Assembly: GCA_021325095.1 (NCBI GenBank)
Contig: JAJPHV010000052.1
Coordinates: forward strand, 1-64,000
Length of the DNA stretch: 64,000 nt
Direction: 5' to 3'
Origin: Chloroflexota bacterium
GTDB taxonomy: Bacteria > Chloroflexota > Anaerolineae > Aggregatilineales > UBA2796
The notes below the pieces were generated by a model. The model was not told the DNA's origin. It did not search any database and saw nothing but the letters and a program-made list of their open reading frames with translations. The position numbers and the translations under genes are program-made. Shown in pieces: positions 1-64,000 of the stretch (position 1 is its first letter; each line of letters starts with the position of its first letter).

Positions 1-311
1 AAATTGGCGTTCAGTCCGCCCGGTTCGGGCGGTCAGGCGTTAACGTGGCCCGTTGGGGCGAGCGTAGCCTGAGAAGCTCCCCGGTTTACCGGGGAGAGTG
101 ATCACGTCTGGAAGATTCTGCTGTTTGCCTCACCCCCTGCTCCCTCTCCATAGGGTGGAGAGGGGGAGCGATTGGCGCTATGAGGGGATAGAGGCAGGGT
201 CAAAGTCCTGCATATTCGGGCATGATACGCTCCTGCGAGACCACTTCTGGCCCGCAGGAGCACAATCTTCACACGGACTGAACACGGACTGAACTAGTAA
301 CGGTTGGCGAG
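1..311. other. Intergenic stretch with stem-loops
   Basis: No convincing gene lies here. It holds two tight hairpins (16-32, stem CCGCCCG with a 3-nt loop; 77-96, stem CTCCCCGG with a 4-nt loop), a GC-rich CCTCAC-type repeat at 128-170, an inverted repeat GCTCCTGCG/CGCAGGAGC (229-237 and 253-261), and a doubled ACACGGACTGA at about 273-294. None is followed by a clear T-run, so I do not call intrinsic terminators. The 229-261 inverted repeat is the best candidate for ending the leftward binding-protein gene that stops at 312. Confidence 0.5.
128..170. repeat. GC-rich palindromic intergenic repeat, copy 1
   Basis: The unit has the form CCTCACCCCCTG...CCCTCTCCA (142-150) and TGGAGAGGG (156-164), a 9-bp perfect stem with a 5-nt loop. 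It is the first of about nine related copies in this window, all outside clear coding sequence. Confidence 0.75.
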
Positions 312-1889
312 CTACTTGAGCGACGCCGTTGCAAAGCGCAACAGTATAGCCGGGTCTGATTCGATGTTGAGCCGCTCGCTGGTGAAGTAGTAGTTGACGC
401 GGCTTTCCAGGAACAGATTCGGAACCTGCGCTGCGACCTTTGCCTCGAAGTCCGAAAACGCCTTCCAGCGCGCGTCGCCAATCGGAATCAGGTTCGCCTT
501 CTCGAACTCGGCGTCCAGGTCTTTATTGCAATACTTCGCCCAGTTATATGACCCGCCGCACTTGAGCAGCGGTTCCCAGTTGTCGGAAGGGTCCTGGTAA
601 TCCATGTACCACTCGGTCATGACCAGCCGCAGCGAATCCGGCTTGCTCACCAGCAGGTCAAGGAACTGGGCGTTATCGATGGACGTCAACTCCACCTTGA
701 TACCAATGGCGGCCAGATCGGCAATGACCGCCTGCGCGAGAGACATCGCCGTCGGGTCGGTGTTGGAGAGCATCGTCGTTGAGAAGCCATCGGGCAGGCC
801 AGCTTTGGCAAGCAGCTTCTTCGCGCCTTCCGGGTCGTACTCATCAGGTTTCAAATTGGCGTTGTCGCCCGGTACGTTGGGCGGCAGGAAGCCGGCCAGC
901 GGCACAGAACGCCCATTGGTGATCTTGGTCAGGCGGTTGCGATCAATCGCCATGCTCATCGCCTGGCGGACTTCGAGTTTATTGAACGGCTCGACGTTGT
1001 TGTTGATGATGACGTAATCGGTGTTGGGGAAGGCGTTCATACGCAGCAAACGCTTGGAGAGCGCGGCATCGCCGGCCAGGCGCGGGTAATCTGCATTCGG
1101 AACGAAGTCCAGCGAAATATCAGCCTCGCCGTTCTCGATCTTCAAAATGCCCACTGATGGTTCCACGCCAAGCTGTAGTTCAAAGCCGTCGAAGATGGGC
1201 TGACCCTTTTCGTAATAGTAGGGGTTACGTTTGCCCGTGATCTTGACGCCACTCTGCCAACTGTCCAGCACGAATGGGCCAGCGCCCAGCGGCTTGCGCC
1301 CGAATTCGTCGCCCGCTGCCTCAACCCCTTCTTTGGCGACGATGAAAGCCGGCGGCAAGGCAAAGCGCTGCATCATCGACCAGACAGGCTCGCTCATGGT
1401 GAACTCGATGGTGCGTTTATCGATGATCTTGATGCCGCTGACCTCTTTGGCTTTGCCGTTCTGGAAGTCTTCTGAACCAGCGATGGGCGCGAACATGAAG
1501 GCCGTCGGCGCAGCCGTCTTGGGGTTCAGCAAGCGCTCGAAGCTGTACTTCACGTCCTCGGTGGTAATGTCACGGCCATTGGAAAACTTGATGCCGTCGC
1601 GCAGGGTAAAGGTATACACCCTGCCGTCGTCGCTGATCTTCCAGGACTCGGCAAGCGCCGGGATGGGCGTGCCAGGGTCTTTGAGCTTGACCAGCCCGAC
1701 GTAGAAGAGCGAGGCCGTCGGCCAGGTTTCCGTTTCGTAGGCGATATGCGGGTCGGAGGTGCGCATATCGGGGTTCAAAACGATATGTAATATCTTTTCG
1801 CTCTGTGCCTGGACTCTCAGGTCGGAAAAAGCAAGGGCCAATACCGCCAATAATAGTAAAGCTACCTGGAAGCGTCGCATGGCTTGCAC
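312..1889 (-). CDS. ABC transporter substrate-binding protein, family 5 (peptide/nickel type)
   Basis: Extracytoplasmic solute receptor of the SBP_bac_5 family, 525 aa, likely for oligopeptides or similar solutes. Residues 1-29 form a signal peptide ending VQAQ, with no lipobox cysteine. The family signature follows the first domain: SWKISDDGRVYTF then LRDGIKFSNG and a DVKYSFERL segment at about residues 80-120. The start is supported by GGAG about 9 nt upstream on the minus strand. It is divergent from a second family-5 receptor at 2234, so the two may serve the same permeases with different ligands, or be regulated oppositely. Family certain; ligand unknown. Confidence 0.93.
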   Translation of the reverse strand: MQAMRRFQVALLLLAVLALAFSDLRVQAQSEKILHIVLNPDMRTSDPHIAYETETWPTASLFYVGLVKLKDPGTPIPALAESWKISDDGRVYTFTLRDGIKFSNGRDITTEDVKYSFERLLNPKTAAPTAFMFAPIAGSEDFQNGKAKEVSGIKIIDKRTIEFTMSEPVWSMMQRFALPPAFIVAKEGVEAAGDEFGRKPLGAGPFVLDSWQSGVKITGKRNPYYYEKGQPIFDGFELQLGVEPSVGILKIENGEADISLDFVPNADYPRLAGDAALSKRLLRMNAFPNTDYVIINNNVEPFNKLEVRQAMSMAIDRNRLTKITNGRSVPLAGFLPPNVPGDNANLKPDEYDPEGAKKLLAKAGLPDGFSTTMLSNTDPTAMSLAQAVIADLAAIGIKVELTSIDNAQFLDLLVSKPDSLRLVMTEWYMDYQDPSDNWEPLLKCGGSYNWAKYCNKDLDAEFEKANLIPIGDARWKAFSDFEAKVAAQVPNLFLESRVNYYFTSERLNIESDPAILLRFATASLK

Positions 1890-2035
1890 TCCATATTGGG
1901 GCTAATAAGTTATCTATGGAACTTAAGGGCCGATCTCGAAACCGATTAAACTTTAACAGAGATACACAGGGGCGTCAAACGTCGAATACAGGGCTGAATC
2001 GTTCCAACGAACCTGCAACGCGATCTGCCTGTTGG

Positions 2036-2076
2036 CCTCACGCCCGCCTGGGTTGAAGGGCGGCCAGGGGGTGAGG
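2036..2076. repeat. GC-rich palindromic repeat, copy 2 (divergent variant)
   Basis: It starts CCTCACGCCCGCC and ends GGGCGGCC...GTGAGG. The outer CCTCAC/GTGAGG arms are kept while the inner stem differs from copy 1, so it is a degenerate member of the same repeat class. Confidence 0.55.
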
Positions 2077-2132
2077 TTCTTGAACGCGCTATCATGCCCT
2101 GGCCTGAAATACACCCGAGCACCGCTGGTATT

Positions 2133-2161
2133 TTGCCCTCTGTGCACAGATGTGTGATAAT
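2133..2161 (+). promoter_or_regulatory. Sigma70-like promoter of the family-5 transporter operon
   Basis: TTGCCC (2133-2138), a 17-bp spacer, then GATAAT (2156-2161). This would give a leader of roughly 65 nt to the ATG at 2234. Pattern match only. Confidence 0.45.
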
Positions 2162-2233
2162 CTGAGCGCCCATTGCTTTACGAAATCACCCCATTTACCG
2201 CTGGCGCGTTTGAAAGTGTTAGGAGTTTAGGCA

Positions 2234-4003
2234 ATGAATCCCTTACCCAGGCTCAGAGCATTTGTGGTTGTGATGATAGCCGTCAGTGCCTTGATGGCTG
2301 CCCCGGTCAGTTACGCGCAGGGGCAGCTAGAAGACCCCGGCCCCGGCAAGGGTGCGCCGATTGTACAGCCGAATTTCGGCAGCGACATCGTGACGCTGAA
2401 CCCGATTCTGGTACAGGATGGCGCGTCGGGAGACGTGGTCGCGCATCTGTTCCCCGCTTTTGTCGGCGGCGATCCGGATACCGGTTTGCCGGTTCCGGGC
2501 GCTAGAGGGGCCATCGTAAAGGACTGGAAGGTGTCGCAGGATGGCCTGACCTACACCTTCACCCTGCGCACCGACTGGAAATGGAGCGATGGCACACCCA
2601 TCACGTCAGCGGATGTCAAGTATGCCTATGACGCCGTTGCCAGCGGCAAGGTCGAGAGCAACCTGTCCGCGTTCATCGACAATATTGCCAGCGTTGAAGC
2701 GCCCGATGCCACCACCGTTGTCGTCAAATACAAGGCTCTGGACTGCGCAGCTATTCTCACCGCCGCCAATTTGCTGGTCGTTCCGTCGGAAAAGTACAAA
2801 CAGGTCTATCCGAGTTTTGACCAGATGAAAGCCGACAACGACTACAACCTGAAGCCGACGGTCACGGCAGGCGACTTCAAGTTTGCGAACTTCCGCCCCG
2901 GTGAGCAGGTGACGCTCGAAGCCGATCAGAATTACCCGGACGCTCTGGCCGGGCACGTCATCCCGCAGGGCTGGATTTACAAGACAGTCGCCGACCAATC
3001 CCTGGGCGTGGATCAGTTCCTGGCAGGCAACGTCACGTATATCCCCAGTGTGCCTGAATCGCGTGTGGATGAACTGAAGGCGCTGGCTGACCAGGGCAAA
3101 GTCAAATATAACGAACTGCCCGCTTCGACCCGCCACATCCTCATGTTCAATACGGCTGACCCAAACAACCCGAAGGATGGCAAGGACAAAGATGGCAAGA
3201 TACTTGACCAGGGCCATCATCCCATTTTTGGTGATGTGCGCGTCCGGCAGGCATTCGCCCTGAGCGTCGATCACGACGCGCTGAACAAGGGCGCGTTCAA
3301 CGGGCGCGGTATCGCTATTGGCACGCCCGTGCTGCCTGATACCTGGGCCTACGACGCCGACGTCAAGCCCTGGCCCTACGACCCGGACCGGGCGGCCAAG
3401 CTGCTCGACGAGGCCGGTTTTGTCAAAGACCCCAGCAACCCGGATGGCCCGCGCATTGCCAATGACAAGGCACTGTACGCCAAGCCGGGCACGAAACTCG
3501 AATTCACGCTGACCGCCTTCCCCGGCAACCCGTCCGTCGATGCGGCCAACGTGCTGATGCAAGATCAGGTCAAACGGACTGGCTTCAAGATGAACATCGA
3601 GAGCATCGAGTTTCAGACCGCAGTGAAGAAAGTCCTGTCGCAGAAGTTCGATGCCGCCACGTTTTTCCTGGGCATGAGCCGCAACAACCCCGGCGATACC
3701 ATGTTGAGCCAGAACGGGCTGAAGGGCGACCTGGTTGGCAACGGCCTGAATGCTGGCTCCTGGTACAACAAGGAATTTAACGATGTCCTGGAGAAATCCC
3801 AGAGCTTGCCCGGCTGCGACATGGCCGAGCGCAAGAAGCTGATAGACCGCGCTCAGGAGATTTTCCACGACGAAGTGCCCTGGTATCTGGTGAACTACTC
3901 AATGGTTCCCTTCGTGGCCCAGGCCAACCTGAAAAACTACGCGCCCAAGCGCTTCGGCGTGGAATGGAACCTGGATGCGTGGTTCTTGCCGGCGGCCAGG
4001 TAA
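2234..4003 (+). CDS. ABC transporter substrate-binding protein, family 5
   Basis: Second SBP_bac_5 receptor, 589 aa, likely for peptides or related solutes. Residues 1-29 are a signal peptide ending YAQ without a lipobox cysteine. The family signature is visible at about 95-135 (DWKVSQDGLTYTF, WKWSDG, SADVKYAYDAV). AGGAG lies 8 nt upstream of the ATG. It heads an apparent operon with two permease genes (4202, 5284) but is separated from them by a 200-bp gap holding a very strong stem-loop, an arrangement that often raises receptor mRNA relative to the membrane subunits. It is longer than the divergent paralogue and not closely similar to it. Confidence 0.93.
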   Translation: MNPLPRLRAFVVVMIAVSALMAAPVSYAQGQLEDPGPGKGAPIVQPNFGSDIVTLNPILVQDGASGDVVAHLFPAFVGGDPDTGLPVPGARGAIVKDWKVSQDGLTYTFTLRTDWKWSDGTPITSADVKYAYDAVASGKVESNLSAFIDNIASVEAPDATTVVVKYKALDCAAILTAANLLVVPSEKYKQVYPSFDQMKADNDYNLKPTVTAGDFKFANFRPGEQVTLEADQNYPDALAGHVIPQGWIYKTVADQSLGVDQFLAGNVTYIPSVPESRVDELKALADQGKVKYNELPASTRHILMFNTADPNNPKDGKDKDGKILDQGHHPIFGDVRVRQAFALSVDHDALNKGAFNGRGIAIGTPVLPDTWAYDADVKPWPYDPDRAAKLLDEAGFVKDPSNPDGPRIANDKALYAKPGTKLEFTLTAFPGNPSVDAANVLMQDQVKRTGFKMNIESIEFQTAVKKVLSQKFDAATFFLGMSRNNPGDTMLSQNGLKGDLVGNGLNAGSWYNKEFNDVLEKSQSLPGCDMAERKKLIDRAQEIFHDEVPWYLVNYSMVPFVAQANLKNYAPKRFGVEWNLDAWFLPAAR

Positions 4004-4023
4004 GGCAAGTAAGGACTGAGTCT

Positions 4024-4137
4024 TAGCCCTGGGCTGAAGCCGCCGGGCTGAGACCACGAAGCCCCATTGGGACTGAAGGCCTTTAGCCCTGAAGGGGCTT
4101 CGTCCTTTCAGCCCGGCGCTAAAGCACCGGGCGCAGG
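4024..4137. repeat. Long stem-loop repeat between receptor and permease genes
   Basis: Two nested perfect stems are visible: CGCCGGGCTGA (4041-4051) with TCAGCCCGGCG (4108-4118), and CGAAGCCCC (4057-4065) with GGGGCTTCG (4094-4102). Outer arms add imperfect pairing (AGCCCTGGGCTGAAGC against GCTAAAGCACCGGG). The AGCCC/GGGCT flavour resembles the element at 27170-27221. It probably acts as an mRNA-stabilising or attenuating hairpin inside the transporter operon. Confidence 0.7.
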
Positions 4138-4201
4138 TCGTTGGCCTCATACTCAGTCCTGATCCCTCCGTCCTTTTTAAGCGCCAGGAGCGCCTTGATT
4201 C

Positions 4202-5272
4202 GTGTCTCGGTACATTGCGCGTCGTCTGTTGCAGTCCATCCCCATCTTCTTCGGCATTACCATCATCTCCTACCTGCTGATGACCCTTTCCGGCAACCCC
4301 GTGCTGACGCTGGTGATGCAGCCCGAAATGACCCAGGAGCAAATCGCCCGGACTGCGGCGCGGCTCGGCGTCAACGATCCCTGGCCGATCCAGTACCTGC
4401 GCTGGCTGCTCGGCGACGACTGGATGCGCTGGGATGCTGATGGCGACGGCATCGCCGATCATGCGTTCCTGGTTCCACTCGACCCTATCGGAGATGGAAA
4501 GCCCGAACCCGGCACGCGGCGGGGCATTCTGCGCGGCGACTTTGGTGACTCATTCTCGCTGAAACGTCCGGTGCTTGATCTGCTGCTCGAACGCCTGCCC
4601 GCGACGCTGGAAATCAGCCTGACGTCCTTCGTTATCGGCACGATAGGGGGCATCCTGCTGGGCATTGTGGCCGCTGTCAAACGCGGCGGCCTGATTGACA
4701 ACGCGCTGCGAATGCTTTCTGCGATCTTCAATGCCATCCCGATTTTCTGGTTGGGGCTGCTGTCCCTGCTGGTCTTTGCGGTTCAACTCCATGTGCTGCC
4801 ACTGGGAGATCGTTGCAGCCTGACGATGGAAGAGACCTGTCCGCCTATTTACGAGCGGTTGCAATACATGGTATTGCCCGTTGCGATGGAAGCGGTTGGG
4901 CTGATAGCTGGTCTGACGCGCCTGATGCGGGCCTCAATGCTGGACGTCATCGGCGAAGACTACATCCGCACGGCCAGAGCAAAGGGCTTGCGCGAACGTG
5001 GAATCTGGCTGGTACACGCCGCCAGGAACGCCCTGATCCCTATCGCCACCGGGCTTGGCCCGGCCATCACCGGGCTGATCGGCGGCTCTGTGATCATCGA
5101 ACAAATCTTTAATTATCCGGGGGTCGGCAGAACGCTGTTTCAAGCGGCGGTGGGGCGTGATTACCCCGTCGTGATGGCTTCGGTGATTTATGCGGCAGTT
5201 GCCACGATTCTGGGCTATTTGCTGTCCGATATTCTGTATACCATTATCGATCCCCGTATTCAGTTTTCATAG
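4202..5272 (+). CDS. ABC transporter permease, DppB/OppB type
   Basis: Membrane subunit of a family-5 (peptide-type) importer, 356 aa. An N-terminal membrane segment (about residues 9-29) is followed by the BPD_transp_1 domain. The EAA coupling loop is at about 250-280 (EDYIRTARAKGLRERG), where the ATPase would dock. The GTG start is preceded by CAGGAG about 11 nt upstream. It carries an extracytoplasmic insert of about 80 aa after the first helix with an acidic DADGDGIADH stretch, longer than in typical DppB. The DppC partner follows 11 nt downstream. No ATPase gene is in the window. Confidence 0.92.
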   Translation: MSRYIARRLLQSIPIFFGITIISYLLMTLSGNPVLTLVMQPEMTQEQIARTAARLGVNDPWPIQYLRWLLGDDWMRWDADGDGIADHAFLVPLDPIGDGKPEPGTRRGILRGDFGDSFSLKRPVLDLLLERLPATLEISLTSFVIGTIGGILLGIVAAVKRGGLIDNALRMLSAIFNAIPIFWLGLLSLLVFAVQLHVLPLGDRCSLTMEETCPPIYERLQYMVLPVAMEAVGLIAGLTRLMRASMLDVIGEDYIRTARAKGLRERGIWLVHAARNALIPIATGLGPAITGLIGGSVIIEQIFNYPGVGRTLFQAAVGRDYPVVMASVIYAAVATILGYLLSDILYTIIDPRIQFS

Positions 5273-5283
5273 GGCAGCGAACG

Positions 5284-6204
5284 ATGGTTGAATCTGCACG
5301 GGTGATCAAGTTGAGCGAGGCCGCGCCCATCCCCAGGGAGCGGTTCAGGGATACATTTTGGGGACGGGCGCTGGGGCACATCGCCAGAGATAGGCTGACT
5401 CTGGCCGCAATATGCCTCGTGGCTCTGATCACACTGTCGTCCATTTTTGCCCCCGTCATCACGACTTCGGTTTTGAAGGTTGATCCGGATCGCACCAATC
5501 CTGTAGAACGCCTCTTGCGACCCGGCGCACCCGGACACGTGCTCGGCACGGACGACCTGGGGCGAGACTATCTGGCCCGGCTGCTTTATGGCGGGCGAAT
5601 CTCACTTGCCATCGGTTTTTTCGGTGCGACGATCACGCTCCTGATCGGGTTGAGCTTGGGGATGATTACGGGCTATTATGGGGGGCGGATTGACGACGTG
5701 ATGAACTGGATCATCACCACGCTGGATTCGATACCGGGGCTGTATTTGCTGATCTTGCTGTCCGCGCTCTTCCGTCCCGGGCCGGAGGTATTGGTTTTTC
5801 TGCTGGCGCTCACTGGCTGGACTGGCGGCACGCGCCTGATTCGCGGACAGACGATTGGTCTGCGCCACCAGGATTATATTCTTGGGGCACAAGCCATCGG
5901 CGCTCCGGCATGGCGCATCATCTTTGTCCACATTTTCCCCAACCTGTTATCGATCACGCTGATTGCGCTGGCAAGCGGCATCGGCGGCTTAATCGTAGCC
6001 GAATCGACCCTGAGCTTTCTGGGGTTGGGCGTGCAGCCACCCGTACCAACCTGGGGCAATATGTTGAGCAACGCGGAACTGTTTTTCAGGAGCGGCCCCC
6101 ACGTCGCCATTATTCCCGGCCTCGTGATCTTTATGACCGTGCTGAGTTTCTACATCATCGGCGATGGGCTGCGCGACGCCTTCGATCCGCGCATGACGAG
6201 CTGA
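5284..6204 (+). CDS. ABC transporter permease, DppC/OppC type
   Basis: Second membrane subunit, 306 aa. An N-terminal OppC_N-like helix (about 33-58) is followed by a segment with LRPGAPGHVLGTDDLGRD, a hallmark of DppC proteins. The BPD_transp_1 domain follows, with its EAA loop at about 196-222 (QDYILGAQAIGAPAWR). It is paired with the DppB-type permease immediately upstream. The two DppD/DppF ATPases normally found next are missing; the next gene is a convergent methyltransferase, so ATPases must be supplied from elsewhere. Confidence 0.92.
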   Translation: MVESARVIKLSEAAPIPRERFRDTFWGRALGHIARDRLTLAAICLVALITLSSIFAPVITTSVLKVDPDRTNPVERLLRPGAPGHVLGTDDLGRDYLARLLYGGRISLAIGFFGATITLLIGLSLGMITGYYGGRIDDVMNWIITTLDSIPGLYLLILLSALFRPGPEVLVFLLALTGWTGGTRLIRGQTIGLRHQDYILGAQAIGAPAWRIIFVHIFPNLLSITLIALASGIGGLIVAESTLSFLGLGVQPPVPTWGNMLSNAELFFRSGPHVAIIPGLVIFMTVLSFYIIGDGLRDAFDPRMTS

Positions 6205-6214
6205 GGGCGCGCCA

Positions 6215-6982
6215 TTACCCTTCCTTGAGGGTCACAAACACGATTTGCCCGATGTCGCGCCGCCCCTCGGCAGGCTGCATGTCTGGCGTCAGTTGGCGCA
6301 GCAGTTTGAAGCCCGTCTTATTGAGCAGCGATAGCACGGCCTGAAGTGGATAGCCGCGCCAGGTGTGGGTTTCCTCGGCGCGCTGCCAGTGATCGGTGTA
6401 GCGCAGGATCGTGTACTGCGTGGTCAGTTGCAGAGTTTCGTAGTTAAAGATATTCCGGGCCAGGATCAGGATGTCATGGCCGTTGTCGTAGACAATTTGC
6501 TCGGCATGTTCGGCATCGGACAGCCCCTTGATCGTGCGCAGGTCAAACAAAAACAGCTTGCCGGGCTGCAACGCCGCGTTCGCCTGCCGGAAGACACTCT
6601 CCAGGTCGCGCAAGGTGGGGATGTAATTCAGCGCGCCGCCCACGCACGTCACCATCTCTGCCGAAACGGCTGGCTTGAAGGTGCGCATGTCGCCCACAAT
6701 GAACTGCGCATCGACTCCGCTGGATTGGGCGCTTGCCGTGCCGTAACGCAGCATGGCCGCCGAGGTATCGATCCCTGTGGCGCGGAAGCCGTGTTCGCCA
6801 AACCAGCAGGCCAGGTCGCCCGTGCCGCAGCCCAGGTCAACCAGCGTGCGGCCCGTCCAGTCCATTTCAAAGGCCAGCCCCAGGAGGCGCGCCGCCAGAT
6901 CGACGCTGTACGCGGCGAAGCCCGCCGCCTGGTACACGTCGGACAAGGCGGTGTACGGTTCGAGATGGTTGATGCTTGCCAT
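6215..6982 (-). CDS. Class I SAM-dependent methyltransferase
   Basis: Predicted cytoplasmic methyltransferase, 255 aa, with a Rossmann-type SAM fold. Motif I is VDLGCGTGDLACWF with the glycine-rich turn at residues 51-55, followed by an acidic position in GIDTSAA. A later MVTCVGGALNYIP segment fits motif IV/post-I. Substrate cannot be read. The C-terminal half has an aromatic and hydrophobic make-up typical of small-molecule methyltransferases. Only 43 bp separate it from the DM13 gene upstream on the same strand, and a TATAAT (7014-7019, minus strand) lies in that gap. Confidence 0.88.
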   Translation of the reverse strand: MASINHLEPYTALSDVYQAAGFAAYSVDLAARLLGLAFEMDWTGRTLVDLGCGTGDLACWFGEHGFRATGIDTSAAMLRYGTASAQSSGVDAQFIVGDMRTFKPAVSAEMVTCVGGALNYIPTLRDLESVFRQANAALQPGKLFLFDLRTIKGLSDAEHAEQIVYDNGHDILILARNIFNYETLQLTTQYTILRYTDHWQRAEETHTWRGYPLQAVLSLLNKTGFKLLRQLTPDMQPAEGRRDIGQIVFVTLKEG

Positions 6983-7025
6983 AAAAAGCCTCGGATGAGT
7001 TGAAATAGCGACGATTATATATCCC

Positions 7026-7634
7026 TTATTGCAGCGGAGCCGAACTGTAGACTGCCGACAGGCTTTCGCTGAAAATGACCACGCTCTTATAATTGGCGAT
7101 TTTGAGTTCCTTCGGGATCGTGAACTGCTGGTTGCCCTGGCTGCCTTTGAGCGCGCCCACCGGGAAGGCCGACACGCCCGGCACGTCCAGGTCTTCGCGC
7201 TTCTGAGGAGCCTGTGCCCCGCTCAGGTACACGCGCAGATCGGGGCCATTGGTCACGCTGAAATCGTCAAAACGCAGCAGCAGGCTGCCATCTGCCGAGC
7301 GGTACAGGGTGGCGTGCCCTTTGGCGAGGTGAACCGCGTCAAGCTCGATGAAGTCGCCGGACTTGATGGCCTGCGCGTCCGGCAAGACAGGCGTCGGCTG
7401 CTCGTTGGTGGGCGCGGGAACAACCGTCAGCATGGCAAAGTAGGCGGTGGCGGCGGCTTCCCGGTTGGCTTTGCTCATGTTGGCGAAGACTTCCTGCTGC
7501 GCGGATGTCAGCCCGGAAAAAGCTCCCGACGAGGCCCGGCCAATCAGGAATCGGCGCCATGTCGGGAAGGTGAACAGCAGCGCCACGACGATAGCGCCCA
7601 GGCCCAGCAGTGTCCAGCGTGGGCGATACCTCAT
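7026..7634 (-). CDS. Membrane-anchored DM13-domain protein
   Basis: 202 aa with one N-terminal membrane segment (about residues 8-24) and a C-terminal DM13 domain (about 90-200). The domain is recognisable by GDFIELDAVHLAKG, a RFDDFSVTNGPDLRVYL segment and the closing YKSVVIFSESLSAVYSSAPL. DM13 domains are extracytoplasmic beta-folds suspected of a redox or electron-transfer role; the exact function is unsettled. It probably faces outward. It sits 3' of a pseudo-phosphatase/propeller protein on the same strand, which may reflect a shared envelope operon. Confidence 0.88.
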   Translation of the reverse strand: MRYRPRWTLLGLGAIVVALLFTFPTWRRFLIGRASSGAFSGLTSAQQEVFANMSKANREAAATAYFAMLTVVPAPTNEQPTPVLPDAQAIKSGDFIELDAVHLAKGHATLYRSADGSLLLRFDDFSVTNGPDLRVYLSGAQAPQKREDLDVPGVSAFPVGALKGSQGNQQFTIPKELKIANYKSVVIFSESLSAVYSSAPLQ

Positions 7635-7681
7635 CCAAACCTCTCTCGATGGCGGACGGCAAAGATGATCATCCCGGACAC

Positions 7682-9958
7682 TCAGGGTTTGGGGGTTGGG
7701 GTGGCGGTCAGATCGCTGATCGAGAATGTATACAACATCGCACCCGAAGCCACGTACACGCGCTCGCGCTCGACGTACAGGCCCGAAAGGCCGCGAAAGG
7801 CGCTGTCGTCCGCAGCGCGGTAGCGATGCTGGAACGTCCCGCCCAGGGTGATCTCGAATATGGACATGTCCACCGGATCGCTGATGTAGATGGCGGGCAG
7901 CGAGGCGTTGTTGTCCAGGAACATGGCGTTGGCGCTCTTGGGGCCACCGTCCGGCATTCCACTGTACTCAAAGCGCTGTTCCGTGCCCGCGTTGAATTTC
8001 TTGAGGGTGCCGTTGGAAAACAGCACGAACACGTTGCCGTTGGAGTCGATGGCAAGATCGACGGCGGTTTTCAGGTCGGGACGGTATTCCGTGTCGAAGT
8101 ATTCTTCGGGCGGGGTTGGGTAGGCATCCCCTTCCGGGATGTAGCGCCATATCTGGTTCGCATCGGGATCGAGGACGTACAGCCGTCGGTTCCAGGTGGT
8201 CATGGCGTTCGGCCTGCCCCATCGATCTGCGCCAGGGAGCGGCTGCGAGGTTGCCGGGGCAAAGGTGGGCGAGTACGTGACCAGCAGGCCCTGGCTATCC
8301 AGGGCCGCCAGGACATTGGCCCGCTGCACACCGCCCTCGGCCATCCAGGTCATTGCCAGCAGCTTGCGGACAGAGCGCGTCCCAACCGCCTGTCCCTGCT
8401 GCACAACGGGCTGCGTGGCCCGCGTCGCAATCGAGTTCGAGTTCTGATTGAGCGTATCGCGGTAGATGGCGCTGTTGTTCACGTCCATCGTGTACATATC
8501 GACGCCGCCGCGAATGATCGGCCCCATCAGCTTCGTACCCTCGTTGAAACTGCGCAGCGGCGTCACCGTGCGGCGGGTGACTCTGGCATACGTATCCAGG
8601 ACAAACTGCGCCCGCGCCCGGATTCGCGCCAGGGTCGGGTCGCCCGTGCGCCCGCTGTTGGTTTCGACGGTATCCACCCGCTGGAGGACACCCAGCCAGG
8701 CCGTCTTGGCCCGGTCAACGTCGGTGAGCGGGATGGTGGCCGCCTGGTCGGCGGCAATCTCCACCTCGTGCACGGTTTGCTCGAACTGGGTCACGTCCAC
8801 CTGGGACAGACGCAGCGCCACAACAATGAAGACCACCACCACCGGAACCAGGATCGCCAGCGCAGCCGCCATCATAGCCGGGATGCGCGGTGTGTTTTCT
8901 TCCGGTTCCGGCAGCAGCCGATCCAGGACGGCGCTCAGGCCACCGGCAATGACGCTCAGAAAAGAAAACAGTCCCCCGGCGGCGCGTCGCCCGGCGCGGT
9001 TGGCAGTGCGCCCGGTCTCCGCCACGATCTCGCTCACCGGCGGCAGCGGTTCAGCCGTCGCCATCCCTGCCGTACTGCTTCCAGCGATAGCAGGCGCGAC
9101 GTTCGCCACGTTGCCGACGACTCTGGCCCGTTCCGGCGGCGCTTTGTCCGCCTGCATGAGGGGGCTGGCAGAGGGCACGGCGGGCGCGCGGGATGATCGG
9201 GTGATCTTCGCGCCCGGCTCTGGCTTCACTACGGCGGGGTCAGGTGTATCGATGGACACAAATTCGATCACCATCGCCTGAAGTTTGCTGCCACCCAACG
9301 TCTTCAACGGCTCCATCACGGCCTGAACGCCGCTTGCCCCAAGCGCCGCCCGCAGTTGGCCGCGATCCGCCTTCGCCAGCCCGGCATCGGACAGGACCAT
9401 AACGTGGCCCGGCGCAACGTCGTAGTGAGCCAGCTTGATGTCGGGAACCGGGCTGTAGCCCAGCGGCAGGCTGTTCAGGGCGTACTCGTCGCGCAGATCG
9501 TCCGGGAAGGTCAGGAAGCCTTCGCCCTGCCGGAACAGGCACAGGCACGACCCGGCGCGGGCCACGTAAGCCTCGCGGCCCCGGAACACCAGGCAAATCA
9601 TGTTCGCCTCATAGCGCTGCCCGGCGGCCTGGTTGTGTTCGATCAGGTGGCTGTTGACGGCGGCTACGGCTTCGCGCAGCCCGCTGGTGACGCCACCGCT
9701 GCTGCGAAAATACCAATCAGCCGCCAGTCTGGCAAGTTGCTCGTACAAGGAAGCCTGGCCCTGGTTCATGCCCGCAGGCGTCACCAGCGTAAAAAAGGTG
9801 TCCTGCTCGCGGCCTCGCTGTGGCTTTTTGGGAGGAAGCTGGACAAGCGCGCCAGGCGGCTGTGTACTGACGGCACGGCCACCGACCACAAAGACGTGTC
9901 CAACCAGGGCTTCGAGTTCGTCTATCATCCGGCCTACCCATTTGCCTGTGCTGTGCAT
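7682..9958 (-). CDS. Transmembrane protein with degenerate PP2C-like domain and extracellular beta-propeller
   Basis: 758 aa if it starts at the ATG at 9958; an alternative ATG is at 9928, and further upstream the frame stays open to 10039. Residues about 11-225 look like a PP2C-fold domain that has lost its metal ligands: the usual GDSR strand reads AGSC and the usual SDG reads SDAG. A low-complexity Ala/Pro linker follows, then one strong membrane helix (about 358-381), a helical segment, and a repeat-rich C-terminal propeller (about 520-758) with NHL-like strands such as RRLYVLDPDANQIWRY and NGNVFVLFSNGTLKKF. I infer an inside-to-outside scaffold or sensor, not an active phosphatase. Confidence 0.82.
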   Translation of the reverse strand: MHSTGKWVGRMIDELEALVGHVFVVGGRAVSTQPPGALVQLPPKKPQRGREQDTFFTLVTPAGMNQGQASLYEQLARLAADWYFRSSGGVTSGLREAVAAVNSHLIEHNQAAGQRYEANMICLVFRGREAYVARAGSCLCLFRQGEGFLTFPDDLRDEYALNSLPLGYSPVPDIKLAHYDVAPGHVMVLSDAGLAKADRGQLRAALGASGVQAVMEPLKTLGGSKLQAMVIEFVSIDTPDPAVVKPEPGAKITRSSRAPAVPSASPLMQADKAPPERARVVGNVANVAPAIAGSSTAGMATAEPLPPVSEIVAETGRTANRAGRRAAGGLFSFLSVIAGGLSAVLDRLLPEPEENTPRIPAMMAAALAILVPVVVVFIVVALRLSQVDVTQFEQTVHEVEIAADQAATIPLTDVDRAKTAWLGVLQRVDTVETNSGRTGDPTLARIRARAQFVLDTYARVTRRTVTPLRSFNEGTKLMGPIIRGGVDMYTMDVNNSAIYRDTLNQNSNSIATRATQPVVQQGQAVGTRSVRKLLAMTWMAEGGVQRANVLAALDSQGLLVTYSPTFAPATSQPLPGADRWGRPNAMTTWNRRLYVLDPDANQIWRYIPEGDAYPTPPEEYFDTEYRPDLKTAVDLAIDSNGNVFVLFSNGTLKKFNAGTEQRFEYSGMPDGGPKSANAMFLDNNASLPAIYISDPVDMSIFEITLGGTFQHRYRAADDSAFRGLSGLYVERERVYVASGAMLYTFSISDLTATPTPKP

Positions 9959-10024
9959 TGTACCTGATTCGGCCCGGAGTGACCAGCGAGCAGGAACGTT
10001 TATCACAGGCTGCGGATGGTCGGT

Positions 10025-10064
10025 TCCCCCTCTCTGCAAAGCGGAGAGGGGGCAGGGGGTGAGG
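10025..10064. repeat. GC-rich palindromic repeat, copy 3
   Basis: CCCCCTCTC (10026-10034) pairs with GAGAGGGGG (10044-10052), and GGGGGTGAGG closes the unit. It fills the gap between the SH3 gene and the propeller gene on the minus strand. Confidence 0.7.
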
Positions 10065-10073
10065 TCAACCGCC

Positions 10074-11042
10074 TTACGAAACGACGGGTAACGCGGACAG
10101 TCGTCCGCTACTGAGCCGCACGAAGCCAGACGACACCCAACCCACGGTACCGTTGAAATCGACCTTCAGGAAGGTGCGCGCCGCGTTGCGTCCCAGGACG
10201 GGCACTGTCGTGCCGAACGGGATGGACGTGATGATCTCAGCACGGCTGTTCGGTTCTTTGCGGAGCCGCAGCCCATCGACCAGAATGCGCCCGGTGACGC
10301 CTGTTGGCGCACTCGGCGCGATGTTCGCGGGAGTAGTGACGGTCAGGCTGCTCCCGTCGATCCGGGTGGGCTGCACCGGTACACCCGGCAGATAGGTATT
10401 GATGGCCGCTGCCGGAATCCACACCAGGTCATTACCGCCGATGAAGATGGCAACCCATGTCCCGTCGGCATTGCGATAGATAACCTGGTGCTCTGCCCCT
10501 GGCTTGGCCGTCAGGTTCAACTGGCCGCTGTTAGGAGCCTGGAACAGTGCGGTTACACCCGTGATCGTACCCATAATGTTCTTGGGCGGCGCGAAGAGGC
10601 CGTGACGATTGGCATTGTTCGAGGGGGGCAGGCACGGCGCGTCGTAGGTAGCACTGGCGAGTTCAGCGCCCAGGGTGTTCTTGTTGTCGAGTTCGAGGAC
10701 CCGAATTTTGATGGGGTTTTGCGTCGGCGCGCCGTCGGCCACGCCATCGGCATCGTAGGACAGGTTGACCACCAGCGACCCGGCGGTGGTATTCACCTGG
10801 CGCGTGGCGTATTCATCATACAGTTTCTTGCCGGTGGCGTCCGTCACCGAATACCAGAACCGATCCTGGCCGCCGCCGTCGTCGGTAGTACCGGAGACGG
10901 CCACGTCTACCGAGAAGTTGCCGCACCCCGCGTAGAATTGTCCAATCGCTGCGGTGGCCGCGTGCGCAGGGCGCACAGCAGGGAGAAACACGGCAGTCAG
11001 CACCAGAGCGACAACACCTCTGAGCAAAGCACGTTTTGTCAC
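10074..11042 (-). CDS. Secreted bacterial SH3-domain protein
   Basis: 322 aa. Residues 1-28 are a signal peptide ending AHA; the remainder is extracytoplasmic. An SH3b-type domain is at about 249-312, with the typical DGLRLRKEPNSRAEIITSIPFGTTVPVLGR start and GTVGWVSSGFVRL end. Such domains bind wall peptides or serve as protein-protein modules. The GTG start is strongly supported by AGGAGG six nt upstream. A second, more degenerate repeat of the same kind may lie at about 160-215 (LTAKPGAEHQVIYRNADGTWVAIFIGG). Confidence 0.88.
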   Translation of the reverse strand: MTKRALLRGVVALVLTAVFLPAVRPAHAATAAIGQFYAGCGNFSVDVAVSGTTDDGGGQDRFWYSVTDATGKKLYDEYATRQVNTTAGSLVVNLSYDADGVADGAPTQNPIKIRVLELDNKNTLGAELASATYDAPCLPPSNNANRHGLFAPPKNIMGTITGVTALFQAPNSGQLNLTAKPGAEHQVIYRNADGTWVAIFIGGNDLVWIPAAAINTYLPGVPVQPTRIDGSSLTVTTPANIAPSAPTGVTGRILVDGLRLRKEPNSRAEIITSIPFGTTVPVLGRNAARTFLKVDFNGTVGWVSSGFVRLSSGRLSALPVVS

Positions 11043-11115
11043 AATCGACCTCCTGTAAACACTTCCAACTATTTGCTTGACCGCCAGGATTCACCAAAGG
11101 TAACGCCGGGCCTTA

Positions 11116-11727
11116 TCACAGGGTGGTAGCGGGCTTGTACGGCCTGATCAGTTCCTCAATTTCCTGAAACACCTGCTTGCGGTCAGCGTCGCCCAGGTTG
11201 GCGTCGGTCAGCTTCCGCGTAAGGTAATCATACTGCGCCTTGACGTGCGGTGGCAGGTGATCCAGCCAGGCAAACTCCGCTCTGGCGCTTGCCGCGTAAG
11301 ATTTGCCCTGCTCCATGTAGCCTTTCAGTTCGTCCTGCCCCAACAGCGTAATATCTTTGCCTTCACGGAAGATCAGGTACGCGCCCCAACCAATCGATTC
11401 GGTCACGCCGAATGTCAACACGGCATTGCTGACCGTTCCGACGCCCGGAATGAGACTGAAGGCGGTCTTCAGCAGGCTTGCGCCGAGTGTCATCCCCAGG
11501 ATTTGCCCGGCCAGCCCCAGCACCGCGCCCGTCTGGAAACTGTAGTGATACAGGTCGCCCACTGCGATCACCATCGCCGCCGTGATGCCCGTCAGCACCA
11601 CGTTGCCCACTGCCATCGGCCCGATGATCGGCAGATTGGCGGCTGCGCCTGCAACGATGGCGGCTGCCGTCGAACTGGTGTGGATAATAAGGTGCGCCGA
11701 AAGTAGCTTGTCCTCGTCCGGATTCAT
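11116..11727 (-). CDS. Small membrane protein resembling the DUF697/YcjF group
   Basis: 203 aa. The N-terminal two-thirds are hydrophobic with glycine-rich helices (about 15-135), including NLPIIGPMAVGN and SLIPGVGTVSN motifs. Paired LPxxGP and IPGVGxxxN segments are typical of DUF697-like proteins. The C-terminal 60 residues are polar and helical. No catalytic motif is visible and the role is unknown. It is followed on the minus strand by the SH3 protein, with a 73-bp gap. Confidence 0.75.
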   Translation of the reverse strand: MNPDEDKLLSAHLIIHTSSTAAAIVAGAAANLPIIGPMAVGNVVLTGITAAMVIAVGDLYHYSFQTGAVLGLAGQILGMTLGASLLKTAFSLIPGVGTVSNAVLTFGVTESIGWGAYLIFREGKDITLLGQDELKGYMEQGKSYAASARAEFAWLDHLPPHVKAQYDYLTRKLTDANLGDADRKQVFQEIEELIRPYKPATTL

Positions 11728-12016
11728 GGTTCAAACCCTCAATGTCATTCAGCAGCCAGAGATTATGCGAGATGAGGACGAGTCTCGCAACTGTCGTGCA
11801 CGCTGGCTCACTCTCCAGCCCTCTCAACCAGAACCGGGGATTACCGAATCGACTCAGACGTGTCTGGTTCCCCTTCTTTGCTTACTTCACACTCCGACAC
11901 TCGACGTTGACCTCACCCGCTGCCCCTTCTCCAACTGGCGAGGGGGCAGCGGTGGGCCAGAACTCCTCTCTCTACGCTCTGGAGAGGGGTTGGGGGGTGA
12001 GGCATAAGCTACCTGA
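11728..12016. other. Intergenic region with a double palindromic repeat
   Basis: No gene is seen. The right half (11911-12002) is a composite repeat; the left part may hold the promoter of the leftward DUF697-like gene, but I could not choose one. Confidence 0.45.
11911..12002. repeat. GC-rich palindromic repeat, copy 4 (tandem double form)
   Basis: It starts CCTCACCCGCTGCCCCTTCTCC and ends GGAGAGGGGTTGGGGGGTGAGG, with an internal GGGGGCAGCGG...CTCCTCTC junction. Two CCTC/GAGG stem-loops are therefore joined head to tail. The same double layout recurs at 44083 and 47082. Confidence 0.72.
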
Positions 12017-12736
12017 TTAAGGGTTATATATCCGGCGTCGTACCCCGGTAGGAGTCTGCCCCCGGCCCCGGAAAGGCAGGATCAGGAGCAGCCCGGCGAT
12101 AAACCCGCCGATGTGTGCCCAGAATCCGATATTGCTCTGCGCTGCCCCCGGCGTTAATGCGGTGATCCCCGCGAAAAACTGTTCCAGGAACCAGACACCA
12201 AGCAGCACAAAGGCGGACACCCGGCCCGTTCCCACCGGCGTCAGGACGGTGACAGCGCGCGATGGGTACATCACAATGTACGCGCCCAGTACGCCTGCAA
12301 TCGCGCCACTGGCCCCGATGCCCGGTTCGTTGGCCGCGCCGAACATTCTGGCGAGGACAAAAGTCTGCACCAAGCCGGCCACAATGCCGCAGACGAGATA
12401 GAACAGCAGAAATAAGGGCGATCCCAGTGTGCTCTCAATGTCATCCCCGAATACGTAAAGAAATAGCATGTTGCCGATGATGTGCAGCCACCCCGCGTGC
12501 AAGAACTGGGACGTCACCAGAGTCAGCAGGGCGTGCAGTGAACCGGCTGCTGCCGGATGCGTCACTGCATTGCTGATATCGCGCGGGACTGCGCCCCATA
12601 CCTGAAAGAAGTGTTCGAGTTGCGGCGCTGAGAGTGAGATTTCGTACAGAAAGACCAGAACATTGACGGCAATCAGGGCATAGGTCATGATGGGAAAGCG
12701 GCGGTTAGGTGCATCACTGTCGCCTATCGGAAACAT
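12017..12736 (-). CDS. Rhomboid-family intramembrane serine protease
   Basis: 239 aa, about six to seven membrane helices. The catalytic serine lies in GASG (Ser143) and the partner histidine in WAHIGGF (His208). HIIGN (His85, Asn89) provides the oxyanion-hole residues. The first helix is preceded by the common RRFPIMTYALIAVNV pattern. I choose the ATG at 12736 because a full AAGGAGG lies just upstream; an upstream in-frame ATG at 12790 has no such signal. Substrates cannot be predicted. Confidence 0.93.
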   Translation of the reverse strand: MFPIGDSDAPNRRFPIMTYALIAVNVLVFLYEISLSAPQLEHFFQVWGAVPRDISNAVTHPAAAGSLHALLTLVTSQFLHAGWLHIIGNMLFLYVFGDDIESTLGSPLFLLFYLVCGIVAGLVQTFVLARMFGAANEPGIGASGAIAGVLGAYIVMYPSRAVTVLTPVGTGRVSAFVLLGVWFLEQFFAGITALTPGAAQSNIGFWAHIGGFIAGLLLILPFRGRGQTPTGVRRRIYNP

Positions 12737-13025
12737 GATCGCCTCCTTGAGCACTGCCTGCTTTGCGCGGTGCAGTATATGACGGTGCAATGTGCACGCA
12801 ATGACCGCGCATGGCCGAACGGCACTCAGCAGTTCCCCTCAACGAGACCGCATCCAACTGAGCGACAGATGAACTCAGCCTGAAAAATTGGTGCGAATTC
12901 CGGCCAATCGAGGGTGGATCGCCTCAAACAGCGGGTGCGTTCTCCGGCGCGAACGGCGATCCACGACGGCCTTTTACGTTGCCCGCGAGCTGGCACGCAG
13001 CGGCAGGTACGAGTGGGTTGTTGTG
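12737..13025. other. Intergenic region, no gene seen
   Basis: Contains the rhomboid ribosome-binding site at its left end and no other recognised element. A weak open frame on the minus strand (about 12826-13050) has an Arg/Cys-rich composition unlike a real protein here. Confidence 0.4.
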
Positions 13026-14048
13026 TCAGGCGATCTCTTCCACGTTCCACACTTCTTCGCCCTGTGCGCCCCCAAAGCGGGTCGGGATCACGCAGGTTTC
13101 GTAGCCCTCATCTTCCAGCCAGCGCACCAGGGCTGGCGTATAGCCGTGCGAAACCCATACTCGCTCCGCGCCGGTAGCGGAAATAGCCTTGAGCAATCCG
13201 GGCCAGTCGGCATGGTCGGACAGGACAAAACCGCAATCAAACTCGTGGCGGCGTGTGCTCCGAGCGCGCATCCAGCCAGAGGCGAAGCCCGTTGAGAATG
13301 GGCCAAACTTATCCGTCCAGGGTGTGCCCACAACGGAGGGCGGGGCAATGATGAGCGCCCGGCTCCAATCCGCATCGTTGGCATCACTCACGTAGGTGGT
13401 ACCCGGCAGGGGCACGCCGCTTTCTCGATAAGTACGGTTGATCTTTTCGACGGTTCCATGCGTGTAGATCGGGCCAATGCCTGGGTCAATGCCCATCAGC
13501 AGGCGCTGCGCTTTGCCGAGCGCATAGCCGAGCAGCAGGCTGGCTTTGCCGGCTGCCTGGTTGTCGCGCCACCAGGCGTTGATCGTCTTGAAGACCCCTG
13601 ACTGGCGCGGCCAGCGGTACACCGGGCGGCCAAAGGTCGATTCGGTCACGAAGGTGTGGCAGCGCACCGGCTCGAAGGGCGTACAGGTCGGGTCGCTGTC
13701 CAGTTTGTAATCGCCCGAAACGACCCACACTTCGCCACGATGCTCAATGCGCACCTGGGCCGCGCCCCGGATGTGCCCGGAAGGATGCAGCGACACTCTG
13801 ACGCTGTTGAAGTAGATTGCCTCGCCGTAAGGCAGCGTTTCGAGTGGGGCATCGTAGCCAAGCCGCGCCCGAAGAATGTGCTCGCCTTCGCGGGAGCTGA
13901 GATAACACCCACAGCCCCAACACACGTGATCGGCGTGCGCGTGCGTAATAACAGCGCGCGCGACTGGCCGCCAGGGGTCCACGTAGAAATCACCGGGCGC
14001 ACAATACAGACCATTCTCGGTTAACTCGATCAGGGTATTCGTGCTCAT
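13026..14048 (-). CDS. Metallo-beta-lactamase-fold DNA exonuclease, ligase-associated type
   Basis: 340 aa, about the length of the ligase-associated DNA exonuclease family. The N-terminus ENGLYCAPGDFYVDPWRP leads into the metal-binding HAHADH motif (residues 36-41). Further ligands are expected in HPSGHIRGA, SGDYK and the C-terminal SDHAD and VSHGY segments. These proteins usually sit beside an ATP-dependent DNA ligase, an Lhr-like helicase and a phosphoesterase in a repair cassette. None is adjacent here, so this copy stands alone. The frame is open far upstream to 14912, but that part is the antisense of the acetamidase gene; the ATG at 14048 gives the correct family start. Confidence 0.9.
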   Translation of the reverse strand: MSTNTLIELTENGLYCAPGDFYVDPWRPVARAVITHAHADHVCWGCGCYLSSREGEHILRARLGYDAPLETLPYGEAIYFNSVRVSLHPSGHIRGAAQVRIEHRGEVWVVSGDYKLDSDPTCTPFEPVRCHTFVTESTFGRPVYRWPRQSGVFKTINAWWRDNQAAGKASLLLGYALGKAQRLLMGIDPGIGPIYTHGTVEKINRTYRESGVPLPGTTYVSDANDADWSRALIIAPPSVVGTPWTDKFGPFSTGFASGWMRARSTRRHEFDCGFVLSDHADWPGLLKAISATGAERVWVSHGYTPALVRWLEDEGYETCVIPTRFGGAQGEEVWNVEEIA

Positions 14049-14264
14049 GAGGACAATCCTGGAACCCAACAACTCTTCGACTGGATTTGTCTGAGACGAA
14101 GCGATGATATAGGCTTGCGTGGTGTAATGGCAGTTCGATGATGGCGATGGTGTACCGGAGCCAGATTGGAACGCATTTAATCTAACCTGGCAACCATCTT
14201 CTACAATCTCAACTGCAATCTCAACGAAAAATCGAGCCTCAACCAGGGAGAATAGACCACGTCG

Positions 14265-15182
14265 ATGAGCACTCACCACTTTGAACCCACCCATTATCAC
14301 ATGACACTTGGCTCGCATGAACCCGTGCTGCACATTGCGGATGGGGACACGGTGATCACGACCACCGTTGATGCTTTCGGGAAGGACGCACGCGATCAGC
14401 AAGTCACGGAGCGTGGCAACCCCCAGACCGGCCCGTTTTTTGTGGCAGGCGCAGAGCCGGGCGATGTGCTGGCCGTGCACCTGGATCGGCTGATGCCCAA
14501 CCGAAGGATCGGGTACAGCGCTACTGTGGTCGCCCCCAGTGTGGTCGATCCGGAATACGTGGCTGAACTGCCAAAAAAAGAGATGGTCGAGTGGCAGGTT
14601 GACACGGTTCAGAGAACGGCCACGCTGATCAAGCCTGACAGCCGCCTGGGGAAGCTGACCGTGCCGCTTGCGCCGATGCTCGGCTGCTTCGGCGTCGCCC
14701 CGGCGCGTGGGCAGGCCATCTCGACGGCAACCTCCGGCGAACATGGCGGCAACATGGATTACCGGGGCTTTGTGGCGGGTGTCACCGTTTATTTCCCAGT
14801 GTTCGTGCCGGGCGCGCTGTTCTTCCTGGGCGACGGCCACGCGGTGCAGGGCGACGGCGAGATCGTGGGGACGGGCATCGAAATCTCCTTTGACGCCCAG
14901 TTCACCGTCCACGTGTTGAAGAACCGGACGAACCGCTGGCCGCGCGGCGAGAACGAGGACGACGTGTTCACCGTTGGCAACGCGCGCCCGCTCGATCAGG
15001 CGCTACAGCACGCGACGACGGAGATGCTGCGCCTGCTGCAAGATGACTACGGCCTGGACAGCCTGAGCGCCAATCTGCTGATCGGGCAGTGCGTCCGGTA
15101 CGAGGTGGGCAACGTCTTCGACCCGGCCTACACGATGGTCTGCAAACTGTCGAAGCGGCTGCTTGAGGGCCTCCGGCGTTGA
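14265..15182 (+). CDS. Acetamidase/formamidase family amidohydrolase
   Basis: 305 aa, FmdA/AmdA family, which hydrolyse short amides to ammonia and carboxylate in the cytoplasm. Conserved features are a GNPQTGPFFVAGAEPGDVL segment (about 46-65), the GVAPARG strand, SGEHGGNMDYRG (about 160-171) and the FLGDGHAVQGDGE metal-site region (about 187-199). A GGGAG-like signal lies about 14 nt before the ATG. It is divergent from the exonuclease, and the 216-bp gap contains no evident operator. No amide transporter or regulator is adjacent. Confidence 0.92.
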   Translation: MSTHHFEPTHYHMTLGSHEPVLHIADGDTVITTTVDAFGKDARDQQVTERGNPQTGPFFVAGAEPGDVLAVHLDRLMPNRRIGYSATVVAPSVVDPEYVAELPKKEMVEWQVDTVQRTATLIKPDSRLGKLTVPLAPMLGCFGVAPARGQAISTATSGEHGGNMDYRGFVAGVTVYFPVFVPGALFFLGDGHAVQGDGEIVGTGIEISFDAQFTVHVLKNRTNRWPRGENEDDVFTVGNARPLDQALQHATTEMLRLLQDDYGLDSLSANLLIGQCVRYEVGNVFDPAYTMVCKLSKRLLEGLRR

Positions 15183-16970
15183 TCAGCCGCCCGTGATGGG
15201 CGGTTTGAAAGTGCCGCTCGCCACCTGATCGCGCATCTGCGCGGCCAGGGCAAAGTTCGGGTTGAACTTCAAGACGCGGTTGAAGTCCTCGATAGCCTGC
15301 GCGGATTTGCCCTGCGCGGCGGCGACCATGCCCCGCCAGTAGTAAGTCTCCTCGACGTAGGTCGTGGTTTTGAGCGAGGCATTCACCAGCGCCAGGACAC
15401 TGGCGTAATTGCCCACGTGGTAGTACGCCTCGAACGGGCCGAACTGATACCACAACATGCGGAACGGCAGCCCCCCACCAACCCTTGAGGCCCGGTCAAA
15501 GGCGACGGTAGCCTGGGCATACTGGCCCAGCAGCGTGTAATTGCTGCCCATGTTGAACCAGGCATACTGGTTGTTGGGGTTCGCCGCCGCTTCGCGGCGG
15601 GCAGTGTCGAGCGCGTGCTGCACGTTGTAGACCAGATCGGTGTCGTCGCCCAGGATGTTCAGCACTTCGTTTTCTCGTTCCAGTGGGAAGATGACGATGT
15701 AGACCCGGTTAAACTGCTGCCAGCGCCGATCCAGGTCGTCATACTTCTCCGGGACGCCCGCGCTGTCCGGCCCGTCGCCCAGGAAAGTATCCAGCCCATA
15801 CAGAACACCTTTGCCGTCGTCGTAGCCGATAACCGTCAGGTAGTGGCCCATCCATCCCTCTTCAGGCAGGCTGAAGCCGGTTTCCAGGATGACCGAGAAC
15901 TGCTGCGACACCAGCCGCTTGATCAGGGCCAGGTCGCCGCCGACACGGGTCAGCGCCCCAATCCCGCCCTTGACCTTCGTCTCCTTGCTGATCAGGCTGA
16001 CGTAAGTCACGATTTCGGAAGGGCTGACGTTCTTGTCCTCTTTGTTGGGTTTCAAGTAAGCCGCCGCCTTCGCCTGGTCGCCCGGCCAGCCGAAGGGTTC
16101 CAGCGCCTGAGTCAAGTTGGCCGGGCCGCAGTTGTTCCACGTTTGCGGAATCCACTTGTAGCCACTGGCATGATAGCTGACCGGCAGGGTAGGCAGCGGC
16201 GTACTGGTCGGTGTGCTGCTCGGCGTGCTGCTTGGCGCGACTGTCGGAACGTGCGTATTGGTGGGCGGCGCGGCAGCGGATGGCGTTGTCGATGCGGTAG
16301 GCGACGCCGTCGCCATCGAGGTCGGCGTTACGGTTGGGGTCATGGAGTGAGTCGCGGTCTGCGTCGCTGTTGCCGTTGCCGTCGAGGTGTCGGTTGGCAG
16401 CGGTGTCGCACTCGCTGTCGATGACACTGAACTCGTTTCCACGCTTCTCAGTGCCGTTGCGTTTGGCACAGTGGCTGTCAGAGTGGAACTTGGTGTCATG
16501 GTTCGAGTCAGGGTAGCCGTTGCTGTAGCCGTTGAGGTCGGCGATGCGGTTGGGCTGGCTGTGGCAGAGGCAGTGGGCGTCGCGCTGGCTGTCGCCGTTG
16601 CAGTGGGTGGCAGCAGCGTCGCTGTTGAGCTGGGAAGTGCGGCGATGGCCGTTGGCGAGACCGGAATCGCCGGGATGCTGGTAGGGCTGGCGAGCGGCGT
16701 CAGCAGCAAGGTATAGGCGTCATCCTCGGTCACGGCCAGCGTCGGCAGCGACTGGAAGGGCGGCGTGGGCCGGAATTGCCAGTCGGCCATGAACGGGAAG
16801 CGCCGCACCAGCCGGAATTGCCAGTCTTCGTCCAGCGTCCGGAACAGGGCTGGCAGCGCGATGATCGCTACCACTCCGACGATGCAGAGCGCCAGCGAGC
16901 CGCTCCCCAAACAACCGCGTCTCGTCAGCCGTGAGCGCCTGCCCTTCGGCCGTTGTGCTCGTTCCGCCAT
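15183..16970 (-). CDS. Membrane-anchored C39-like peptidase with Thr/Ser/Ala-rich stalk and TPR domain
   Basis: 595 aa. A membrane helix (about 25-45) leads to a long Thr/Ser/Ala/Pro low-complexity stalk (about 85-255) and a Peptidase_C39_2-type domain (about 270-420). Its cysteine is in NNCGPANL (about residue 280) and its histidine in GHYLTVIGYDDG (about 374). C-terminal TPR repeats (about 445-590) include NPNNQYAWFNMGSNYTLLGQYAQA and KSAQAIEDFNRVLKFNPNFA. I infer a surface cysteine peptidase or peptide-binding protein. GGAGAG precedes the ATG at 16970. The stalk is encoded by imprecise short repeats prone to length change. Confidence 0.88.
   Translation of the reverse strand: MAERAQRPKGRRSRLTRRGCLGSGSLALCIVGVVAIIALPALFRTLDEDWQFRLVRRFPFMADWQFRPTPPFQSLPTLAVTEDDAYTLLLTPLASPTSIPAIPVSPTAIAALPSSTATLLPPTATATASATPTASATASPTASPTSTATATATLTRTMTPSSTLTATVPNATALRSVETSSVSSTASATPLPTDTSTATATATQTATHSMTPTVTPTSMATASPTASTTPSAAAPPTNTHVPTVAPSSTPSSTPTSTPLPTLPVSYHASGYKWIPQTWNNCGPANLTQALEPFGWPGDQAKAAAYLKPNKEDKNVSPSEIVTYVSLISKETKVKGGIGALTRVGGDLALIKRLVSQQFSVILETGFSLPEEGWMGHYLTVIGYDDGKGVLYGLDTFLGDGPDSAGVPEKYDDLDRRWQQFNRVYIVIFPLERENEVLNILGDDTDLVYNVQHALDTARREAAANPNNQYAWFNMGSNYTLLGQYAQATVAFDRASRVGGGLPFRMLWYQFGPFEAYYHVGNYASVLALVNASLKTTTYVEETYYWRGMVAAAQGKSAQAIEDFNRVLKFNPNFALAAQMRDQVASGTFKPPITGG
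16190..16700 (-). repeat. Degenerate hexamer-like repeat tract encoding the Thr/Ser stalk
   Basis: Repeated GTCGCTGTTGCC-like units in the forward direction give a stalk of alternating TAT/SAT/PTA triplets. It is imperfect, but a likely place for slippage and length differences between strains. Confidence 0.6.
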
Positions 16971-17107
16971 GCCGCTCTCCAGAATGTGTCTTGAGGAACA
17001 GTCTACCACATCAAATGCAGCAGTAGTGACAGCGCAGGCCGGGCGTTGGCAAGGCGCAGTCCGATGTTGTACATTCGTAAAGGTCAGCCATAAAGGGAAC
17101 CGCTTTA

Positions 17108-18778
17108 ATGTTACACAAAGGACGATACACACTTATCGCTTTGGCATGGGCGGCGATGATCGCACTGCCGCCTCGCCCCACCCAGGCGCAGAATCCTTCG
17201 CGCCCCTTTTCGCTCCCGTTCAATGTGCCGCCCGGCCCCGGCACATGGCTGGTCGGCCAGCAGTACGGCAACACTACCGGCGCTTATAACTTCGGCGCAT
17301 ACTGGTACAGTGCAGGCCAGGGCCTGCATTTTGGGATCGACTTCAGCGCGCCGTGTGGCACGCCCGTCGTCGCCATCGGCGACGGAGTCGTCGATCAGGT
17401 GGACAACTTCAGTTTTGGCATCCTGCCGCACAACCTGACCATCTTCCACCGTGACCTGGGCCTGACCTCGCTGTACGGGCATCTGCTCAAGAAACCGACG
17501 GTCACGAAAGGGCAGGTGGTCAAGCGGGGCGAGGTGGTGGCGCTGTCCGGCGACCCGGAAGGCACGTGCGAGTCGCGGCCCCACCTGCACCTGGAGGTGC
17601 GCAGCCGCGATTACAACATCGCGCATAACCCTGCCACACTGATCGACGCCGACTGGTCAATGCTGTCTACGATGGGCAACTTTGGAGCGTCGTTCACCAA
17701 AGACCTGTTCAACCCGAACCGCTGGCAGACGATTTACGACCAGCCGGACGTCGATTTCAACGAGGCGCGCCTCAACAATTACCGCGCCGCCTGGCCGCCA
17801 CCTTCCCGCAGCCAGCCTGTCCCGCAGACGCTTCCTGCCTACACAGCGCCGCCCATCGGCACGCCCACTTTCCGCAGGCTGACCGAGCCGGGCTGCTGCT
17901 CGCTGGCCTGGTGGTCGCCCGACAGCCGCTCGGTGCGCTTCTGGAATGGGCCGGAGGGCAAACGCGCCGCCCTGATGGCTGTCGGTGTGGACGGCGGCAC
18001 ACCGCAGCCGATCCTGAGCGGGCCGGTGTTGTCGCCCGATGGGCAGTACGACGTGCGCCTGGAAAATGGCCGTGTCAACGTCCTGCACCTGACGGACATG
18101 ACCAGTAAAAGTCTGATCACGGGCGGCTCGTGGCCGCGTTTTTCGCCGGGCAGCACCAGATTGCTCTGGCAGTGGGCTGGCGGGGATAGCGTTCCGGGCA
18201 GCGCGCCGCCCCAGGTTGAGGTGTGGGTCGCCAACCCCGATGGCAGCGGGCTGCTATCCATTGTGCGGCAGCCGGGCGTATCCGCCCACTGGCTGGACGA
18301 TGACCGTATCCTGCTCTCTCGGCGGGAGGGATTGACCCGAACCTCGACGCTGAGTATCTACACGATCAGCACCCGGCAGATCCAACCGCTGGTCACGGCC
18401 AAAAGTCTGCGCAACGTGAGTGTTGCGCCCGGCGGCAGGCACATCCTCTATTTCCTGGCTTTCCAGGATGATCGGGCGGCGAGCGGCCTCTACCTGCTGG
18501 AAACGCGGCCTGGCGCTTCGCCCGCCAAACTGCCCTTCTTTGGCGGCTGGCGCTGGCGAGACAGCAACAGCATCCTGTACATCCCCTACGAGCCGGGCAA
18601 GCCGATCTCCTTTGCCCTGTACGACATCAACACCGGCCAGTCGCGCTCCGTCACCGACCCGGCAGAAGAGCCAATCGGCATCCTGAATGGGGACTGGTCG
18701 GTCTCGCCCAACGGCCAGTATATTGTTTTCTGGAATGCGAAAGACTCGGCGCTGTGGCTGGTCAACTTGTCGGGCTGA
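17108..18778 (+). CDS. Secreted M23-family metallopeptidase with C-terminal beta-propeller
   Basis: 556 aa. Residues 1-28 are a signal peptide ending TQAQ. The LytM/M23 domain at about 65-170 keeps the zinc site: His74 and Asp78 in HFGIDF, His125 in YGH, and His159/His161 in PHLHLEV. M23 enzymes cut peptidoglycan cross-links. Residues about 260-556 form a TolB/WD40-like propeller with SPDSRSVRFWNG and SPNGQYIVFWNA strands. It is divergent from the C39-like peptidase across 137 bp, suggesting both are envelope-remodelling or surface proteins. Confidence 0.9.
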   Translation: MLHKGRYTLIALAWAAMIALPPRPTQAQNPSRPFSLPFNVPPGPGTWLVGQQYGNTTGAYNFGAYWYSAGQGLHFGIDFSAPCGTPVVAIGDGVVDQVDNFSFGILPHNLTIFHRDLGLTSLYGHLLKKPTVTKGQVVKRGEVVALSGDPEGTCESRPHLHLEVRSRDYNIAHNPATLIDADWSMLSTMGNFGASFTKDLFNPNRWQTIYDQPDVDFNEARLNNYRAAWPPPSRSQPVPQTLPAYTAPPIGTPTFRRLTEPGCCSLAWWSPDSRSVRFWNGPEGKRAALMAVGVDGGTPQPILSGPVLSPDGQYDVRLENGRVNVLHLTDMTSKSLITGGSWPRFSPGSTRLLWQWAGGDSVPGSAPPQVEVWVANPDGSGLLSIVRQPGVSAHWLDDDRILLSRREGLTRTSTLSIYTISTRQIQPLVTAKSLRNVSVAPGGRHILYFLAFQDDRAASGLYLLETRPGASPAKLPFFGGWRWRDSNSILYIPYEPGKPISFALYDINTGQSRSVTDPAEEPIGILNGDWSVSPNGQYIVFWNAKDSALWLVNLSG

Positions 18779-18835
18779 GGGCCAGAAACAACTGCTTGGG
18801 AACGAATTTGTGATGCGTGCGGCCTCACTGGAGGA

Positions 18836-18864
18836 TTGACTTCGCGCCGCCCATCTGATATGCT
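18836..18864 (+). promoter_or_regulatory. Sigma70-like promoter of the TetR gene
   Basis: TTGACT (18836-18841), exactly 17 bp, TATGCT (18859-18864). The predicted transcription start, about 18871, falls inside the palindrome at 18870-18883. Confidence 0.65.
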
Positions 18865-18869
18865 CTGAG

Positions 18870-18883
18870 TGAATGCTCATTCA
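18870..18883. promoter_or_regulatory. TetR-type operator at the transcription start
   Basis: A perfect 6-2-6 palindrome, TGAATG-CT-CATTCA. TGAATG...CATTCA half-sites are common for TetR-family regulators, including acyl-CoA-responsive ones. Its position on the predicted +1 fits autorepression of the adjacent TetR gene. Confidence 0.65.
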
Positions 18884-18902
18884 GAGGGATGAACAACCAT
18901 TC

Positions 18903-19502
18903 ATGGCCGATGTGGACGCCCTTCAGGCGCAGTTGGTTGCAGCCCGGCGCAACCAGATACTCGATGCCGCCATCAAAGTCTTTGCCGAAAAAGGCTTTGA
19001 CCGCGCCACCATCCGCGACATTGCCAAAACGGCAGGCATCGCCGACGGCACGATCTATAACTATTTCGACAACAAGAACGAACTCCTGCTGGGCATCATC
19101 AATCGGTTGAGCCAATCGACGTTCGTGCAGGCCGAGGATATGACCAATGTGCGTGAATGGCTGCGCAGCGCGCTGGTTCGCCATTACGAATCGCTCCCAT
19201 CCGAGTATGACAAGTTCTTCCGGGCGATCTTCCCCGAAGTGCTGGTCAACAAGGAGTTAGCCGGTTCCTATGTCGCGCAGGTTCTTGAACCCGCCTATGC
19301 CCTCATTGAGAAGTGCTTTCAGGCATGGATCGACAACGGATTGGTCAGGCCGCTTGACTCGGCGCTGACGGTCCGCGCCGTCTCAGGCATGATCATCGGG
19401 CTGCACTTGCTGCGCCTGATCGGGGAACCGCATATCCAGGAGCATTGGGATCGGCTGCCGGACGTGATAACGCAAATCATTGTGAACGGCCTGAAAAAGT
19501 GA
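18903..19502 (+). CDS. TetR/AcrR-family transcriptional regulator
   Basis: 199 aa. The N-terminal helix-turn-helix (about residues 35-54, TIRDIAKTAGIADGTIYNYF) is canonical, and the rest is a helical ligand-binding and dimerisation domain (LHLLRLIGEPHIQEHWDRL near the end). An in-frame ATG at 18873 exists, but it lies within the operator and about 2 nt after the predicted transcription start. I therefore prefer the ATG at 18903, which has AGAGGG upstream and loses only residues before the family domain. It probably represses itself and perhaps the export operon beginning at 20106, although its palindrome is not repeated there. Confidence 0.88.
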   Translation: MADVDALQAQLVAARRNQILDAAIKVFAEKGFDRATIRDIAKTAGIADGTIYNYFDNKNELLLGIINRLSQSTFVQAEDMTNVREWLRSALVRHYESLPSEYDKFFRAIFPEVLVNKELAGSYVAQVLEPAYALIEKCFQAWIDNGLVRPLDSALTVRAVSGMIIGLHLLRLIGEPHIQEHWDRLPDVITQIIVNGLKK

Positions 19503-19571
19503 GGCCGGAGGCTGCGCTCATGGCTGAACACTGCATCCGATCTGGCGTCCGCAGCCGCGTCAGGCTGCCTA

Positions 19572-19600
19572 TTGACAAATCTATACATCCGGTGTATAGT
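19572..19600 (+). promoter_or_regulatory. Promoter 1 with dyad operator in the spacer
   Basis: TTGACA (19572-19577), 17 bp, TATAGT (19595-19600). The dyad CTATACA-N5-TGTATAG (19581-19587 and 19593-19599) covers the spacer and the -10 element. A bound repressor would block polymerase directly. Confidence 0.65.
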
Positions 19601-19810
19601 TTTCTCTGCACTGGCTAGACTCTGAGTGTATAGGTTGTGGCCGATCCCACATTGGTGGGGATTCGGGCTGAAAGAATCGTGCCTTTTGACGGATGACACC
19701 TGCCCAGACAGGCAGTATCGTGAGTATGGAGACGCGCTCGACCATGACCTGTTATGTGCACCTGATATGGCGACACGCCATGACCTTCCTGTAAAAAATC
19801 CCCCTTACCA

Positions 19811-19838
19811 TTGACAAAAATTTAGACTGGTCTAAAAT
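19811..19838 (+). promoter_or_regulatory. Promoter 2 with a different dyad operator
   Basis: TTGACA (19811-19816), 16 bp, TAAAAT (19833-19838). The dyad TTTAGAC-TG-GTCTAAA (19821-19827 and 19830-19836) spans the spacer and -10. TAGAC...GTCTA half-sites are typical of TetR-family operators. Confidence 0.68.
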
Positions 19839-20007
19839 AAAGATTTGGTTACTGGAGTTGGTGTGGATGCTTGCCGGCTGCCACCCAATTTCTGGGGTCT
19901 TTTTGAGAGGATAAAGGGATAAAGAAACCTTTATCGAAACGTCCTGGGCTGTTGCACGTATAGGGTGCTGGAAGCAAGGTCAAAGACCAACCTGTAGCGT
20001 TCCAGCC

Positions 20008-20066
20008 TTGACAATCCGGCGTTAGTGATTTAACCTGGCAATAGTAGTATGGAATAAAACTACTAT
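20008..20066 (+). promoter_or_regulatory. Promoter 3 and start-site inverted repeat
   Basis: TTGACA (20008-20013), 17 bp, TAACCT (20031-20036). It is followed by ATAGTAGT (20041-20048) and ACTACTAT (20059-20066) with a 10-nt gap, at the predicted transcription start. The repeat could be an operator or a 5' mRNA hairpin. Confidence 0.5.
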
Positions 20067-20105
20067 AGCCGTTGTGGAAGGCGAAGCTGTCACGGAGAAT
20101 TCGTT

Positions 20106-21482
20106 ATGCGTAGAGTGCTCACCATCGGAGTCGTGCTGATACTGATTGCCTGCCTTGCTATTCCGGTTATCCTGCTCACGGCCCCGCAGACTCAGGCCGG
20201 TGGACAGCCGAGCAGCGCTTCTCTTGAAAAAACCGTCATCGAGCGCGGCGATCTCAAGCTCACGGTGAGCGCCACCGGCAGTGTGGTTGCCAGACAGGAC
20301 GCCACGTTGAGCTTTGATCAGCCCGGTCGTGTCCAGGAAGTCCTGGTCGAAGAAGGGCAGCGCGTCCAGGCCGGGCAGTTATTGATGCGCCTGGACGACT
20401 CAGCGCAGCAAGCCGCGCTCGACCAGGCCAACTCGTCGCTGAAGGCTGCGCAGGCTGCCCTGCAAAACCTGTTGAAACCCGTCGATGCGGGCCTGATCGC
20501 CAACGCCGAGGCCAATGTCAAGGCCGCGCAGGCCGTCTACAGCGCCATCGCCAACGCCAACAGTATGGATCGCATCAAGGCGCTTGAACTGCAATACCAG
20601 CAGGCCCAGGCCGCTGTCGACTCGGCGGAAGCCATCCGCCGCGACGCGGGTGGGCAGTACGCCCAGGACGATCCGGGCTATCAAAAGGCGCTGGCCCAGG
20701 TCGGGCAGGCCGCATTCGCTGCGGAACAGGCCCGGCTGCGCTTGCAGCAGGCGAAGAATGGCCGCTCGCTGCTGTCAGCCACCGCCCGAATCGCCCTGGC
20801 TCAAATCCGGCTGGCGCAGGTCAAAGCCGGGCCGCGCCAGATTGACATCGATGCAGCCCAGGCCCAGGTCGTCAATGCGCAACTGCTGCGCGACCAGGCC
20901 CAACACCAACTGGACAAGACGCGCCTGACCGCACCATTCGCGGGCGTCATCACCTCCGTCAAGGTCAAGGCCGGAGAGGTGAGCGCCGGGCCAGCGATCA
21001 CGCTGATGGACAACAGTGGTTTCTACGTGGACATTAACGTCGATGAGGTCGATATTGGCCGCATTCAGGCCGGGCAGCCCGTCGATTTCACGCTGGACGG
21101 CTTGCCGGGCACGACGCTGACTGGCAAGGTGCAGCGCATCGCCCAGATCGCCGACGAGAACACCGCCGTCATCAAATACACCGTGCGCGTCGTGCCCGAC
21201 CCGACCACGCAGCCTATCAAGGTCAATATGACGGCCAACGCCGTTTTCACCGTGCGCGACGTAAAGAACGTCCTGCGCGTGCCCAATCAATACCTGCGGA
21301 TTGACCGCGTGAACAGAGTGATCACGGTTAATCGGGTGAATGCCGATGGATCGCTGACCGAAGTCCCGGTAACGCTTGGCCTGGAAGGAACCGACTACAG
21401 CGAAGTCCTGTCCGGGCTGGCCGAAGGTGACACCATCGCCCTGAGCGGGGTACGTACCGCGAACCCATTCAGCGGCAACTAG
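20106..21482 (+). CDS. Periplasmic adaptor (membrane fusion) subunit of an ABC exporter
   Basis: 458 aa, HlyD/MacA-like. One N-terminal membrane anchor (about 5-27) is followed by the first lipoyl half (about 45-95), a long Ala/Gln-rich coiled coil (about 100-275), the second lipoyl half (LTAPFAGVITSVKVKAGEV, about 280-298), and beta-barrel and membrane-proximal domains. GGAG lies 8 nt before the ATG. First gene of an apparent six-gene operon with a second adaptor, an ATPase, two MacB-type permeases and an SH3 protein. Probable role: coupling ATPase/permease motion to export of a hydrophobic or peptide substrate. Confidence 0.92.
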   Translation: MRRVLTIGVVLILIACLAIPVILLTAPQTQAGGQPSSASLEKTVIERGDLKLTVSATGSVVARQDATLSFDQPGRVQEVLVEEGQRVQAGQLLMRLDDSAQQAALDQANSSLKAAQAALQNLLKPVDAGLIANAEANVKAAQAVYSAIANANSMDRIKALELQYQQAQAAVDSAEAIRRDAGGQYAQDDPGYQKALAQVGQAAFAAEQARLRLQQAKNGRSLLSATARIALAQIRLAQVKAGPRQIDIDAAQAQVVNAQLLRDQAQHQLDKTRLTAPFAGVITSVKVKAGEVSAGPAITLMDNSGFYVDINVDEVDIGRIQAGQPVDFTLDGLPGTTLTGKVQRIAQIADENTAVIKYTVRVVPDPTTQPIKVNMTANAVFTVRDVKNVLRVPNQYLRIDRVNRVITVNRVNADGSLTEVPVTLGLEGTDYSEVLSGLAEGDTIALSGVRTANPFSGN

Positions 21483-21493
21483 GGAGGTATATC

Positions 21494-22924
21494 ATGTATA
21501 AACGTCTACGCAATCTGATCCTCCTGGCCGCCGTAGTGATCGTCGTGGTGGCCGTCGTCGCAACGCGCCTGAATGTGCCATCCGCCAGAGCCGAGGGCAG
21601 CGTCCCGGTGGACGAAACTGCCGTCGTGGAGCGCGGCAATATCGCGCTGACCGTCAGCGCCACCGGCCCGATCCGCGCCCGCCAGAACGTCGCGCTGTCC
21701 TTCCCCATCGCAGGCACGGTCAAGTCGATCCCGGTCACGGAAGGCGACCACGTACTGAAAGGCCAGACGATTGCCATTCTGGATACCCAGGACTTGCTGG
21801 ATGCCGTTCTGATCGCCCAATCCAGGGTCTTGAACCAGCAGATCGCCCTGCGCCGCCTGACTGACAAGCCGCGCGCCATCGACGTGAAGGCTGCTGAAGC
21901 CGCCCTGACTCTGGCGAAAGCCCAGCTTTATGAGGCGCAGCACAGCGGTTACGACCCGTTGCAGGTCAAGATCGACCAGTTGAACGTCGAAAGTGCCAAG
22001 AACCAGTTGTGGCAGACCGAGTTGCAGCGTGACATCGACAACAACATCAAGACCTATCTGCAAAAGGACCCGCGAACCGCTCCGCAGGCTGCTTCATTGC
22101 CTACCGACAACCAGCACAACGCGGGCATCGTCCAGAAAGATTACACAGTGAAGGTCGCACAGGCGCAGCTTGACGACAGCAAGTCCCGGACGAACGATAT
22201 TGCGGGTGTCGGGTCGGCACAGGCCGCCGTGACGGCTGCCCAGGTCGATCTGGACAACCTGCTCAAGGGCGGCAGCGCCGAAGAAGTGGCCCAGGCCCAG
22301 GCCCAGCTTGAAGCCGCCGAGGCCGCGCTGAAAGCAGCAAAGGCCAATCTTGCCAAAGCCACGCTGGTGGCGCCGTTTGATGGCGTCGTCGCCAGGCTCA
22401 ACCTGCGCGTGGGCGAACACACGCCTGCTGGCCCTGCCGCCATCATGCTCGATACGCGCAGCTTCTACGTCGATGTGCCGGTTGACGAGGCGGACATCAG
22501 CAAAGTGGCCGTGGGGCAGTCCGCCAACCTGACGCTGGACGGTTTGCCGGGCGTTGTGGTCAATGGCAAAGTCACACGCATCGCGGACAGCGGCACGAAG
22601 CGCGGCGACGTGGTGTCGTACACCGTGCGCGTCGAGATCGATCCTGCCGGTCAGCCGCTTCTGTCCAGCATGAGCGCGACCACCCGGATCATCACCAGCG
22701 AAGTGACGGATGTGCTGCGTGTTCGCAACCGCTTCATCCGGCTTGACCGTGCCACCAGCAAGGCCTACCTCGACGTCTTGCAGCCCGATGGCGGCTACAA
22801 GGAGGTCGAGGTCACGCTCGGCCTGCGCAACGACACCTACACTGAGGTCAAGAGCGGGGTAAAAGAAGGCGACACCATCGCCATTCTTGAGAACCAGAAT
22901 GCGCTGCGTCCGCCTAGCCGTTAA
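21494..22924 (+). CDS. Second periplasmic adaptor subunit of the ABC exporter
   Basis: 476 aa, paralogous to the preceding adaptor but distinct. Membrane anchor about 10-27; lipoyl halves at about 55-90 (SFPIAGTVKSIPVTEGDHVLKG) and 290-315 (LVAPFDGVVARLNLRVGEH); coiled coil about 110-285. GGAGG precedes its ATG, 12 bp after the first adaptor stops. Two non-identical adaptors in tandem suggest a mixed ring. It is separated from the ATPase gene by a perfect 12-bp stem-loop. Confidence 0.92.
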   Translation: MYKRLRNLILLAAVVIVVVAVVATRLNVPSARAEGSVPVDETAVVERGNIALTVSATGPIRARQNVALSFPIAGTVKSIPVTEGDHVLKGQTIAILDTQDLLDAVLIAQSRVLNQQIALRRLTDKPRAIDVKAAEAALTLAKAQLYEAQHSGYDPLQVKIDQLNVESAKNQLWQTELQRDIDNNIKTYLQKDPRTAPQAASLPTDNQHNAGIVQKDYTVKVAQAQLDDSKSRTNDIAGVGSAQAAVTAAQVDLDNLLKGGSAEEVAQAQAQLEAAEAALKAAKANLAKATLVAPFDGVVARLNLRVGEHTPAGPAAIMLDTRSFYVDVPVDEADISKVAVGQSANLTLDGLPGVVVNGKVTRIADSGTKRGDVVSYTVRVEIDPAGQPLLSSMSATTRIITSEVTDVLRVRNRFIRLDRATSKAYLDVLQPDGGYKEVEVTLGLRNDTYTEVKSGVKEGDTIAILENQNALRPPSR

Positions 22925-22951
22925 TCTGAGTTAGTCCAATTGCGCTAACAA

Positions 22952-22992
22952 CCGCCCCTCGCCACAGGGTGGCGAGGGGCCGGGGGTGAGGT
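22952..22992. repeat. GC-rich palindromic repeat, copy 5, inside the exporter operon
   Basis: GCCCCTCGCCAC (22954-22965), loop AGG, GTGGCGAGGGGC (22969-22980), then GGGGGTGAGG. A perfect 12-bp stem between the adaptor and ATPase cistrons, with no T-run, so more likely mRNA-stabilising or attenuating than a full terminator. Confidence 0.75.
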
Positions 22993-22998
22993 GAAACC

Positions 22999-23844
22999 AT
23001 GTTATTCGAGCAGACAATGCACACCGAGCAGTATGTCTTCCCAACCGATGATCGGGGACGGCCAGCCGTCATCGACATCCAGAACATCACCAAAGTCTAC
23101 CGGATGGGCGACATCGAAGTTCCCGCGCTGCGTGGTGTGTCGCTGCGCGTCTACAAGGGCGAATTCGTCAGCATCATGGGGCCGTCGGGCAGCGGTAAGA
23201 GTACCTTGCTCCAGATCCTGGGCGCGCTTGACCAGCCCTCCACCGGGTCGTATTACCTGGACGGCGTGGACGTGGCGAAACTGCGAGATCGTGATCTGGC
23301 GACCATCCGTAACCGGAAGATCGGGTTTGTCTTCCAGAGCTTCAACCTGCTCAAGCGCACCAGCGCCTTGCGACAGGTCGAACTGCCCCTCCTGTACGGC
23401 GGCGGCAGGGATCGTACCCGGCGGGCACGCGCGGCCCTGGAAGCGGTGGGCCTGAGCCAGCGCATGAACCACATGCCCAACGAGTTGTCGGGCGGGCAGC
23501 AGCAGCGCGTCGCCATCGCGCGGGCCATCGTCAACGATCCGGCCATTGTGCTGGCCGACGAGCCAACAGGCAACCTGGATTCGCGCAGTGGAACCGAAGT
23601 CCTGAAGATTTTCCAGGAAATGAACCGGACACACGGCATCACCACCGTCGTGGTCACGCACGATCCTTTTGTAGCTCGTCATACGGATCGCATCATTATG
23701 CTGCGCGACGGCGTGATCGTCGCCGATCAGGCCGTGCCCGATCCGATCCTGGCCGGAACCGTCGAGCGCCCTTCGGATGATTCTCAGCTTGATAACGTGT
23801 TGAAGGACGTGTACTACGCCGGGAAGCAGGAGGAATATGCCTGA
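22999..23844 (+). CDS. ABC exporter ATP-binding protein, MacB/LolD type
   Basis: 281 aa nucleotide-binding subunit. Walker A is GPSGSGKST (residues 61-69), Q-loop Gln113, signature LSGGQ (163-167), Walker B IVLADEP with Asp187/Glu188, and H-loop His221. About 25 residues precede the core. The stop overlaps the start of the permease at 23844 (TGATG), so the two are probably translationally coupled. This is the split MacB arrangement, ATPase and permease on separate chains, common in Gram-positive-type bacteria. Confidence 0.95.
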   Translation: MLFEQTMHTEQYVFPTDDRGRPAVIDIQNITKVYRMGDIEVPALRGVSLRVYKGEFVSIMGPSGSGKSTLLQILGALDQPSTGSYYLDGVDVAKLRDRDLATIRNRKIGFVFQSFNLLKRTSALRQVELPLLYGGGRDRTRRARAALEAVGLSQRMNHMPNELSGGQQQRVAIARAIVNDPAIVLADEPTGNLDSRSGTEVLKIFQEMNRTHGITTVVVTHDPFVARHTDRIIMLRDGVIVADQAVPDPILAGTVERPSDDSQLDNVLKDVYYAGKQEEYA

Positions 23845-25091
23845 TGAACATCCTGGAGGCTTTCCGCCTGGCGCTGACCGGTCTGCTGTCCAACCGCCTG
23901 CGCTCAATTTTGACGATGCTTGGCATCATCATCGGGGTCAGCGCCGTGATCGCGCTGGTCAGCTTTGGGCAGGGGATTCAGAACTACATCGTCAATACTT
24001 TCCAGTCGCTTGGCTCGAACCTGATGTTCGTGCTGCCCATGACCCCCAGCGGCCCTAACGCCAAGACGATCAAGGCCAAGCCGCTGACGATGGACGATGC
24101 CAAGGCCATCGCCAACCCGCTGGAGGTGTCGGGCGTGGCGGCGGTAGCCCCCATCTATTCGATCTACGCGACTGTGGTCGTGAACAAGAACAGCATGGTC
24201 TTGCAGGTTGGTGGTTCGACACCCGAATGGCAGGTGGCCCGCGAATGGTATCCCGGCCAGGGCCGCTTTATCGAGGACGGCGACGTTTCAACGTCGGCAC
24301 ACGTGGTCGTGTTGGGCAGCTCGGCGGTCAAGAAGCTGTTCGACCCCGGCGATGAACCTGTCGGGCAGGACGTTCGCATCAACAACATCCCGTTCCGCGT
24401 CATCGGCGTGCTGGAGACAAAAGGCGGTGGGGGCGGCCTGGCCGATCCCGATCAGATCGCCATTGTACCGATCACGACAGCCCTCACCCGCCTGGGCGAT
24501 GCCAGGGCGCGCACCAGCAGTGGGGCCTATGCGGTGTCCGCCATTGTCGTCAAGACGATCAGCGACAAGGACACCACGCCCACCAAGAAAGCTATCGAGC
24601 GGCTGCTGCTGGATCGGCACAATGTCGAGTATCGCGGCGATGAAGACTTCCAGGTGATCACGTCCGATCAGATTCTGTCGATCTTCGGCAATATCACCGG
24701 GCTGTTGACGGCCTTCCTGAGCCTGATCGCCGGGATCAGCCTGATTGTGGGCGGCATCGGCGTCATGAACATCATGCTCGTGTCGGTGACGGAGCGCACC
24801 CGCGAGATCGGGCTGCGCAAAGCCGTCGGCGCGCGCTACCTAGACTTAATGCTGCAATTCCTGATCGAAAGCGTCATGCTCTCGGTCATCGGCGGCATGA
24901 TCGGAATCCTGCTCGGCGCGCTGGTCGCGTTTGTGGCAACGCGCGCCATCCCCAGCCTGTCATTGTCGCTGACCCTGCCGGCAGTGCTCTTAGCCACCGG
25001 AGTCAGCACGGCCATTGGCATTTTCTTTGGCATTTACCCGGCCAGCCGGGCGGCCAGCATGAACCCGATTGAGGCGTTGCGCTATGAGTGA
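23844..25091 (+). CDS. MacB-type ABC exporter permease 1
   Basis: 415 aa. One N-terminal membrane helix (about 20-42, RSILTMLGIIIGVSAVIALVSFG) is followed by a large extracytoplasmic MacB_PCD domain (about 45-270) and three C-terminal helices with the conserved GGIGVMNIMLVSVTERTREIGLRKAVGAR segment before the second. It overlaps the next permease by 8 bp. Together with permease 2 it probably forms a heterodimer. Confidence 0.94.
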   Translation: MNILEAFRLALTGLLSNRLRSILTMLGIIIGVSAVIALVSFGQGIQNYIVNTFQSLGSNLMFVLPMTPSGPNAKTIKAKPLTMDDAKAIANPLEVSGVAAVAPIYSIYATVVVNKNSMVLQVGGSTPEWQVAREWYPGQGRFIEDGDVSTSAHVVVLGSSAVKKLFDPGDEPVGQDVRINNIPFRVIGVLETKGGGGGLADPDQIAIVPITTALTRLGDARARTSSGAYAVSAIVVKTISDKDTTPTKKAIERLLLDRHNVEYRGDEDFQVITSDQILSIFGNITGLLTAFLSLIAGISLIVGGIGVMNIMLVSVTERTREIGLRKAVGARYLDLMLQFLIESVMLSVIGGMIGILLGALVAFVATRAIPSLSLSLTLPAVLLATGVSTAIGIFFGIYPASRAASMNPIEALRYE

Positions 25092-26448
25092 AATCACCCG
25101 GAAGGCTACGGGCGGCCTCGCCAGCACGGCCACCAGCACGCCGAAAGGCGTCGCGCGGCCAGCCGTAGAAGTCTCGCTGCCGCCGTTCCTCGAGAACGTG
25201 CGAGTGGCATTTACCTCGCTCTTTGCGAATAAGCTGCGGGCGCTGTTGACGACGCTCGGCATATGCATCGGCATTGCCTCGGTGATCGTCCTGGTGTCGG
25301 CGGGCGAAGCCGTCCAGAACTACATCGCGCAGCAGTTCCTGAGCGTCGGCCCCGACCTGATCTACATCCTGCCGTCGTCCTCGGCCAACCTGTCCCAGGC
25401 GTTCAACTCGGTCAGTTCCAACGGCCAGAGTGCCGAGTTTTCACCGTTGACGATCAAGGATGCGGAGCTGCTGCGCGACCCGCTCAACGTGCCGGGCGTC
25501 AAAATGGTGGAGCCTGCGCTGCAACTGGTGCGGACCACCGAATATGGCTCCAGCCAGGTGCGCAGCCAGCTTGTCGGCATTTCCGCAACGTACCTGGATA
25601 TGATTCGCTGGAAGATCGGGTCGGGGCGCGGCATCGACGAGCAGGATATGACCAGCAACGCGCGCGTGGCCGTGCTTGGCGAGACCACCGTCAAAAGGCT
25701 GTTCCCGGAGGGCGTGAACCCCCTCGGCGAGACGATCCAGATCGGCGGTGTGCCTTTCCGCGTGATCGGCGTCCTGGAAAAGTACAGTGGCGCGAGCTTT
25801 GGCGAGGACAACAACGACGTGATCTGCATCCCACTGACGACGGCCCAGACCCGGCTGCAAACGGAGCGCAATCTCTCTGGCGAGCTGCCGGTCAGCGTGA
25901 TCGTCATGCAGGCGACCAGCACGGGCACGATTGACAGCGCCGTTGAGGCGACCACGAAGTTCCTGCGCAACCAGCACAAGATCAAGCCCGGCAAAGAGGA
26001 CGACTTCATCGTGACGACCACCAAAGACCTGATCAAGAGCTTCGACGCGGTGATCGGCGTCATCACCATCTTTTTGAGCGTCATCGGCGGGATCAGCCTG
26101 CTGGTGGGCGGCATCGGTGTCATGAACATCATGATGGTCACAGTCACCGAGCGCACCCACGAGATCGGCCTGCGCAAAGCCGTCGGCGCGCGCTACCGGG
26201 ACATTATGCTGCAATTCCTGACGGAAGCGACGGTGCTGTGCTTTGTTGGCGGCGCGCTGGGCTTGTACATTGCCCTGGTGCTGATTCTGGGCGTGCGTGC
26301 CGCCATCCCCGATCTGAATCCAACGGTAAGCCTGCGCAGCATTGTGCTGGCCGTAGGCGTCACCAGTTTCATTGGTATGTTCTTTGGATTGTACCCGGCC
26401 AGCCGCGCCGCCTCGATGGATCCGATAGCGGCCCTGCGCTCCGAGTAA
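25084..26448 (+). CDS. MacB-type ABC exporter permease 2
   Basis: 454 aa from the ATG at 25084. This start overlaps the end of permease 1; an in-frame ATG at 25069 lies further inside that gene and is less likely. A 25-residue Thr-rich N-terminal tail precedes the FtsX/MacB layout: helix 1 (about 45-65), an extracytoplasmic domain, and the conserved GGIGVMNIMMVTVTERTHEIGLRKAVGARYRDIM region. Clearly paralogous to permease 1. Confidence 0.93.
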   Translation: MSEITRKATGGLASTATSTPKGVARPAVEVSLPPFLENVRVAFTSLFANKLRALLTTLGICIGIASVIVLVSAGEAVQNYIAQQFLSVGPDLIYILPSSSANLSQAFNSVSSNGQSAEFSPLTIKDAELLRDPLNVPGVKMVEPALQLVRTTEYGSSQVRSQLVGISATYLDMIRWKIGSGRGIDEQDMTSNARVAVLGETTVKRLFPEGVNPLGETIQIGGVPFRVIGVLEKYSGASFGEDNNDVICIPLTTAQTRLQTERNLSGELPVSVIVMQATSTGTIDSAVEATTKFLRNQHKIKPGKEDDFIVTTTKDLIKSFDAVIGVITIFLSVIGGISLLVGGIGVMNIMMVTVTERTHEIGLRKAVGARYRDIMLQFLTEATVLCFVGGALGLYIALVLILGVRAAIPDLNPTVSLRSIVLAVGVTSFIGMFFGLYPASRAASMDPIAALRSE

Positions 26449-26460
26449 GGAGCCAACGTC

Positions 26461-27087
26461 ATGAACCTGAACACCTCACTCTCAAACATCTTCCATCGGG
26501 GGCAGGGCAACTCGCCCACCCGGTGGCTCAACATTGTGTATCTGGTGGTTGCCATCGTCATCATTGCGCTCGGCGCGGTGGCAATCGCACCGGCGGTACT
26601 GCCACAGCTTCGTGGCGGTCAGGCCCAATCACAGGAGCCAGTGGGCGGCAAACTGCCCGGCGCGGCGAAGGCCGCCCCGACCACAACCAGCACCCCCACC
26701 CTTCCGAGCACGCCGACCAGCCTGCCGACGCTGACACCCGCGCCGACGGAAACCGAGATCGTGCTGGTGACGCCCATCATCTACGCCGCTGCTGACTCCA
26801 GCACGCCGGTCAACTGCACCGTCACGGCCAGCACAACACTGAACCTGCGGGCCGATCCGTCCGTGAACCAGCGCGCCATTGGCCGCGTGATGGCTGGCTC
26901 GGTGCTGCCGGTCACGGGTCGCTCCGCCGATCAGAAGTGGTGGCGTGTGATCAACAATGCCAACAACGTTGAAGTCGAAGGCTGGGTAAGTGCCCAGTAC
27001 GTCACGGCGGACACAGCCTGCAACGACAGCACGATCCCGGTGGTCGGGCCGACTCTCACGCCAACCCGAACGCCGCGCCCGCGCTGA
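26461..27087 (+). CDS. Membrane-anchored SH3-domain protein at the end of the exporter operon
   Basis: 208 aa. One membrane helix (about 24-46), a Pro/Thr-rich stalk (about 70-100) and an extracytoplasmic SH3b-like domain (about 115-185, TLNLRADPSVNQRAIGRVMAGSVLPVTGRS, WWRVI, GWVSAQYV). GGAG precedes the ATG by 8 nt and only 12 bp separate it from permease 2, so it belongs to the operon. It may tether the exporter to the wall or bind substrate. Confidence 0.88.
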   Translation: MNLNTSLSNIFHRGQGNSPTRWLNIVYLVVAIVIIALGAVAIAPAVLPQLRGGQAQSQEPVGGKLPGAAKAAPTTTSTPTLPSTPTSLPTLTPAPTETEIVLVTPIIYAAADSSTPVNCTVTASTTLNLRADPSVNQRAIGRVMAGSVLPVTGRSADQKWWRVINNANNVEVEGWVSAQYVTADTACNDSTIPVVGPTLTPTRTPRPR

Positions 27088-27124
27088 CCTCCCCCTGACC
27101 TCCTCTCCGACTGGCGAGGGGTCA
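27088..27124. repeat. GC-rich palindromic repeat, copy 6 (degenerate)
   Basis: CCTCCCCCTGACCTCCTCTCC...GGCGAGGGGTCAC, between two convergent genes. Confidence 0.5.
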
Positions 27125-27169
27125 CTGATGACCGGACGAATATCCAAGCTACTCTGGAACTGTTCGGGA

Positions 27170-27221
27170 GTCGGCTTCAGCCGACCTTGCAATTTCAGCC
27201 CTGTGGCTTTAGCCCAGGGCT
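27170..27221. terminator. Paired hairpins between convergent genes
   Basis: GTCGGC-TTCA-GCCGAC (27170-27185) and AGCCCTG...CAGGGCT (27197-27203 and 27215-27221). The second one, read leftward, covers the last codons and stop of the thioesterase gene. They are placed to separate the two convergent operons. The AGCCC/GGGCT sequence resembles the 4.1-kb element. Confidence 0.45.
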
Positions 27222-27607
27222 TTCTTCCCCTCCACGCGCTGCCGGAAGCGCGCCACGTCCACCACAAAGCGTGTGTGTATGCCCTCGCCGATGCATTCCT
27301 TCTCGTCCCAGGCTTCCACCCTAAACGTCACCTGCCGGCCCTCGACGGCGGTCACCTCGGCCCGTGCCCGAACCCGCTGGCCCAACGGCGTGGCCGCCAG
27401 GTGCTGCACGTTGACGGCTGTGCCGACGCTGGCCTGTCCCTCTGGCAGCAGCGGATCGATGGCGGCGACGGCTGCCGCTTCCATCAGGGCGATCAGGGCG
27501 GGCGTGGCATAAACGGCGATGTTGCCGCTGCCGAAATGGGTTGCGGATAGTGCCTCGGTCACGGTAGCAGAGGACTCGCCGACCAGTCCGATTGTAATCT
27601 TGTCCAT
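27209..27607 (-). CDS. Hotdog-fold thioesterase, fluoroacetyl-CoA thioesterase (FlK)-like
   Basis: 132 aa. The putative catalytic triad Thr35 (ATPALIALME), Glu43 and His69 (VNVQHL) keeps exactly the 8- and 26-residue spacing that I recall for FlK Thr42, Glu50 and His76. Likely hydrolyses a small acyl-CoA in the cytoplasm; many FlK-like proteins in genomes are general housekeeping thioesterases rather than fluoroacetate-specific. Last gene of the leftward sugar cluster. Its final residues are encoded inside a repeat hairpin. Confidence 0.88.
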   Translation of the reverse strand: MDKITIGLVGESSATVTEALSATHFGSGNIAVYATPALIALMEAAAVAAIDPLLPEGQASVGTAVNVQHLAATPLGQRVRARAEVTAVEGRQVTFRVEAWDEKECIGEGIHTRFVVDVARFRQRVEGKKALG

Positions 27608-27631
27608 CGTTGTCCGTCGTGTTACCTTGAA

Positions 27632-27727
27632 CTAAACCAGGACTTGAATGCCGCCCGCCATCCCGGCCTGCAGAAATCTGCGGCGCGAAATACGATTGGC
27701 TTTCCGTTTTTTACTCCTCAACATCAT
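27632..27727 (-). pseudogene. Stub of a Tat-exported protein (twin-arginine leader only)
   Basis: A 31-codon frame begins with ATG overlapping the ROK stop as ATGA (27724-27727). It reads MMLRSKKRKANRISRRRF, LQAGMAGG and then a TAG at 27632-27634. SRRRFLQAG followed by a small hydrophobic run is a convincing twin-arginine motif, but the mature protein is absent. I infer the remnant of a deleted secreted enzyme, or less likely a true short peptide. Confidence 0.6.
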
Positions 27728-28725
27728 CCCTGATTGGGGTTGAGCCGGGCGCTGATGTCGGCCATATTGCCCAACCCGCCGTCCGTTACGACCAGTGCCG
27801 CCGCGCCGATCAGCCCCACATCCTCGCCGAGCGCGGCGGGTTCGATCCGCAAATGATCCCAGTAGGGCGGCATGACAATGGCTCTGACGGTCTGGCGAAT
27901 CGGCGCGAACAGCAGTTCGCCCAGGGCGCTCACGCCCCCGCCGATCACGACCATCTCCGGGCTGAAGAGATGCACCAGGCTGGCGACACCCACCCCGATC
28001 AGCCGTGCTGCATTGTAAACAATATCGAGCGCCAGTGCATCCGACTGCTGCGCTGCCAGCCCGACAATCCTTCCATCGACTCGATCCAACTGACCATCGA
28101 CCAGGGTGTGCATCAACGACGGCTCGCCGCGTGCCAGCCGCTCGCGGGCCTGCTGGCCCATTGCCAGCCCCGATGCCCTGTCCTGCAAGATCACGGGCTG
28201 GCCGTTGTCGATGACCAGGAACATCCAGCCTGCTTCCGCCGCCAGCCCTTCGTGACCGAGCAGCAACTTGCCGTCGGCAACGATCCCGCCGCCGATCCCG
28301 GTGCTGATCGTCAGGTAGATCACGTTCTGGCAGCCGCGCGCCGCGCCGAGCACCGTCTCCGCCAGGGCCGCAAGGTTAGCGTCGTTGCCCAGGAAGACGG
28401 GCAGCCCGAACCGCTCTTGCAGGATGCTGACCACCGGCACATTGTCCCAGCCGGGTAAATTTTCCGCCGAAAAGAGCAGGCCCGTCGCCGGGTTCACCGG
28501 GCCGGGCACAGCCACCCCGATTCCGGCCACAGGTGGGCCGTCCTGGGGCAGCGCCTGCTGGATCAGGTCTTGCAGCCGCTCCATAACCGGCGCAAAGCCC
28601 TGTTCGGCCAGGGTCAGCGTTTCCTGCCGCATCAGGATGTTGAGACGCTCGTCCAGGCGGGCCACCCGGATGCGCGTGCCGCCCAGGTCGAGGGCGATGA
28701 TTGCCTTCCTCGGTGTATGGCTCAT
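27724..28725 (-). CDS. ROK-family sugar kinase or regulator lacking the zinc motif
   Basis: 333 aa. The N-terminal ATP-binding loop is ALDLGGTRIRVARLD (about 11-25), and a GNDANLAALAE segment carries the sugar-site Asn/Asp. The usual ROK CxCGxxGCxE zinc motif is missing: that stretch reads AGWMFLVIDNGQPV. No N-terminal DNA-binding domain, so a kinase is likelier than a repressor. ATGA overlap with the isomerase gene upstream shows coupled translation. Substrate probably a hexose or amino sugar. Confidence 0.87.
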   Translation of the reverse strand: MSHTPRKAIIALDLGGTRIRVARLDERLNILMRQETLTLAEQGFAPVMERLQDLIQQALPQDGPPVAGIGVAVPGPVNPATGLLFSAENLPGWDNVPVVSILQERFGLPVFLGNDANLAALAETVLGAARGCQNVIYLTISTGIGGGIVADGKLLLGHEGLAAEAGWMFLVIDNGQPVILQDRASGLAMGQQARERLARGEPSLMHTLVDGQLDRVDGRIVGLAAQQSDALALDIVYNAARLIGVGVASLVHLFSPEMVVIGGGVSALGELLFAPIRQTVRAIVMPPYWDHLRIEPAALGEDVGLIGAAALVVTDGGLGNMADISARLNPNQG

Positions 28726-29558
28726 GGAAGTCCATCCAGTTTGTCACGCAGGAAGGCCACGCTGCCCGCCACTTCGGCCTCGTGCAGCCCGTGAATGATC
28801 AGCGGCCCCGTGTACTGCGCCTCGTGCAGCAGCGACAGATAGCAGTCAAAGTCGATCACACCTTTGCCGACGGCGGTTTGCCCTGCCTCACCCTGCGCGC
28901 TGATGTCCTTCGCGTGGGCCAGCGCAATGTCCGGGCCGAGCAGTTCAAACGCCTCGTTGAGCACCTGGCGCATACGCGGTAAGTCGCCCGGATGGAACAG
29001 GTTGGCGGCGTCGATCACGACCTTCAGGCGCGGCGAGCGCATTTCGTCCAGCAGGCGGCGGCCTTTGCTGGCGCTGTCGATGACGTTGGCGGGTTCCGGC
29101 TCCAGGGCCAGTGTCACGTTGTACTTGTCGGCAAATTGCAGGGCAGCCTGCATCGACTCGACCAGGTCATGCCAGGCGGCGGGTGTGTCGTTGTCGGGAT
29201 GCCTGCGCCACATATCGTCGGGGTCGCGCGTCCCGGTACACAGCGTCAGGATTGACGTGCCCAGCCCGGCACAGGCTGCTGCCAGCACTGCCAGGCGGCG
29301 CAGCCCGTCCTGCCGTCTGGCCGGGTCGGGATGGATCATGTTGAACGTGCCCGACAGGGCAGCCATTGTCAACTTGCGCGCCGCGAATTCGCGCCGGATA
29401 TGGGCGACAGTCTGATCGTCCAGATGATCGGGCATACTCGGCAACCCGGCGCAGGCCATATTGAACTGCGTCGTGTGCAAGCCATGCACGACAATGGCAT
29501 CCAGCGTTTCGGCCAGCGTCGGGCGCCTGAAGGTTTTGGCGAAGATACCAAGCTGCAC
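28722..29558 (-). CDS. Sugar phosphate isomerase/epimerase-like TIM-barrel protein
   Basis: 278 aa of the xylose-isomerase-like/AP-endonuclease-2 fold. Strand-end acidic and histidine residues typical of the metal site are visible in LALEPEPANV, KVVIDAANLFHPGD, ALAHAKDI and GPLIIHGLHE. Such enzymes act on sugars, inositols or their keto derivatives. It overlaps the ROK gene by 4 bp and follows the Gfo/Idh gene by 2 bp: a tight catabolic operon. Confidence 0.88.
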   Translation of the reverse strand: MQLGIFAKTFRRPTLAETLDAIVVHGLHTTQFNMACAGLPSMPDHLDDQTVAHIRREFAARKLTMAALSGTFNMIHPDPARRQDGLRRLAVLAAACAGLGTSILTLCTGTRDPDDMWRRHPDNDTPAAWHDLVESMQAALQFADKYNVTLALEPEPANVIDSASKGRRLLDEMRSPRLKVVIDAANLFHPGDLPRMRQVLNEAFELLGPDIALAHAKDISAQGEAGQTAVGKGVIDFDCYLSLLHEAQYTGPLIIHGLHEAEVAGSVAFLRDKLDGLP

Positions 29559-29560
29559 GG

Positions 29561-30634
29561 CTACACGCCTCCGCTCACGTCGCGTAGCATGACCTGCTCG
29601 CCGCTCTGCGCCGAGCGCGAGATGGCAACCAGCGCACGCATGGCCGCTACCCCATCATCGATGGTCGAGCCATACTGCGGCGCGCCGTCCAGAATCGTCG
29701 AAGCGAAGGCTTCAATTTGCAACTTGTACGTGTAGGCGTCCTCACCGAGTGGGCGGCGGTACTGCCGATCCCTGACCGAGAAGCACTCCACCTCGCTGGC
29801 CTTGTGGAACCAGGGCAGATACAGACGGCCCTTAACGCTGCCCATCTCCCCAGAAATGTGGAAGCCTTCCTCGAAGTCGCCGCGAATTGGCAGGTGAATG
29901 TCCAGATGTCCCAGGCTGCCTGATGCGAACTCGGTGTCCACAAACCAGCAGAACGCGCCAAACTTTTCCAGGAGCCGGGCGCGCACGCTGACGATCTCCC
30001 CGGCCAGCAGCCGCGCCAGATCAACCAGGTGGCTGGCGTGCGTCGTCAGCAGGTAGCGCCGCCGGTCTGCTTTGGGGTTGCCTTCGGGTTTCCTGGCCTT
30101 CTCACTGGTGAAGATTAACGGCTGCAAGTTGTCGGTCATGGTGTAGCGCAGCGTCGAGTCGTAGTACCAACCCTTGAAGGACAGCATCTGGCCCAGTTCT
30201 TCACGGACGAACTGGTGCGCGAAGACGACGCCCGGATCAAACCGCCGGTTGGTGCCGATCTGGAAGACCAGTTGCGTGTCAGACAACTGATGGCGCAGGC
30301 TCTCGCACTCTTCGACGGTTACACCAAGCGGTTTCTCGACCAGGACGTGTTTACGGGCGGCGATAGCGCGCTGGCAGAGCGGTACATGAAACTGGTCGGC
30401 CACGCCGATGATCACCGCCTCCACCTGCGGGTCGGCCAGCATGGCGTCGAAGTCGTAATAGACAGCGCGCGGTTCGTGGATGGCGGCCATTTTGTCGGCA
30501 AGGTCGGGCGCGGCGTCGCAGATGGCGTACAGTTCGGCGTTGCGGGCCTTGCGGCAGGCGTCAAAGTGGGCGCTTTGCGAGATTGGCCCGGCCCCCAGCA
30601 CGCCAATCCGCAGCAGACGGGTGTTCTTTTGCAT
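29561..30634 (-). CDS. Gfo/Idh/MocA-family NAD(P)-dependent oxidoreductase
   Basis: 357 aa from the ATG at 30634. The Rossmann motif IGVLGAGPISQSAH (about 10-23) and the EKPLGV dipeptide-containing catalytic loop (about 95-100) are present, with a C-terminal alpha/beta domain. These enzymes oxidise or epimerise sugars and cyclitols. First gene of the leftward operon; the upstream in-frame ATG at 30682 adds a non-family tail. Confidence 0.92.
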   Translation of the reverse strand: MQKNTRLLRIGVLGAGPISQSAHFDACRKARNAELYAICDAAPDLADKMAAIHEPRAVYYDFDAMLADPQVEAVIIGVADQFHVPLCQRAIAARKHVLVEKPLGVTVEECESLRHQLSDTQLVFQIGTNRRFDPGVVFAHQFVREELGQMLSFKGWYYDSTLRYTMTDNLQPLIFTSEKARKPEGNPKADRRRYLLTTHASHLVDLARLLAGEIVSVRARLLEKFGAFCWFVDTEFASGSLGHLDIHLPIRGDFEEGFHISGEMGSVKGRLYLPWFHKASEVECFSVRDRQYRRPLGEDAYTYKLQIEAFASTILDGAPQYGSTIDDGVAAMRALVAISRSAQSGEQVMLRDVSGGV

Positions 30635-30705
30635 AGGGCTGAATGAGTGATCACGGGTCCTTCGATCAGGCGCTCCAGGCAATCGCAGTCGGCTAACAAA
30701 CGACG

Positions 30706-30734
30706 TTGCGAGCAGGCCAGAATACTTCTAGAAT
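30706..30734 (+). promoter_or_regulatory. Promoter of the PhyH gene
   Basis: TTGCGA (30706-30711), 17 bp, TAGAAT (30729-30734), in the divergent region between Gfo/Idh and PhyH. A CCAATCGTTTGG element (30748-30759), nearly palindromic, lies downstream and could be an operator. Confidence 0.5.
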
Positions 30735-30779
30735 TGCCCTGATTATCCAATCGTTTGGCGTATTTGGAAAGGAGGAGCC

Positions 30780-31634
30780 GTGCTGTCTGCCCACCAGATC
30801 GAACAGTTCCGGCGCGAGGGCTATCTTGTCGTGACAGGCGTGTTTTCCGCCGGGGAAGTGAGCGAGTACCGAGCGCATTACATGGCACTGCGCCGGGCAC
30901 AGGCTTACCCTGGCGATTTCGCGGGTGTGCCGATTAATGCTTCGTCCGACGAGCAGCCCGATCCCTTGCAGCAGTACCCGCGCATGATCCACATGCACCG
31001 CTGGGACGAGGCCAGCCTGCGCTGGCTGATCGAGCCGCGCCTCCGCGACATGCTGACGGATTTGCTGGGGCTGGAGCCGCTTGCCGTCCAGACGATGTTG
31101 TACTTCAAGCCGCCGGGGGCACGCGGGCAGGCCCTGCACCAGGATCAGTTTTACCTCAAAGTACAGCCGGGGACGTGCATGGCGGCGTGGCTGCCGCTGG
31201 ACGACTGCGACGAGGCCAACGGCTGTCTACAGGTCGTGCCGGGCAGCCAGGACTGGCCGATCCTGTGTGCCGTGCCCGCCGACACGACTCAGAGCTTCAC
31301 GGACGTGACCGTGCCGCTGCCGGAGGGCGTGAAGCCAAAACCGGTCATCATGAAAGCCGGGGATTTGCTATTCTTCAACGGCTCGCTGGTACATGGCAGC
31401 TCCCCGAACACGACGACAGATCGCTTCCGGCGCTCGCTGATCGGGCACTACATCGTGGGCGATGCGGAAAAGGTGGCCGAGTTTTACCATCCTGTCCTGC
31501 GCATGGACGGCAGCGTGGTCGAACTGGGCAAGAGTGAAGGTGGCTCAAGCTGCGGCATCTGGGTTGACCGCGAGGGCAACCCGGTCATCGAAATGGTGGC
31601 GAAGGGCAGCGTCACTGCGCCAGAACACGAATAG
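30780..31634 (+). CDS. Phytanoyl-CoA dioxygenase (PhyH) family Fe(II)/2-oxoglutarate oxygenase
   Basis: 284 aa. The iron-binding facial triad fits His120 and Asp122 (ALHQDQF) with His205 (SLVHGSS); Arg218 nearby can hold 2-oxoglutarate. GTG start with an almost perfect AAAGGAGGAG upstream. PhyH proteins in sugar loci are thought to hydroxylate small molecules or modified sugars. It faces the Gfo/Idh operon and is followed by a DUF2961 protein. Confidence 0.9.
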   Translation: MLSAHQIEQFRREGYLVVTGVFSAGEVSEYRAHYMALRRAQAYPGDFAGVPINASSDEQPDPLQQYPRMIHMHRWDEASLRWLIEPRLRDMLTDLLGLEPLAVQTMLYFKPPGARGQALHQDQFYLKVQPGTCMAAWLPLDDCDEANGCLQVVPGSQDWPILCAVPADTTQSFTDVTVPLPEGVKPKPVIMKAGDLLFFNGSLVHGSSPNTTTDRFRRSLIGHYIVGDAEKVAEFYHPVLRMDGSVVELGKSEGGSSCGIWVDREGNPVIEMVAKGSVTAPEHE

Positions 31635-31711
31635 TTTAGTTTCAATGCCTCAGCCGGCATTCGCGCCACCAGATGAATTGAGTAAGTATATCATCATACC
31701 AGGGGGATGGT

Positions 31712-32797
31712 TTGGCTGCATTCAACGGTTTGAACATGAGCCTGGGCAACCTGTCGCGGCTCTCCAACGCGCAGACTCGCTCCATCAGCGCTGAGAACTT
31801 CACGGGCGAAAAGGGCCAGGGCGGCATGGCCCTCGAAGGCACGGGGCAACGCGCGGCGGAAGACCTGGGCCAGGGCTGGAAGGTGTCGCCCTCGATCAAC
31901 ATCGCGCCGCTGGCGACGGTCACGCTGGCCGAGATCAGCGGGCCGGGCGCGATCCAGCACCTCTGGCTGACCGTCCACCCGAACTGGTGGCGCTGGCTGA
32001 TCCTTCGTTTCTATTGGGATGGCGAGGCGACGCCTTCCATCGAAGTGCCGCTGGGCGACTTCTTCTGTAACGGCTGGAATGTGCGCTGTAACGTGAGTTC
32101 GCTGGCGGTGGCGGTCAACCCGGCGGGTGGCTTCAACTGCTACTGGGAGATGCCCTTCCGCCGCAATGCCCGGATCACGCTCGAAAGCCTGTGGCCGGAG
32201 GAGATTCGCGGCTTCTACTACCAGATCACCTATACCCTGACCGACGTGCCCGACGACGCGGCGTACCTTCACGCGCAGTGGCGGCGCAGCAACCCGCTGC
32301 CCTACAAAGGCGTGCATACCCTGCTGGACGGTGTGCAGGGCCAGGGGCACTACGTCGGCACGTACCTGGCCTGGGGCGTCCATAACAACGGCTGGTGGGG
32401 CGAAGGCGAGATCAAGTTCTACATGGACGGCGACCAGGAGTTCCCGACGATCTGCGGCACGGGAACTGAGGATTACTTCGGCGGTGCGTGGAATTTCGAG
32501 CACCCGCAGGGACAGTACGGTGTGTTCTCGTCGCCCTATTCGGGGCTGCCGCAGGTCATCAAACCGGACGGCCTGTACCAGAGCCAGCAGCGCTTCGGCC
32601 TGTACCGCTGGCACATCATGGATCCGATCCGTTTTCAGCACAATCTGCGCGTCACCATCCAGGCGCTTGGCTGGAATGCACAGCACAAATATCTGCCGCT
32701 GCAAGACGACATTGCCTCGACGGTGTTCTGGTATCAGGCCGAGCCGCACACGCCCTTCCCGGCGCTGCCGCCGCGCCATATGCTCGAGGTGATATGA
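31712..32797 (+). CDS. DUF2961 family protein, probable glycoside hydrolase
   Basis: 361 aa. The N-terminus has SISAENFTGEKGQGGMA, and the domain continues with PGAIQHLWLTV, FYWDGEATPSIEVPLGDFF and CGTGTEDYFGGAWNF, all typical of DUF2961 proteins; some characterised members cleave fructofuranose linkages (recalled). The TTG start is chosen because AGGGGG lies 5 nt upstream; an internal ATG at 31736 is an alternative. No signal peptide, so cytoplasmic. Its product may be supplied by the adjacent sugar transporter. Confidence 0.88.
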   Translation: MAAFNGLNMSLGNLSRLSNAQTRSISAENFTGEKGQGGMALEGTGQRAAEDLGQGWKVSPSINIAPLATVTLAEISGPGAIQHLWLTVHPNWWRWLILRFYWDGEATPSIEVPLGDFFCNGWNVRCNVSSLAVAVNPAGGFNCYWEMPFRRNARITLESLWPEEIRGFYYQITYTLTDVPDDAAYLHAQWRRSNPLPYKGVHTLLDGVQGQGHYVGTYLAWGVHNNGWWGEGEIKFYMDGDQEFPTICGTGTEDYFGGAWNFEHPQGQYGVFSSPYSGLPQVIKPDGLYQSQQRFGLYRWHIMDPIRFQHNLRVTIQALGWNAQHKYLPLQDDIASTVFWYQAEPHTPFPALPPRHMLEVI

Positions 32798-32811
32798 ATT
32801 GCACCGAGAAT

Positions 32812-32840
32812 TTGACAGGGCTCGGCACGGTTACTACAAT
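32812..32840 (+). promoter_or_regulatory. Strong sigma70 promoter of the sugar transporter operon
   Basis: TTGACA (32812-32817), exactly 17 bp, TACAAT (32835-32840). Predicted start about 32847, giving a leader of about 137 nt before the receptor ATG. Confidence 0.72.
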
Positions 32841-32874
32841 CCGTGATAACGTGAACAAATATATTGACTCCACG

Positions 32875-32921
32875 TCGATGCTCGATCTCATCGAGAGAAA
32901 GGAGGGCGTAAAATGCGCTAA
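32875..32921 (+). promoter_or_regulatory. Leader hairpin and two-codon minigene with perfect Shine-Dalgarno
   Basis: A stem TCGATG/CATCGA (32875-32880 with 32889-32894) precedes AAAGGAGG (32898-32905), then seven nt, ATG CGC TAA (32913-32921). The minigene encodes Met-Arg only and lies 63 nt before the receptor start. Start-stop minigenes can stall or hold ribosomes and thereby alter downstream translation or mRNA decay. Confidence 0.5.
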
Positions 32922-32983
32922 CTGCCTTTGTTCTCGTCTCAAAACGGAAGCATCGCCGGATAGATGTTCTGAAAGAGGAACCT

Positions 32984-33931
32984 ATGCTTAAGAAAGTGAC
33001 GTTTGCTTTACTCATCCTGTGCCTGGTGTTGGGCCTTTCGCTGCCCAACGTCCTGCGTGCCCAGAACAAGAAAGTTTTCTACTGGATTTCGCACGGCGCG
33101 CCAACCGACCCGGTCTGGACGTACTTCCTTAAGGGAGCGCAGCAGTGGGCCGCCGACACTGGCAATGAGGTTCGTACCTCCTTCCACAGCGGCGACGTGC
33201 CCTCGCACCAGGAGGCCGTCCGTGCCGCTATTGCTGCTGGCGCAGCAGGCATTGTGACGAGCACCCCCGATCCGGGTTCTCTGACCCAGGTCATCTCTGA
33301 AGCTCACGCCAAAGGTATCCCGGTCATCGTTATCAACACCGAAGACAAGACCAGTGGCCGCGATGCCTATGTGGGTGGCGATAACGTGCAAATTGGCGCT
33401 CGTTGGGCGCAGTACCTGGTCGATAAGGGCTTTGTCAAGAAGGGCGATTTCGTATGGATGCCCGTCGAAGTGCCCGGCGCGACCTATCAAGTGCTCGAAA
33501 CCAAAGGTGTCGCCAGCGTGTTTGACCCGCTTGGCATCACCTATGAGATTACCGAGGCCAAGCTCGACCAGGCCGAGATCATCAGCCGCATGTCGGACTA
33601 CCTGACCGCGAACAAGGCCAAGATCAAAGCGATTATCGGCCTGGGCGACCTGGTGACGGGCAGCATCAAGCGCGTATTCGACCAGGTGGGCCTCAAAGCC
33701 GGAGCCATTCCGGTGGTGGGCTGGGGCAACTCGCCCGACACGGCCCAGGAAGTACTGGACGGCTACGTGAACGCGGCCATGTGGCAGGACCCGCAGGCTA
33801 CCAGCTACATGGGTCTCTCGATGGCGGCGATGGCGGCCAGCGGAATTCCACCGGGGTTCGACATTCTGGTCGGAACGCTGTACGAAAAGGACAAGGCCGC
33901 GACTTATCTCAAGATCATGCAGAGCAAGTAA
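32984..33931 (+). CDS. CUT2-type sugar ABC transporter substrate-binding protein
   Basis: 315 aa, Peripla_BP_4 fold. Signal peptide 1-27 ends LRAQ, no lipobox. The binding protein begins KKVFYWISHGAPTDPVWTYF; domain hinge segments GIPVIVINTEDKTSG and AIPVVGWGNSPDTA are typical of ribose- or fructose-type receptors. GAGGAA precedes the ATG. First cistron of receptor-permease-ATPase, the same order as the frcBCA fructose system. Confidence 0.92.
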   Translation: MLKKVTFALLILCLVLGLSLPNVLRAQNKKVFYWISHGAPTDPVWTYFLKGAQQWAADTGNEVRTSFHSGDVPSHQEAVRAAIAAGAAGIVTSTPDPGSLTQVISEAHAKGIPVIVINTEDKTSGRDAYVGGDNVQIGARWAQYLVDKGFVKKGDFVWMPVEVPGATYQVLETKGVASVFDPLGITYEITEAKLDQAEIISRMSDYLTANKAKIKAIIGLGDLVTGSIKRVFDQVGLKAGAIPVVGWGNSPDTAQEVLDGYVNAAMWQDPQATSYMGLSMAAMAASGIPPGFDILVGTLYEKDKAATYLKIMQSK

Positions 33932-33940
33932 AGGGGATCA

Positions 33941-33984
33941 CCTCACCCCCTGACCCCCTCTCCGAATTCGGAGAGGGGTGAGGC
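33941..33984. repeat. GC-rich palindromic repeat, copy 7, between receptor and permease
   Basis: The core 33955-33978 is a perfect 24-nt palindrome: CCCCTCTCCGAA followed by its complement TTCGGAGAGGGG. CCTCACC and GTGAGG flank it. It probably protects the receptor mRNA end, giving receptor excess. Confidence 0.75.
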
Positions 33985-34071
33985 TGGACAAAATGAGCTA
34001 TGAGGCTGGGGCGATGACACCAGCCTCATTCTGATTGTCGGTTTCTCGAGCAACAGCAATAGAAAACCTAA

Positions 34072-35058
34072 ATGCAATCAACCCCGCTCCCTCAACGACT
34101 CATCGCCCGTGCCGAGTTTGGGCCATTCGTTCTGCTGGCCCTCGAAATCATTATCTTCTCGGTGTTGTCGCGCGGAGCCTTCCTCGCACCGGAGAACATC
34201 ACCAACCTGTTTGCTTTCACGCCGGAACTGGGCATCATTGCCATTGCTATGACGATGCTCATGACGGCAGGCGAATTCGATCTGTCGGTTGGCTCGGTAT
34301 TTGGCTTTGCGCCGGTCATCATGTGGACGATCTCCAACAAGGGGTTTGGCTCCTTTGAGGTCGGCTTCCTGGTGGCGATGCTGCTGGCAGTTGTGATCGG
34401 CTTCGCCAACGGCTGGTTCGTCACCCGGCTCCGCATCTCGTCGTTCCTGGTTACGCTGGGGATGTTGTTGATTGTGCGGGGCATTGCGCTATACATCACC
34501 GCCGGTTTTCCGCAAGGGACATGGCAGGCCCAATCGCCCTTGATGCAGATTGTCGTCGGGGAATTCCTGGTCGGCGACGTGCGCATGTACACCTCGCTGA
34601 TCTGGTTCATTGTACTTGCGGCTATCCTGGGTTACATCCTCACACAGTCCAAAGCCGGAAACTGGATTCAGGCGGCTGGCGGTAATCCGGTGTCGGCCAG
34701 TGCGCGCGGTGTGCGCGTATCGCGCACCAAGATCATGCTGTTCATCCTGACGGCGGTGCTGAGTGCATTCGCCGGCATTGCCAGTTCGATCCGCGTCACC
34801 TCCGCCAACCCGAACAGCGGCACGGGCTACGAACTGGAAGTCATTGCAATGGTTGTGATCGGCGGGACAGCCCTGACAGGTGGGCGAGGAACGATTATCG
34901 GCACGATCCTCGGTGTGTTTATCCTGCGCCTGATGCGAACCGGCATTGTCCTGATCGGCGTGCCGGGTCTGGCATACAATATCTTTATCGGTGCGATCAT
35001 CCTGGGCATGATGGCCCTCCATTCCTGGCTCGAAAGAAGACACCACGCGGGGACGTGA
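34072..35058 (+). CDS. CUT2-type sugar ABC transporter permease
   Basis: 328 aa, about ten membrane helices, RbsC/BPD_transp_2 type. Characteristic segments: TAGEFDLSVGS (about 64-74), GFANGWFVTRLRISSFLVTLG, and ALTGGRGTIIGTILG near the C-terminus. It overlaps the ATPase gene by 4 bp (GTGA). Only one permease gene, so it presumably forms a homodimer. Confidence 0.93.
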   Translation: MQSTPLPQRLIARAEFGPFVLLALEIIIFSVLSRGAFLAPENITNLFAFTPELGIIAIAMTMLMTAGEFDLSVGSVFGFAPVIMWTISNKGFGSFEVGFLVAMLLAVVIGFANGWFVTRLRISSFLVTLGMLLIVRGIALYITAGFPQGTWQAQSPLMQIVVGEFLVGDVRMYTSLIWFIVLAAILGYILTQSKAGNWIQAAGGNPVSASARGVRVSRTKIMLFILTAVLSAFAGIASSIRVTSANPNSGTGYELEVIAMVVIGGTALTGGRGTIIGTILGVFILRLMRTGIVLIGVPGLAYNIFIGAIILGMMALHSWLERRHHAGT

Positions 35059-35834
35059 GCACAATGGCAGAAGAACTCGTTCGGATGGAGCACATCAGCA
35101 AATTCTTCGGGCGCGTGCAGGCGCTTAACGATGTGACCTTTGCCGTCCGAGAACGTGAGATTGTCGGGCTGCTGGGCGACAATGGCGCGGGCAAATCGAC
35201 ATTGATCAAGATTCTATCGGGCGCGCTCACCGCCGATAGTGGCGACATCTACATTCACGGCCACAAGGTCGATATCCGCAACACCACCGATGCGATTGCG
35301 CACGGCATCGAGACGATCTACCAGGACTCGGCGCTGGTGACGCAGCTTTCGATTGCGCGCAATCTGTTCCTGGGCCGCGAACCAGTCAAGGAGCCGCGCT
35401 TCCTGAACCGGATGGATCAGGAAGCGATGAACGCTGCGGCCAGCAGGCTACTCAAGCAGGTGGGCATCAAGAAGGACATTCCGCCGACCACACCGGTCAG
35501 CGCGTTGTCCGGCGGTGAGCGTCAGGCCGTCGCTATCGCCCGCGCTATGTACTTCGAGAGCGAACTGATCATCCTGGACGAGCCAACCAACAACCTGGGT
35601 GTCGAAGAGACGCAGGGCGTGCTGCGCTTCGTGCGCAGTGCCCGCGACTCCGGCCATTCGTGCATCTTCATCGCGCACAACATCTACCACGTGTTTCAGG
35701 TGGTGGATCGCATTGTGGTGCTGCGGCGCGGCAGAAAAGTCGCCGATGACATCGATCCGAAAAAGACGACGATTGAGGAAGTTGAAAAGATCATCACCGG
35801 GCTGGTCGAAGTGCCGCAGAACAACGCTGCCTAG
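35055..35834 (+). CDS. CUT2-type sugar ABC transporter ATPase, single-domain
   Basis: 259 aa. Walker A GDNGAGKST (residues 41-49), signature LSGGERQ (about 153-159), Walker B LIILDEPTNNL (about 174-184) and H-loop in FIAHN. Ribose-type importers usually have a fused two-domain RbsA of about 500 aa; this is a half-size form as in FrcA. GTG at 35055 is chosen for the 4-bp overlap; ATG at 35064 is possible. Confidence 0.92.
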   Translation: MSTMAEELVRMEHISKFFGRVQALNDVTFAVREREIVGLLGDNGAGKSTLIKILSGALTADSGDIYIHGHKVDIRNTTDAIAHGIETIYQDSALVTQLSIARNLFLGREPVKEPRFLNRMDQEAMNAAASRLLKQVGIKKDIPPTTPVSALSGGERQAVAIARAMYFESELIILDEPTNNLGVEETQGVLRFVRSARDSGHSCIFIAHNIYHVFQVVDRIVVLRRGRKVADDIDPKKTTIEEVEKIITGLVEVPQNNAA

Positions 35835-35837
35835 CGA

Positions 35838-36206
35838 AATTTGCCCGTTGGTTGATGTCCGGCGAGGCGTTTCTCACCGCAATGAACTGGCTGCGCCGCG
35901 CGCTCGGCCCCGACGCAGAGGACGAAGTGCACTGCATTTCGGACTGGGGTCACGATTTTCGCCCGAACTACCGGCGTATCATGCGGATTTTGCGGGAACT
36001 GCCGCCACGCACCGCCATCATCGGCACAACGGCCACAGCCAACACGCGCGTCGTCGAGGATGTGAGCGAGGGGCCAAGCTCCACGTCTTGCGCGGGCCGT
36101 TGACCCGCGAGAGCCTGAACCTGTATGCCTTATGCTGCCCGAGGCGGGAAGCGACTCCGGCTATCCGTTCGCGCTGACGAAAGGCATGGCGCGGGATGGC
36201 GGATAA
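35838..36206 (+). pseudogene. Decayed fragment of a RecQ-family DNA helicase
   Basis: The frame from about 35840 reads DEVHCISDWGHDFRPNYRRI, then GTTATANTRVVEDV, which are RecQ motif II (DEAH-type, here DEVH) and motif III. A frameshift at about 36070 moves to a frame reading LHVLRGPLTRESLNLY, and a second at about 36133 to LPEA before meaningless sequence and a stop. The N-terminal Walker A part and the C-terminal domains are gone. A dead remnant directly after the transporter operon. Confidence 0.82.
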
Positions 36207-36227
36207 GCAGCGAGAAACCTTACACTG

Positions 36228-36256
36228 TTGAACACATTGTATTGCATCAGTTAAAC
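36228..36256 (+). promoter_or_regulatory. Candidate promoter of the VapBC module
   Basis: TTGAAC (36228-36233), 17 bp, TTAAAC (36251-36256). AT-richer than the surroundings. No clean autoregulatory dyad could be seen. Confidence 0.35.
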
Positions 36257-36274
36257 TTCGCCACAGAGGGAGCG

Positions 36275-36538
36275 ATGATGGTGGAGGATACAGACTTGGA
36301 CGCACTTAAACTGACAACTCATGTAGGTGAGGACGGTATTCTCAAGCTCGACCTTCAGACAGGTGTGGTCAACCGTGATGTGGAAGTGCTCATTGTCCTG
36401 CAACCGATAGCACGTGAAACTACTCAGGATAAGGGCTGGCCTGTTGGCTTTTTTGATCGTACCTATGGCGCTTTGGCCGATGATCCTATTGAGCGTCCTT
36501 CGGAATTGCCTCCCGAGGAACGAGATCAGGTTGAATGA
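36275..36538 (+). CDS. vapB: VapB-like antitoxin
   Basis: 87 aa. It starts with ATG preceded by AGAGGGAG; the upstream open frame to 36125 belongs to the RecQ remnant. The N-terminal half (KLTTHVGEDGILKLDL) is a short beta-rich DNA-binding segment seen in antitoxins paired with PIN toxins. The acidic C-terminal tail (GWPVGFFDRTYG...) would wrap the toxin. Its stop overlaps the toxin start (ATGA). Lower GC than neighbouring genes suggests transfer. Confidence 0.8.
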   Translation: MMVEDTDLDALKLTTHVGEDGILKLDLQTGVVNRDVEVLIVLQPIARETTQDKGWPVGFFDRTYGALADDPIERPSELPPEERDQVE

Positions 36539-36936
36539 AGTACCTTCTCGATACAAACGCCTGTATTCGCTACATCAATGGCCGTGCGCCGCTGTTACGA
36601 ATCAGGTTGGCGGCAGTGTCACGCCAGGATGTCGGTGTCAGTGCAATCACCAAAGCCGAAATGTTCTATGGCTCGGCCAAGAGTCAAACGCCCGAACGAT
36701 CCCTGGAAAAACAACTTGAATTCCTTCATACTGTTCAATCGATACCATTTGATGACTTTGCTGCCGCTGTATACGGCAAGATGCGAATCGAACTTGAACG
36801 TCAGGGAACCTCTATTGGGCAACACGACATGCTTATCGCTGCCACTTGCCTGGCGAACAACCTGATACTGGTAACGCATAACACCAGTGAGTTTGGGCGT
36901 GTTGCCGGTTTGAAGATGGAGGATTGGGAAATCTGA
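36535..36936 (+). CDS. vapC: VapC-like PIN-domain toxin (ribonuclease)
   Basis: 133 aa PIN domain. Acidic metal residues: Asp6 in LLDTNA, Glu42 in KAEMFYG, Asp98 in GQHDMLIAA, with Asn116 in THNTSEF. VapC toxins cleave tRNA or rRNA when the antitoxin is degraded. Translationally coupled to the antitoxin. Complete and apparently intact. Confidence 0.9.
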   Translation: MKYLLDTNACIRYINGRAPLLRIRLAAVSRQDVGVSAITKAEMFYGSAKSQTPERSLEKQLEFLHTVQSIPFDDFAAAVYGKMRIELERQGTSIGQHDMLIAATCLANNLILVTHNTSEFGRVAGLKMEDWEI

Positions 36937-36999
36937 GTTGGCGAGCGGCCCGACTTTCCGTGCGGCTGTGCTTGCAGTGCCGAGGTAGGTTCCTTATCG

Positions 37000-38181
37000 C
37001 TAATCCTTCAACGGAATCGTGACCTTGATGCGCGTGCCGCTGCCGGGTGTGCTGCACAGTTCAAACGTACCGCCGAGCAGTTTGGCCCGCTCGTTCAGAC
37101 CGATCAGGCCATAGCGGCCTTCCGGCGTCTGTGAGGGATCAAAACCGCGCCCATCGTCTTCAACGAGGAGTGTGACCTGATCCGGCTGCATCCCCAGGGT
37201 GACGGTCAGGTGTCTGGCGCTGGCGTGTCGGTTCACGTTGTTCAGCGCTTCCTGCGCAATGCGATACAGGCTGGCCTCCACGCGGAAAGGCAGCGCGCGG
37301 TTCTCGCCCGTCGTGGTGAAGGCCAATTCCAGCTTCGACTTCCTGGCGTACTCTTCGGCCAGGGCTGACAGCGCTTCGGGCAGAGTGCGGCCTTCGAGCG
37401 GCGCAGCCCGCAGGTCGAGCACCGAGCGGCGCGCTTCTTCCAGGTTGGCGCGGGCCAGGGCCAGCGCGTTCTGGATCGGCTGGCGCGTGCGCTCGGCGTC
37501 GGCCCCGCCTTCGAGCAGTGCATCGGCAGTTTCCAGTTGAAGCGTGATGGCGGCCAACCCCTGGGCCAGGGTATCGTGAATCTCGCGGGCCAGCCGGTTA
37601 CGTTCCTCTGCTGCGCCAAACTCAGCCGTGCGGCTGAACAAGCGCGCCCGCTCAATGGCGATGCTCAACAGGTCGCCCACCGTGTACAGCAAGCGCAAAT
37701 CATCCGGTGAGAGGCGACGCCAGTCGGCGCTGGCAACGTTCAGCACGCCCAGGCTTTTGCCGTGCGCGTAAAGCGGGATGGTGGCGTGGTAACGCAAGCC
37801 ATCGGTTCCGGCCACCAGCCCTTTCAGCCGCGTGCAGGTGATGATGCTGACGTTGGCGGCGGTATCCAGGTCGCCCGCCTGGTACGCTTCCAGGCAGTAA
37901 CAGTAGTCGGAGCCGTTCATCCGTTCGGGCGAATTGGCAAGGGCAGGTGGCAGGTTCTGGGCTGCCACCAGGTACGGTTCGCAGGTATCCTCGCGCAGCA
38001 GCCATATCCAGCCCGTTTGCAGGTCCAGCAGTTCGGCGACCTGGGCCAGCGTGGTGTGCAACGCCTGAGACAAATCCACTTCGCGGTTAAGCGCCTGCGC
38101 GATTGAATTCAGGATGGACAGTTCACGGTTACGCCTGCGTAGTTTTTCGGTATCAGATTCGCCTTTCGTCTCGGCAGCCAC
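37000..38181 (-). CDS. NarL-type sensor histidine kinase with GAF domain
   Basis: 393 aa, no membrane segments. Coiled N-terminus (12-30), GAF domain (about 35-178), HisKA_3 domain with the phospho-acceptor His202 in AREIHDTLAQG, and a HATPase_c domain (about 290-393) with DDGRGFDPS and GLIGLNERAKLLGG. GTG start. No NarL-type response regulator adjoins it, so it is an orphan here; GAF ligand unknown. Confidence 0.92.
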   Translation of the reverse strand: MAAETKGESDTEKLRRRNRELSILNSIAQALNREVDLSQALHTTLAQVAELLDLQTGWIWLLREDTCEPYLVAAQNLPPALANSPERMNGSDYCYCLEAYQAGDLDTAANVSIITCTRLKGLVAGTDGLRYHATIPLYAHGKSLGVLNVASADWRRLSPDDLRLLYTVGDLLSIAIERARLFSRTAEFGAAEERNRLAREIHDTLAQGLAAITLQLETADALLEGGADAERTRQPIQNALALARANLEEARRSVLDLRAAPLEGRTLPEALSALAEEYARKSKLELAFTTTGENRALPFRVEASLYRIAQEALNNVNRHASARHLTVTLGMQPDQVTLLVEDDGRGFDPSQTPEGRYGLIGLNERAKLLGGTFELCSTPGSGTRIKVTIPLKD

Positions 38182-38507
38182 AGGGTCCCCCTTCTCTCCT
38201 TGAACGCATTATAACATGCTCGAATGGCCGTGCGGGCTGGCCCTCAAACGGCCTATCATTCGACCTGCCGGTGGAACGGATAGCGTGAGAGATCGCTAAA
38301 AACTTATATAAATGATGCGGCAGACTTTGCCCGTTCCGTATACTTCCTGATACACTAGCAGGCGGATGTTCATGAAAAGCTCGTACAGCCAGACCTCAAA
38401 GCACGGACATACACACCTTTTTTCCGAATCGAATGGCATATCAGGTCTTCGGCCTGGGGGATCGTGGGGATTTGGTAACACCTGCGGAGCATGATCAGGA
38501 GCGGAGC
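38182..38507. other. Divergent intergenic region between the kinase and PP2C genes
   Basis: Low-confidence rightward promoter TTGCCC (38327-38332), 18 bp, TACACT (38351-38356), for the PP2C gene. The AT-rich stretch at 38299-38312 could be a leftward -10. No RNA or gene recognised. Confidence 0.4.
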
Positions 38508-39602
38508 ATGGATTCAGATAAGACCGATAAGGTTCCGGTGCAACCGGAGCAGAAACCTGTGACGCCGGATGCGCCCAAGCCCGAAACGCCAGAGGCAAAG
38601 ACCAACACGGCTGTCGATAAGGCCCCGGGAAAGCCAGAACAGCGGGCGCCGGCTCCCGATTCCGCCAAAACTGCGACGCCTGAAATGGACAGCGACATTA
38701 CTGCCAAGCTTCCCCTGGAAGAGATCCGCAGTGCCGCGAATACAGAAACGCCCCGCGCTGTGACACAGGAAGTAGGTTGGGTCACGGATAAGGGAATGGT
38801 GCGCTCCAACAACGAGGACAGCCTGGCTGCCGTTACGCTCAACGAGGCGACCAACAATGCGGCGCAGTCCGTTGGCCTGTACGCGGTGGCGGATGGCATG
38901 GGCGGCCACGAAGCGGGCGAAGTCGCCAGCAAAATCGCAGTGCGCACCGTGATACGTAAACTGATGGAAGAAGTGACCGTTACTGACGAAAGCTTGCCGG
39001 AGAATTACCAGAACTGGTTAAAAAGCGCCGTCGCCCTGGCAAACCAGATCATCTACAACAAGGCCAATGAAACCAACAAGAGCATGGGGACGACGCTCGT
39101 TATGGCGGTGGTCGTCGGGCGGGACGTACACATTGTGAACGTCGGCGATAGCCGCGCCTATGTCATTTCCCCGACCAGCGTCCGGCAGGTCACGCATGAT
39201 CATTCGTTTGTGCAAGCGCTTGTTGATTCAGGCGCGATCTCCCAGAAGGAGGCTAACGAGCACCCCCGCCGCAACATTCTGACCCAGTCCGTAGGCGCGC
39301 AGGAAGAACTGACCATCGACCTGTACAACGAAACGTTGGGCAGCGATGAATGGCTGCTGCTGTGCTCAGATGGCCTGTGGGACATGTTGAGCAATGAGGA
39401 GATCGGGCGTATTGTGCGCAGCGCCAAATCGCCCAGCGAGGCGTGCCAGGCGTTGGTAGACGCGACTAACGCGGCTGGCGGCCACGACAACATTGCGGCG
39501 GTGCTGGTGCGTCTGGCATCGCCGCCACCAAAGGCAGAAAAAACGGCGGACGGCGACGATACGCTCATCCTGCCCACGCCCGCCCAATCATCCGAGTCAT
39601 AG
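38508..39602 (+). CDS. PP2C-family protein serine/threonine phosphatase
   Basis: 364 aa. A Pro/Lys/Glu-rich disordered tail (1-80) is followed by a PP2C domain (about 85-345). Metal-binding motifs are intact: TDKGMVRSNNEDS, AVADGMGGHEAGE, NVGDSRAY, CSDGLWDML and GGHDNIAAVLV. This contrasts with the degenerate domain in the 7.7-kb protein. The ATG at 38508 follows AGGAGCGGAG. No Ser/Thr kinase is adjacent. Cytoplasmic. Confidence 0.93.
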   Translation: MDSDKTDKVPVQPEQKPVTPDAPKPETPEAKTNTAVDKAPGKPEQRAPAPDSAKTATPEMDSDITAKLPLEEIRSAANTETPRAVTQEVGWVTDKGMVRSNNEDSLAAVTLNEATNNAAQSVGLYAVADGMGGHEAGEVASKIAVRTVIRKLMEEVTVTDESLPENYQNWLKSAVALANQIIYNKANETNKSMGTTLVMAVVVGRDVHIVNVGDSRAYVISPTSVRQVTHDHSFVQALVDSGAISQKEANEHPRRNILTQSVGAQEELTIDLYNETLGSDEWLLLCSDGLWDMLSNEEIGRIVRSAKSPSEACQALVDATNAAGGHDNIAAVLVRLASPPPKAEKTADGDDTLILPTPAQSSES

Positions 39603-39866
39603 GGCAGCTTCGGGCTGGCGCTCGGTCACGGCTGGAGCCGCGGGCAGCCCGATGTCACTGGTGCTTTTCGCGCTCGAATCTGCCTTGCGGAACCATACGG
39701 CGCCGTCTGTGCCGAGTCCGAAGGGTTCCCAACCCTCGCCAAGTAAAGCCTTGATCGTGGCGTCATAATCGCTCAACACGACGGAACGCGCCCCTCGCCT
39801 GGCGTCGCACATCCAGAGCCGCACCGTCTCCCCAAGTGCCGCAATAGACGCGAGTTTGTAATTCAT
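39597..39866 (-). CDS. Small hypothetical protein
   Basis: 89 aa starting at the ATG at 39866, preceded by AAGGTGGG. Its first two-thirds contain a compact alpha/beta-looking segment (YDATIKALLGEGWEPFGLG, AVWFRK) similar in style to small proteins of unknown function; the tail is disordered. It overlaps the PP2C stop by 6 bp on the opposite strand. Function unknown. Confidence 0.6.
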   Translation of the reverse strand: MNYKLASIAALGETVRLWMCDARRGARSVVLSDYDATIKALLGEGWEPFGLGTDGAVWFRKADSSAKSTSDIGLPAAPAVTERQPEAAL

Positions 39867-39954
39867 GTTTCCCACCTTGAATGAATCCGTCCATAGAACA
39901 TATATTCTACCACAAAGTGGTGTCAAGTACCGCAACAAACGGCCCGGCTTTTCT

Positions 39955-40656
39955 TCATCCTGGAGGCGCAACTGGCCGTCGAGAAGTGGTGTGAGCACTG
40001 CGCCAGCGGACTGTCTCCATCGAGGTGATGCAAACTGACAGCCATGCGCCGCCAGCCGCATACCCGGCAACCACGTCGCTGAAGTAGTGGACGCCCAGGT
40101 AGAGGCGGCTCAGGCCGATCAGCAAGACGAGCAGCAGCGTCCCAACGATGACGGCGATGCGCTGCCAGCGATGCTTCAGGCCGAGCAGGACGAAATAGGC
40201 CAGAACTCCGTAAGCAATCGCCGAGAACATGGCATGTCCACTGGGAAAACTGTAATTCGCAGCAGTCTGCAACGGATCAGCAAAGATTGGGCGAGGCCGC
40301 GCGAACAATTGTTTGAGCAGTTGGTTGAGGATTTCGCCACCTGCCCAGGCCACTACCCAGGTTACCAGATATGTCCAGCGCCGCTGGATCGCCAGGACAA
40401 CCGCGACGATGAGGACAATTCCCCACAGAACCTGGAAACCAAGCAGACTGAAAAAGAGGAAGATCGCTGTGGGCACAGGTCTGGCCCAGGCGTGCAGTGC
40501 CAGCGCCAGGTTTTGATCGAATTGCACCAGCGCCGCATTGTTCAGCACCGATCTCGCCAGCAAGCCAAACAGCAGTGTTCCCAGGACGATCACCAGCAAG
40601 CCCACGAACAGATGCAGACCGAGATTGCGTTGCGAGTCTGTTTGCGACTCTACCAC
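39955..40656 (-). CDS. PAP2-family membrane phosphatase
   Basis: 233 aa, about five or six helices. The three PAP2 motifs are all visible: K115...R120/R122 in KQLFARPRP, PSGH (138-141), and SRLYLGVHYFSD with Arg184, His190 and Asp194. Probably dephosphorylates a lipid phosphate, such as undecaprenyl pyrophosphate or phosphatidate, at the outer face. GTG start. Confidence 0.92.
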   Translation of the reverse strand: MVESQTDSQRNLGLHLFVGLLVIVLGTLLFGLLARSVLNNAALVQFDQNLALALHAWARPVPTAIFLFFSLLGFQVLWGIVLIVAVVLAIQRRWTYLVTWVVAWAGGEILNQLLKQLFARPRPIFADPLQTAANYSFPSGHAMFSAIAYGVLAYFVLLGLKHRWQRIAVIVGTLLLVLLIGLSRLYLGVHYFSDVVAGYAAGGAWLSVCITSMETVRWRSAHTTSRRPVAPPG

Positions 40657-40779
40657 CTTCGCACCACCTCGACTACCGGATACTTCTATTGTTCGTGTGT
40701 TATGTAACGTGTCAACTAAGGAATCGATGAGTCCCGCAAGGCAAGCGTGCGCGGACGGCAGGCCAAGAAAAGGGTGAGG

Positions 40780-42285
40780 TTATTTTGCTATCCGCAGTTG
40801 ATCGTAGCGCAGCAGGAAATTCGGCTCGATGGTAATGCCCGTCACGCCGTCCCAGGCTGCCAGCAGTTGCCGGTTTTGCCACAGCGGGATCGCTACCACG
40901 TCCGGCATGGCAATGGCCTGCACCTCCTCGTAGAGCGCCATCTGCCGGATCGGATCGGGCATCTGCGCGGCCTGGTCGAGCAGCCTATCCACGTTCGGAT
41001 TGGCGTAGTGCGCGCCGGAGGCGAGCGTGCCCGTCGAATGCAGCAGGGGCCGCAGGTAAGCGTCTGGATGAGGCACGACAGGCGTCCAGCCAACCAGAAT
41101 CAGAGGGAACGTGCCGCGCTCAAGCTGCTCGACAAAGGTGTGCGGTTCGCTATCCTGCTGTGAGAGACTGAACGGGCCGTTCCTGACCAGCGTGTTGACC
41201 AGCGTGTCGCCTGCGTCGAAGTACAGGTCACCGTACAGACCGCGCGAGGTCATCAGTGCCGCCTCGACCTGTCGGTACTTCGAATAACCGGCCTTGTCCA
41301 GCAGGCTCGCCGCCTGTTCGGCGTTGAATTCGGGATAAACTGCGCTCCTGGTCGAGGCCAGTTCTGGGGGCAGCAAGCTGTATAACGGCACTGCCGTATC
41401 CAGCAGGCCGCTCTTGGCGATCAGCGGGCGGTCAACGAGCGGCAGCATGGCCCGCCGTAGGGCCGGGTCGTTGAACGGTGGCTCTGACTGCGACACAAGA
41501 ATATAGAAGGTTTGCAGGCCCGGCCCCAGCGTCAGGTGAATGCCCTTGACGCTGGTGGCATTCTGAGCGTCGTCCGGCGGCAAGCCGCGCCAGGCCACGT
41601 CTACCTGGTGCGCTTTAAGCGCCTCGCGCAGGTCAGCGGGTCGATCAAAATGCCGGAGACGAATCGTGCGGGTGGCAGGCGGCGCGCCTCTCCAGGCCGG
41701 GTTTGCCGTCAGGGTGATCGAGTCCGCATCCGAGGCCCCCACACGATAAATGCCGTTGCTGCGCCCGGCTTGCAGCGGGAAATAGGGTGGCAGCGCCACA
41801 AGCTCTTCCAGGTATGGAACCGGTGCAGTCAGCGTCAGGCTGAGTGCGCCATCCCCTGTCACAGTAGCTGCCTTGATGTACGGCGCGACGACAACCCGGC
41901 CCCGCCCGTGCTGCACGGCACGGCTGATCGAGTCGGCAAAGGTACGCGCTGTAATGGGCGTCCCATCGTCAAAGGCCGCATCGGGCCGGATCGTAAAGGT
42001 ATGGATCAGCCCATCGGGGCTGATCGTATGCGAGGCGGCAAGGGCCAGTTCGTAGCGCAACGTGCCCGGAACCTGCCGGGTCAGGCCAGTATACAGATGG
42101 GTGAGCACTTCCCAGGCAAACACGTCCCCGGCCTCGGCAGGGTCGAGTGAGGGCAGGGCTTCCAACGTGCCGATGGTCAATGTCGCCGGTTCATTTTGCG
42201 CATGGACAGGGCTTGTAACGATAATCGTCGCCAGCGCCAGCAGCACCATCGCCGCTCGGCGTATTCTGAGGTATGATAATCTCAC
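40780..42285 (-). CDS. ABC transporter substrate-binding protein, family 5 (third copy)
   Basis: 501 aa from the GTG at 42285, which gives a 30-residue signal peptide ending PVHAQ without a lipobox; longer starts would run into the response-regulator gene. Family-5 signature residues: SHTISPDGLIHTFTIRPDAAFDDGTPITARTF. It lacks neighbouring permeases or ATPases, so an orphan receptor. Divergent from the receiver gene with only 40 bp between. Confidence 0.87.
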   Translation of the reverse strand: MRLSYLRIRRAAMVLLALATIIVTSPVHAQNEPATLTIGTLEALPSLDPAEAGDVFAWEVLTHLYTGLTRQVPGTLRYELALAASHTISPDGLIHTFTIRPDAAFDDGTPITARTFADSISRAVQHGRGRVVVAPYIKAATVTGDGALSLTLTAPVPYLEELVALPPYFPLQAGRSNGIYRVGASDADSITLTANPAWRGAPPATRTIRLRHFDRPADLREALKAHQVDVAWRGLPPDDAQNATSVKGIHLTLGPGLQTFYILVSQSEPPFNDPALRRAMLPLVDRPLIAKSGLLDTAVPLYSLLPPELASTRSAVYPEFNAEQAASLLDKAGYSKYRQVEAALMTSRGLYGDLYFDAGDTLVNTLVRNGPFSLSQQDSEPHTFVEQLERGTFPLILVGWTPVVPHPDAYLRPLLHSTGTLASGAHYANPNVDRLLDQAAQMPDPIRQMALYEEVQAIAMPDVVAIPLWQNRQLLAAWDGVTGITIEPNFLLRYDQLRIAK

Positions 42286-42325
42286 TGTCAGTAAGCTTCC
42301 AACACTACAACCGGGTGACAATTGT

Positions 42326-42685
42326 ATGGCAACCGTATTAATTATCGAGGACATGGACGATTTACGCATCATGATGCGCCGCATCTGTGAAGTCCTGGGC
42401 CATGAGGTCGTCGAGGCGCGAAACGGCGACGAGGGCATCACGGTAGCTCAAGCCAATAGACCGGCGCTGGTCATTGTAGACCTGGCGATGCCCTTTGTGA
42501 GTGGCGCGGCGGTCATGGAATTCCTGCGCGGCAGTGACACCCTCAAACAGACCCCGGTGATTTTTGTGTCGGCGCTGCCCAATGCCGACGAGGTTGCCAG
42601 ACAGTACAACGCCGAAGTATTTCTGCGCAAGCCGTTTGTCCCGGACGCCCTCCGGCAGGCCATTGCCCGCTTCACGCTCCAATAA
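42326..42685 (+). CDS. Stand-alone response-regulator receiver protein
   Basis: 119 aa CheY-like. Acidic pair Glu8/Asp9, phospho-acceptor Asp52 in VIVDLAMP, a conserved Ser in FVSALP and Lys in LRKPF. No output domain. It may relay phosphate from one of the orphan kinases in the region (37000 or 44277). Confidence 0.92.
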   Translation: MATVLIIEDMDDLRIMMRRICEVLGHEVVEARNGDEGITVAQANRPALVIVDLAMPFVSGAAVMEFLRGSDTLKQTPVIFVSALPNADEVARQYNAEVFLRKPFVPDALRQAIARFTLQ

Positions 42686-42692
42686 CCCGACT

Positions 42693-42851
42693 ATGTGGAA
42701 ACGAAACGCGCTCCTGATCCTGGCAGCGCTGCTGATCGGCGCGTTGACGTTGCTGGCCTCGGTGAGCCTGCTGCCAGCCGCGCCCATAGCGCCCACACCG
42801 ACCTGGCCGCAAGGCATCGAGCTGCCCAACAAACTGCCGCGCATACCATGA
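42693..42851 (+). CDS. Small single-helix membrane protein
   Basis: 52 aa: one hydrophobic helix (about 6-30) then a Pro-rich tail (PAAPIAPTPTWPQ). It begins 7 bp after the receiver gene. No Shine-Dalgarno is evident, so translation would depend on the upstream gene. Unknown function; it may not be real. Confidence 0.4.
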   Translation: MWKRNALLILAALLIGALTLLASVSLLPAAPIAPTPTWPQGIELPNKLPRIP

Positions 42852-42885
42852 CACGTCTGCCACGTTGGGACTGGGGCGCACAGCC

Positions 42886-44004
42886 TCACTTGGCGCGTGC
42901 GCCTTCGGCGGGGCACGTCAGGTGGCGCTCTGCCAGGCCCTGGATGCGGAACCACCAGCGCGAATCGTAAATGACCATGCTGTTGCCGGGGTGGCAGGAT
43001 CGATAGAAAAACTGCTCGAACAGCCGGTGTTCAGGCGGCAGCGGCACGTTGAAGGCTGTCCAGGTCACGCCCGGATTCAGGCTCCCCGATGTGCTTGCCG
43101 ACGGAATGTTGGATGAGTACAGGTTATGGGCCAGGTAGGCATCGGTGACGCCAAAATAGAAGCCAACCGGCGCAACCAGCAAGTAGATCGCCAGTACGCG
43201 CACGAACCAGCGGCTGTCCTTGAGTGTGCGCGGCAGCGACTCATGCCAGGGCGCGATGAGCGCCAGCCCGGCAAAGGCCAGGGCTGCGTTCCAGGGCCAG
43301 ACCGATTGGTTCCAGTTGTGGCCGAGGGGTGACAGGTCGAGCAAGATGCCCAGGTGCAGGCCCAACGCCATGAGGCCAGCCAGCTTGCGCGTGCGAGGGA
43401 AGATGGCGAGCAGCCCTGTGCCGGACTCGGCTGCCACGATGACGAAGCCGAAGTTATCTCGCAGCCAACTCGGTGGAGTGGGGATGAGGCCAGTCAGCAT
43501 CCACTGAGCGCCGCTGTTCATGAAGGCCGGACTGAGCAGTTTGTTCAGACCCGCAAAGCACCATAACGCGATCAGGTGGGCACGGGCCAGCGTCTTCAGA
43601 TTCGGATCGGGCAGCGTTCCCCACAGCAGAAAGATCAGTGACACGATCTCCGGCTGCAACCGCGTCTGGTCAATCAGGACGGCATAGGCCATGAGCGCCG
43701 TATGCAGGACAATGCCAATCTTCGGCCTGACCAGGATCAGGGCCAGCGAGACCAGCAGCACGGCTCCCATATCGAAATAGGGCAGCGGCAGGGCCGGGAG
43801 CATCGGCGGCAAGCTGCGCACCTGCCACAGCGGCCAGGTGATGAGCAGGGTGGCGGCCTGACAGACGACCACAAACCAGCGAAACGCCACAAGCAGTGTA
43901 TCGCCGGAACGAACCGTGCGCAGTGCCGAAACGAGGTGGAACGCTAACGGGTGAACCGACCAGGCACTTTCAACACGCAAAAGCATTGCGCGAAGGTTCA
44001 CCAT
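42886..44004 (-). CDS. Polytopic membrane protein, HTTM/DoxX-like
   Basis: 372 aa with roughly eight hydrophobic helices. Segments such as ALWCFAGLNKLLSPAFM and ALGLHLGILLDLSPLGHNWN recall the HTTM family (vitamin-K-carboxylase-like membrane domain) without its full catalytic set. Function unknown. ATG start; followed on the minus strand by no close gene. Confidence 0.75.
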   Translation of the reverse strand: MVNLRAMLLRVESAWSVHPLAFHLVSALRTVRSGDTLLVAFRWFVVVCQAATLLITWPLWQVRSLPPMLPALPLPYFDMGAVLLVSLALILVRPKIGIVLHTALMAYAVLIDQTRLQPEIVSLIFLLWGTLPDPNLKTLARAHLIALWCFAGLNKLLSPAFMNSGAQWMLTGLIPTPPSWLRDNFGFVIVAAESGTGLLAIFPRTRKLAGLMALGLHLGILLDLSPLGHNWNQSVWPWNAALAFAGLALIAPWHESLPRTLKDSRWFVRVLAIYLLVAPVGFYFGVTDAYLAHNLYSSNIPSASTSGSLNPGVTWTAFNVPLPPEHRLFEQFFYRSCHPGNSMVIYDSRWWFRIQGLAERHLTCPAEGARAK

Positions 44005-44276
44005 TTGATGCCTCGTAACTGTCTTTGGCCTCTAAAGTACAGAGCACCCGCGCGGCAAATGACGAATCGGCCCTCTATTTCACCTCACCCTCTGACCCCT
44101 CTCCGAATTCGAGAGAGGGGAACCGACGGGCGCTGTGTCAACGACTGACTCCCCTCTCTGCTTGCGGAGAGGGGCCGGGGGTGAGGTTCTGTGTAACACG
44201 GCTTGCGGGTTCAGCCCAGCATATTAAGTTCCGTGCCGTCGCACCCGTGCAGATTCCGCGCGCAATCGTGATGAAG
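44005..44276. other. Intergenic region occupied by a double repeat
   Basis: Separates two leftward genes; apart from the repeat at 44083-44186 nothing was recognised. Confidence 0.45.
44083..44186. repeat. GC-rich palindromic repeat, copy 8 (tandem double form)
   Basis: CCTCACCCTCTGACCCCTCTCC...GAGAGAGGGG, an AACCGACGGG junction, then CTCCCCTCTCTG...GGAGAGGGGCCGGGGGTGAGG. Same architecture as copy 9 at 47082. Confidence 0.72.
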
Positions 44277-46628
44277 TTAGTGCTTCGCCATCGCGCTCAC
44301 GGCTACTGCGCCGCCTGCGCTGGCCGCTGCGGTTGGGGCGGCGGGGGCTGTGCCCTCGAATGGCAGCACGCGCCGTGCCTCCTTCGGCGGGCTGACGGGC
44401 AGAATAATGAAGAAGGTGCTGCCCGGCAGCTTCTCCGAGTCGAAGCCCGGACTCTCCACCCAGATGCGCCCACCGTGCCCCTGGATCACGCCGCGCGCGA
44501 TGGTCAGGCCCAGGCCCGGCCCCGCACCCATGAACTTGGTCGCGCCCGTCGAATGCAGCCCCGGATCGGACACACGGAAGAACTTCTCGAAGATCAATTC
44601 GTGGTTCTTGGGGTCGATGCCGATGCCGGTGTCTTTGATGGCGATCAGGATTTCGTCTGTGCCGGTTTGGGGATTCTGCTGCAAATTGGCGGTGATGTCG
44701 ATTCGCCCGCCGTCAGGCGTGTATTTGATGGCGTTGGTCACGATATTGCGAAAAGCCTGGACGAGCCGCTGCATGTCGGCCTCAATGGGTGGCAGACCGC
44801 GCAGGCCACGCGCTACGAGCGTCAATTTGCGCTGCTTGATGTTTTCCGTCAGCGGCTCGATTGCCAGCCGCAAGACGTTTTCGGCGGTGGTCTGTGCAAA
44901 GCGCAAGTCCATCGCGTCCAGGCCAAGCTGGCTCACGTCCAGCATGTCGCCGATCAGCCGTTCCAGGCGATCCGTCGCTTTGCGCAGGTTGTTGGTCATG
45001 CCCGCCATCTGGTCGGGATCGAGCATCTGCTGCTCGTTGAGGGCATCGATGATGTCGGTGTAGCCCCGAATCTGGGCCAGCGGCGTCCGCAATTCATGGC
45101 TGGCGATGGTGATGAAATCGGTTTTGACCGAGTCAAGCTGCTCGATCCGCTCTTTGGTCGCCACCAGGTCCTTGTTGAGGGCCTGCATGTCGTCGCTGGC
45201 CTTACGCAGATCGCGGACTAGGCGCGCATTGCGCAGGGCCACGCCCGTCTGGTTGGCGATGGTCGCCAGCAGTTCCAGGTCGCGCGGGTAGAAGGGGTTA
45301 TCGTTGGCCTTTGCGCCGCAGGCCAGGATGCCGATCAACTGCCCCTGGACGACAATGGGCGCGTAGGCGCTCATGCGCAACTGCTTGAAGAAGGATTTCA
45401 GCTCGGGCGCAACGTCCGCGTACTCGCGGGCATATTCCAGGTCGAATTGCAGCAGCGGCATCCGTTGCGCGAAGAGCGTGTCATACACCGGGCTGTCTTT
45501 GGGAATCCAGCCGCGCACGTCGGGCATCTCGCCCAGGCCCTTTGCCGTTGGCTCGACGCGGATCGTGTCGTTGTCGTCGCGCGTTGCCAGGATCAACCCA
45601 CCGCGCCGCACCCGCAGGGTACTGCGCAGGGCATTCATGGCAACCTCAACCAGTTCGTCCAGTTCGACCACACCCGACACATCCTGGCTGTAGCGGCGCA
45701 GCGCGCTCGACATATCCGCCGAACTGCGTCCGGCCAGACGGTTGGTGATCGCCAGCGTGATCGTTCGCAAGGGGGCATAGATCAGCGCCACCAGGATCGC
45801 CAGCCCGGCCAGCAGCAGGAAGCCGTTTTCCGCTGTCGGGTCTATGGCGCGCCCGATCAGCAGCGCAGCCAGCACCGTCACGGCGGTCACGGCGGTCAGC
45901 ACGGCGGAAGAGAAGGCCAGCCCAAGCACACGCCGGATGTCGAAGACCCGGTGGGCCAGCGCGCCATAGACCACACCCACCATGCCGACAAACTGCGCAA
46001 TCCAACCGATCTCTTTGAGGACCTCGCTGCCGCTGGTTCCCAGCACCGCGCCCATCAGAATGAGCGGGATGATGATAATCCAGAAGAGCGCGCGGTTGGC
46101 GATCTCCGGCAGGTGGGCCTTGTAGAAGCTGTAGAACGTGACCAGCAGCACCAACAAACCGAGCACGGCCCAGCCGCCGACGGCTGTGGCTGCGGCAGCG
46201 TCCGGCTGGGCGCTGAAGACGGTGCTCAACCAGCCCGGCTGGCCCAGGATTGCGCCGTTGGGGATCAAAAAGCTGACGGCGATCAGCCCGGCCCACCATA
46301 GCAGGCCGAGCATCAACATCAGAACGACTCCACTGCGCTGCAAAAATCGCACAGAGAGCGCGGCAAAGACGACCAGCATCAGGCTGGTCAGGTAAACGGC
46401 GATAGCGGGCTGTGTCAGCCCGGCGACGAATAGTGCGGCGTATGGCCCCTCGTGTGCGCGAGGGTGCACAATGTGGATGGCCTGTGCCAGCAGCGCCAGA
46501 AACAGCGCGCCGAGCAGCCAGCCCTGGAGCCTGCCCAGTTGAAGGCGCGTGCTCAGGGCCACCCCTAGCAAAATGAGGTATCCGACGCTGAGGCCCCCGG
46601 CCAGGAAATAGAAAAACGGGATATCCAA
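44277..46628 (-). CDS. Membrane sensor histidine kinase with GAF domain
   Basis: 783 aa. N-terminal region of about eight to nine helices (1-300), GAF domain (about 330-480), coiled segment, HisKA domain with acceptor His near residue 511 in ASHELRTPL, and HATPase_c (about 610-745) with N-box and GxGxG motifs (FMGAGPGLGLTIARG). TTG start supported by GGAG 8 nt upstream. The C-terminal tail is Ala/Pro-rich. No cognate regulator next to it. Confidence 0.93.
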   Translation of the reverse strand: MDIPFFYFLAGGLSVGYLILLGVALSTRLQLGRLQGWLLGALFLALLAQAIHIVHPRAHEGPYAALFVAGLTQPAIAVYLTSLMLVVFAALSVRFLQRSGVVLMLMLGLLWWAGLIAVSFLIPNGAILGQPGWLSTVFSAQPDAAAATAVGGWAVLGLLVLLVTFYSFYKAHLPEIANRALFWIIIIPLILMGAVLGTSGSEVLKEIGWIAQFVGMVGVVYGALAHRVFDIRRVLGLAFSSAVLTAVTAVTVLAALLIGRAIDPTAENGFLLLAGLAILVALIYAPLRTITLAITNRLAGRSSADMSSALRRYSQDVSGVVELDELVEVAMNALRSTLRVRRGGLILATRDDNDTIRVEPTAKGLGEMPDVRGWIPKDSPVYDTLFAQRMPLLQFDLEYAREYADVAPELKSFFKQLRMSAYAPIVVQGQLIGILACGAKANDNPFYPRDLELLATIANQTGVALRNARLVRDLRKASDDMQALNKDLVATKERIEQLDSVKTDFITIASHELRTPLAQIRGYTDIIDALNEQQMLDPDQMAGMTNNLRKATDRLERLIGDMLDVSQLGLDAMDLRFAQTTAENVLRLAIEPLTENIKQRKLTLVARGLRGLPPIEADMQRLVQAFRNIVTNAIKYTPDGGRIDITANLQQNPQTGTDEILIAIKDTGIGIDPKNHELIFEKFFRVSDPGLHSTGATKFMGAGPGLGLTIARGVIQGHGGRIWVESPGFDSEKLPGSTFFIILPVSPPKEARRVLPFEGTAPAAPTAAASAGGAVAVSAMAKH

Positions 46629-46726
46629 GTTGGTTGCTCCGTCCCCTGGAAATCGACCCGACTGGACTATCGTCTATGTGTTATTGTACTCACAAATCCC
46701 GATCCGAAAACCGGGTGCGCCAAAAA

Positions 46727-47026
46727 TTAATGCAGATTTCGGACTCGCTGATCGTAGCCGGGGTTGGGGGTACTCGTCCGGCGCGGCCTGGGCTGGCGCG
46801 GCGTAGCCGACCCGCGTGGCGAAGCCGAACCGGGATGGCTGGCCTCCCAGGTCTGGGTCACAGCATGAGTCGCATTGTAAGGGATAAATAACACACGATC
46901 CATGCCCAGGGACATGACTATGCACACGACAACCAGGAGCAGCAGCACCAGCGCGCCGATCAGGCGATCATTGCGCAGCGACGGGCGTGGTGGGGGGGGC
47001 GCACTGAACTCGCTTGGTGCAAACAC
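46727..47026 (-). CDS. Small single-pass membrane protein
   Basis: 99 aa. A proline-rich N-terminus, one membrane helix (about 21-43) and a Pro/Arg/Ser-rich basic tail. The GTG start is backed by AAGGAG seven nt upstream, which is the main reason to call it. No family recognised. Confidence 0.6.
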   Translation of the reverse strand: MFAPSEFSAPPPPRPSLRNDRLIGALVLLLLVVVCIVMSLGMDRVLFIPYNATHAVTQTWEASHPGSASPRGSATPRQPRPRRTSTPNPGYDQRVRNLH

Positions 47027-47081
47027 AGATGACTCCTTTGAACGCGGCTAGTGTCAATACCTTTAAGTTAAGGAGATTTAA

Positions 47082-47174
47082 CTCACCCGCTGCCCCCTCT
47101 CCGCTGCGCAGAGAGGGAGAACCGACCGGGCCAGACTCCCCTCTCCACAAGGTGGAGAGGGGATGGGGGTGAGG
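47082..47174. repeat. GC-rich palindromic repeat, copy 9 (tandem double form)
   Basis: CTCACCCGCTGCCCCCTCTCCG...CAGAGAGGG, AACCGACCGGGCCAG junction, CTCCCCTCTCCAC...GTGGAGAGGGG ATGGGGGTGAGG. The junction nearly repeats that of copy 8, so the double form is itself a unit. Confidence 0.75.
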
Positions 47175-47226
47175 TCAACTACAGCCCCTCACCGCCTTAT
47201 CTAAAAGGTATTGCGGCTAGTGTACC

Positions 47227-47808
47227 TCACCGCATGTGAACCACGAGCACCGGGTCGGGGTCAGTACTGTCCAGGCCGTTTTTATCGCGGTTGGACAGCG
47301 CTATGGTGATGATGAGGCGGCTGTCCGGATAGTACAACCGGGCGATGCTTCCTCGGACAGTGATGGTGTCGGGTGTACCCAGATAGCGCAGCACGTCGCC
47401 CGCCGTGAGCACGAGCGGGTCAACCTTCGCACTTTGTACACCCAGTCTGTTGGAGAACTCCATGTAGAGCGAGGTGATCTTTGAGGATGGTTCCTCCTCG
47501 CCGTTGTGCGTGCCGATCACGAAGCTGAAATTGCGGCCAGACCAGCTCGGCATAAGTGCCTTCATCGGCGGCACAAAATACCGGGCGATGGGATGCGCGT
47601 GCATTCTGGCGATCCCATTGCGGTACGTCGTGCTGCCTGGACGGATTCCGAACAGGCAGGGTGGTCTGCACAGCGAACCGTTCGGGTTGGTCATGAACAG
47701 GCGGGCGAAATCCGAGAGCGGTTCGCGTCGCGCTGCAACGGCGACGCCACCGGTGATGGCCGTCATCGCCAGCCAGACGATCAAGACACCTTTCACGAAT
47801 CTGCGCAT
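47227..47808 (-). CDS. Hypothetical secreted or anchored protein with a CxxPCxxGI motif
   Basis: 193 aa from the ATG at 47808. N-terminal helix (about 5-25) as signal or anchor, then NGSLCRPPCLFGIRPGSTTYRNGIARMHAHP. I recall similar CxxPCxxGIxPG motifs in uncharacterised Chloroflexota proteins. The two cysteines may form a disulfide. The rest is beta-rich. Function unknown. Confidence 0.72.
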   Translation of the reverse strand: MRRFVKGVLIVWLAMTAITGGVAVAARREPLSDFARLFMTNPNGSLCRPPCLFGIRPGSTTYRNGIARMHAHPIARYFVPPMKALMPSWSGRNFSFVIGTHNGEEEPSSKITSLYMEFSNRLGVQSAKVDPLVLTAGDVLRYLGTPDTITVRGSIARLYYPDSRLIITIALSNRDKNGLDSTDPDPVLVVHMR

Positions 47809-47832
47809 GACAGCATTATAACCTGTGTTTGC

Positions 47833-47859
47833 TGTCACAAAGCGAACCACGCTCTCGTC
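47833..47859 (+). promoter_or_regulatory. ECF41-type promoter
   Basis: TGTCACA (47833-47839), exactly 16 bp, CGTC (47856-47859), 35 bp before the oxidoreductase ATG. From memory, ECF41 sigma factors recognise TGTCACA-N16-CGTC. An ECF41 gene lies immediately downstream of the oxidoreductase, so the match is unlikely to be chance. Confidence 0.78.
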
Positions 47860-47893
47860 TTACTGTGCAGAGGTAAGCATGAGAGGTGAGGAC

Positions 47894-49096
47894 ATGGAAC
47901 AACAAAAACAGATCGTAATCATCGGGGCAGGATACGCGGGCATGATGGCTGCACTGCGCCTGGCGAACCAAACACGCCGGCAGCCCGTTGCCATCACCCT
48001 GATCAACGCCCAGGATAAGTTTGTGGAGCGGATTCGGCTGCACCAGTTGGCGACCAACCAGGCGCTGGTGGAGCGGCCCATCGCTGACATGTTGCGCGGA
48101 ACGGGCGTGCGCTTTGTGCAGGGGACGGTTACAGCGCTCGACCCCACTCGCAAGCAGATCACGTTGCAGGACTCAACACGTCCCATTTCTTACGATAAAC
48201 TGGTCTACGCGCTGGGCAGTTACACCGAACGGAGCCGTGTACCGGGCGCTGCGGGATATGCCTTCACGCTGGATCACGCTTCCGCAATGCGGCTGCGCGA
48301 GCGCCTGCCGGGAGTGGCGGCGCGCGGGGGCAAGGTGCTGGTGAGCGGCGCGGGCCTGACCGGGATCGAATCGGCGACGGAGATCGCGGAGGTTTATCCG
48401 GCGTTGCGGGTCGAAGTGGTCACGAGCGATTCGCTGGAAGATGACCTGTCCATCCCCGGCGCGGCCTACGTGCACGAGACCTTCCGGCAGTTGGGGATCA
48501 CGCTACGAGAGCGGACAACCATCAATCGCCTGGAGGCTAACCGCGCCCTGACCGGGGACGGATCGGCCCTGCCCTTCGACATCTGCGTGTGGGCCACCGG
48601 CTTTGGGGTGTCGCCGCTGGCGCGGCAGTCTGGCCTGCGCGTCAATCCCGCCGGGCAGATCGTGATCGATGCGCGGCTGCGTTCCGTCTCGCACCCGGAC
48701 ATTTATGCAGTAGGTGATGCCGCTTCGTTCGCGCCGGAAAGCGGCCTCTCGCTGCGGATGGCCTGTGCGACGGCGCTGCCGATGGCCGTGCAGGCTGCCG
48801 ATAACCTGTCGGCCTGGCTGCGCGGCAAGCCGGAACAGCCCTTTGGCTTCGGCTACATGATTCGCTGCATCAGCCTGGGGCGGCGGCGTGGCTTGATACA
48901 GTTTGTCGATGCGGACGACAGACCGCAGCCGCGTATCATTACCGGCACAGCAGGGGCGCTCATCAAGGAAATGATCTGTCGTTACGCCTTTGAGGCGTTA
49001 TCCATGCAGCGACGTGGAATCGGCATCTTGTGGTGGTCGCGCGCTCGCAGCGCCGGGTCAGCGCCGGAACTGACGGCGGCCAGGCTGAGAGGATAG
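47894..49096 (+). CDS. FAD/NAD(P)-dependent oxidoreductase, NDH-2-like
   Basis: 400 aa pyridine-nucleotide-disulfide oxidoreductase fold. FAD motif VIIGAGYAGMMAALRLA at the N-terminus, second Rossmann motif VSGAGLTGIESATEIAE (about 160-176), and a C-terminal FAD contact HPDIYAVGDAAS. No CxxC redox centre, as in NDH-2/FerR-like enzymes. The ATG at 47894 is preceded by GAGGTGAGG; ATG 47879 is an alternative. It is the probable 'O' (oxidoreductase) partner of the ECF41 system and shares the operon with it. Confidence 0.92.
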   Translation: MEQQKQIVIIGAGYAGMMAALRLANQTRRQPVAITLINAQDKFVERIRLHQLATNQALVERPIADMLRGTGVRFVQGTVTALDPTRKQITLQDSTRPISYDKLVYALGSYTERSRVPGAAGYAFTLDHASAMRLRERLPGVAARGGKVLVSGAGLTGIESATEIAEVYPALRVEVVTSDSLEDDLSIPGAAYVHETFRQLGITLRERTTINRLEANRALTGDGSALPFDICVWATGFGVSPLARQSGLRVNPAGQIVIDARLRSVSHPDIYAVGDAASFAPESGLSLRMACATALPMAVQAADNLSAWLRGKPEQPFGFGYMIRCISLGRRRGLIQFVDADDRPQPRIITGTAGALIKEMICRYAFEALSMQRRGIGILWWSRARSAGSAPELTAARLRG

Positions 49097-49107
49097 CGAA
49101 GGCAAGG

Positions 49108-49986
49108 ATGATCGAAACGTTTGAGGCACTGCGGCCCAGGCTGTTCGGTATCGCCTACCGGATGCTGGGCAGCGCCAGCGAAGCTGAGGACATTGTGCAG
49201 GAAGCCTTTTTGCGGTTTCAGGCCGCCGAGCGCACGTCTATTCGTTCCGAGGAGGCGTTCTTGCGTACCATTGTCATCCGGCTTTGCCTGGATCAGTTGA
49301 AGTCAGCCCAGGCCAGACGCGAAACCTATCCCGGCCCCTGGCTACCGGAGCCGATCCTCACGGAAGAATCGTCCGGCCTGGGCGACCCGGCAGAACAGGC
49401 CAGCCGCTACGACTCGCTTTCGATGGCTTTCCTGCTCCTGCTGGAAAGCCTCTCGCCGGAGGAACGGGCCGTTTTCCTGCTTCGGGCAGTGTTTGACTAC
49501 GAGTATGCTGAGATCGCCAGTATGCTCGACAAGTCCGAAGCGACGTGCCGCCAACTGTTCAGCCGTGCCAAGAAGCATATCGTCGAACACCGACCCCGCT
49601 TTGAAGCATCGCCGGAAGAGCACCGGCAAATCGTGGCGCGCTTCGTGAGCGCGGCGCAGGACGGCGACCTTGAGGGCCTGATGGCGCTGCTGGCCGAGGG
49701 TGTGACCACCCACGCGGACGGCGGCGGCAAGCGGCGGGCGGCCATGCGCCCGGTACGCGGGCGCGAGGTTGTGGCACGCTTCATCCTTCGGGGCTTGGAG
49801 CTATCCCTCAAGCATGGGGAGACGTTCGAGCGCGCTGTCATCAATGGCCGAGAAGGCTTTATCCTGCGCGATGGAGAGCACCAGGTGACAGAAGTTCTTG
49901 CCTTCGAGATCGTGGATGGCCTGATCCAGAACCTGTATATTGTGTTGAACCCGGACAAGCTAACGCACGTTCAGGTGAAGGATTGA
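49108..49986 (+). CDS. ECF41-family RNA polymerase sigma factor with fused SnoaL-like domain
   Basis: 292 aa. Sigma region 2 (about 8-70), region 4 (about 110-160) with an HTH YAEIASMLDKSEATCRQLFSRA, and a C-terminal NTF2/SnoaL-like extension (about 170-290). The three ECF41 signatures are all present: WLPEP (78-82) in the linker, DGGGK (204-208) and NPDKL (281-285). In this group the extension acts in place of an anti-sigma factor. It starts 12 bp after the oxidoreductase gene, as expected for an auto-regulated ECF41 locus. Confidence 0.94.
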   Translation: MIETFEALRPRLFGIAYRMLGSASEAEDIVQEAFLRFQAAERTSIRSEEAFLRTIVIRLCLDQLKSAQARRETYPGPWLPEPILTEESSGLGDPAEQASRYDSLSMAFLLLLESLSPEERAVFLLRAVFDYEYAEIASMLDKSEATCRQLFSRAKKHIVEHRPRFEASPEEHRQIVARFVSAAQDGDLEGLMALLAEGVTTHADGGGKRRAAMRPVRGREVVARFILRGLELSLKHGETFERAVINGREGFILRDGEHQVTEVLAFEIVDGLIQNLYIVLNPDKLTHVQVKD

Positions 49987-49998
49987 GCAGCTTGCCAC

Positions 49999-50038
49999 TG
50001 GCCTGATGCCCTCGACTGCGCGGAGAGGGATCAGGCCA
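49999..50038 (+). terminator. Stem-loop after the ECF41 operon
   Basis: TGGCCTGAT (49999-50007) pairs with ATCAGGCCA (50030-50038), with a small CCTC/GAGG stem in the loop. Lies 13 bp after the sigma gene stop. No T-run, so Rho-independent termination is uncertain. Confidence 0.5.
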
Positions 50039-50137
50039 GGTTTGCTGAAATTCTCCCCCAATCCATCCTTCGCCGGCCAATGTACGGTATAATCCCGCCT
50101 CAGCAAAGCAGAATACAGACACGGTACAACAGACAAC

Positions 50138-50863
50138 ATGCCAGCTCGCTTCTGGGCTATTGCCGATACGCACCTGTCGTTCGGCAAGCCGAAAGATATG
50201 GCGCGCTTTGGCGAGAAATGGGCCGGACACCCTCATAACCTCGCCGCCGCCTGGAAAGCCAACATCCAACCCGACGATTTTGTGCTGATCGCTGGTGACG
50301 TCTCCTGGGCGCAGTCCACGAACAAAATCCTGGCCGATCTGGTGTGGTTGAGCGCACTGCCAGGGCGCAAAGTGCTGCTGCGCGGCAACCACGATCACTG
50401 GTGGAAGGACATTTTCATCGTTCGTAAGATCGTGGAACCGATGGGCTTCTATGCTATCGAGGGGGACAGCCTGGCGCTGGATGGCGTTGTGGTCTGTGGA
50501 GCCATGGGACACATTGCCCCGGAAGATCCCTATTATGTGGAAGACCCGAAAAAAGATCGTTACACCCGGGAACTGAAGCGGCTGGACAAAGCGTTGCAAC
50601 ACGCGGCAGCGCAGCGCAAGCCGGGCCAGCCTGTCCTGTTGATGATGCACTACCCGCCATTCACGTCGGAGGGTAAGCGAACGGCTTATGTCGATTTGAT
50701 CAGCCATTACCAGCCGACGCTTTGCCTGTACGGGCACTTGCATCGCCCGTCAGAATGGCAGGTTGCGCAAAACGGGCTGTACGATGGCGTGCACTACCGG
50801 CTGGTGGCGTCGGACTATCTGAACATGACTCCCCGCCTGGTCTGGCCGGCAAGCAACGCGTGA
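50138..50863 (+). CDS. Calcineurin-like metallophosphoesterase
   Basis: 241 aa. Metal-binding motifs are in order: IADTHLS (about 7-13), IAGDVSW (about 51-57), GNHDHWW (about 88-94), MMHYPPF, and GHLHRP. Substrate not deducible. TATAAT at 50088-50093 is a possible -10. Cytoplasmic. Confidence 0.9.
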   Translation: MPARFWAIADTHLSFGKPKDMARFGEKWAGHPHNLAAAWKANIQPDDFVLIAGDVSWAQSTNKILADLVWLSALPGRKVLLRGNHDHWWKDIFIVRKIVEPMGFYAIEGDSLALDGVVVCGAMGHIAPEDPYYVEDPKKDRYTRELKRLDKALQHAAAQRKPGQPVLLMMHYPPFTSEGKRTAYVDLISHYQPTLCLYGHLHRPSEWQVAQNGLYDGVHYRLVASDYLNMTPRLVWPASNA

Positions 50864-50904
50864 AGTCGATAGGTGTACTAATGCTGATACTGAGGAATTG
50901 ACCT

Positions 50905-51486
50905 GTGGGCCTTGCCTATTACCGGATCGCACCGGACATGCTGGAAAACCTTCGCCCGCTGATTGTGGCGCACGAGTCTGAAATCGTCGGCCCGCGCGCG
51001 CGCGGTTACTGGTTTGACCGGCCCGACGAATACGACTACGTGGGCGTGCGCGACGTGGCGCGGCAACTGGACGAAGCAGGCCAGCGCCATGCGACGGAAC
51101 GGCTGGAACTTTCCGAAGTCCAGGCGCACAGTTTGTCGCTGTTGGATGTCGAACTGCCGGGCGATGGCGGCGAATTCCCGCCGCCGCTGTTCATGACCAG
51201 CGCCGATCCCGACCTGGTGCGGCGCTCGCTCCGAGCGGCGCGGCGACGGCTCGGCAGCAGCCCGGAAGCAGTGGCGAGCCGGCTGGCGCAGCGGGGCGAA
51301 CGCGATCCGCGCTTCGCGGATTACGTGGACAAGCAAATTCGCCATCTGCGGGAAGCGCTGCCGCTGGTCTGGCACTTCCACGAGCGCGCGGCTGAGGCCA
51401 ACGAAGCGGTCCTGGTGGTCGATCTGCGCGCCCGTGACCTGGAAATCCCCGAAGAAATCGAATTGGCAGGGATGAGCGAGACGTAA
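50905..51486 (+). CDS. Hypothetical protein
   Basis: 193 aa, soluble, rich in charged residues. GTG start with GAGGAA upstream. No family recognised; the second half (about 100-185) is helical and Arg/Glu-rich. It lies in a rightward run leading to the delta-prime gene. Confidence 0.65.
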   Translation: MGLAYYRIAPDMLENLRPLIVAHESEIVGPRARGYWFDRPDEYDYVGVRDVARQLDEAGQRHATERLELSEVQAHSLSLLDVELPGDGGEFPPPLFMTSADPDLVRRSLRAARRRLGSSPEAVASRLAQRGERDPRFADYVDKQIRHLREALPLVWHFHERAAEANEAVLVVDLRARDLEIPEEIELAGMSET

Positions 51487-51511
51487 CAGCCGCCTTTCAG
51501 GAGACGTATGG

Positions 51512-51946
51512 GTGGACGCCGAATCGCAAAAGAGTCTGCAATGGCTGGGCGATCAGCATTTTGAGGAGCAGCGTTCGCTGCGCGCTGCCGAGGACAACCT
51601 GTTCAACTGGGCCATGTCGCTATTCCTGGCCGGGTTTGGCGCGCTGACGGGACTGCGCGGCATCACCACCGCGCAGTGGAGCGCCCAATGGCGGCTGTTG
51701 ATCATGCTTGGCCTGGTGGTGATCGTGGCCGTGATCTTGCTCATGGCCTTTTTGATCCGCTTCAACTACGAGCGTAACCAGGCAGCGCTCGCCAGAATTA
51801 TGGCCCAGCTGCGGCAGACTGGCGGCGCGGCGAACATCCCGGAAGGCCCCAGTTTCATCGTGGATCGCTTATTCTTCTACCTGCGCTGGAGCGCTGTCGG
51901 CGCGATGGGCCTGATCCTGCTGGTGCTGGTCTGGATGCTGGGTTAG
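51512..51946 (+). CDS. Small membrane protein with two or three helices
   Basis: 144 aa. Polar N-terminus with DQHFEEQRSLRAAED, then helices at about 29-48, 60-82 and 120-143. GTG start with AGGAG. It ends 2 bp before the delta-prime gene, so the two are likely co-translated. Unknown function. Confidence 0.72.
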   Translation: MDAESQKSLQWLGDQHFEEQRSLRAAEDNLFNWAMSLFLAGFGALTGLRGITTAQWSAQWRLLIMLGLVVIVAVILLMAFLIRFNYERNQAALARIMAQLRQTGGAANIPEGPSFIVDRLFFYLRWSAVGAMGLILLVLVWMLG

Positions 51947-51948
51947 CT

Positions 51949-52980
51949 TTGGACGGGCAGCCGCTCTATTCCACCCACTGGCCCGTGATCGGGCACAAGT
52001 GGGCGGTTGAACATCTGGCCCGCAGCTTGAATCACGGGCGGGTTCGCCACGCCTATCTGATCACCGGCCCGTCGGGGATCGGCAAAACGACGCTGGCCCG
52101 CGCCTTTGCGCAGGCGGTCAATTGTCTGAGCGAAGAAGCGCGCCCGTGTGGGGAATGCCGGGCCTGCACCCTGATCGCGCACGACGGCTACGCCGACGTG
52201 AACGTGATCCAGGCCGACGGGAACACGCTCAAGATCGAACAGATACGGGACATGCAGCACATGCTGGCGCTGCGCCCGGTGGAGGCACGCTACCGCGTCG
52301 TCATCTTGCGGCATTTCCAGGACGCGACGCCCCAGGCTATGGACGCGCTGCTCAAGACGTTGGAAGAGCCGCCCTCTTACGTCATTCTGCTGCTGACGGC
52401 AGACACCGCCGACACGCTCCTGCCGACCATCAAATCGCGCTGCCAGCCCATCAACCTGCGTGTGCTGCCCACTACGCTGATCCGGCGGGCGCTGGAAGAG
52501 CGCTGGCAGGTCGAGCCGGAACGAGCGGCGCTGCTGGCGCAGCTTTCGGGCGGGCGCATCGGCTGGGCGGTACGCGCCGCCGAAGACGAAACGCTGCTCG
52601 CACAACGTAGCGAATGGCTGGATTTGCTCGAAAAGGCTATCGGGCAGTCACGGGTCGGGCGCTTTATGCTGGTTGAACCCCTGAGCCGGGACAAAGCCAG
52701 CCTTGCGGCGGCGATGGAACTCTGGCAGAGCTACTGGCGCGACGTGCTGCTGGTCAGCCACAGCACGACGACCCCTATTGCGAACCGGGATCGCCGTCAC
52801 GCGCTGGAACAGATCGCGGCGGCGGTTAAGGTCGAGGACGTGCAGCGCGTTTTGAACGCCATCCGCCGCACCGCGAAATACGTGGATCAGAACGTCAATG
52901 CGCGGCTGGCACTCGAAGTCCTGATGCTTGATCTGCCTCAGTTGCAGCTTATCCAGGCTCCGCCCGGCGTCAGGGAGTGA
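51949..52980 (+). CDS. holB: DNA polymerase III, delta-prime subunit
   Basis: 343 aa clamp-loader AAA+ protein. Walker A GPSGIGKT (residues 40-47); a zinc module Cys59, Cys67, Cys70, Cys73; the MDALLKTLEEPP segment (about 131-142); and the SRC sensor motif (163-165). The TTG start is 2 bp after the preceding stop. The intact P-loop recalls the ATP-binding DnaX subunit, but length and lack of C-terminal domains fit delta-prime. Its end overlaps the convergent glycosyltransferase by 11 bp. Confidence 0.9.
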   Translation: MDGQPLYSTHWPVIGHKWAVEHLARSLNHGRVRHAYLITGPSGIGKTTLARAFAQAVNCLSEEARPCGECRACTLIAHDGYADVNVIQADGNTLKIEQIRDMQHMLALRPVEARYRVVILRHFQDATPQAMDALLKTLEEPPSYVILLLTADTADTLLPTIKSRCQPINLRVLPTTLIRRALEERWQVEPERAALLAQLSGGRIGWAVRAAEDETLLAQRSEWLDLLEKAIGQSRVGRFMLVEPLSRDKASLAAAMELWQSYWRDVLLVSHSTTTPIANRDRRHALEQIAAAVKVEDVQRVLNAIRRTAKYVDQNVNARLALEVLMLDLPQLQLIQAPPGVRE

Positions 52981-54679
52981 GGCCCGTAAAGCGGCACGCC
53001 CACTGCCCATTCTGCACGAGGTCACTGACACGGTACAACGTATAGCCCCCCTGGACGTGGAGGGGGGCTATCGCACAATCCATCACGGACGGTTCTCCGG
53101 GCGAAACAACCCAGTAATCGAATGCGGCCAGTTGATCGGGGGCGGGCCAGTTCCCGACCACCATCTCGACCCCATCGGCGTGGTAAGGCAGTAGCAAATC
53201 CTGCGTCCAGATGCGCGATCCGGCGGGCAGCGTGCTCAGGAACAGGGCCATGTCGTAGCGATCCGCGCCCAGGCGCAGCCGGTGTTTGTCGGCCTCGGAC
53301 ATGAGCGGGCGGCGCAGCAGTTCCGGCTTGTAATCGACGGCAGCGCTGGCCGCAGGCAGGGCGAGCACGACAACCAGCGCGACGGTGATGGCCCGCATAT
53401 AGCGTATCTGCGGAAGACGGCGCGCGATCTCCCGCAGAGCCTGGGCGCCCATCACGGCGGCAAATGGCGTCAGCACGAGCAGGAAGCGCCCATCGTAAGA
53501 AAAAAGTGCCCACCAGATCGCAAAGAAGGGCAGGTGGAAGATCAGCAGAAACACCGGCGCGTCAGCACGTCCCCGTGAGCGCCAAGCCTGCCACAGCGCC
53601 CAGGCCATGCCCGCCGTGAACAGCCAGCCGATCACCGAATAGCGCGTATCGACCAGGTACGGGAACAGGTTGACGACGGTGCGTTCGGCCCTGGCTATCC
53701 AGCCCGTCGGCGGAAGGAGCGCCCCGGACAGTGCCAGGTTGCGCGCATACCAGGGGCCGGCCACGATCAAATACGCCGCCGCGATCAGGATCGCGTTCCG
53801 GGCGGGCAGGGTTCGACGGATCAGGGCGCGGTAGCCGAGCCACAGGGCGATGGACAGGATGACCAACAGGCCGCTGTTTTTTGTCCAGGCGGCCAGCCCG
53901 GCCATGATCCCGGACAGCAGCGCATCCGGCCAGGCGTTGCTGCGCTCCAGGCGCAGCAGGAAGAGGGCGGTCAGCCCATAGAAGAAACCGGTGGGCAGAT
54001 CGACGTAGCCCGCCGAGGCCCAGTGCGTGAACATCGGCGTCAGGGCGACGAGCAGGGCTGCCGTGATCCCGACCACGCGCTCAAACAACCACTCGCCGAG
54101 CAGGTAGGCAACGCCGAGAATGCCGACGGACAGCAGCGCCGGGATGAGCGCAGCCAGGTGTTCATTGATCCAGCCCGCCGCCTGATGGGTAAAGGCGTAC
54201 AGGAGCGGAACCAGCATCGGATACATTTCGTACAATGGCCCGCGTGGAAGCTGCCCGGTCAGCGTGATCTGCTTGCCAAACGTGGCGTAAATCGTGATGG
54301 CGTCGTCGATGCCGAACGGCCAGTAGATCGCATTGAAGACGATCAATCCGGCCATGACCGCGATGATCGCCACTGCGCCGCGCCACCATCCAGCAACGCC
54401 AATGCCCGAAACAGGGGATTTGGACTTCTCCCGTACCCAGACGAGCCAGCCCATCGCACTCACGACTGCCGCGATTACGGTAGCAAAACGCCAGTCGATG
54501 CGCAGGCCCGACAGCCCGATCCAGAGCATGATCTGTGAGAGTGTGCCGACACTGAGGCCGAGCGTGGTTAGCGCCAGCAGGACGGGAGAGGTCGTCCTTT
54601 GCCGGTTCAACAGCCAGCGCGCCCAGGGGAACATGAAGACCAGGGCCAGCAGCGTGAGCGGCCATGCAAGCAGGGACAC
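52970..54679 (-). CDS. Multi-pass glycosyltransferase, family 39/ArnT-like
   Basis: 569 aa with about 11 or 12 membrane helices. The first periplasmic loop has FGIDDAITIYATFGKQITLTG with acidic residues typical of PMT/ArnT catalytic loops (here D-D). The C-terminal 150 aa form a soluble domain. Likely transfers a sugar from a lipid-linked donor to a lipid or protein at the outer face. GTG start. Confidence 0.85.
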   Translation of the reverse strand: MSLLAWPLTLLALVFMFPWARWLLNRQRTTSPVLLALTTLGLSVGTLSQIMLWIGLSGLRIDWRFATVIAAVVSAMGWLVWVREKSKSPVSGIGVAGWWRGAVAIIAVMAGLIVFNAIYWPFGIDDAITIYATFGKQITLTGQLPRGPLYEMYPMLVPLLYAFTHQAAGWINEHLAALIPALLSVGILGVAYLLGEWLFERVVGITAALLVALTPMFTHWASAGYVDLPTGFFYGLTALFLLRLERSNAWPDALLSGIMAGLAAWTKNSGLLVILSIALWLGYRALIRRTLPARNAILIAAAYLIVAGPWYARNLALSGALLPPTGWIARAERTVVNLFPYLVDTRYSVIGWLFTAGMAWALWQAWRSRGRADAPVFLLIFHLPFFAIWWALFSYDGRFLLVLTPFAAVMGAQALREIARRLPQIRYMRAITVALVVVLALPAASAAVDYKPELLRRPLMSEADKHRLRLGADRYDMALFLSTLPAGSRIWTQDLLLPYHADGVEMVVGNWPAPDQLAAFDYWVVSPGEPSVMDCAIAPLHVQGGYTLYRVSDLVQNGQWACRFTGLTP

Positions 54680-54743
54680 GGCTACTGCACCGCTGGCTGC
54701 CCGCCGGTTAACGTCGGACGAGAAATGTCCAATAGGGGACGTT

Positions 54744-55922
54744 TCATAAGTATGTCTTCACGATCTCGACCAACTGCTGTGCCCGGTGGCGGAAGGTATG
54801 CTCGCCCAACACGCGCTGGCGGGCCGCTGCGCCCATTGCGCACCGTTCGGAGTCGTGGGCCAGCAGCCAGCGGTAGCGCTCAACGGCCTCGTCCCGGCTG
54901 TGGATCACGTTGATCTCTTTGCCCGGCTCGAACCAGGTCTCCACACCGAGATAGGGATTGGAAACAATGCACGCGCCCATACTTGCCAGTTCAAAGGGGC
55001 GCGCGCTGGACGAGGCGAACACCGAGGCATGGGCCTTGCGCGTCACGCACAGGTTGATCTTGCTGCGGCAGGCGTATTCGCGCAGCTTGCTGACCGAGAG
55101 ATACGGCAGCAACCGGGCACGGCCCAGGTCGCCCAGCTGCCGCCCGCGCACGGCGAAGCTCGCCTCTGGCATGTGCTGGCTGGCATAGGCGATCATGCCG
55201 TCGATCCACTCCTCACGGTACTCGCGGGTATGCCCGTAAAAGAACACGTCGATGTCCTGCTTTACCTCTATGGGGCTGAACACGTCCGGGTCGGCGGCGT
55301 AGTACAGGACGTGGACGTTTTTCGCGCCCATCTCGCGCAGCATGTCCGCGCCGCCGAGGCTGTTCGAGATAAACCCGGCGTACTCGCTCACGTCTGCGCC
55401 CTGGTAAATCTTGAAGCCCGTCGCAAACCCGGCAAAACCCGGCAGGCTGGCCGGTACGTCGCCGTCGTAGTACAGCACAGGCTTGTTGAACCTATCCTGC
55501 ACAAACTTCGCCAGCCCGACCACGTGGTTGAGCGGTATGGTCAGGAAGATCACGGCGTCGATGTCCGGTTGCGCCGCCAGCGTGCGGGTCAGGAAAGCGC
55601 GCCAGCGGGGTGCAATCACACGCTGCGCAAGCTGGCGCTGCGCCCGATCCACCAGCGTTTCCGAGGACGCTGCCGTTTCCACGGGGCGAGCCGGGGACGA
55701 GCGCCGGAACGTGTCCCGCACTGCCTTGAACAGATCGCCCTCGCACTGCACCGGGTTGGGAAGCGCCCGCCACCACAGGCTTTCGATGGCTGGCCCCTGG
55801 TAGGTCGTCGCCAGCACGTCGACTCCCACTTCATATAGCCCTTTGAGAAGCTGCCACCACGACGGTGTGGCGCTGAATGGCTGGGTGAGGTCGAGCGAGG
55901 AGGCCAGGATCAGGAGCTTCAT
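54744..55922 (-). CDS. Glycosyltransferase, GT-B fold (family 1/CgeB-like)
   Basis: 392 aa. N-terminal Rossmann-like half and a C-terminal donor-binding half with SSARPFELASMGACIVSNP and the acidic EVWFEPGKEINVI-like turn expected for GT4/CgeB proteins. Cytoplasmic or membrane-associated. It sits between two membrane glycosyltransferases, suggesting a surface glycan pathway. Confidence 0.88.
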   Translation of the reverse strand: MKLLILASSLDLTQPFSATPSWWQLLKGLYEVGVDVLATTYQGPAIESLWWRALPNPVQCEGDLFKAVRDTFRRSSPARPVETAASSETLVDRAQRQLAQRVIAPRWRAFLTRTLAAQPDIDAVIFLTIPLNHVVGLAKFVQDRFNKPVLYYDGDVPASLPGFAGFATGFKIYQGADVSEYAGFISNSLGGADMLREMGAKNVHVLYYAADPDVFSPIEVKQDIDVFFYGHTREYREEWIDGMIAYASQHMPEASFAVRGRQLGDLGRARLLPYLSVSKLREYACRSKINLCVTRKAHASVFASSSARPFELASMGACIVSNPYLGVETWFEPGKEINVIHSRDEAVERYRWLLAHDSERCAMGAAARQRVLGEHTFRHRAQQLVEIVKTYL

Positions 55923-55930
55923 GGTGGCAG

Positions 55931-55958
55931 ATTATAGCAGCGCGAAGTCAGCATACAA
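55931..55958 (-). promoter_or_regulatory. Promoter giving a nearly leaderless glycosyltransferase mRNA
   Basis: On the minus strand: TTGTAT (55958-55953), 16 bp, TATAAT (55936-55931). Only 8 nt lie between -10 and the ATG at 55922, so the predicted mRNA begins one or two nt before the start codon. Confidence 0.55.
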
Positions 55959-56050
55959 CTGGCTGCCGTTACATGCTACAATCCGGGCGTTGTCACCTTG
56001 AGCGGCAGGGTTATGCACATCTCACGCTGTAAACTCATTGAAATGCAGGG

Positions 56051-58126
56051 TTGCACCCATTACGCCCACGTTACACCTTTACCCCGCCCATCAGAAATCT
56101 GACCGCATTCCGTTCGTGCACAGGCAAGAAGCCAGTCGAATTGTCATTTGTAGAGTCTTTCCCTGATGCTCCGCTGGGAGATGGCAAATGCGGGCGCCAC
56201 AAAACCCGGTTGCCTGCGGTACTGTTGACGGTTGCCCTGCTGCTGTTCGGCTTTACGCTTCGCGTTATCGATGTCGGGGCGGAGCCGCTGCGCTGGGATG
56301 AAGTGAATACCGACTATCTGGCTTTTGAATTCGGACACGAGGGCATCCGTGAACCGCTCGGCGTCCGCACGGTGGCAAACCTCAGACAGTCCCCTTTCTT
56401 TCACGACGTGTTTGCAGTTTCGTTTGCCTTCGATCCCGATCCGCGCATGGCGCGCCTGTTCCTGGCAGCTATCCACCTGGTTTCGATGGCCTTGCTTTAT
56501 TTGCTTGTGCGCCGCTATTTCAGCCCACAAACCGCGCTTGTCACATTGCTACTGTACGCGGTCATGCCGCGTGCCATCTGGTCGGGGCGCTACGTGTGGA
56601 ACCCCTCCCTGACCTTGCCGTTCGTGATCGCCTATTACCTGACGGGGCTGCTCGCCGGGGACGGTAAGCGCTGGGCACGGCGGCTCAATTCCATCATGCT
56701 GTGCTGCGCATTCCAGGCGCACCCTGTCGCCGCACTGAGCGGTCTGCTGTTCCCGTTGTTTGTGATCCGAGACTGGAAACGGGCATCAGGCGTGAGGCGA
56801 GAACTGGTGTTGGACTACGGCACTGGCTTCCTGGTCAGCGTCGTACTGCTCGTTCCCTGGGTGTACGCCAGCCTGAGATTTGGCCCGAAGGACACGTTAC
56901 AGGCCGTCATTTCCGAGAGTGAAGGTTTTGCGCACTTCCTCCAACTGCTGGTGAACAACCCTACGCTGCTTGTGTACCGCCCCAATACGCCGACCCTGTA
57001 CATCCCGATCTCAAAGGCTCAAAGTGTGGCCTTCGCATTGATCGGCTGGTTCAGCATCCTGGCAAGCCTGTATGCGCTGCTCGGCGGCATCCTCCGTCGT
57101 CACGTTCCATCGATGGTTATGGGCGCAGCGTTTATTCTGCCCTCGATGGCAACCCTGGCGCTGCCCCGCAGTTTTGACCATTACTTTATTCCGCTGCTGC
57201 CCGCCACAGCGATTGTGCAGGCCATCACGCTGGTCGGCGCACGCCCGCGCCGCAGGTGGCTCACTGCTGCAGGTCTGGCTGTCCTTGTGGCAATGAGCCT
57301 GATCCAGGCACAGTATTTTTTCTACTGGCTGCAAATCTACGATCATCAGGCCACCTACAACTATGACTGGCAGCCACCGCTGCGGACAGTCCTTCAGTTT
57401 CAGAAGGCAGCCATTCAACCGGGACGCGAAACGATCTATTACATTTTCGGCCAGGCGGATGGGCGTCCCTACGACGAGTACTACCGGCTGTGGCGCATCC
57501 TGGGCGCGCGTGGCCCTTCGCGGGTGATCAGCGGCGACAGCTACGCATTCCCGGTTCCCAAAGCAGGCGCGACGATCATCAGCTTCTTGCCGGATCAGGT
57601 TATCCCCCCTGAGCTGACGACACGTTCTCGGCAACTGGTGCTTGGCAACTGGCTGCGGGCTGTTGAACTGCCACCCAACGCCGAGCTAACCCCGACCTGC
57701 GCGCCTGCACAGCCAGAGCAACTGGCAAATGGCGCGACGGTTGTGGGCTATTACGTCCCCGCGACGTCGGATTTTCGGCCAGGCAAAATCTGGAACATCT
57801 ACGTGCTGTGGCGCAGCACTCTGAATGAGGATCACACCATCTACCAGATGTTTGTCGAACTGGTTGATGGTCAGGGCGAACGCATTGCGCAGCTTGACAG
57901 CCCGACCCTGCATACCGACCTGTGGCACGCGGACGAGATGCTCATCAGCCAAGTTCCGCTGACCATCCCGGCCCGGTTGCCGGATGGCGACAACTTTGCC
58001 GTGCGGGTGGGCATGTATCGCCTGCCATACACCGGCCCGGTTGCCGTTTTGAAGGACGGCAAGAGCGCTGACGAGACGTGGGTCACTATCCCGTTCTGTT
58101 CGGCGGGCGTTGCACCTGTATTTTGA
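56051..58126 (+). CDS. Multi-pass glycosyltransferase, PMT-like, with a C-terminal soluble domain
   Basis: 691 aa at most. About nine or ten helices between residues 55 and 420; the loop ...PLRWDEVNTDYLAFEFG (about 76-95) has the acidic residues of GT39-type enzymes. Residues about 430-690 are extracytoplasmic, with beta-rich GNWLRAVELPPNAE and VWVTIPFCSAG-like segments. The start is uncertain: TTG 56051 has a GGG upstream, and TTG 56141 is possible. No strong promoter found. Confidence 0.82.
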   Translation: MHPLRPRYTFTPPIRNLTAFRSCTGKKPVELSFVESFPDAPLGDGKCGRHKTRLPAVLLTVALLLFGFTLRVIDVGAEPLRWDEVNTDYLAFEFGHEGIREPLGVRTVANLRQSPFFHDVFAVSFAFDPDPRMARLFLAAIHLVSMALLYLLVRRYFSPQTALVTLLLYAVMPRAIWSGRYVWNPSLTLPFVIAYYLTGLLAGDGKRWARRLNSIMLCCAFQAHPVAALSGLLFPLFVIRDWKRASGVRRELVLDYGTGFLVSVVLLVPWVYASLRFGPKDTLQAVISESEGFAHFLQLLVNNPTLLVYRPNTPTLYIPISKAQSVAFALIGWFSILASLYALLGGILRRHVPSMVMGAAFILPSMATLALPRSFDHYFIPLLPATAIVQAITLVGARPRRRWLTAAGLAVLVAMSLIQAQYFFYWLQIYDHQATYNYDWQPPLRTVLQFQKAAIQPGRETIYYIFGQADGRPYDEYYRLWRILGARGPSRVISGDSYAFPVPKAGATIISFLPDQVIPPELTTRSRQLVLGNWLRAVELPPNAELTPTCAPAQPEQLANGATVVGYYVPATSDFRPGKIWNIYVLWRSTLNEDHTIYQMFVELVDGQGERIAQLDSPTLHTDLWHADEMLISQVPLTIPARLPDGDNFAVRVGMYRLPYTGPVAVLKDGKSADETWVTIPFCSAGVAPVF

Positions 58127-58212
58127 CGGAGGGGATGTCGGGCATATCGCGGTAAGCGCTGGCCGGTGAGTCGAGAATCAAGCCTGCGCCTGGCGCGAAT
58201 ACGCTGTGCCGA

Positions 58213-60291
58213 TCACGCGCCCTGGTTGCCATTTGGCGAGCTTACCGGGTCAGGAACAGCAGACGCATGGTTTTGCTCAGTGCCATCGTGGTTTCCGTTA
58301 TGTCCGTTATGGTAGTGCAAGTTATGAATCTGGTAGGGGACATTGACCACAGCCACCCGTTCCAGTTGCTGTAATGCCAGGTTGAAGATAAACGCGCTGT
58401 TCTGGTGAAGGGCCTGCTCCCAGGGCGTTTCCATAACCAGGTGACCCATGATCACGTTGACGAAACTATCGGGATGCCTGGCAAGCTCTGCTTCAACATG
58501 CTCACGGATCGGGCTGATAAGCTGGCGATACGGTGATTCGATGATGACCAGTTCGCGTTCGCCCAGCACACTAACCACACGTTCTTGCCACTTCTTGCGC
58601 ACGATGGCCGACTTTTCAGGGTTGATCTCAATATGCAGCGCTTTCCACGGAACGCCAAGGGCTTCAGCATAATTGACCAGGCGCAGCGTGCCTGCATGAA
58701 CATCGTCTACCAGTATCAAGCTCACCACCGGGCCGTTGTACTGCTCCAGACGTTTGCCCGCCGCGCTCAAGAGTGCGGCAACCTTGCGGTAGTGATAATG
58801 AATCTGGAAGAAACAGAAGACGAGCGCTGGCACCAGCAAGACGATGAACCACGCCCCCGAAGTGAACTTGGTCACGGTAAAGACGATCATGACGACGCCC
58901 GTAGCCAGCGCACCAAACCCACTCAGCAGCATGTGCCGCTTCCAGTGCGGGTCATATTCCAGCGTGGTTGCTTCTGTCTTCACCACCTCGCCGGGCCGCA
59001 TGTGCCCCATTTTCCAGGCGCGTACCACCATGCCCGTCTGAGACATGGTAAAGCTCAGGAAGACGCCGATAGCGTAGAGCGGGATCAACGCCGAGGTTTC
59101 AGCCTTGAAGAAAATGACCAGCAGGGTCGCCAGCCCCCCCAGGGCCGTGATGCCCCAGGAGAAAACGAGGCGCGTTCCCCGGAACGTCAACTGGCGGGGC
59201 AGGAATCCGTCCCCGGCGTGAAGGGCTGCCAGGCGCGGAAAATCTGCGTAACTGGTATTGGCTGCCATGAGCAGGATGAGCGCCGTACCCGCCAGCGTCA
59301 GGAAATAGAAGAGACTGCCGTTGCCAAACGTTGCACGGGCAATCTGAGAAATGACCGTTTCGGTTTCTGAGGGCACGGCGTGAATCTGATGGGCTAACAG
59401 CGTGAACCCCAGAAAGATGGTGATCAGGATGCTGCTCATCATCATCAGCGTTGCCGCTGCATTCTTGCTCTTGGGTTCCTTGAAGGCCGTAATGCCGTTG
59501 GAGATGGCTTCAATCCCCGTGAGGGCCGTGCAACCGCTTGAAAAAGCACGCAGGATCAAGAACCAGGTCAGTGGTTCGAGCGTGCGGTGAATGGCCTCAA
59601 CCCCCTCGACAGGCGTCAATTGACCGGTGGCATACTTGATGCCGCCGACGATCAAGGTCAGGAAGGCCGCTGCCAGGAAGAAATAGGTAGGGATTGCGAA
59701 AACGCGGCCTGACTCCTTCACGCCGCGCAGGTTCATGATCGTCATGACGATGATGACGCCAACAGCAAACTCAACCCGGTAGCCCTGCAACCAGGGTATC
59801 GCGGACGCGATCTGGGCGGTGCCGTTGGAGATGCTGACGGCAACGGTCAGAATGTAGTCGGTTAGCAGGGCTGCGCCGGCGATCTGGGCGGGCAGTTCTC
59901 CCAGGTTATCACGAGCGACGATGTAAGCGCCACCGCCGTTCGGATAAGCGTAGATGGTCTGACGGTATGACAGCGTGACAATGACGAGTAACACCGAAAT
60001 GGCAACAGCGATGGGGATTGAGATGCCTAAGAATGCCGTACCTGCGAAGGCCAGGATCAGGAGAATTTCCTCGGTAGCATAGGCTGTCGAGGAAAGCGCA
60101 TCCGAAGCGAAAACGGCCAGACCGATGAAACGGCTGACCGCCTGATGAGGCAAATCCTCGGTTGCCAGGGGCCTGCCTATGAGCAGGCGCTTAATAAAAG
60201 ACAATCTCGGCGGTGGCGGCGCGGAAGGATAACCCGCCTCCGTCCTGGTCTTCGGCAAGGATTGGTTACGTGTATCAATTCGCTCTGACAT
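58213..60291 (-). CDS. kimA: KimA-like high-affinity potassium importer (KUP/APC superfamily)
   Basis: 692 aa, about twelve helices (55-490) and a cytoplasmic C-terminal domain (about 510-670). The K+-site residues recalled for Bacillus subtilis KimA match at a constant offset of 28: Asp64/Tyr71 (SDALSSTAYATEE), Asp145/Tyr146/Thr149/Ser153 (TDYILTVAVS) and Thr258 (SGCTALTGIEAIS). YPNGGGAYIVARDNLG and SQTGMVVRAWK are also conserved. Probably H+-coupled K+ uptake. The C-terminal domain in B. subtilis is the c-di-AMP target. It is the last gene of a leftward potassium module, with a TTTA repeat array in its promoter. Confidence 0.92.
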   Translation of the reverse strand: MSERIDTRNQSLPKTRTEAGYPSAPPPPRLSFIKRLLIGRPLATEDLPHQAVSRFIGLAVFASDALSSTAYATEEILLILAFAGTAFLGISIPIAVAISVLLVIVTLSYRQTIYAYPNGGGAYIVARDNLGELPAQIAGAALLTDYILTVAVSISNGTAQIASAIPWLQGYRVEFAVGVIIVMTIMNLRGVKESGRVFAIPTYFFLAAAFLTLIVGGIKYATGQLTPVEGVEAIHRTLEPLTWFLILRAFSSGCTALTGIEAISNGITAFKEPKSKNAAATLMMMSSILITIFLGFTLLAHQIHAVPSETETVISQIARATFGNGSLFYFLTLAGTALILLMAANTSYADFPRLAALHAGDGFLPRQLTFRGTRLVFSWGITALGGLATLLVIFFKAETSALIPLYAIGVFLSFTMSQTGMVVRAWKMGHMRPGEVVKTEATTLEYDPHWKRHMLLSGFGALATGVVMIVFTVTKFTSGAWFIVLLVPALVFCFFQIHYHYRKVAALLSAAGKRLEQYNGPVVSLILVDDVHAGTLRLVNYAEALGVPWKALHIEINPEKSAIVRKKWQERVVSVLGERELVIIESPYRQLISPIREHVEAELARHPDSFVNVIMGHLVMETPWEQALHQNSAFIFNLALQQLERVAVVNVPYQIHNLHYHNGHNGNHDGTEQNHASAVPDPVSSPNGNQGA

Positions 60292-60426
60292 AACATTTCC
60301 TGCCGCGTGTTGAGGCCTTTACCCAAAGGTAAGCCGCCTGGGTCGGCAGGATGCGTATCCTCCATCGCTTGGCTTCAGAACTCCCATTCGCCGCGTAGGC
60401 CGAACAAGAGATTCTCATGAGAAGAT

Positions 60427-60455
60427 AGTATAGACGCCAGCGCGTCAAGATCTCA
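60427..60455 (-). promoter_or_regulatory. kimA promoter with weak -35
   Basis: Minus strand: TGAGAT (60455-60450), 17 bp, TATACT (60432-60427). The weak -35 fits dependence on an activator bound just upstream. Leader about 130 nt. Confidence 0.5.
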
Positions 60456-60491
60456 TAAAGATAAAGCCTGTCGGCATAAATTTTTCGTAAA
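60454..60491 (-). promoter_or_regulatory. KdpE-like binding array in front of kimA
   Basis: Minus strand half-sites TTTACG (60491-60486), five bp, TTTATG (60480-60475), then TTTATC (60465-60460) and TTTATG (60459-60454) touching the -35. The 11-bp period of the first pair equals that I recall for the E. coli kdp operator (TTTATA-N5-TTTACA). Confidence 0.6.
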
Positions 60492-60519
60492 GATCGAGCT
60501 GTCGGCACGGCTGGTCGGG

Positions 60520-60999
60520 TTATTTGTGACTGGCCTGGGCGAGGACTGACGAAGCCGAATCAGGGCGGCCATTGGCGGCTTCGAGGGTGTACAGTTGGCA
60601 GTTCAGACTGTTCAGCCTGTGGCGCAGTGTCCACACCTTAAATTTGTGCCAGTAGGGAAACAGCCCTGCCGGAAGTTTTGCAAAAACGGTCTGCGCGTTC
60701 ACATAGGCCGCCGCGTCGGCCAGGGCTTCGGTTAGCGAATAGTACTGGAACCTGGTGATTTGAAAGTCAACGCCGTATTCTTTAGCCAGCCTGCAAGCGT
60801 TGCGGATCGTCTCGTGTTCTGAACTGGTATATTCGATCTCGCCCATATCTTCGCCCACCAACCCGATATGGGGAACCGCCACCATTCTGACCAATACCAC
60901 CGATGTGTGCGCACGGCTTGCCATCGCGCAGGCCAGATGCATTGCCCTCAGCGTCCATTCAGGATCGGCAAGCTGCACCATTATGGGCCGATTCGCCAC
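60520..60999 (-). CDS. Universal-stress-protein-like small protein
   Basis: 159 aa, alpha/beta fold of the USP type: strand IMVQLADPEWTLRAMHLACAMA, VVLVRMVAV and a C-terminal basic part. The ATP-binding GxxG(S/T) loop is not evident. In full-length KdpD a USP domain precedes the membrane part; here a USP-like protein is a separate gene between kdpE and kimA, so it may supply that lost function in trans. It has its own promoter with a TTTA box. Confidence 0.78.
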   Translation of the reverse strand: MANRPIMVQLADPEWTLRAMHLACAMASRAHTSVVLVRMVAVPHIGLVGEDMGEIEYTSSEHETIRNACRLAKEYGVDFQITRFQYYSLTEALADAAAYVNAQTVFAKLPAGLFPYWHKFKVWTLRHRLNSLNCQLYTLEAANGRPDSASSVLAQASHK

Positions 61000-61051
61000 G
61001 AGATTTCCCCTATGTTCTCTGTCTCATTGACAGCTTATGGCTGAGGACATC

Positions 61052-61080
61052 AAGATAGGGTCAATGACAACGGCGATCCA
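61052..61080 (-). promoter_or_regulatory. Promoter of the USP-like gene
   Basis: Minus strand: TGGATC (61080-61075), 17 bp, TATCTT (61057-61052). Weak -35 directly next to the TTTA box, as at kimA. Leader about 45 nt. Confidence 0.5.
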
Positions 61081-61096
61081 ATAAAGATTTTGTAAA
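61080..61096 (-). promoter_or_regulatory. KdpE-like box in front of the USP-like gene
   Basis: Minus strand TTTACA (61096-61091), five bp, TTTATT (61085-61080). Same order and spacing as the first pair upstream of kimA. Confidence 0.62.
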
Positions 61097-61158
61097 GAGG
61101 TGGCTGGTCGTTGCCGAGGAGCCTGGTTTGAGTTGTAGGGAATGCCTTCGAGCACTCG

Positions 61159-61854
61159 CTATTCGGTATCAATGAAGCGATAGCCTATGCCCGGCTCATT
61201 GAGGATATAGCGGATGTTGCGCGCGGGGTCTTCGCGCAATTTTTTGCGGATCTGATTGATAAACACGCGAACGTAATGATCCATTTCGCTGTATTCAGCG
61301 CCCCACACCTGGCCCAACAGCGCACGATGAGTCATGACTTTGCCGGGGTGAGTAGCCAGCAATCGCAATAGCTCATATTCCTTCGGGGTGAGATGTACCT
61401 CTTCGCCCTCAACAAAAACACGGCGATTAACCAGGTCGATCAGCAACGCACCGACCCGAATCTCCGCGGTGGAACTGGTGCTCGGTTCGACAGCGCTGCG
61501 TCGCAAAACTGCCTGGATGCGGGCCTCAAGTTCCCCCATGCTGAAAGGCTTGGTCACATAGTCATCGGCCCCCGCGTGTAAGGCATCAATCTTGATTTTC
61601 TCGTCCTCACGCACCGAAAGCATGATGATGGGGACTTTGCTCCACTCACGGAGATTCTTGCAGACCTCCAGGCCATCGGGCGGGCTGCCCAGCGTAACGT
61701 CAAGGATGATCAGGTTGGGGGTATACTGCGCAGCCATCTGAAGCGCTTCAGTGCCGTTGGCCGCAGCCAGCACCTGGTAACCGGCGGCTTTCAGCCCGGT
61801 TTGCAGCATTTTTCGAATGGCAAGTTCATCATCGACAATGAGGATCCTGATCAA
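61159..61854 (-). CDS. kdpE: KdpE-type response regulator (OmpR family)
   Basis: 231 aa. Receiver domain with acidic residues at VDDE (8-10), phospho-acceptor Asp52 in ILDVTLG, and Lys in VTKPFSMGELEARI; winged-helix DNA-binding domain (about 130-228) with LTPKEYELLRLLATHPGKVMTHRALLGQVWG. The TTG at 61854 is chosen because GGAGG lies 9 nt upstream. The gene overlaps the kinase gene by 26 bp, typical of a kdpDE-like pair. Confidence 0.92.
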   Translation of the reverse strand: MIRILIVDDELAIRKMLQTGLKAAGYQVLAAANGTEALQMAAQYTPNLIILDVTLGSPPDGLEVCKNLREWSKVPIIMLSVREDEKIKIDALHAGADDYVTKPFSMGELEARIQAVLRRSAVEPSTSSTAEIRVGALLIDLVNRRVFVEGEEVHLTPKEYELLRLLATHPGKVMTHRALLGQVWGAEYSEMDHYVRVFINQIRKKLREDPARNIRYILNEPGIGYRFIDTE

Positions 61855-63223
61855 GGTCAATATCCTCCACAACCGGGAGCGAGAAGATGAAGGTTACACC
61901 ACCACCTATTGTATCTTCAACCCAGAGCCGACCCTTGTGCGCCTCGATTATGCCCCTGGCGATTGCCATGCCCAGACCGATATTGCCCTCTCTACCGCGA
62001 TAAAAGGGTTCCCAGATTAGCTCGCGCTCTTCGGGCAGGAGATCCGGGCCGTGATTAATAATCGACACGCGCGCTTCACCTTCCTGAAAGCTGCCGATAA
62101 TCTCTATTTTGCTGTCGGCTGGCTCGTAGCGTAACGAGTTTTCCACCAGGTTACTCAACGCCTGTAGCATCAGCCCATAATCAAAGCGAACCAGCGGCAT
62201 CCGGTCCGGAAAGTGCATCTTGATGCGCTCCCGGTGGGTGAGTTGCCAGGTTCGGGCGGCCACATCTCCGACAACCTCTTCCAGATCATTCCAAGCATCG
62301 TTGATCTTTAGAGCACCTGCCTTCAGGCGCGAGATGTCAAGGAGGTTGCCAACCATCTTATTAAGGTGATCAGCCTCGTTCTCGATTGTCCGAGAAATCT
62401 CCATGCGCTCCGCTTCGGTCAGTTTGGCGTGAAGCTCCAACAAGTTGCTGGCTGAGGTTTTGATGATCGTGATAGGCGTGCGCAAATCGTGGGAGACCGA
62501 GTGGAGCAGCGCCGTTTTCAAGCGATCCGCTTCCTGATAACTATGCGCTTTTCGAGCGCGCTCGTTCAATTCGATCCGTTCCAGAGCTGCCGAAGCCTGA
62601 GCGGAACTGGCAGTAATGAGGCGGATGAGCGACGCTGTGGGGGCCTGGTCAAATGTCACCCGCAGCGTTCCGTAGATATCGTGCTCCGTATGGAGCAGAA
62701 GATACAGCTCATTCTGTGCGCTTGAAGAAGTTTCAATTTTACCCGGAAGGATGTCAACGTCCTGGGCTAACAGATCCATTTTGAGGATGGACTTCAGGGC
62801 CTGGTAGACACTTTCCCTGTCGGTTAGCTGGTTGAACGTACTGCTCAATTTATAAAGGATATCCTGTTCGTAGGCGCGCTGACGGGCATTATCGGCCTGT
62901 CTACGGACTTGCGCCGCAAGCTGGCCGGTCAGTATGGCGACGGCGAAATAGATGACGAGATCGAGTAATTCGTGCGGATCCGCCACCACGAACGTGTACA
63001 AAGGCTTGACCAGGAAAAAGTTGAAACACAGAAAGCTGATCACAGCGGCGACGAGCGAAGGGCCTGTGCCCTGGTAGATGGCGCTGACGAGGATAGACAA
63101 CAAATAGACCAGCGCAAAATTCGCCAGGGTGAGTTCATCTCGCAGAAACCACAGGAAGAGCGTTACGCCGCCGACCAGGGCGGCAGCCAGAACGTACTTT
63201 GCTACAGATTTTCGGTAAGACAT
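61829..63223 (-). CDS. kdpD: KdpD-like sensor kinase lacking the N-terminal KdpD and USP domains
   Basis: 464 aa versus about 900 for full KdpD. It starts directly at the four-helix DUF4118 region (helices about 11-28, 36-52, 56-72, 85-102), with NFFLVKPLYTFVVADPHELL, a KdpD hallmark. A GAF-like domain (about 120-215), HisKA with His245 in SVSHDLRTP, and HATPase_c (about 330-455) follow. The cytoplasmic sensor half is missing; a USP-like gene nearby may replace part of it. ATG start. Confidence 0.92.
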   Translation of the reverse strand: MSYRKSVAKYVLAAALVGGVTLFLWFLRDELTLANFALVYLLSILVSAIYQGTGPSLVAAVISFLCFNFFLVKPLYTFVVADPHELLDLVIYFAVAILTGQLAAQVRRQADNARQRAYEQDILYKLSSTFNQLTDRESVYQALKSILKMDLLAQDVDILPGKIETSSSAQNELYLLLHTEHDIYGTLRVTFDQAPTASLIRLITASSAQASAALERIELNERARKAHSYQEADRLKTALLHSVSHDLRTPITIIKTSASNLLELHAKLTEAERMEISRTIENEADHLNKMVGNLLDISRLKAGALKINDAWNDLEEVVGDVAARTWQLTHRERIKMHFPDRMPLVRFDYGLMLQALSNLVENSLRYEPADSKIEIIGSFQEGEARVSIINHGPDLLPEERELIWEPFYRGREGNIGLGMAIARGIIEAHKGRLWVEDTIGGGVTFIFSLPVVEDIDLDQDPHCR

Positions 63224-63504
63224 CGGTCAAAAGCCAATCTGAAACCTGGCAGCACTGCGGAGGGTGTGTCGAGCACCCCGACCCAGCGCCACTCAGCGCG
63301 AAAGCGGGCCTGCTGCCGGAGGCTTCGACTTGAGAGTGTACCTGATTGCCTGCGATCCGGTCAGGTTGGGGTGAATTCGGGGCTGTTCGTGGGGTAAGGG
63401 CACACGCTTCACCGGGAAACACAAATAGCCGCCGCATGAGCGCGTTTCCTTCTTGCATGACTTTGCGACTATTCCTAATATTTTAGCACGTCCGAGGGCC
63501 GCTG
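63224..63504. other. Region upstream of the KdpD-like gene
   Basis: Long 5' leader of the kinase gene from the promoter at 63480-63508. A minus-strand frame (63135-63437 or to 63458) has AAGGA before an ATG but an implausible Pro/Ser/Cys-rich composition and runs into the kinase gene; not called. No other gene or RNA recognised. Confidence 0.45.
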
Positions 63505-63508
63505 TCAG
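63480..63508 (-). promoter_or_regulatory. Promoter of the kdpDE-like operon
   Basis: Minus strand: CTGACA (63508-63503), 17 bp, TAAAAT (63485-63480). It overlaps the last codons of the upstream gene and predicts a leader of about 250 nt before the kinase ATG. Confidence 0.6.
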
Positions 63509-64000
63509 CCACCAGAGCCGCGCAGTACCCGATCCACGAACGCGCCCGCCAGCCCCGTGTACTGTGCCGGGTCGAGCAGGCTGTCGATGGTTTCCGCGCT
63601 CAGGAAGGCCGTGATAGCCGGGTTCTGCTTGAGCACTTCACCCAGCGGGACACGGTGTTCAAAAGCGTACATGGCGGCCTCATATACGGCGTCGTGGGCG
63701 TGCTGCCGCCCGATGTGCTTGCCAAGCGCCAGCATGACTCGCTCGGCCAGCAGCGCGCCGTGCGTGGCTTCCAGGTTGCGCAGCATGTTGTCCGGGTAGA
63801 CGATCAGGCCGCCGATGACGCGCAGCGAGAGCTGCAGCGCGCCATGCGCCATGATGCACAGTTCGGGGATGTACGCCCATTCCATCTGGAAGCTCGACCA
63901 GTCGCGCTCGTGTTCGTGCAGCATGGCGTCGATGGCGGTGGTGGCGTGGCGGCGCGTCAGCCGGGCCAGCGTCAGGATCGATTCGCAGAGCATGGGGTTG
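63505..64000 (-). CDS. Fumarase/adenylosuccinate-lyase superfamily enzyme, 5'-truncated by the window edge
   Basis: C-terminal 165 aa only; the frame is open to 64000. NPMLCESILTLARL at the edge matches the signature-loop end (KxNPxxxE) of the superfamily. The helical body and the C-terminal ALAERV-like and GEVLKQNPAI segments fit an adenylosuccinate lyase or 3-carboxymuconate cycloisomerase. Which one cannot be decided from this part. Confidence 0.82.
   Translation of the reverse strand, partial: NPMLCESILTLARLTRRHATTAIDAMLHEHERDWSSFQMEWAYIPELCIMAHGALQLSLRVIGGLIVYPDNMLRNLEATHGALLAERVMLALGKHIGRQHAHDAVYEAAMYAFEHRVPLGEVLKQNPAITAFLSAETIDSLLDPAQYTGLAGAFVDRVLRGSGG

Follow-up and report, generated by a model that had tools for sequence, protein, structure and literature searches.

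A candidate four-half-site KdpE operator upstream of kimA and a USP-like gene in an Anaerolineae genome, with counterparts at potassium genes of other bacteria

The promoters of kimA and of a USP-like gene in the 64,000-nt window (the whole stretch of Anaerolineae DNA analysed) share a four-part repeat element, and judging from its layout and surroundings we consider it very probable that both copies are operators of the neighbouring KdpE-like regulator, which would activate the two genes in a PhoB-like manner with the last box replacing the −35 element. The half-sites, their spacing, the position of the −10 element, the gene context and the conservation can all be read directly from the DNA compared here. 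Specifically, the element consists of four direct-repeat half-sites with the consensus YTKAYR, which start at relative positions 0/11/32/43 or 0/11/33/44 and are followed 10 bp on by TANNNT. The kimA copy reads TTTACG-N5-TTTATG-N15-TTTATG-N5-TTGACG-N10-TATACT, and the USP copy TTTACA-N5-TTTATT-N15-TTGACC-N5-TTGATG-N10-TAAGCT. Half-sites 3 and 4 are separated from the −10 by 21 bp and 10 bp, respectively, neither of which is usual for a −35. The element belongs to the known KdpE/PhoB-type direct-repeat operators, as a variant that is larger, much better supported and more general than an earlier, sequence-only reading of this DNA had proposed.

Table 1. Genes and predicted regulatory features of the potassium cluster in the window
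Feature	Position	Strand	Basis or detail
kimA, APC-family K+ importer	58213..60291	(-)	6s3k match, Pfam AA_permease_2
kimA predicted −10, TATACT	60427..60432	(-)	10 bp past half-site 4
kimA candidate operator	60443..60491	(-)	TTTACG 60491-60486, TTTATG 60480-60475, TTTATG 60459-60454, TTGACG 60448-60443; geometry recurs in relatives
USP-like gene, 159 aa, GTG start	60520..60999	(-)	predicted fold and structural matches
USP predicted −10, TAAGCT	61032..61037	(-)	10 bp past half-site 4
USP candidate operator	61048..61096	(-)	TTTACA 61096-61091, TTTATT 61085-61080, TTGACC 61064-61059, TTGATG 61053-61048
KdpE-like response regulator (OmpR/PhoB family), proposed activator; start codon uncertain	61159..61872	(-)	NCBIfam, PDB
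KdpD-like sensor kinase, 464 aa, DUF4118-HisKA-HATPase only	61829..63223	(-)	domain search

The cluster runs on the minus strand in the order kdpD (truncated)-kdpE-USP-kimA (Table 1), with one short gap 5′ of the USP-like gene and another 5′ of kimA, each containing one TTTA-type box pair. The kdpDE genes are adjacent, and the cluster is kept in relatives. The kimA product matches the solved KimA structure 6s3k over residues 33-654, the full transporter (E=4.4e-130), so that it resembles KimA throughout and its transport function is predicted. For the regulator, the top NCBIfam model is KdpE with 222.5 bits; since this lies below the 325-bit equivalog cut-off, we refer to the protein as KdpE-like. 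Its best PDB match is E. coli KdpE (4kny, E=1e-57), and among the DNA-contact residues of E. coli KdpE, R193 and R200 are kept and T215 is replaced by N. We count both the sub-cut-off score and this replacement against the KdpE-operator reading. The KdpD-like kinase is devoid of the N-terminal KdpD and Usp domains. A riboswitch was looked for 5′ of kimA, with zero Rfam matches in the 56-64 kb region.

The sequence-only reading had named the upstream half of each element, and the two box pairs are indeed present, TTTACG-N5-TTTATG before kimA and TTTACA-N5-TTTATT before the USP-like gene, in a common order and with an 11-bp period. Within the window, TTTAYR-N5-TTTAY matches exactly twice with both strands counted, at these boxes, where about 0.33 matches per Mb are expected from second-order Markov simulation of the window. 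Genome-wide, there are 15 matches versus 6 for the reversed control, a mild enrichment that makes the two-box pattern alone weak evidence. The case rests on the longer four-site element. Of the two extra half-sites that had been proposed at kimA, TTTATG at 60459 is genuine and constitutes half-site 3, whereas TTTATC at 60465 falls outside the register. Half-site 3 pairs with TTGACG at 60448, which had been overlooked, as had the entire downstream pair at the USP promoter (TTGACC at 61064 and TTGATG at 61053).

Related loci of the same order were picked by similarity to the USP protein, with no DNA motif used, and the regions upstream of USP and kimA were inspected. At 37 such loci from other genomes, 34 matches were found at this spacing, compared to 3 at all other combinations tested. 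Past half-site 4, TANNNT lies at exactly 10 bp in 26 of the 34 matches and at 9 bp in four, and positions outside the fixed pattern are also conserved, such as the C directly 5′ of half-site 4 (41/46 sites). A search of the 6.58-Mb genome with the four-site pattern gave three exact hits, each preceding a USP or kimA gene; two are those in the window, the third is ahead of a second USP-kimA pair on contig 30, and one additional site fits with one mismatch. Across 154 genomes of the order, we found 49 matches (35 with the shorter and 14 with the longer middle spacing); the reversed pattern gave 0 in either scan. For the full element, the outcome went against the refuting condition named in the sequence-only reading, that the pattern be as frequent in random sequence. 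Most of the order-wide matches lie directly 5′ of USP or KimA genes, and the rest include KdpA and full-length KdpD.

The pooled half-site model was trained on pattern-chosen sites, which we count against the main reading. Scored promoter by promoter against Markov resamples, the element is present at 27 of the 29 USP genes in potassium clusters, the remaining two scoring slightly below the limit, and at 3 of the 11 lone USP genes, two of which (L074 and L077) have kdpA nearby by coordinates. An element of their own was found for 14/22 kimA genes; the eight that had none by this scoring count against the main reading, and some of them are probably read through from USP. The second USP-kimA pair (L040, G000:C30, ~6465-9252; 32% and 49% identity) has the four-site operator and no kdpDE beside it, and would therefore be controlled in trans. 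This genome has its kdpFABC on contig 6 (L039, G000:C6); the promoter there was searched for the four-site operator and none was found, which we likewise count against the main reading. In that locus a second KdpE-like gene (50% identity) and a third USP gene precede kdpFABC (kdpA at 42968-44710), and an ORF upstream resembles, as judged by eye, an insertion-sequence transposase.

Beyond the order, 84,980 named genomes (257 Gb) were scanned for the exact pattern. This gave 54 loci from at least nine phyla, where chance would yield about one at even composition and perhaps ten with AT-rich genomes, according to our own base-composition estimate. Record titles assign these loci to Chloroflexota, Planctomycetota, beta- and other Pseudomonadota, Geobacteraceae, Desulfobulbus, Myxococcales/Polyangia, Acidobacteria, Gemmatimonadetes, Clostridium, Melainabacteria and Synergistales. 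At 47 of the 54 loci the element is located directly 5′ of kdpA, a KimA-like or other APC permease gene, trkH, kup, USP, kdpE or kdpD, and Pfam confirms TrkH, K_trans and KdpA among the downstream products. Among the other seven, L145, L156 and L188 stop at a contig edge; kdpD or kdpDE is present at L150 (YflT-like gene), L155 (porin-like gene) and L194. In L147, the operator (346-410) precedes a short ORF similar to the C-terminal soluble tail of KimA, which could be either the remains of a gene or a regulatory domain on its own. The scan also placed the four-site operator upstream of genes for K+ importers that are normally not attributed to KdpE control, namely trkH in a Dehalococcoidaceae MAG (L176) and kup in Cupriavidus (L193). 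In genomes of Geobacteraceae and their relatives (L151, L152, L153, L171, L175 and L146), it lies 5′ of an APC permease ~30% identical to KimA, which is possibly an uncharacterised K+ importer.

The likeness to the E. coli kdp operator, which the sequence-only reading had pointed out, is borne out by the published half-sites. E. coli KdpE recognises TTTATA-N5-TTTACA, located at −72 to −50; altering TTTA in either half abolishes binding (PMC3264566). The window elements resemble this kdpFABC operator in having two TTTA-type 6-bp direct repeats with a 5-bp linker, an equal start distance and a K+-uptake gene downstream; counted from the predicted −10, with the conserved hexamer set at −12 to −7, their upstream pair falls at −71 to −55, matching the position of the E. 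coli footprint. Unlike the E. coli operator as described, which comprises one pair, they have a second full pair 21 bp on and 10 bp from the −10. The kdp promoter of MG1655 itself reads TTTATA-N5-TTTACA-N15-TTTGCG-N5-TTTGCA-N10-TACCCT, with a geometry equal to that of the four-site element and a second pair (TTTGCG/TTTGCA) that is one base off the consensus in each half-site. The E. coli control site appears to be a worn version of the four-part element.

Other kdp promoters were gathered by KdpA similarity, and the second pair was sought at 32 distances, anchored on the upstream pair only. The best distance was 21 in E. coli, Enterobacter, Klebsiella, Duffyella, Providencia, Proteus, a Comamonadaceae, Moraxella and Ideonella, and in Raoultella and Pluralibacter a distance of 22 ranks second; these promoters are not independent, as they mostly come from related enterics. 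Half-sites 1, 2 and 4 are retained in the kdp promoters of Rhizobium, Roseomonas and Azospirillum oryzae. No convincing four-site element was seen in the kdp promoters of Deinococcus, Allomeiothermus, Bacillus badius, Lactiplantibacillus, Arthrobacter, Tsukamurella, Acetobacter, Komagataeibacter, Thalassospira and Azospirillum lipoferum, and these ten, which we count against the main reading, make the element widespread but not universal. Further KdpE-like pairs occur well upstream of the known kdp site in E. coli MG1655 (L113; TTGATG-gttta-TTTACA, ~188 bp 5′ of kdpF) and in Klebsiella (L214; TTTATA-cttaa-TTTACA). The open literature that we searched holds no earlier description of a four-site kdp/KdpE operator; older kdp-promoter work outside it may contain relevant mapping.

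In Mycobacterium smegmatis, the KdpE site defined by EMSA is the 22-bp CCGTAAAGAAACCATCAAGGCC, reported as a single site at a SigF promoter and as unlike other KdpE sites (PMC5401905). Read on the other strand, it contains TTGATG-N5-TTTACG, a perfect YTKAYR pair; it thus shares this pair with the window elements and differs from them in being reported as a single site and in its SigF promoter. A second comparison is offered by the PHO box, which is built of 11-nt direct repeats, similar 11-bp direct repeats being bound by members of the OmpR/PhoB family (PMC4415409). Like PHO boxes, the four-site element has tandem 11-bp direct repeats in several copies, the last of them near the −10, and lacks a −35 at the usual distance; unlike them, it has YTKAYR in place of the CTGTCAT-type repeat, a fixed step of 21-22 bp between pairs, and potassium rather than phosphate genes downstream.

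At PhoB promoters, the last repeat lies close to the −10 and there is no −35 at the usual distance. By analogy, we propose that under K+ scarcity the KdpD-like kinase would phosphorylate KdpE, and that two tandem KdpE dimers would then fill the four direct-repeat half-sites, one at roughly −71 to −55 and the other at roughly −39 to −23, separated by some two helical turns and facing the same side of the DNA. Ending 10 bp before the −10, the last half-site would stand in for the −35, so that KdpE might recruit σ70 RNA polymerase much as PhoB does, and kimA (K+ import) and the USP-like gene would be switched on. KdpE binding, its phosphorylation, the activation and the K+ signal are what we infer here, and the absence of a −35 at the usual distance (spacers of 21 and 10 bp) fits σ70 recruitment as at PHO-box promoters.

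Other explanations of the repeats were weighed against this one. The idea that a KdpE-type activator works on E. coli-kdp-like direct repeats was already part of the sequence-only reading and is strongly supported by the gene context, the half-site match and the specificity for potassium genes across phyla. That reading also held that a single TTTA-N-TTTA pair abuts a weak −35 that is separated from the −10 by a 17-bp spacer, and this we consider quite unlikely. Hexamers that fit can be picked out at both promoters (TGAGAT-N17-TATACT and TGGATC-N17-TATCTT), but what relatives conserve is four half-sites and a −10 placed 10 bp past half-site 4, not those hexamers. Moreover, the USP −10 implied by the 17-bp spacer, TATCTT, overlaps half-site 4. 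The proposal that the USP box touches a weak −35 was likewise not confirmed.

It is scarcely credible that the boxes are chance products of AT-rich DNA or a row of −35-like hexamers serving no activator: TTGACG does resemble a −35 hexamer, and the two-box counts given above (15 versus 6) would leave room for such a view, but the distances separating half-sites 3 and 4 from the −10 are unusual for a −35, and the strict 11/21-22/11 spacing with its 0 control matches contradicts it. A different OmpR/PhoB-family regulator, either PhoB-like or the KdpE-like protein of contig 6, might also bind the operators in place of the adjacent KdpE, considering that family members recognise similar 11-bp direct repeats (PMC4415409) and that the second KdpE-like gene, at 50% identity, is present in the same genome. 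We regard this as unlikely, since the matches precede potassium and not phosphate genes, the half-sites agree with mapped KdpE sites, and the adjacent kdpE is a conserved neighbour of these promoters.

The USP-like gene raises the question of what its product does in a potassium cluster. A Pfam search of the 159-aa protein itself gave no match, and relatives match Usp in 14/29 cases; its predicted fold is USP-like (pLDDT 85), and in Foldseek its best solved matches are USPs, with the KdpD USP domain 7ji4 second-best. KdpD is truncated in 21/22 loci with a nearby USP gene, and 5/6 loci with full-length KdpD are without a USP gene, as if the Usp module of KdpD could be detached as a free gene; as most loci were chosen for having a USP gene, this association is only suggestive. 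In E. coli, UspC scaffolds KdpD/KdpE (PMC2714519, PMC3610689). The two systems are alike in that a USP would work together with KdpD/KdpE in potassium control, and unlike in that the KdpD of the window has no Usp domain of its own and a free USP gene stands in the cluster under the operator. It is a reasonable idea, by analogy with UspC scaffolding, that the USP-like protein is a detached sensory module acting in trans.

On balance, although with less assurance than for the window itself, we favour a broader interpretation, namely that the general bacterial KdpE operator has four half-sites (11/21-22/11 bp) with the last box 10 bp from the −10 and governs unrelated K+ importers (KdpFABC, KimA, Kup and TrkH) in many phyla. 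The textbook E. coli operator would then be its upstream half, accompanied by an unrecognised degenerate downstream pair, and the Anaerolineae USP-like protein would be a KdpD sensory module that has become detached and is subject to feedback control. Such an element would provide a sequence signature for the potassium-starvation regulon that is searchable in raw genomes of many phyla, and it would bring under one element the KdpE sites of E. coli and of mycobacteria, which have been reported as dissimilar. For E. coli kdp, among the best-studied bacterial promoters, it directly predicts that the −35 region holds a second KdpE pair. Finally, it suggests KdpE control of KimA, a transporter that in Bacillus is under a c-di-AMP riboswitch.
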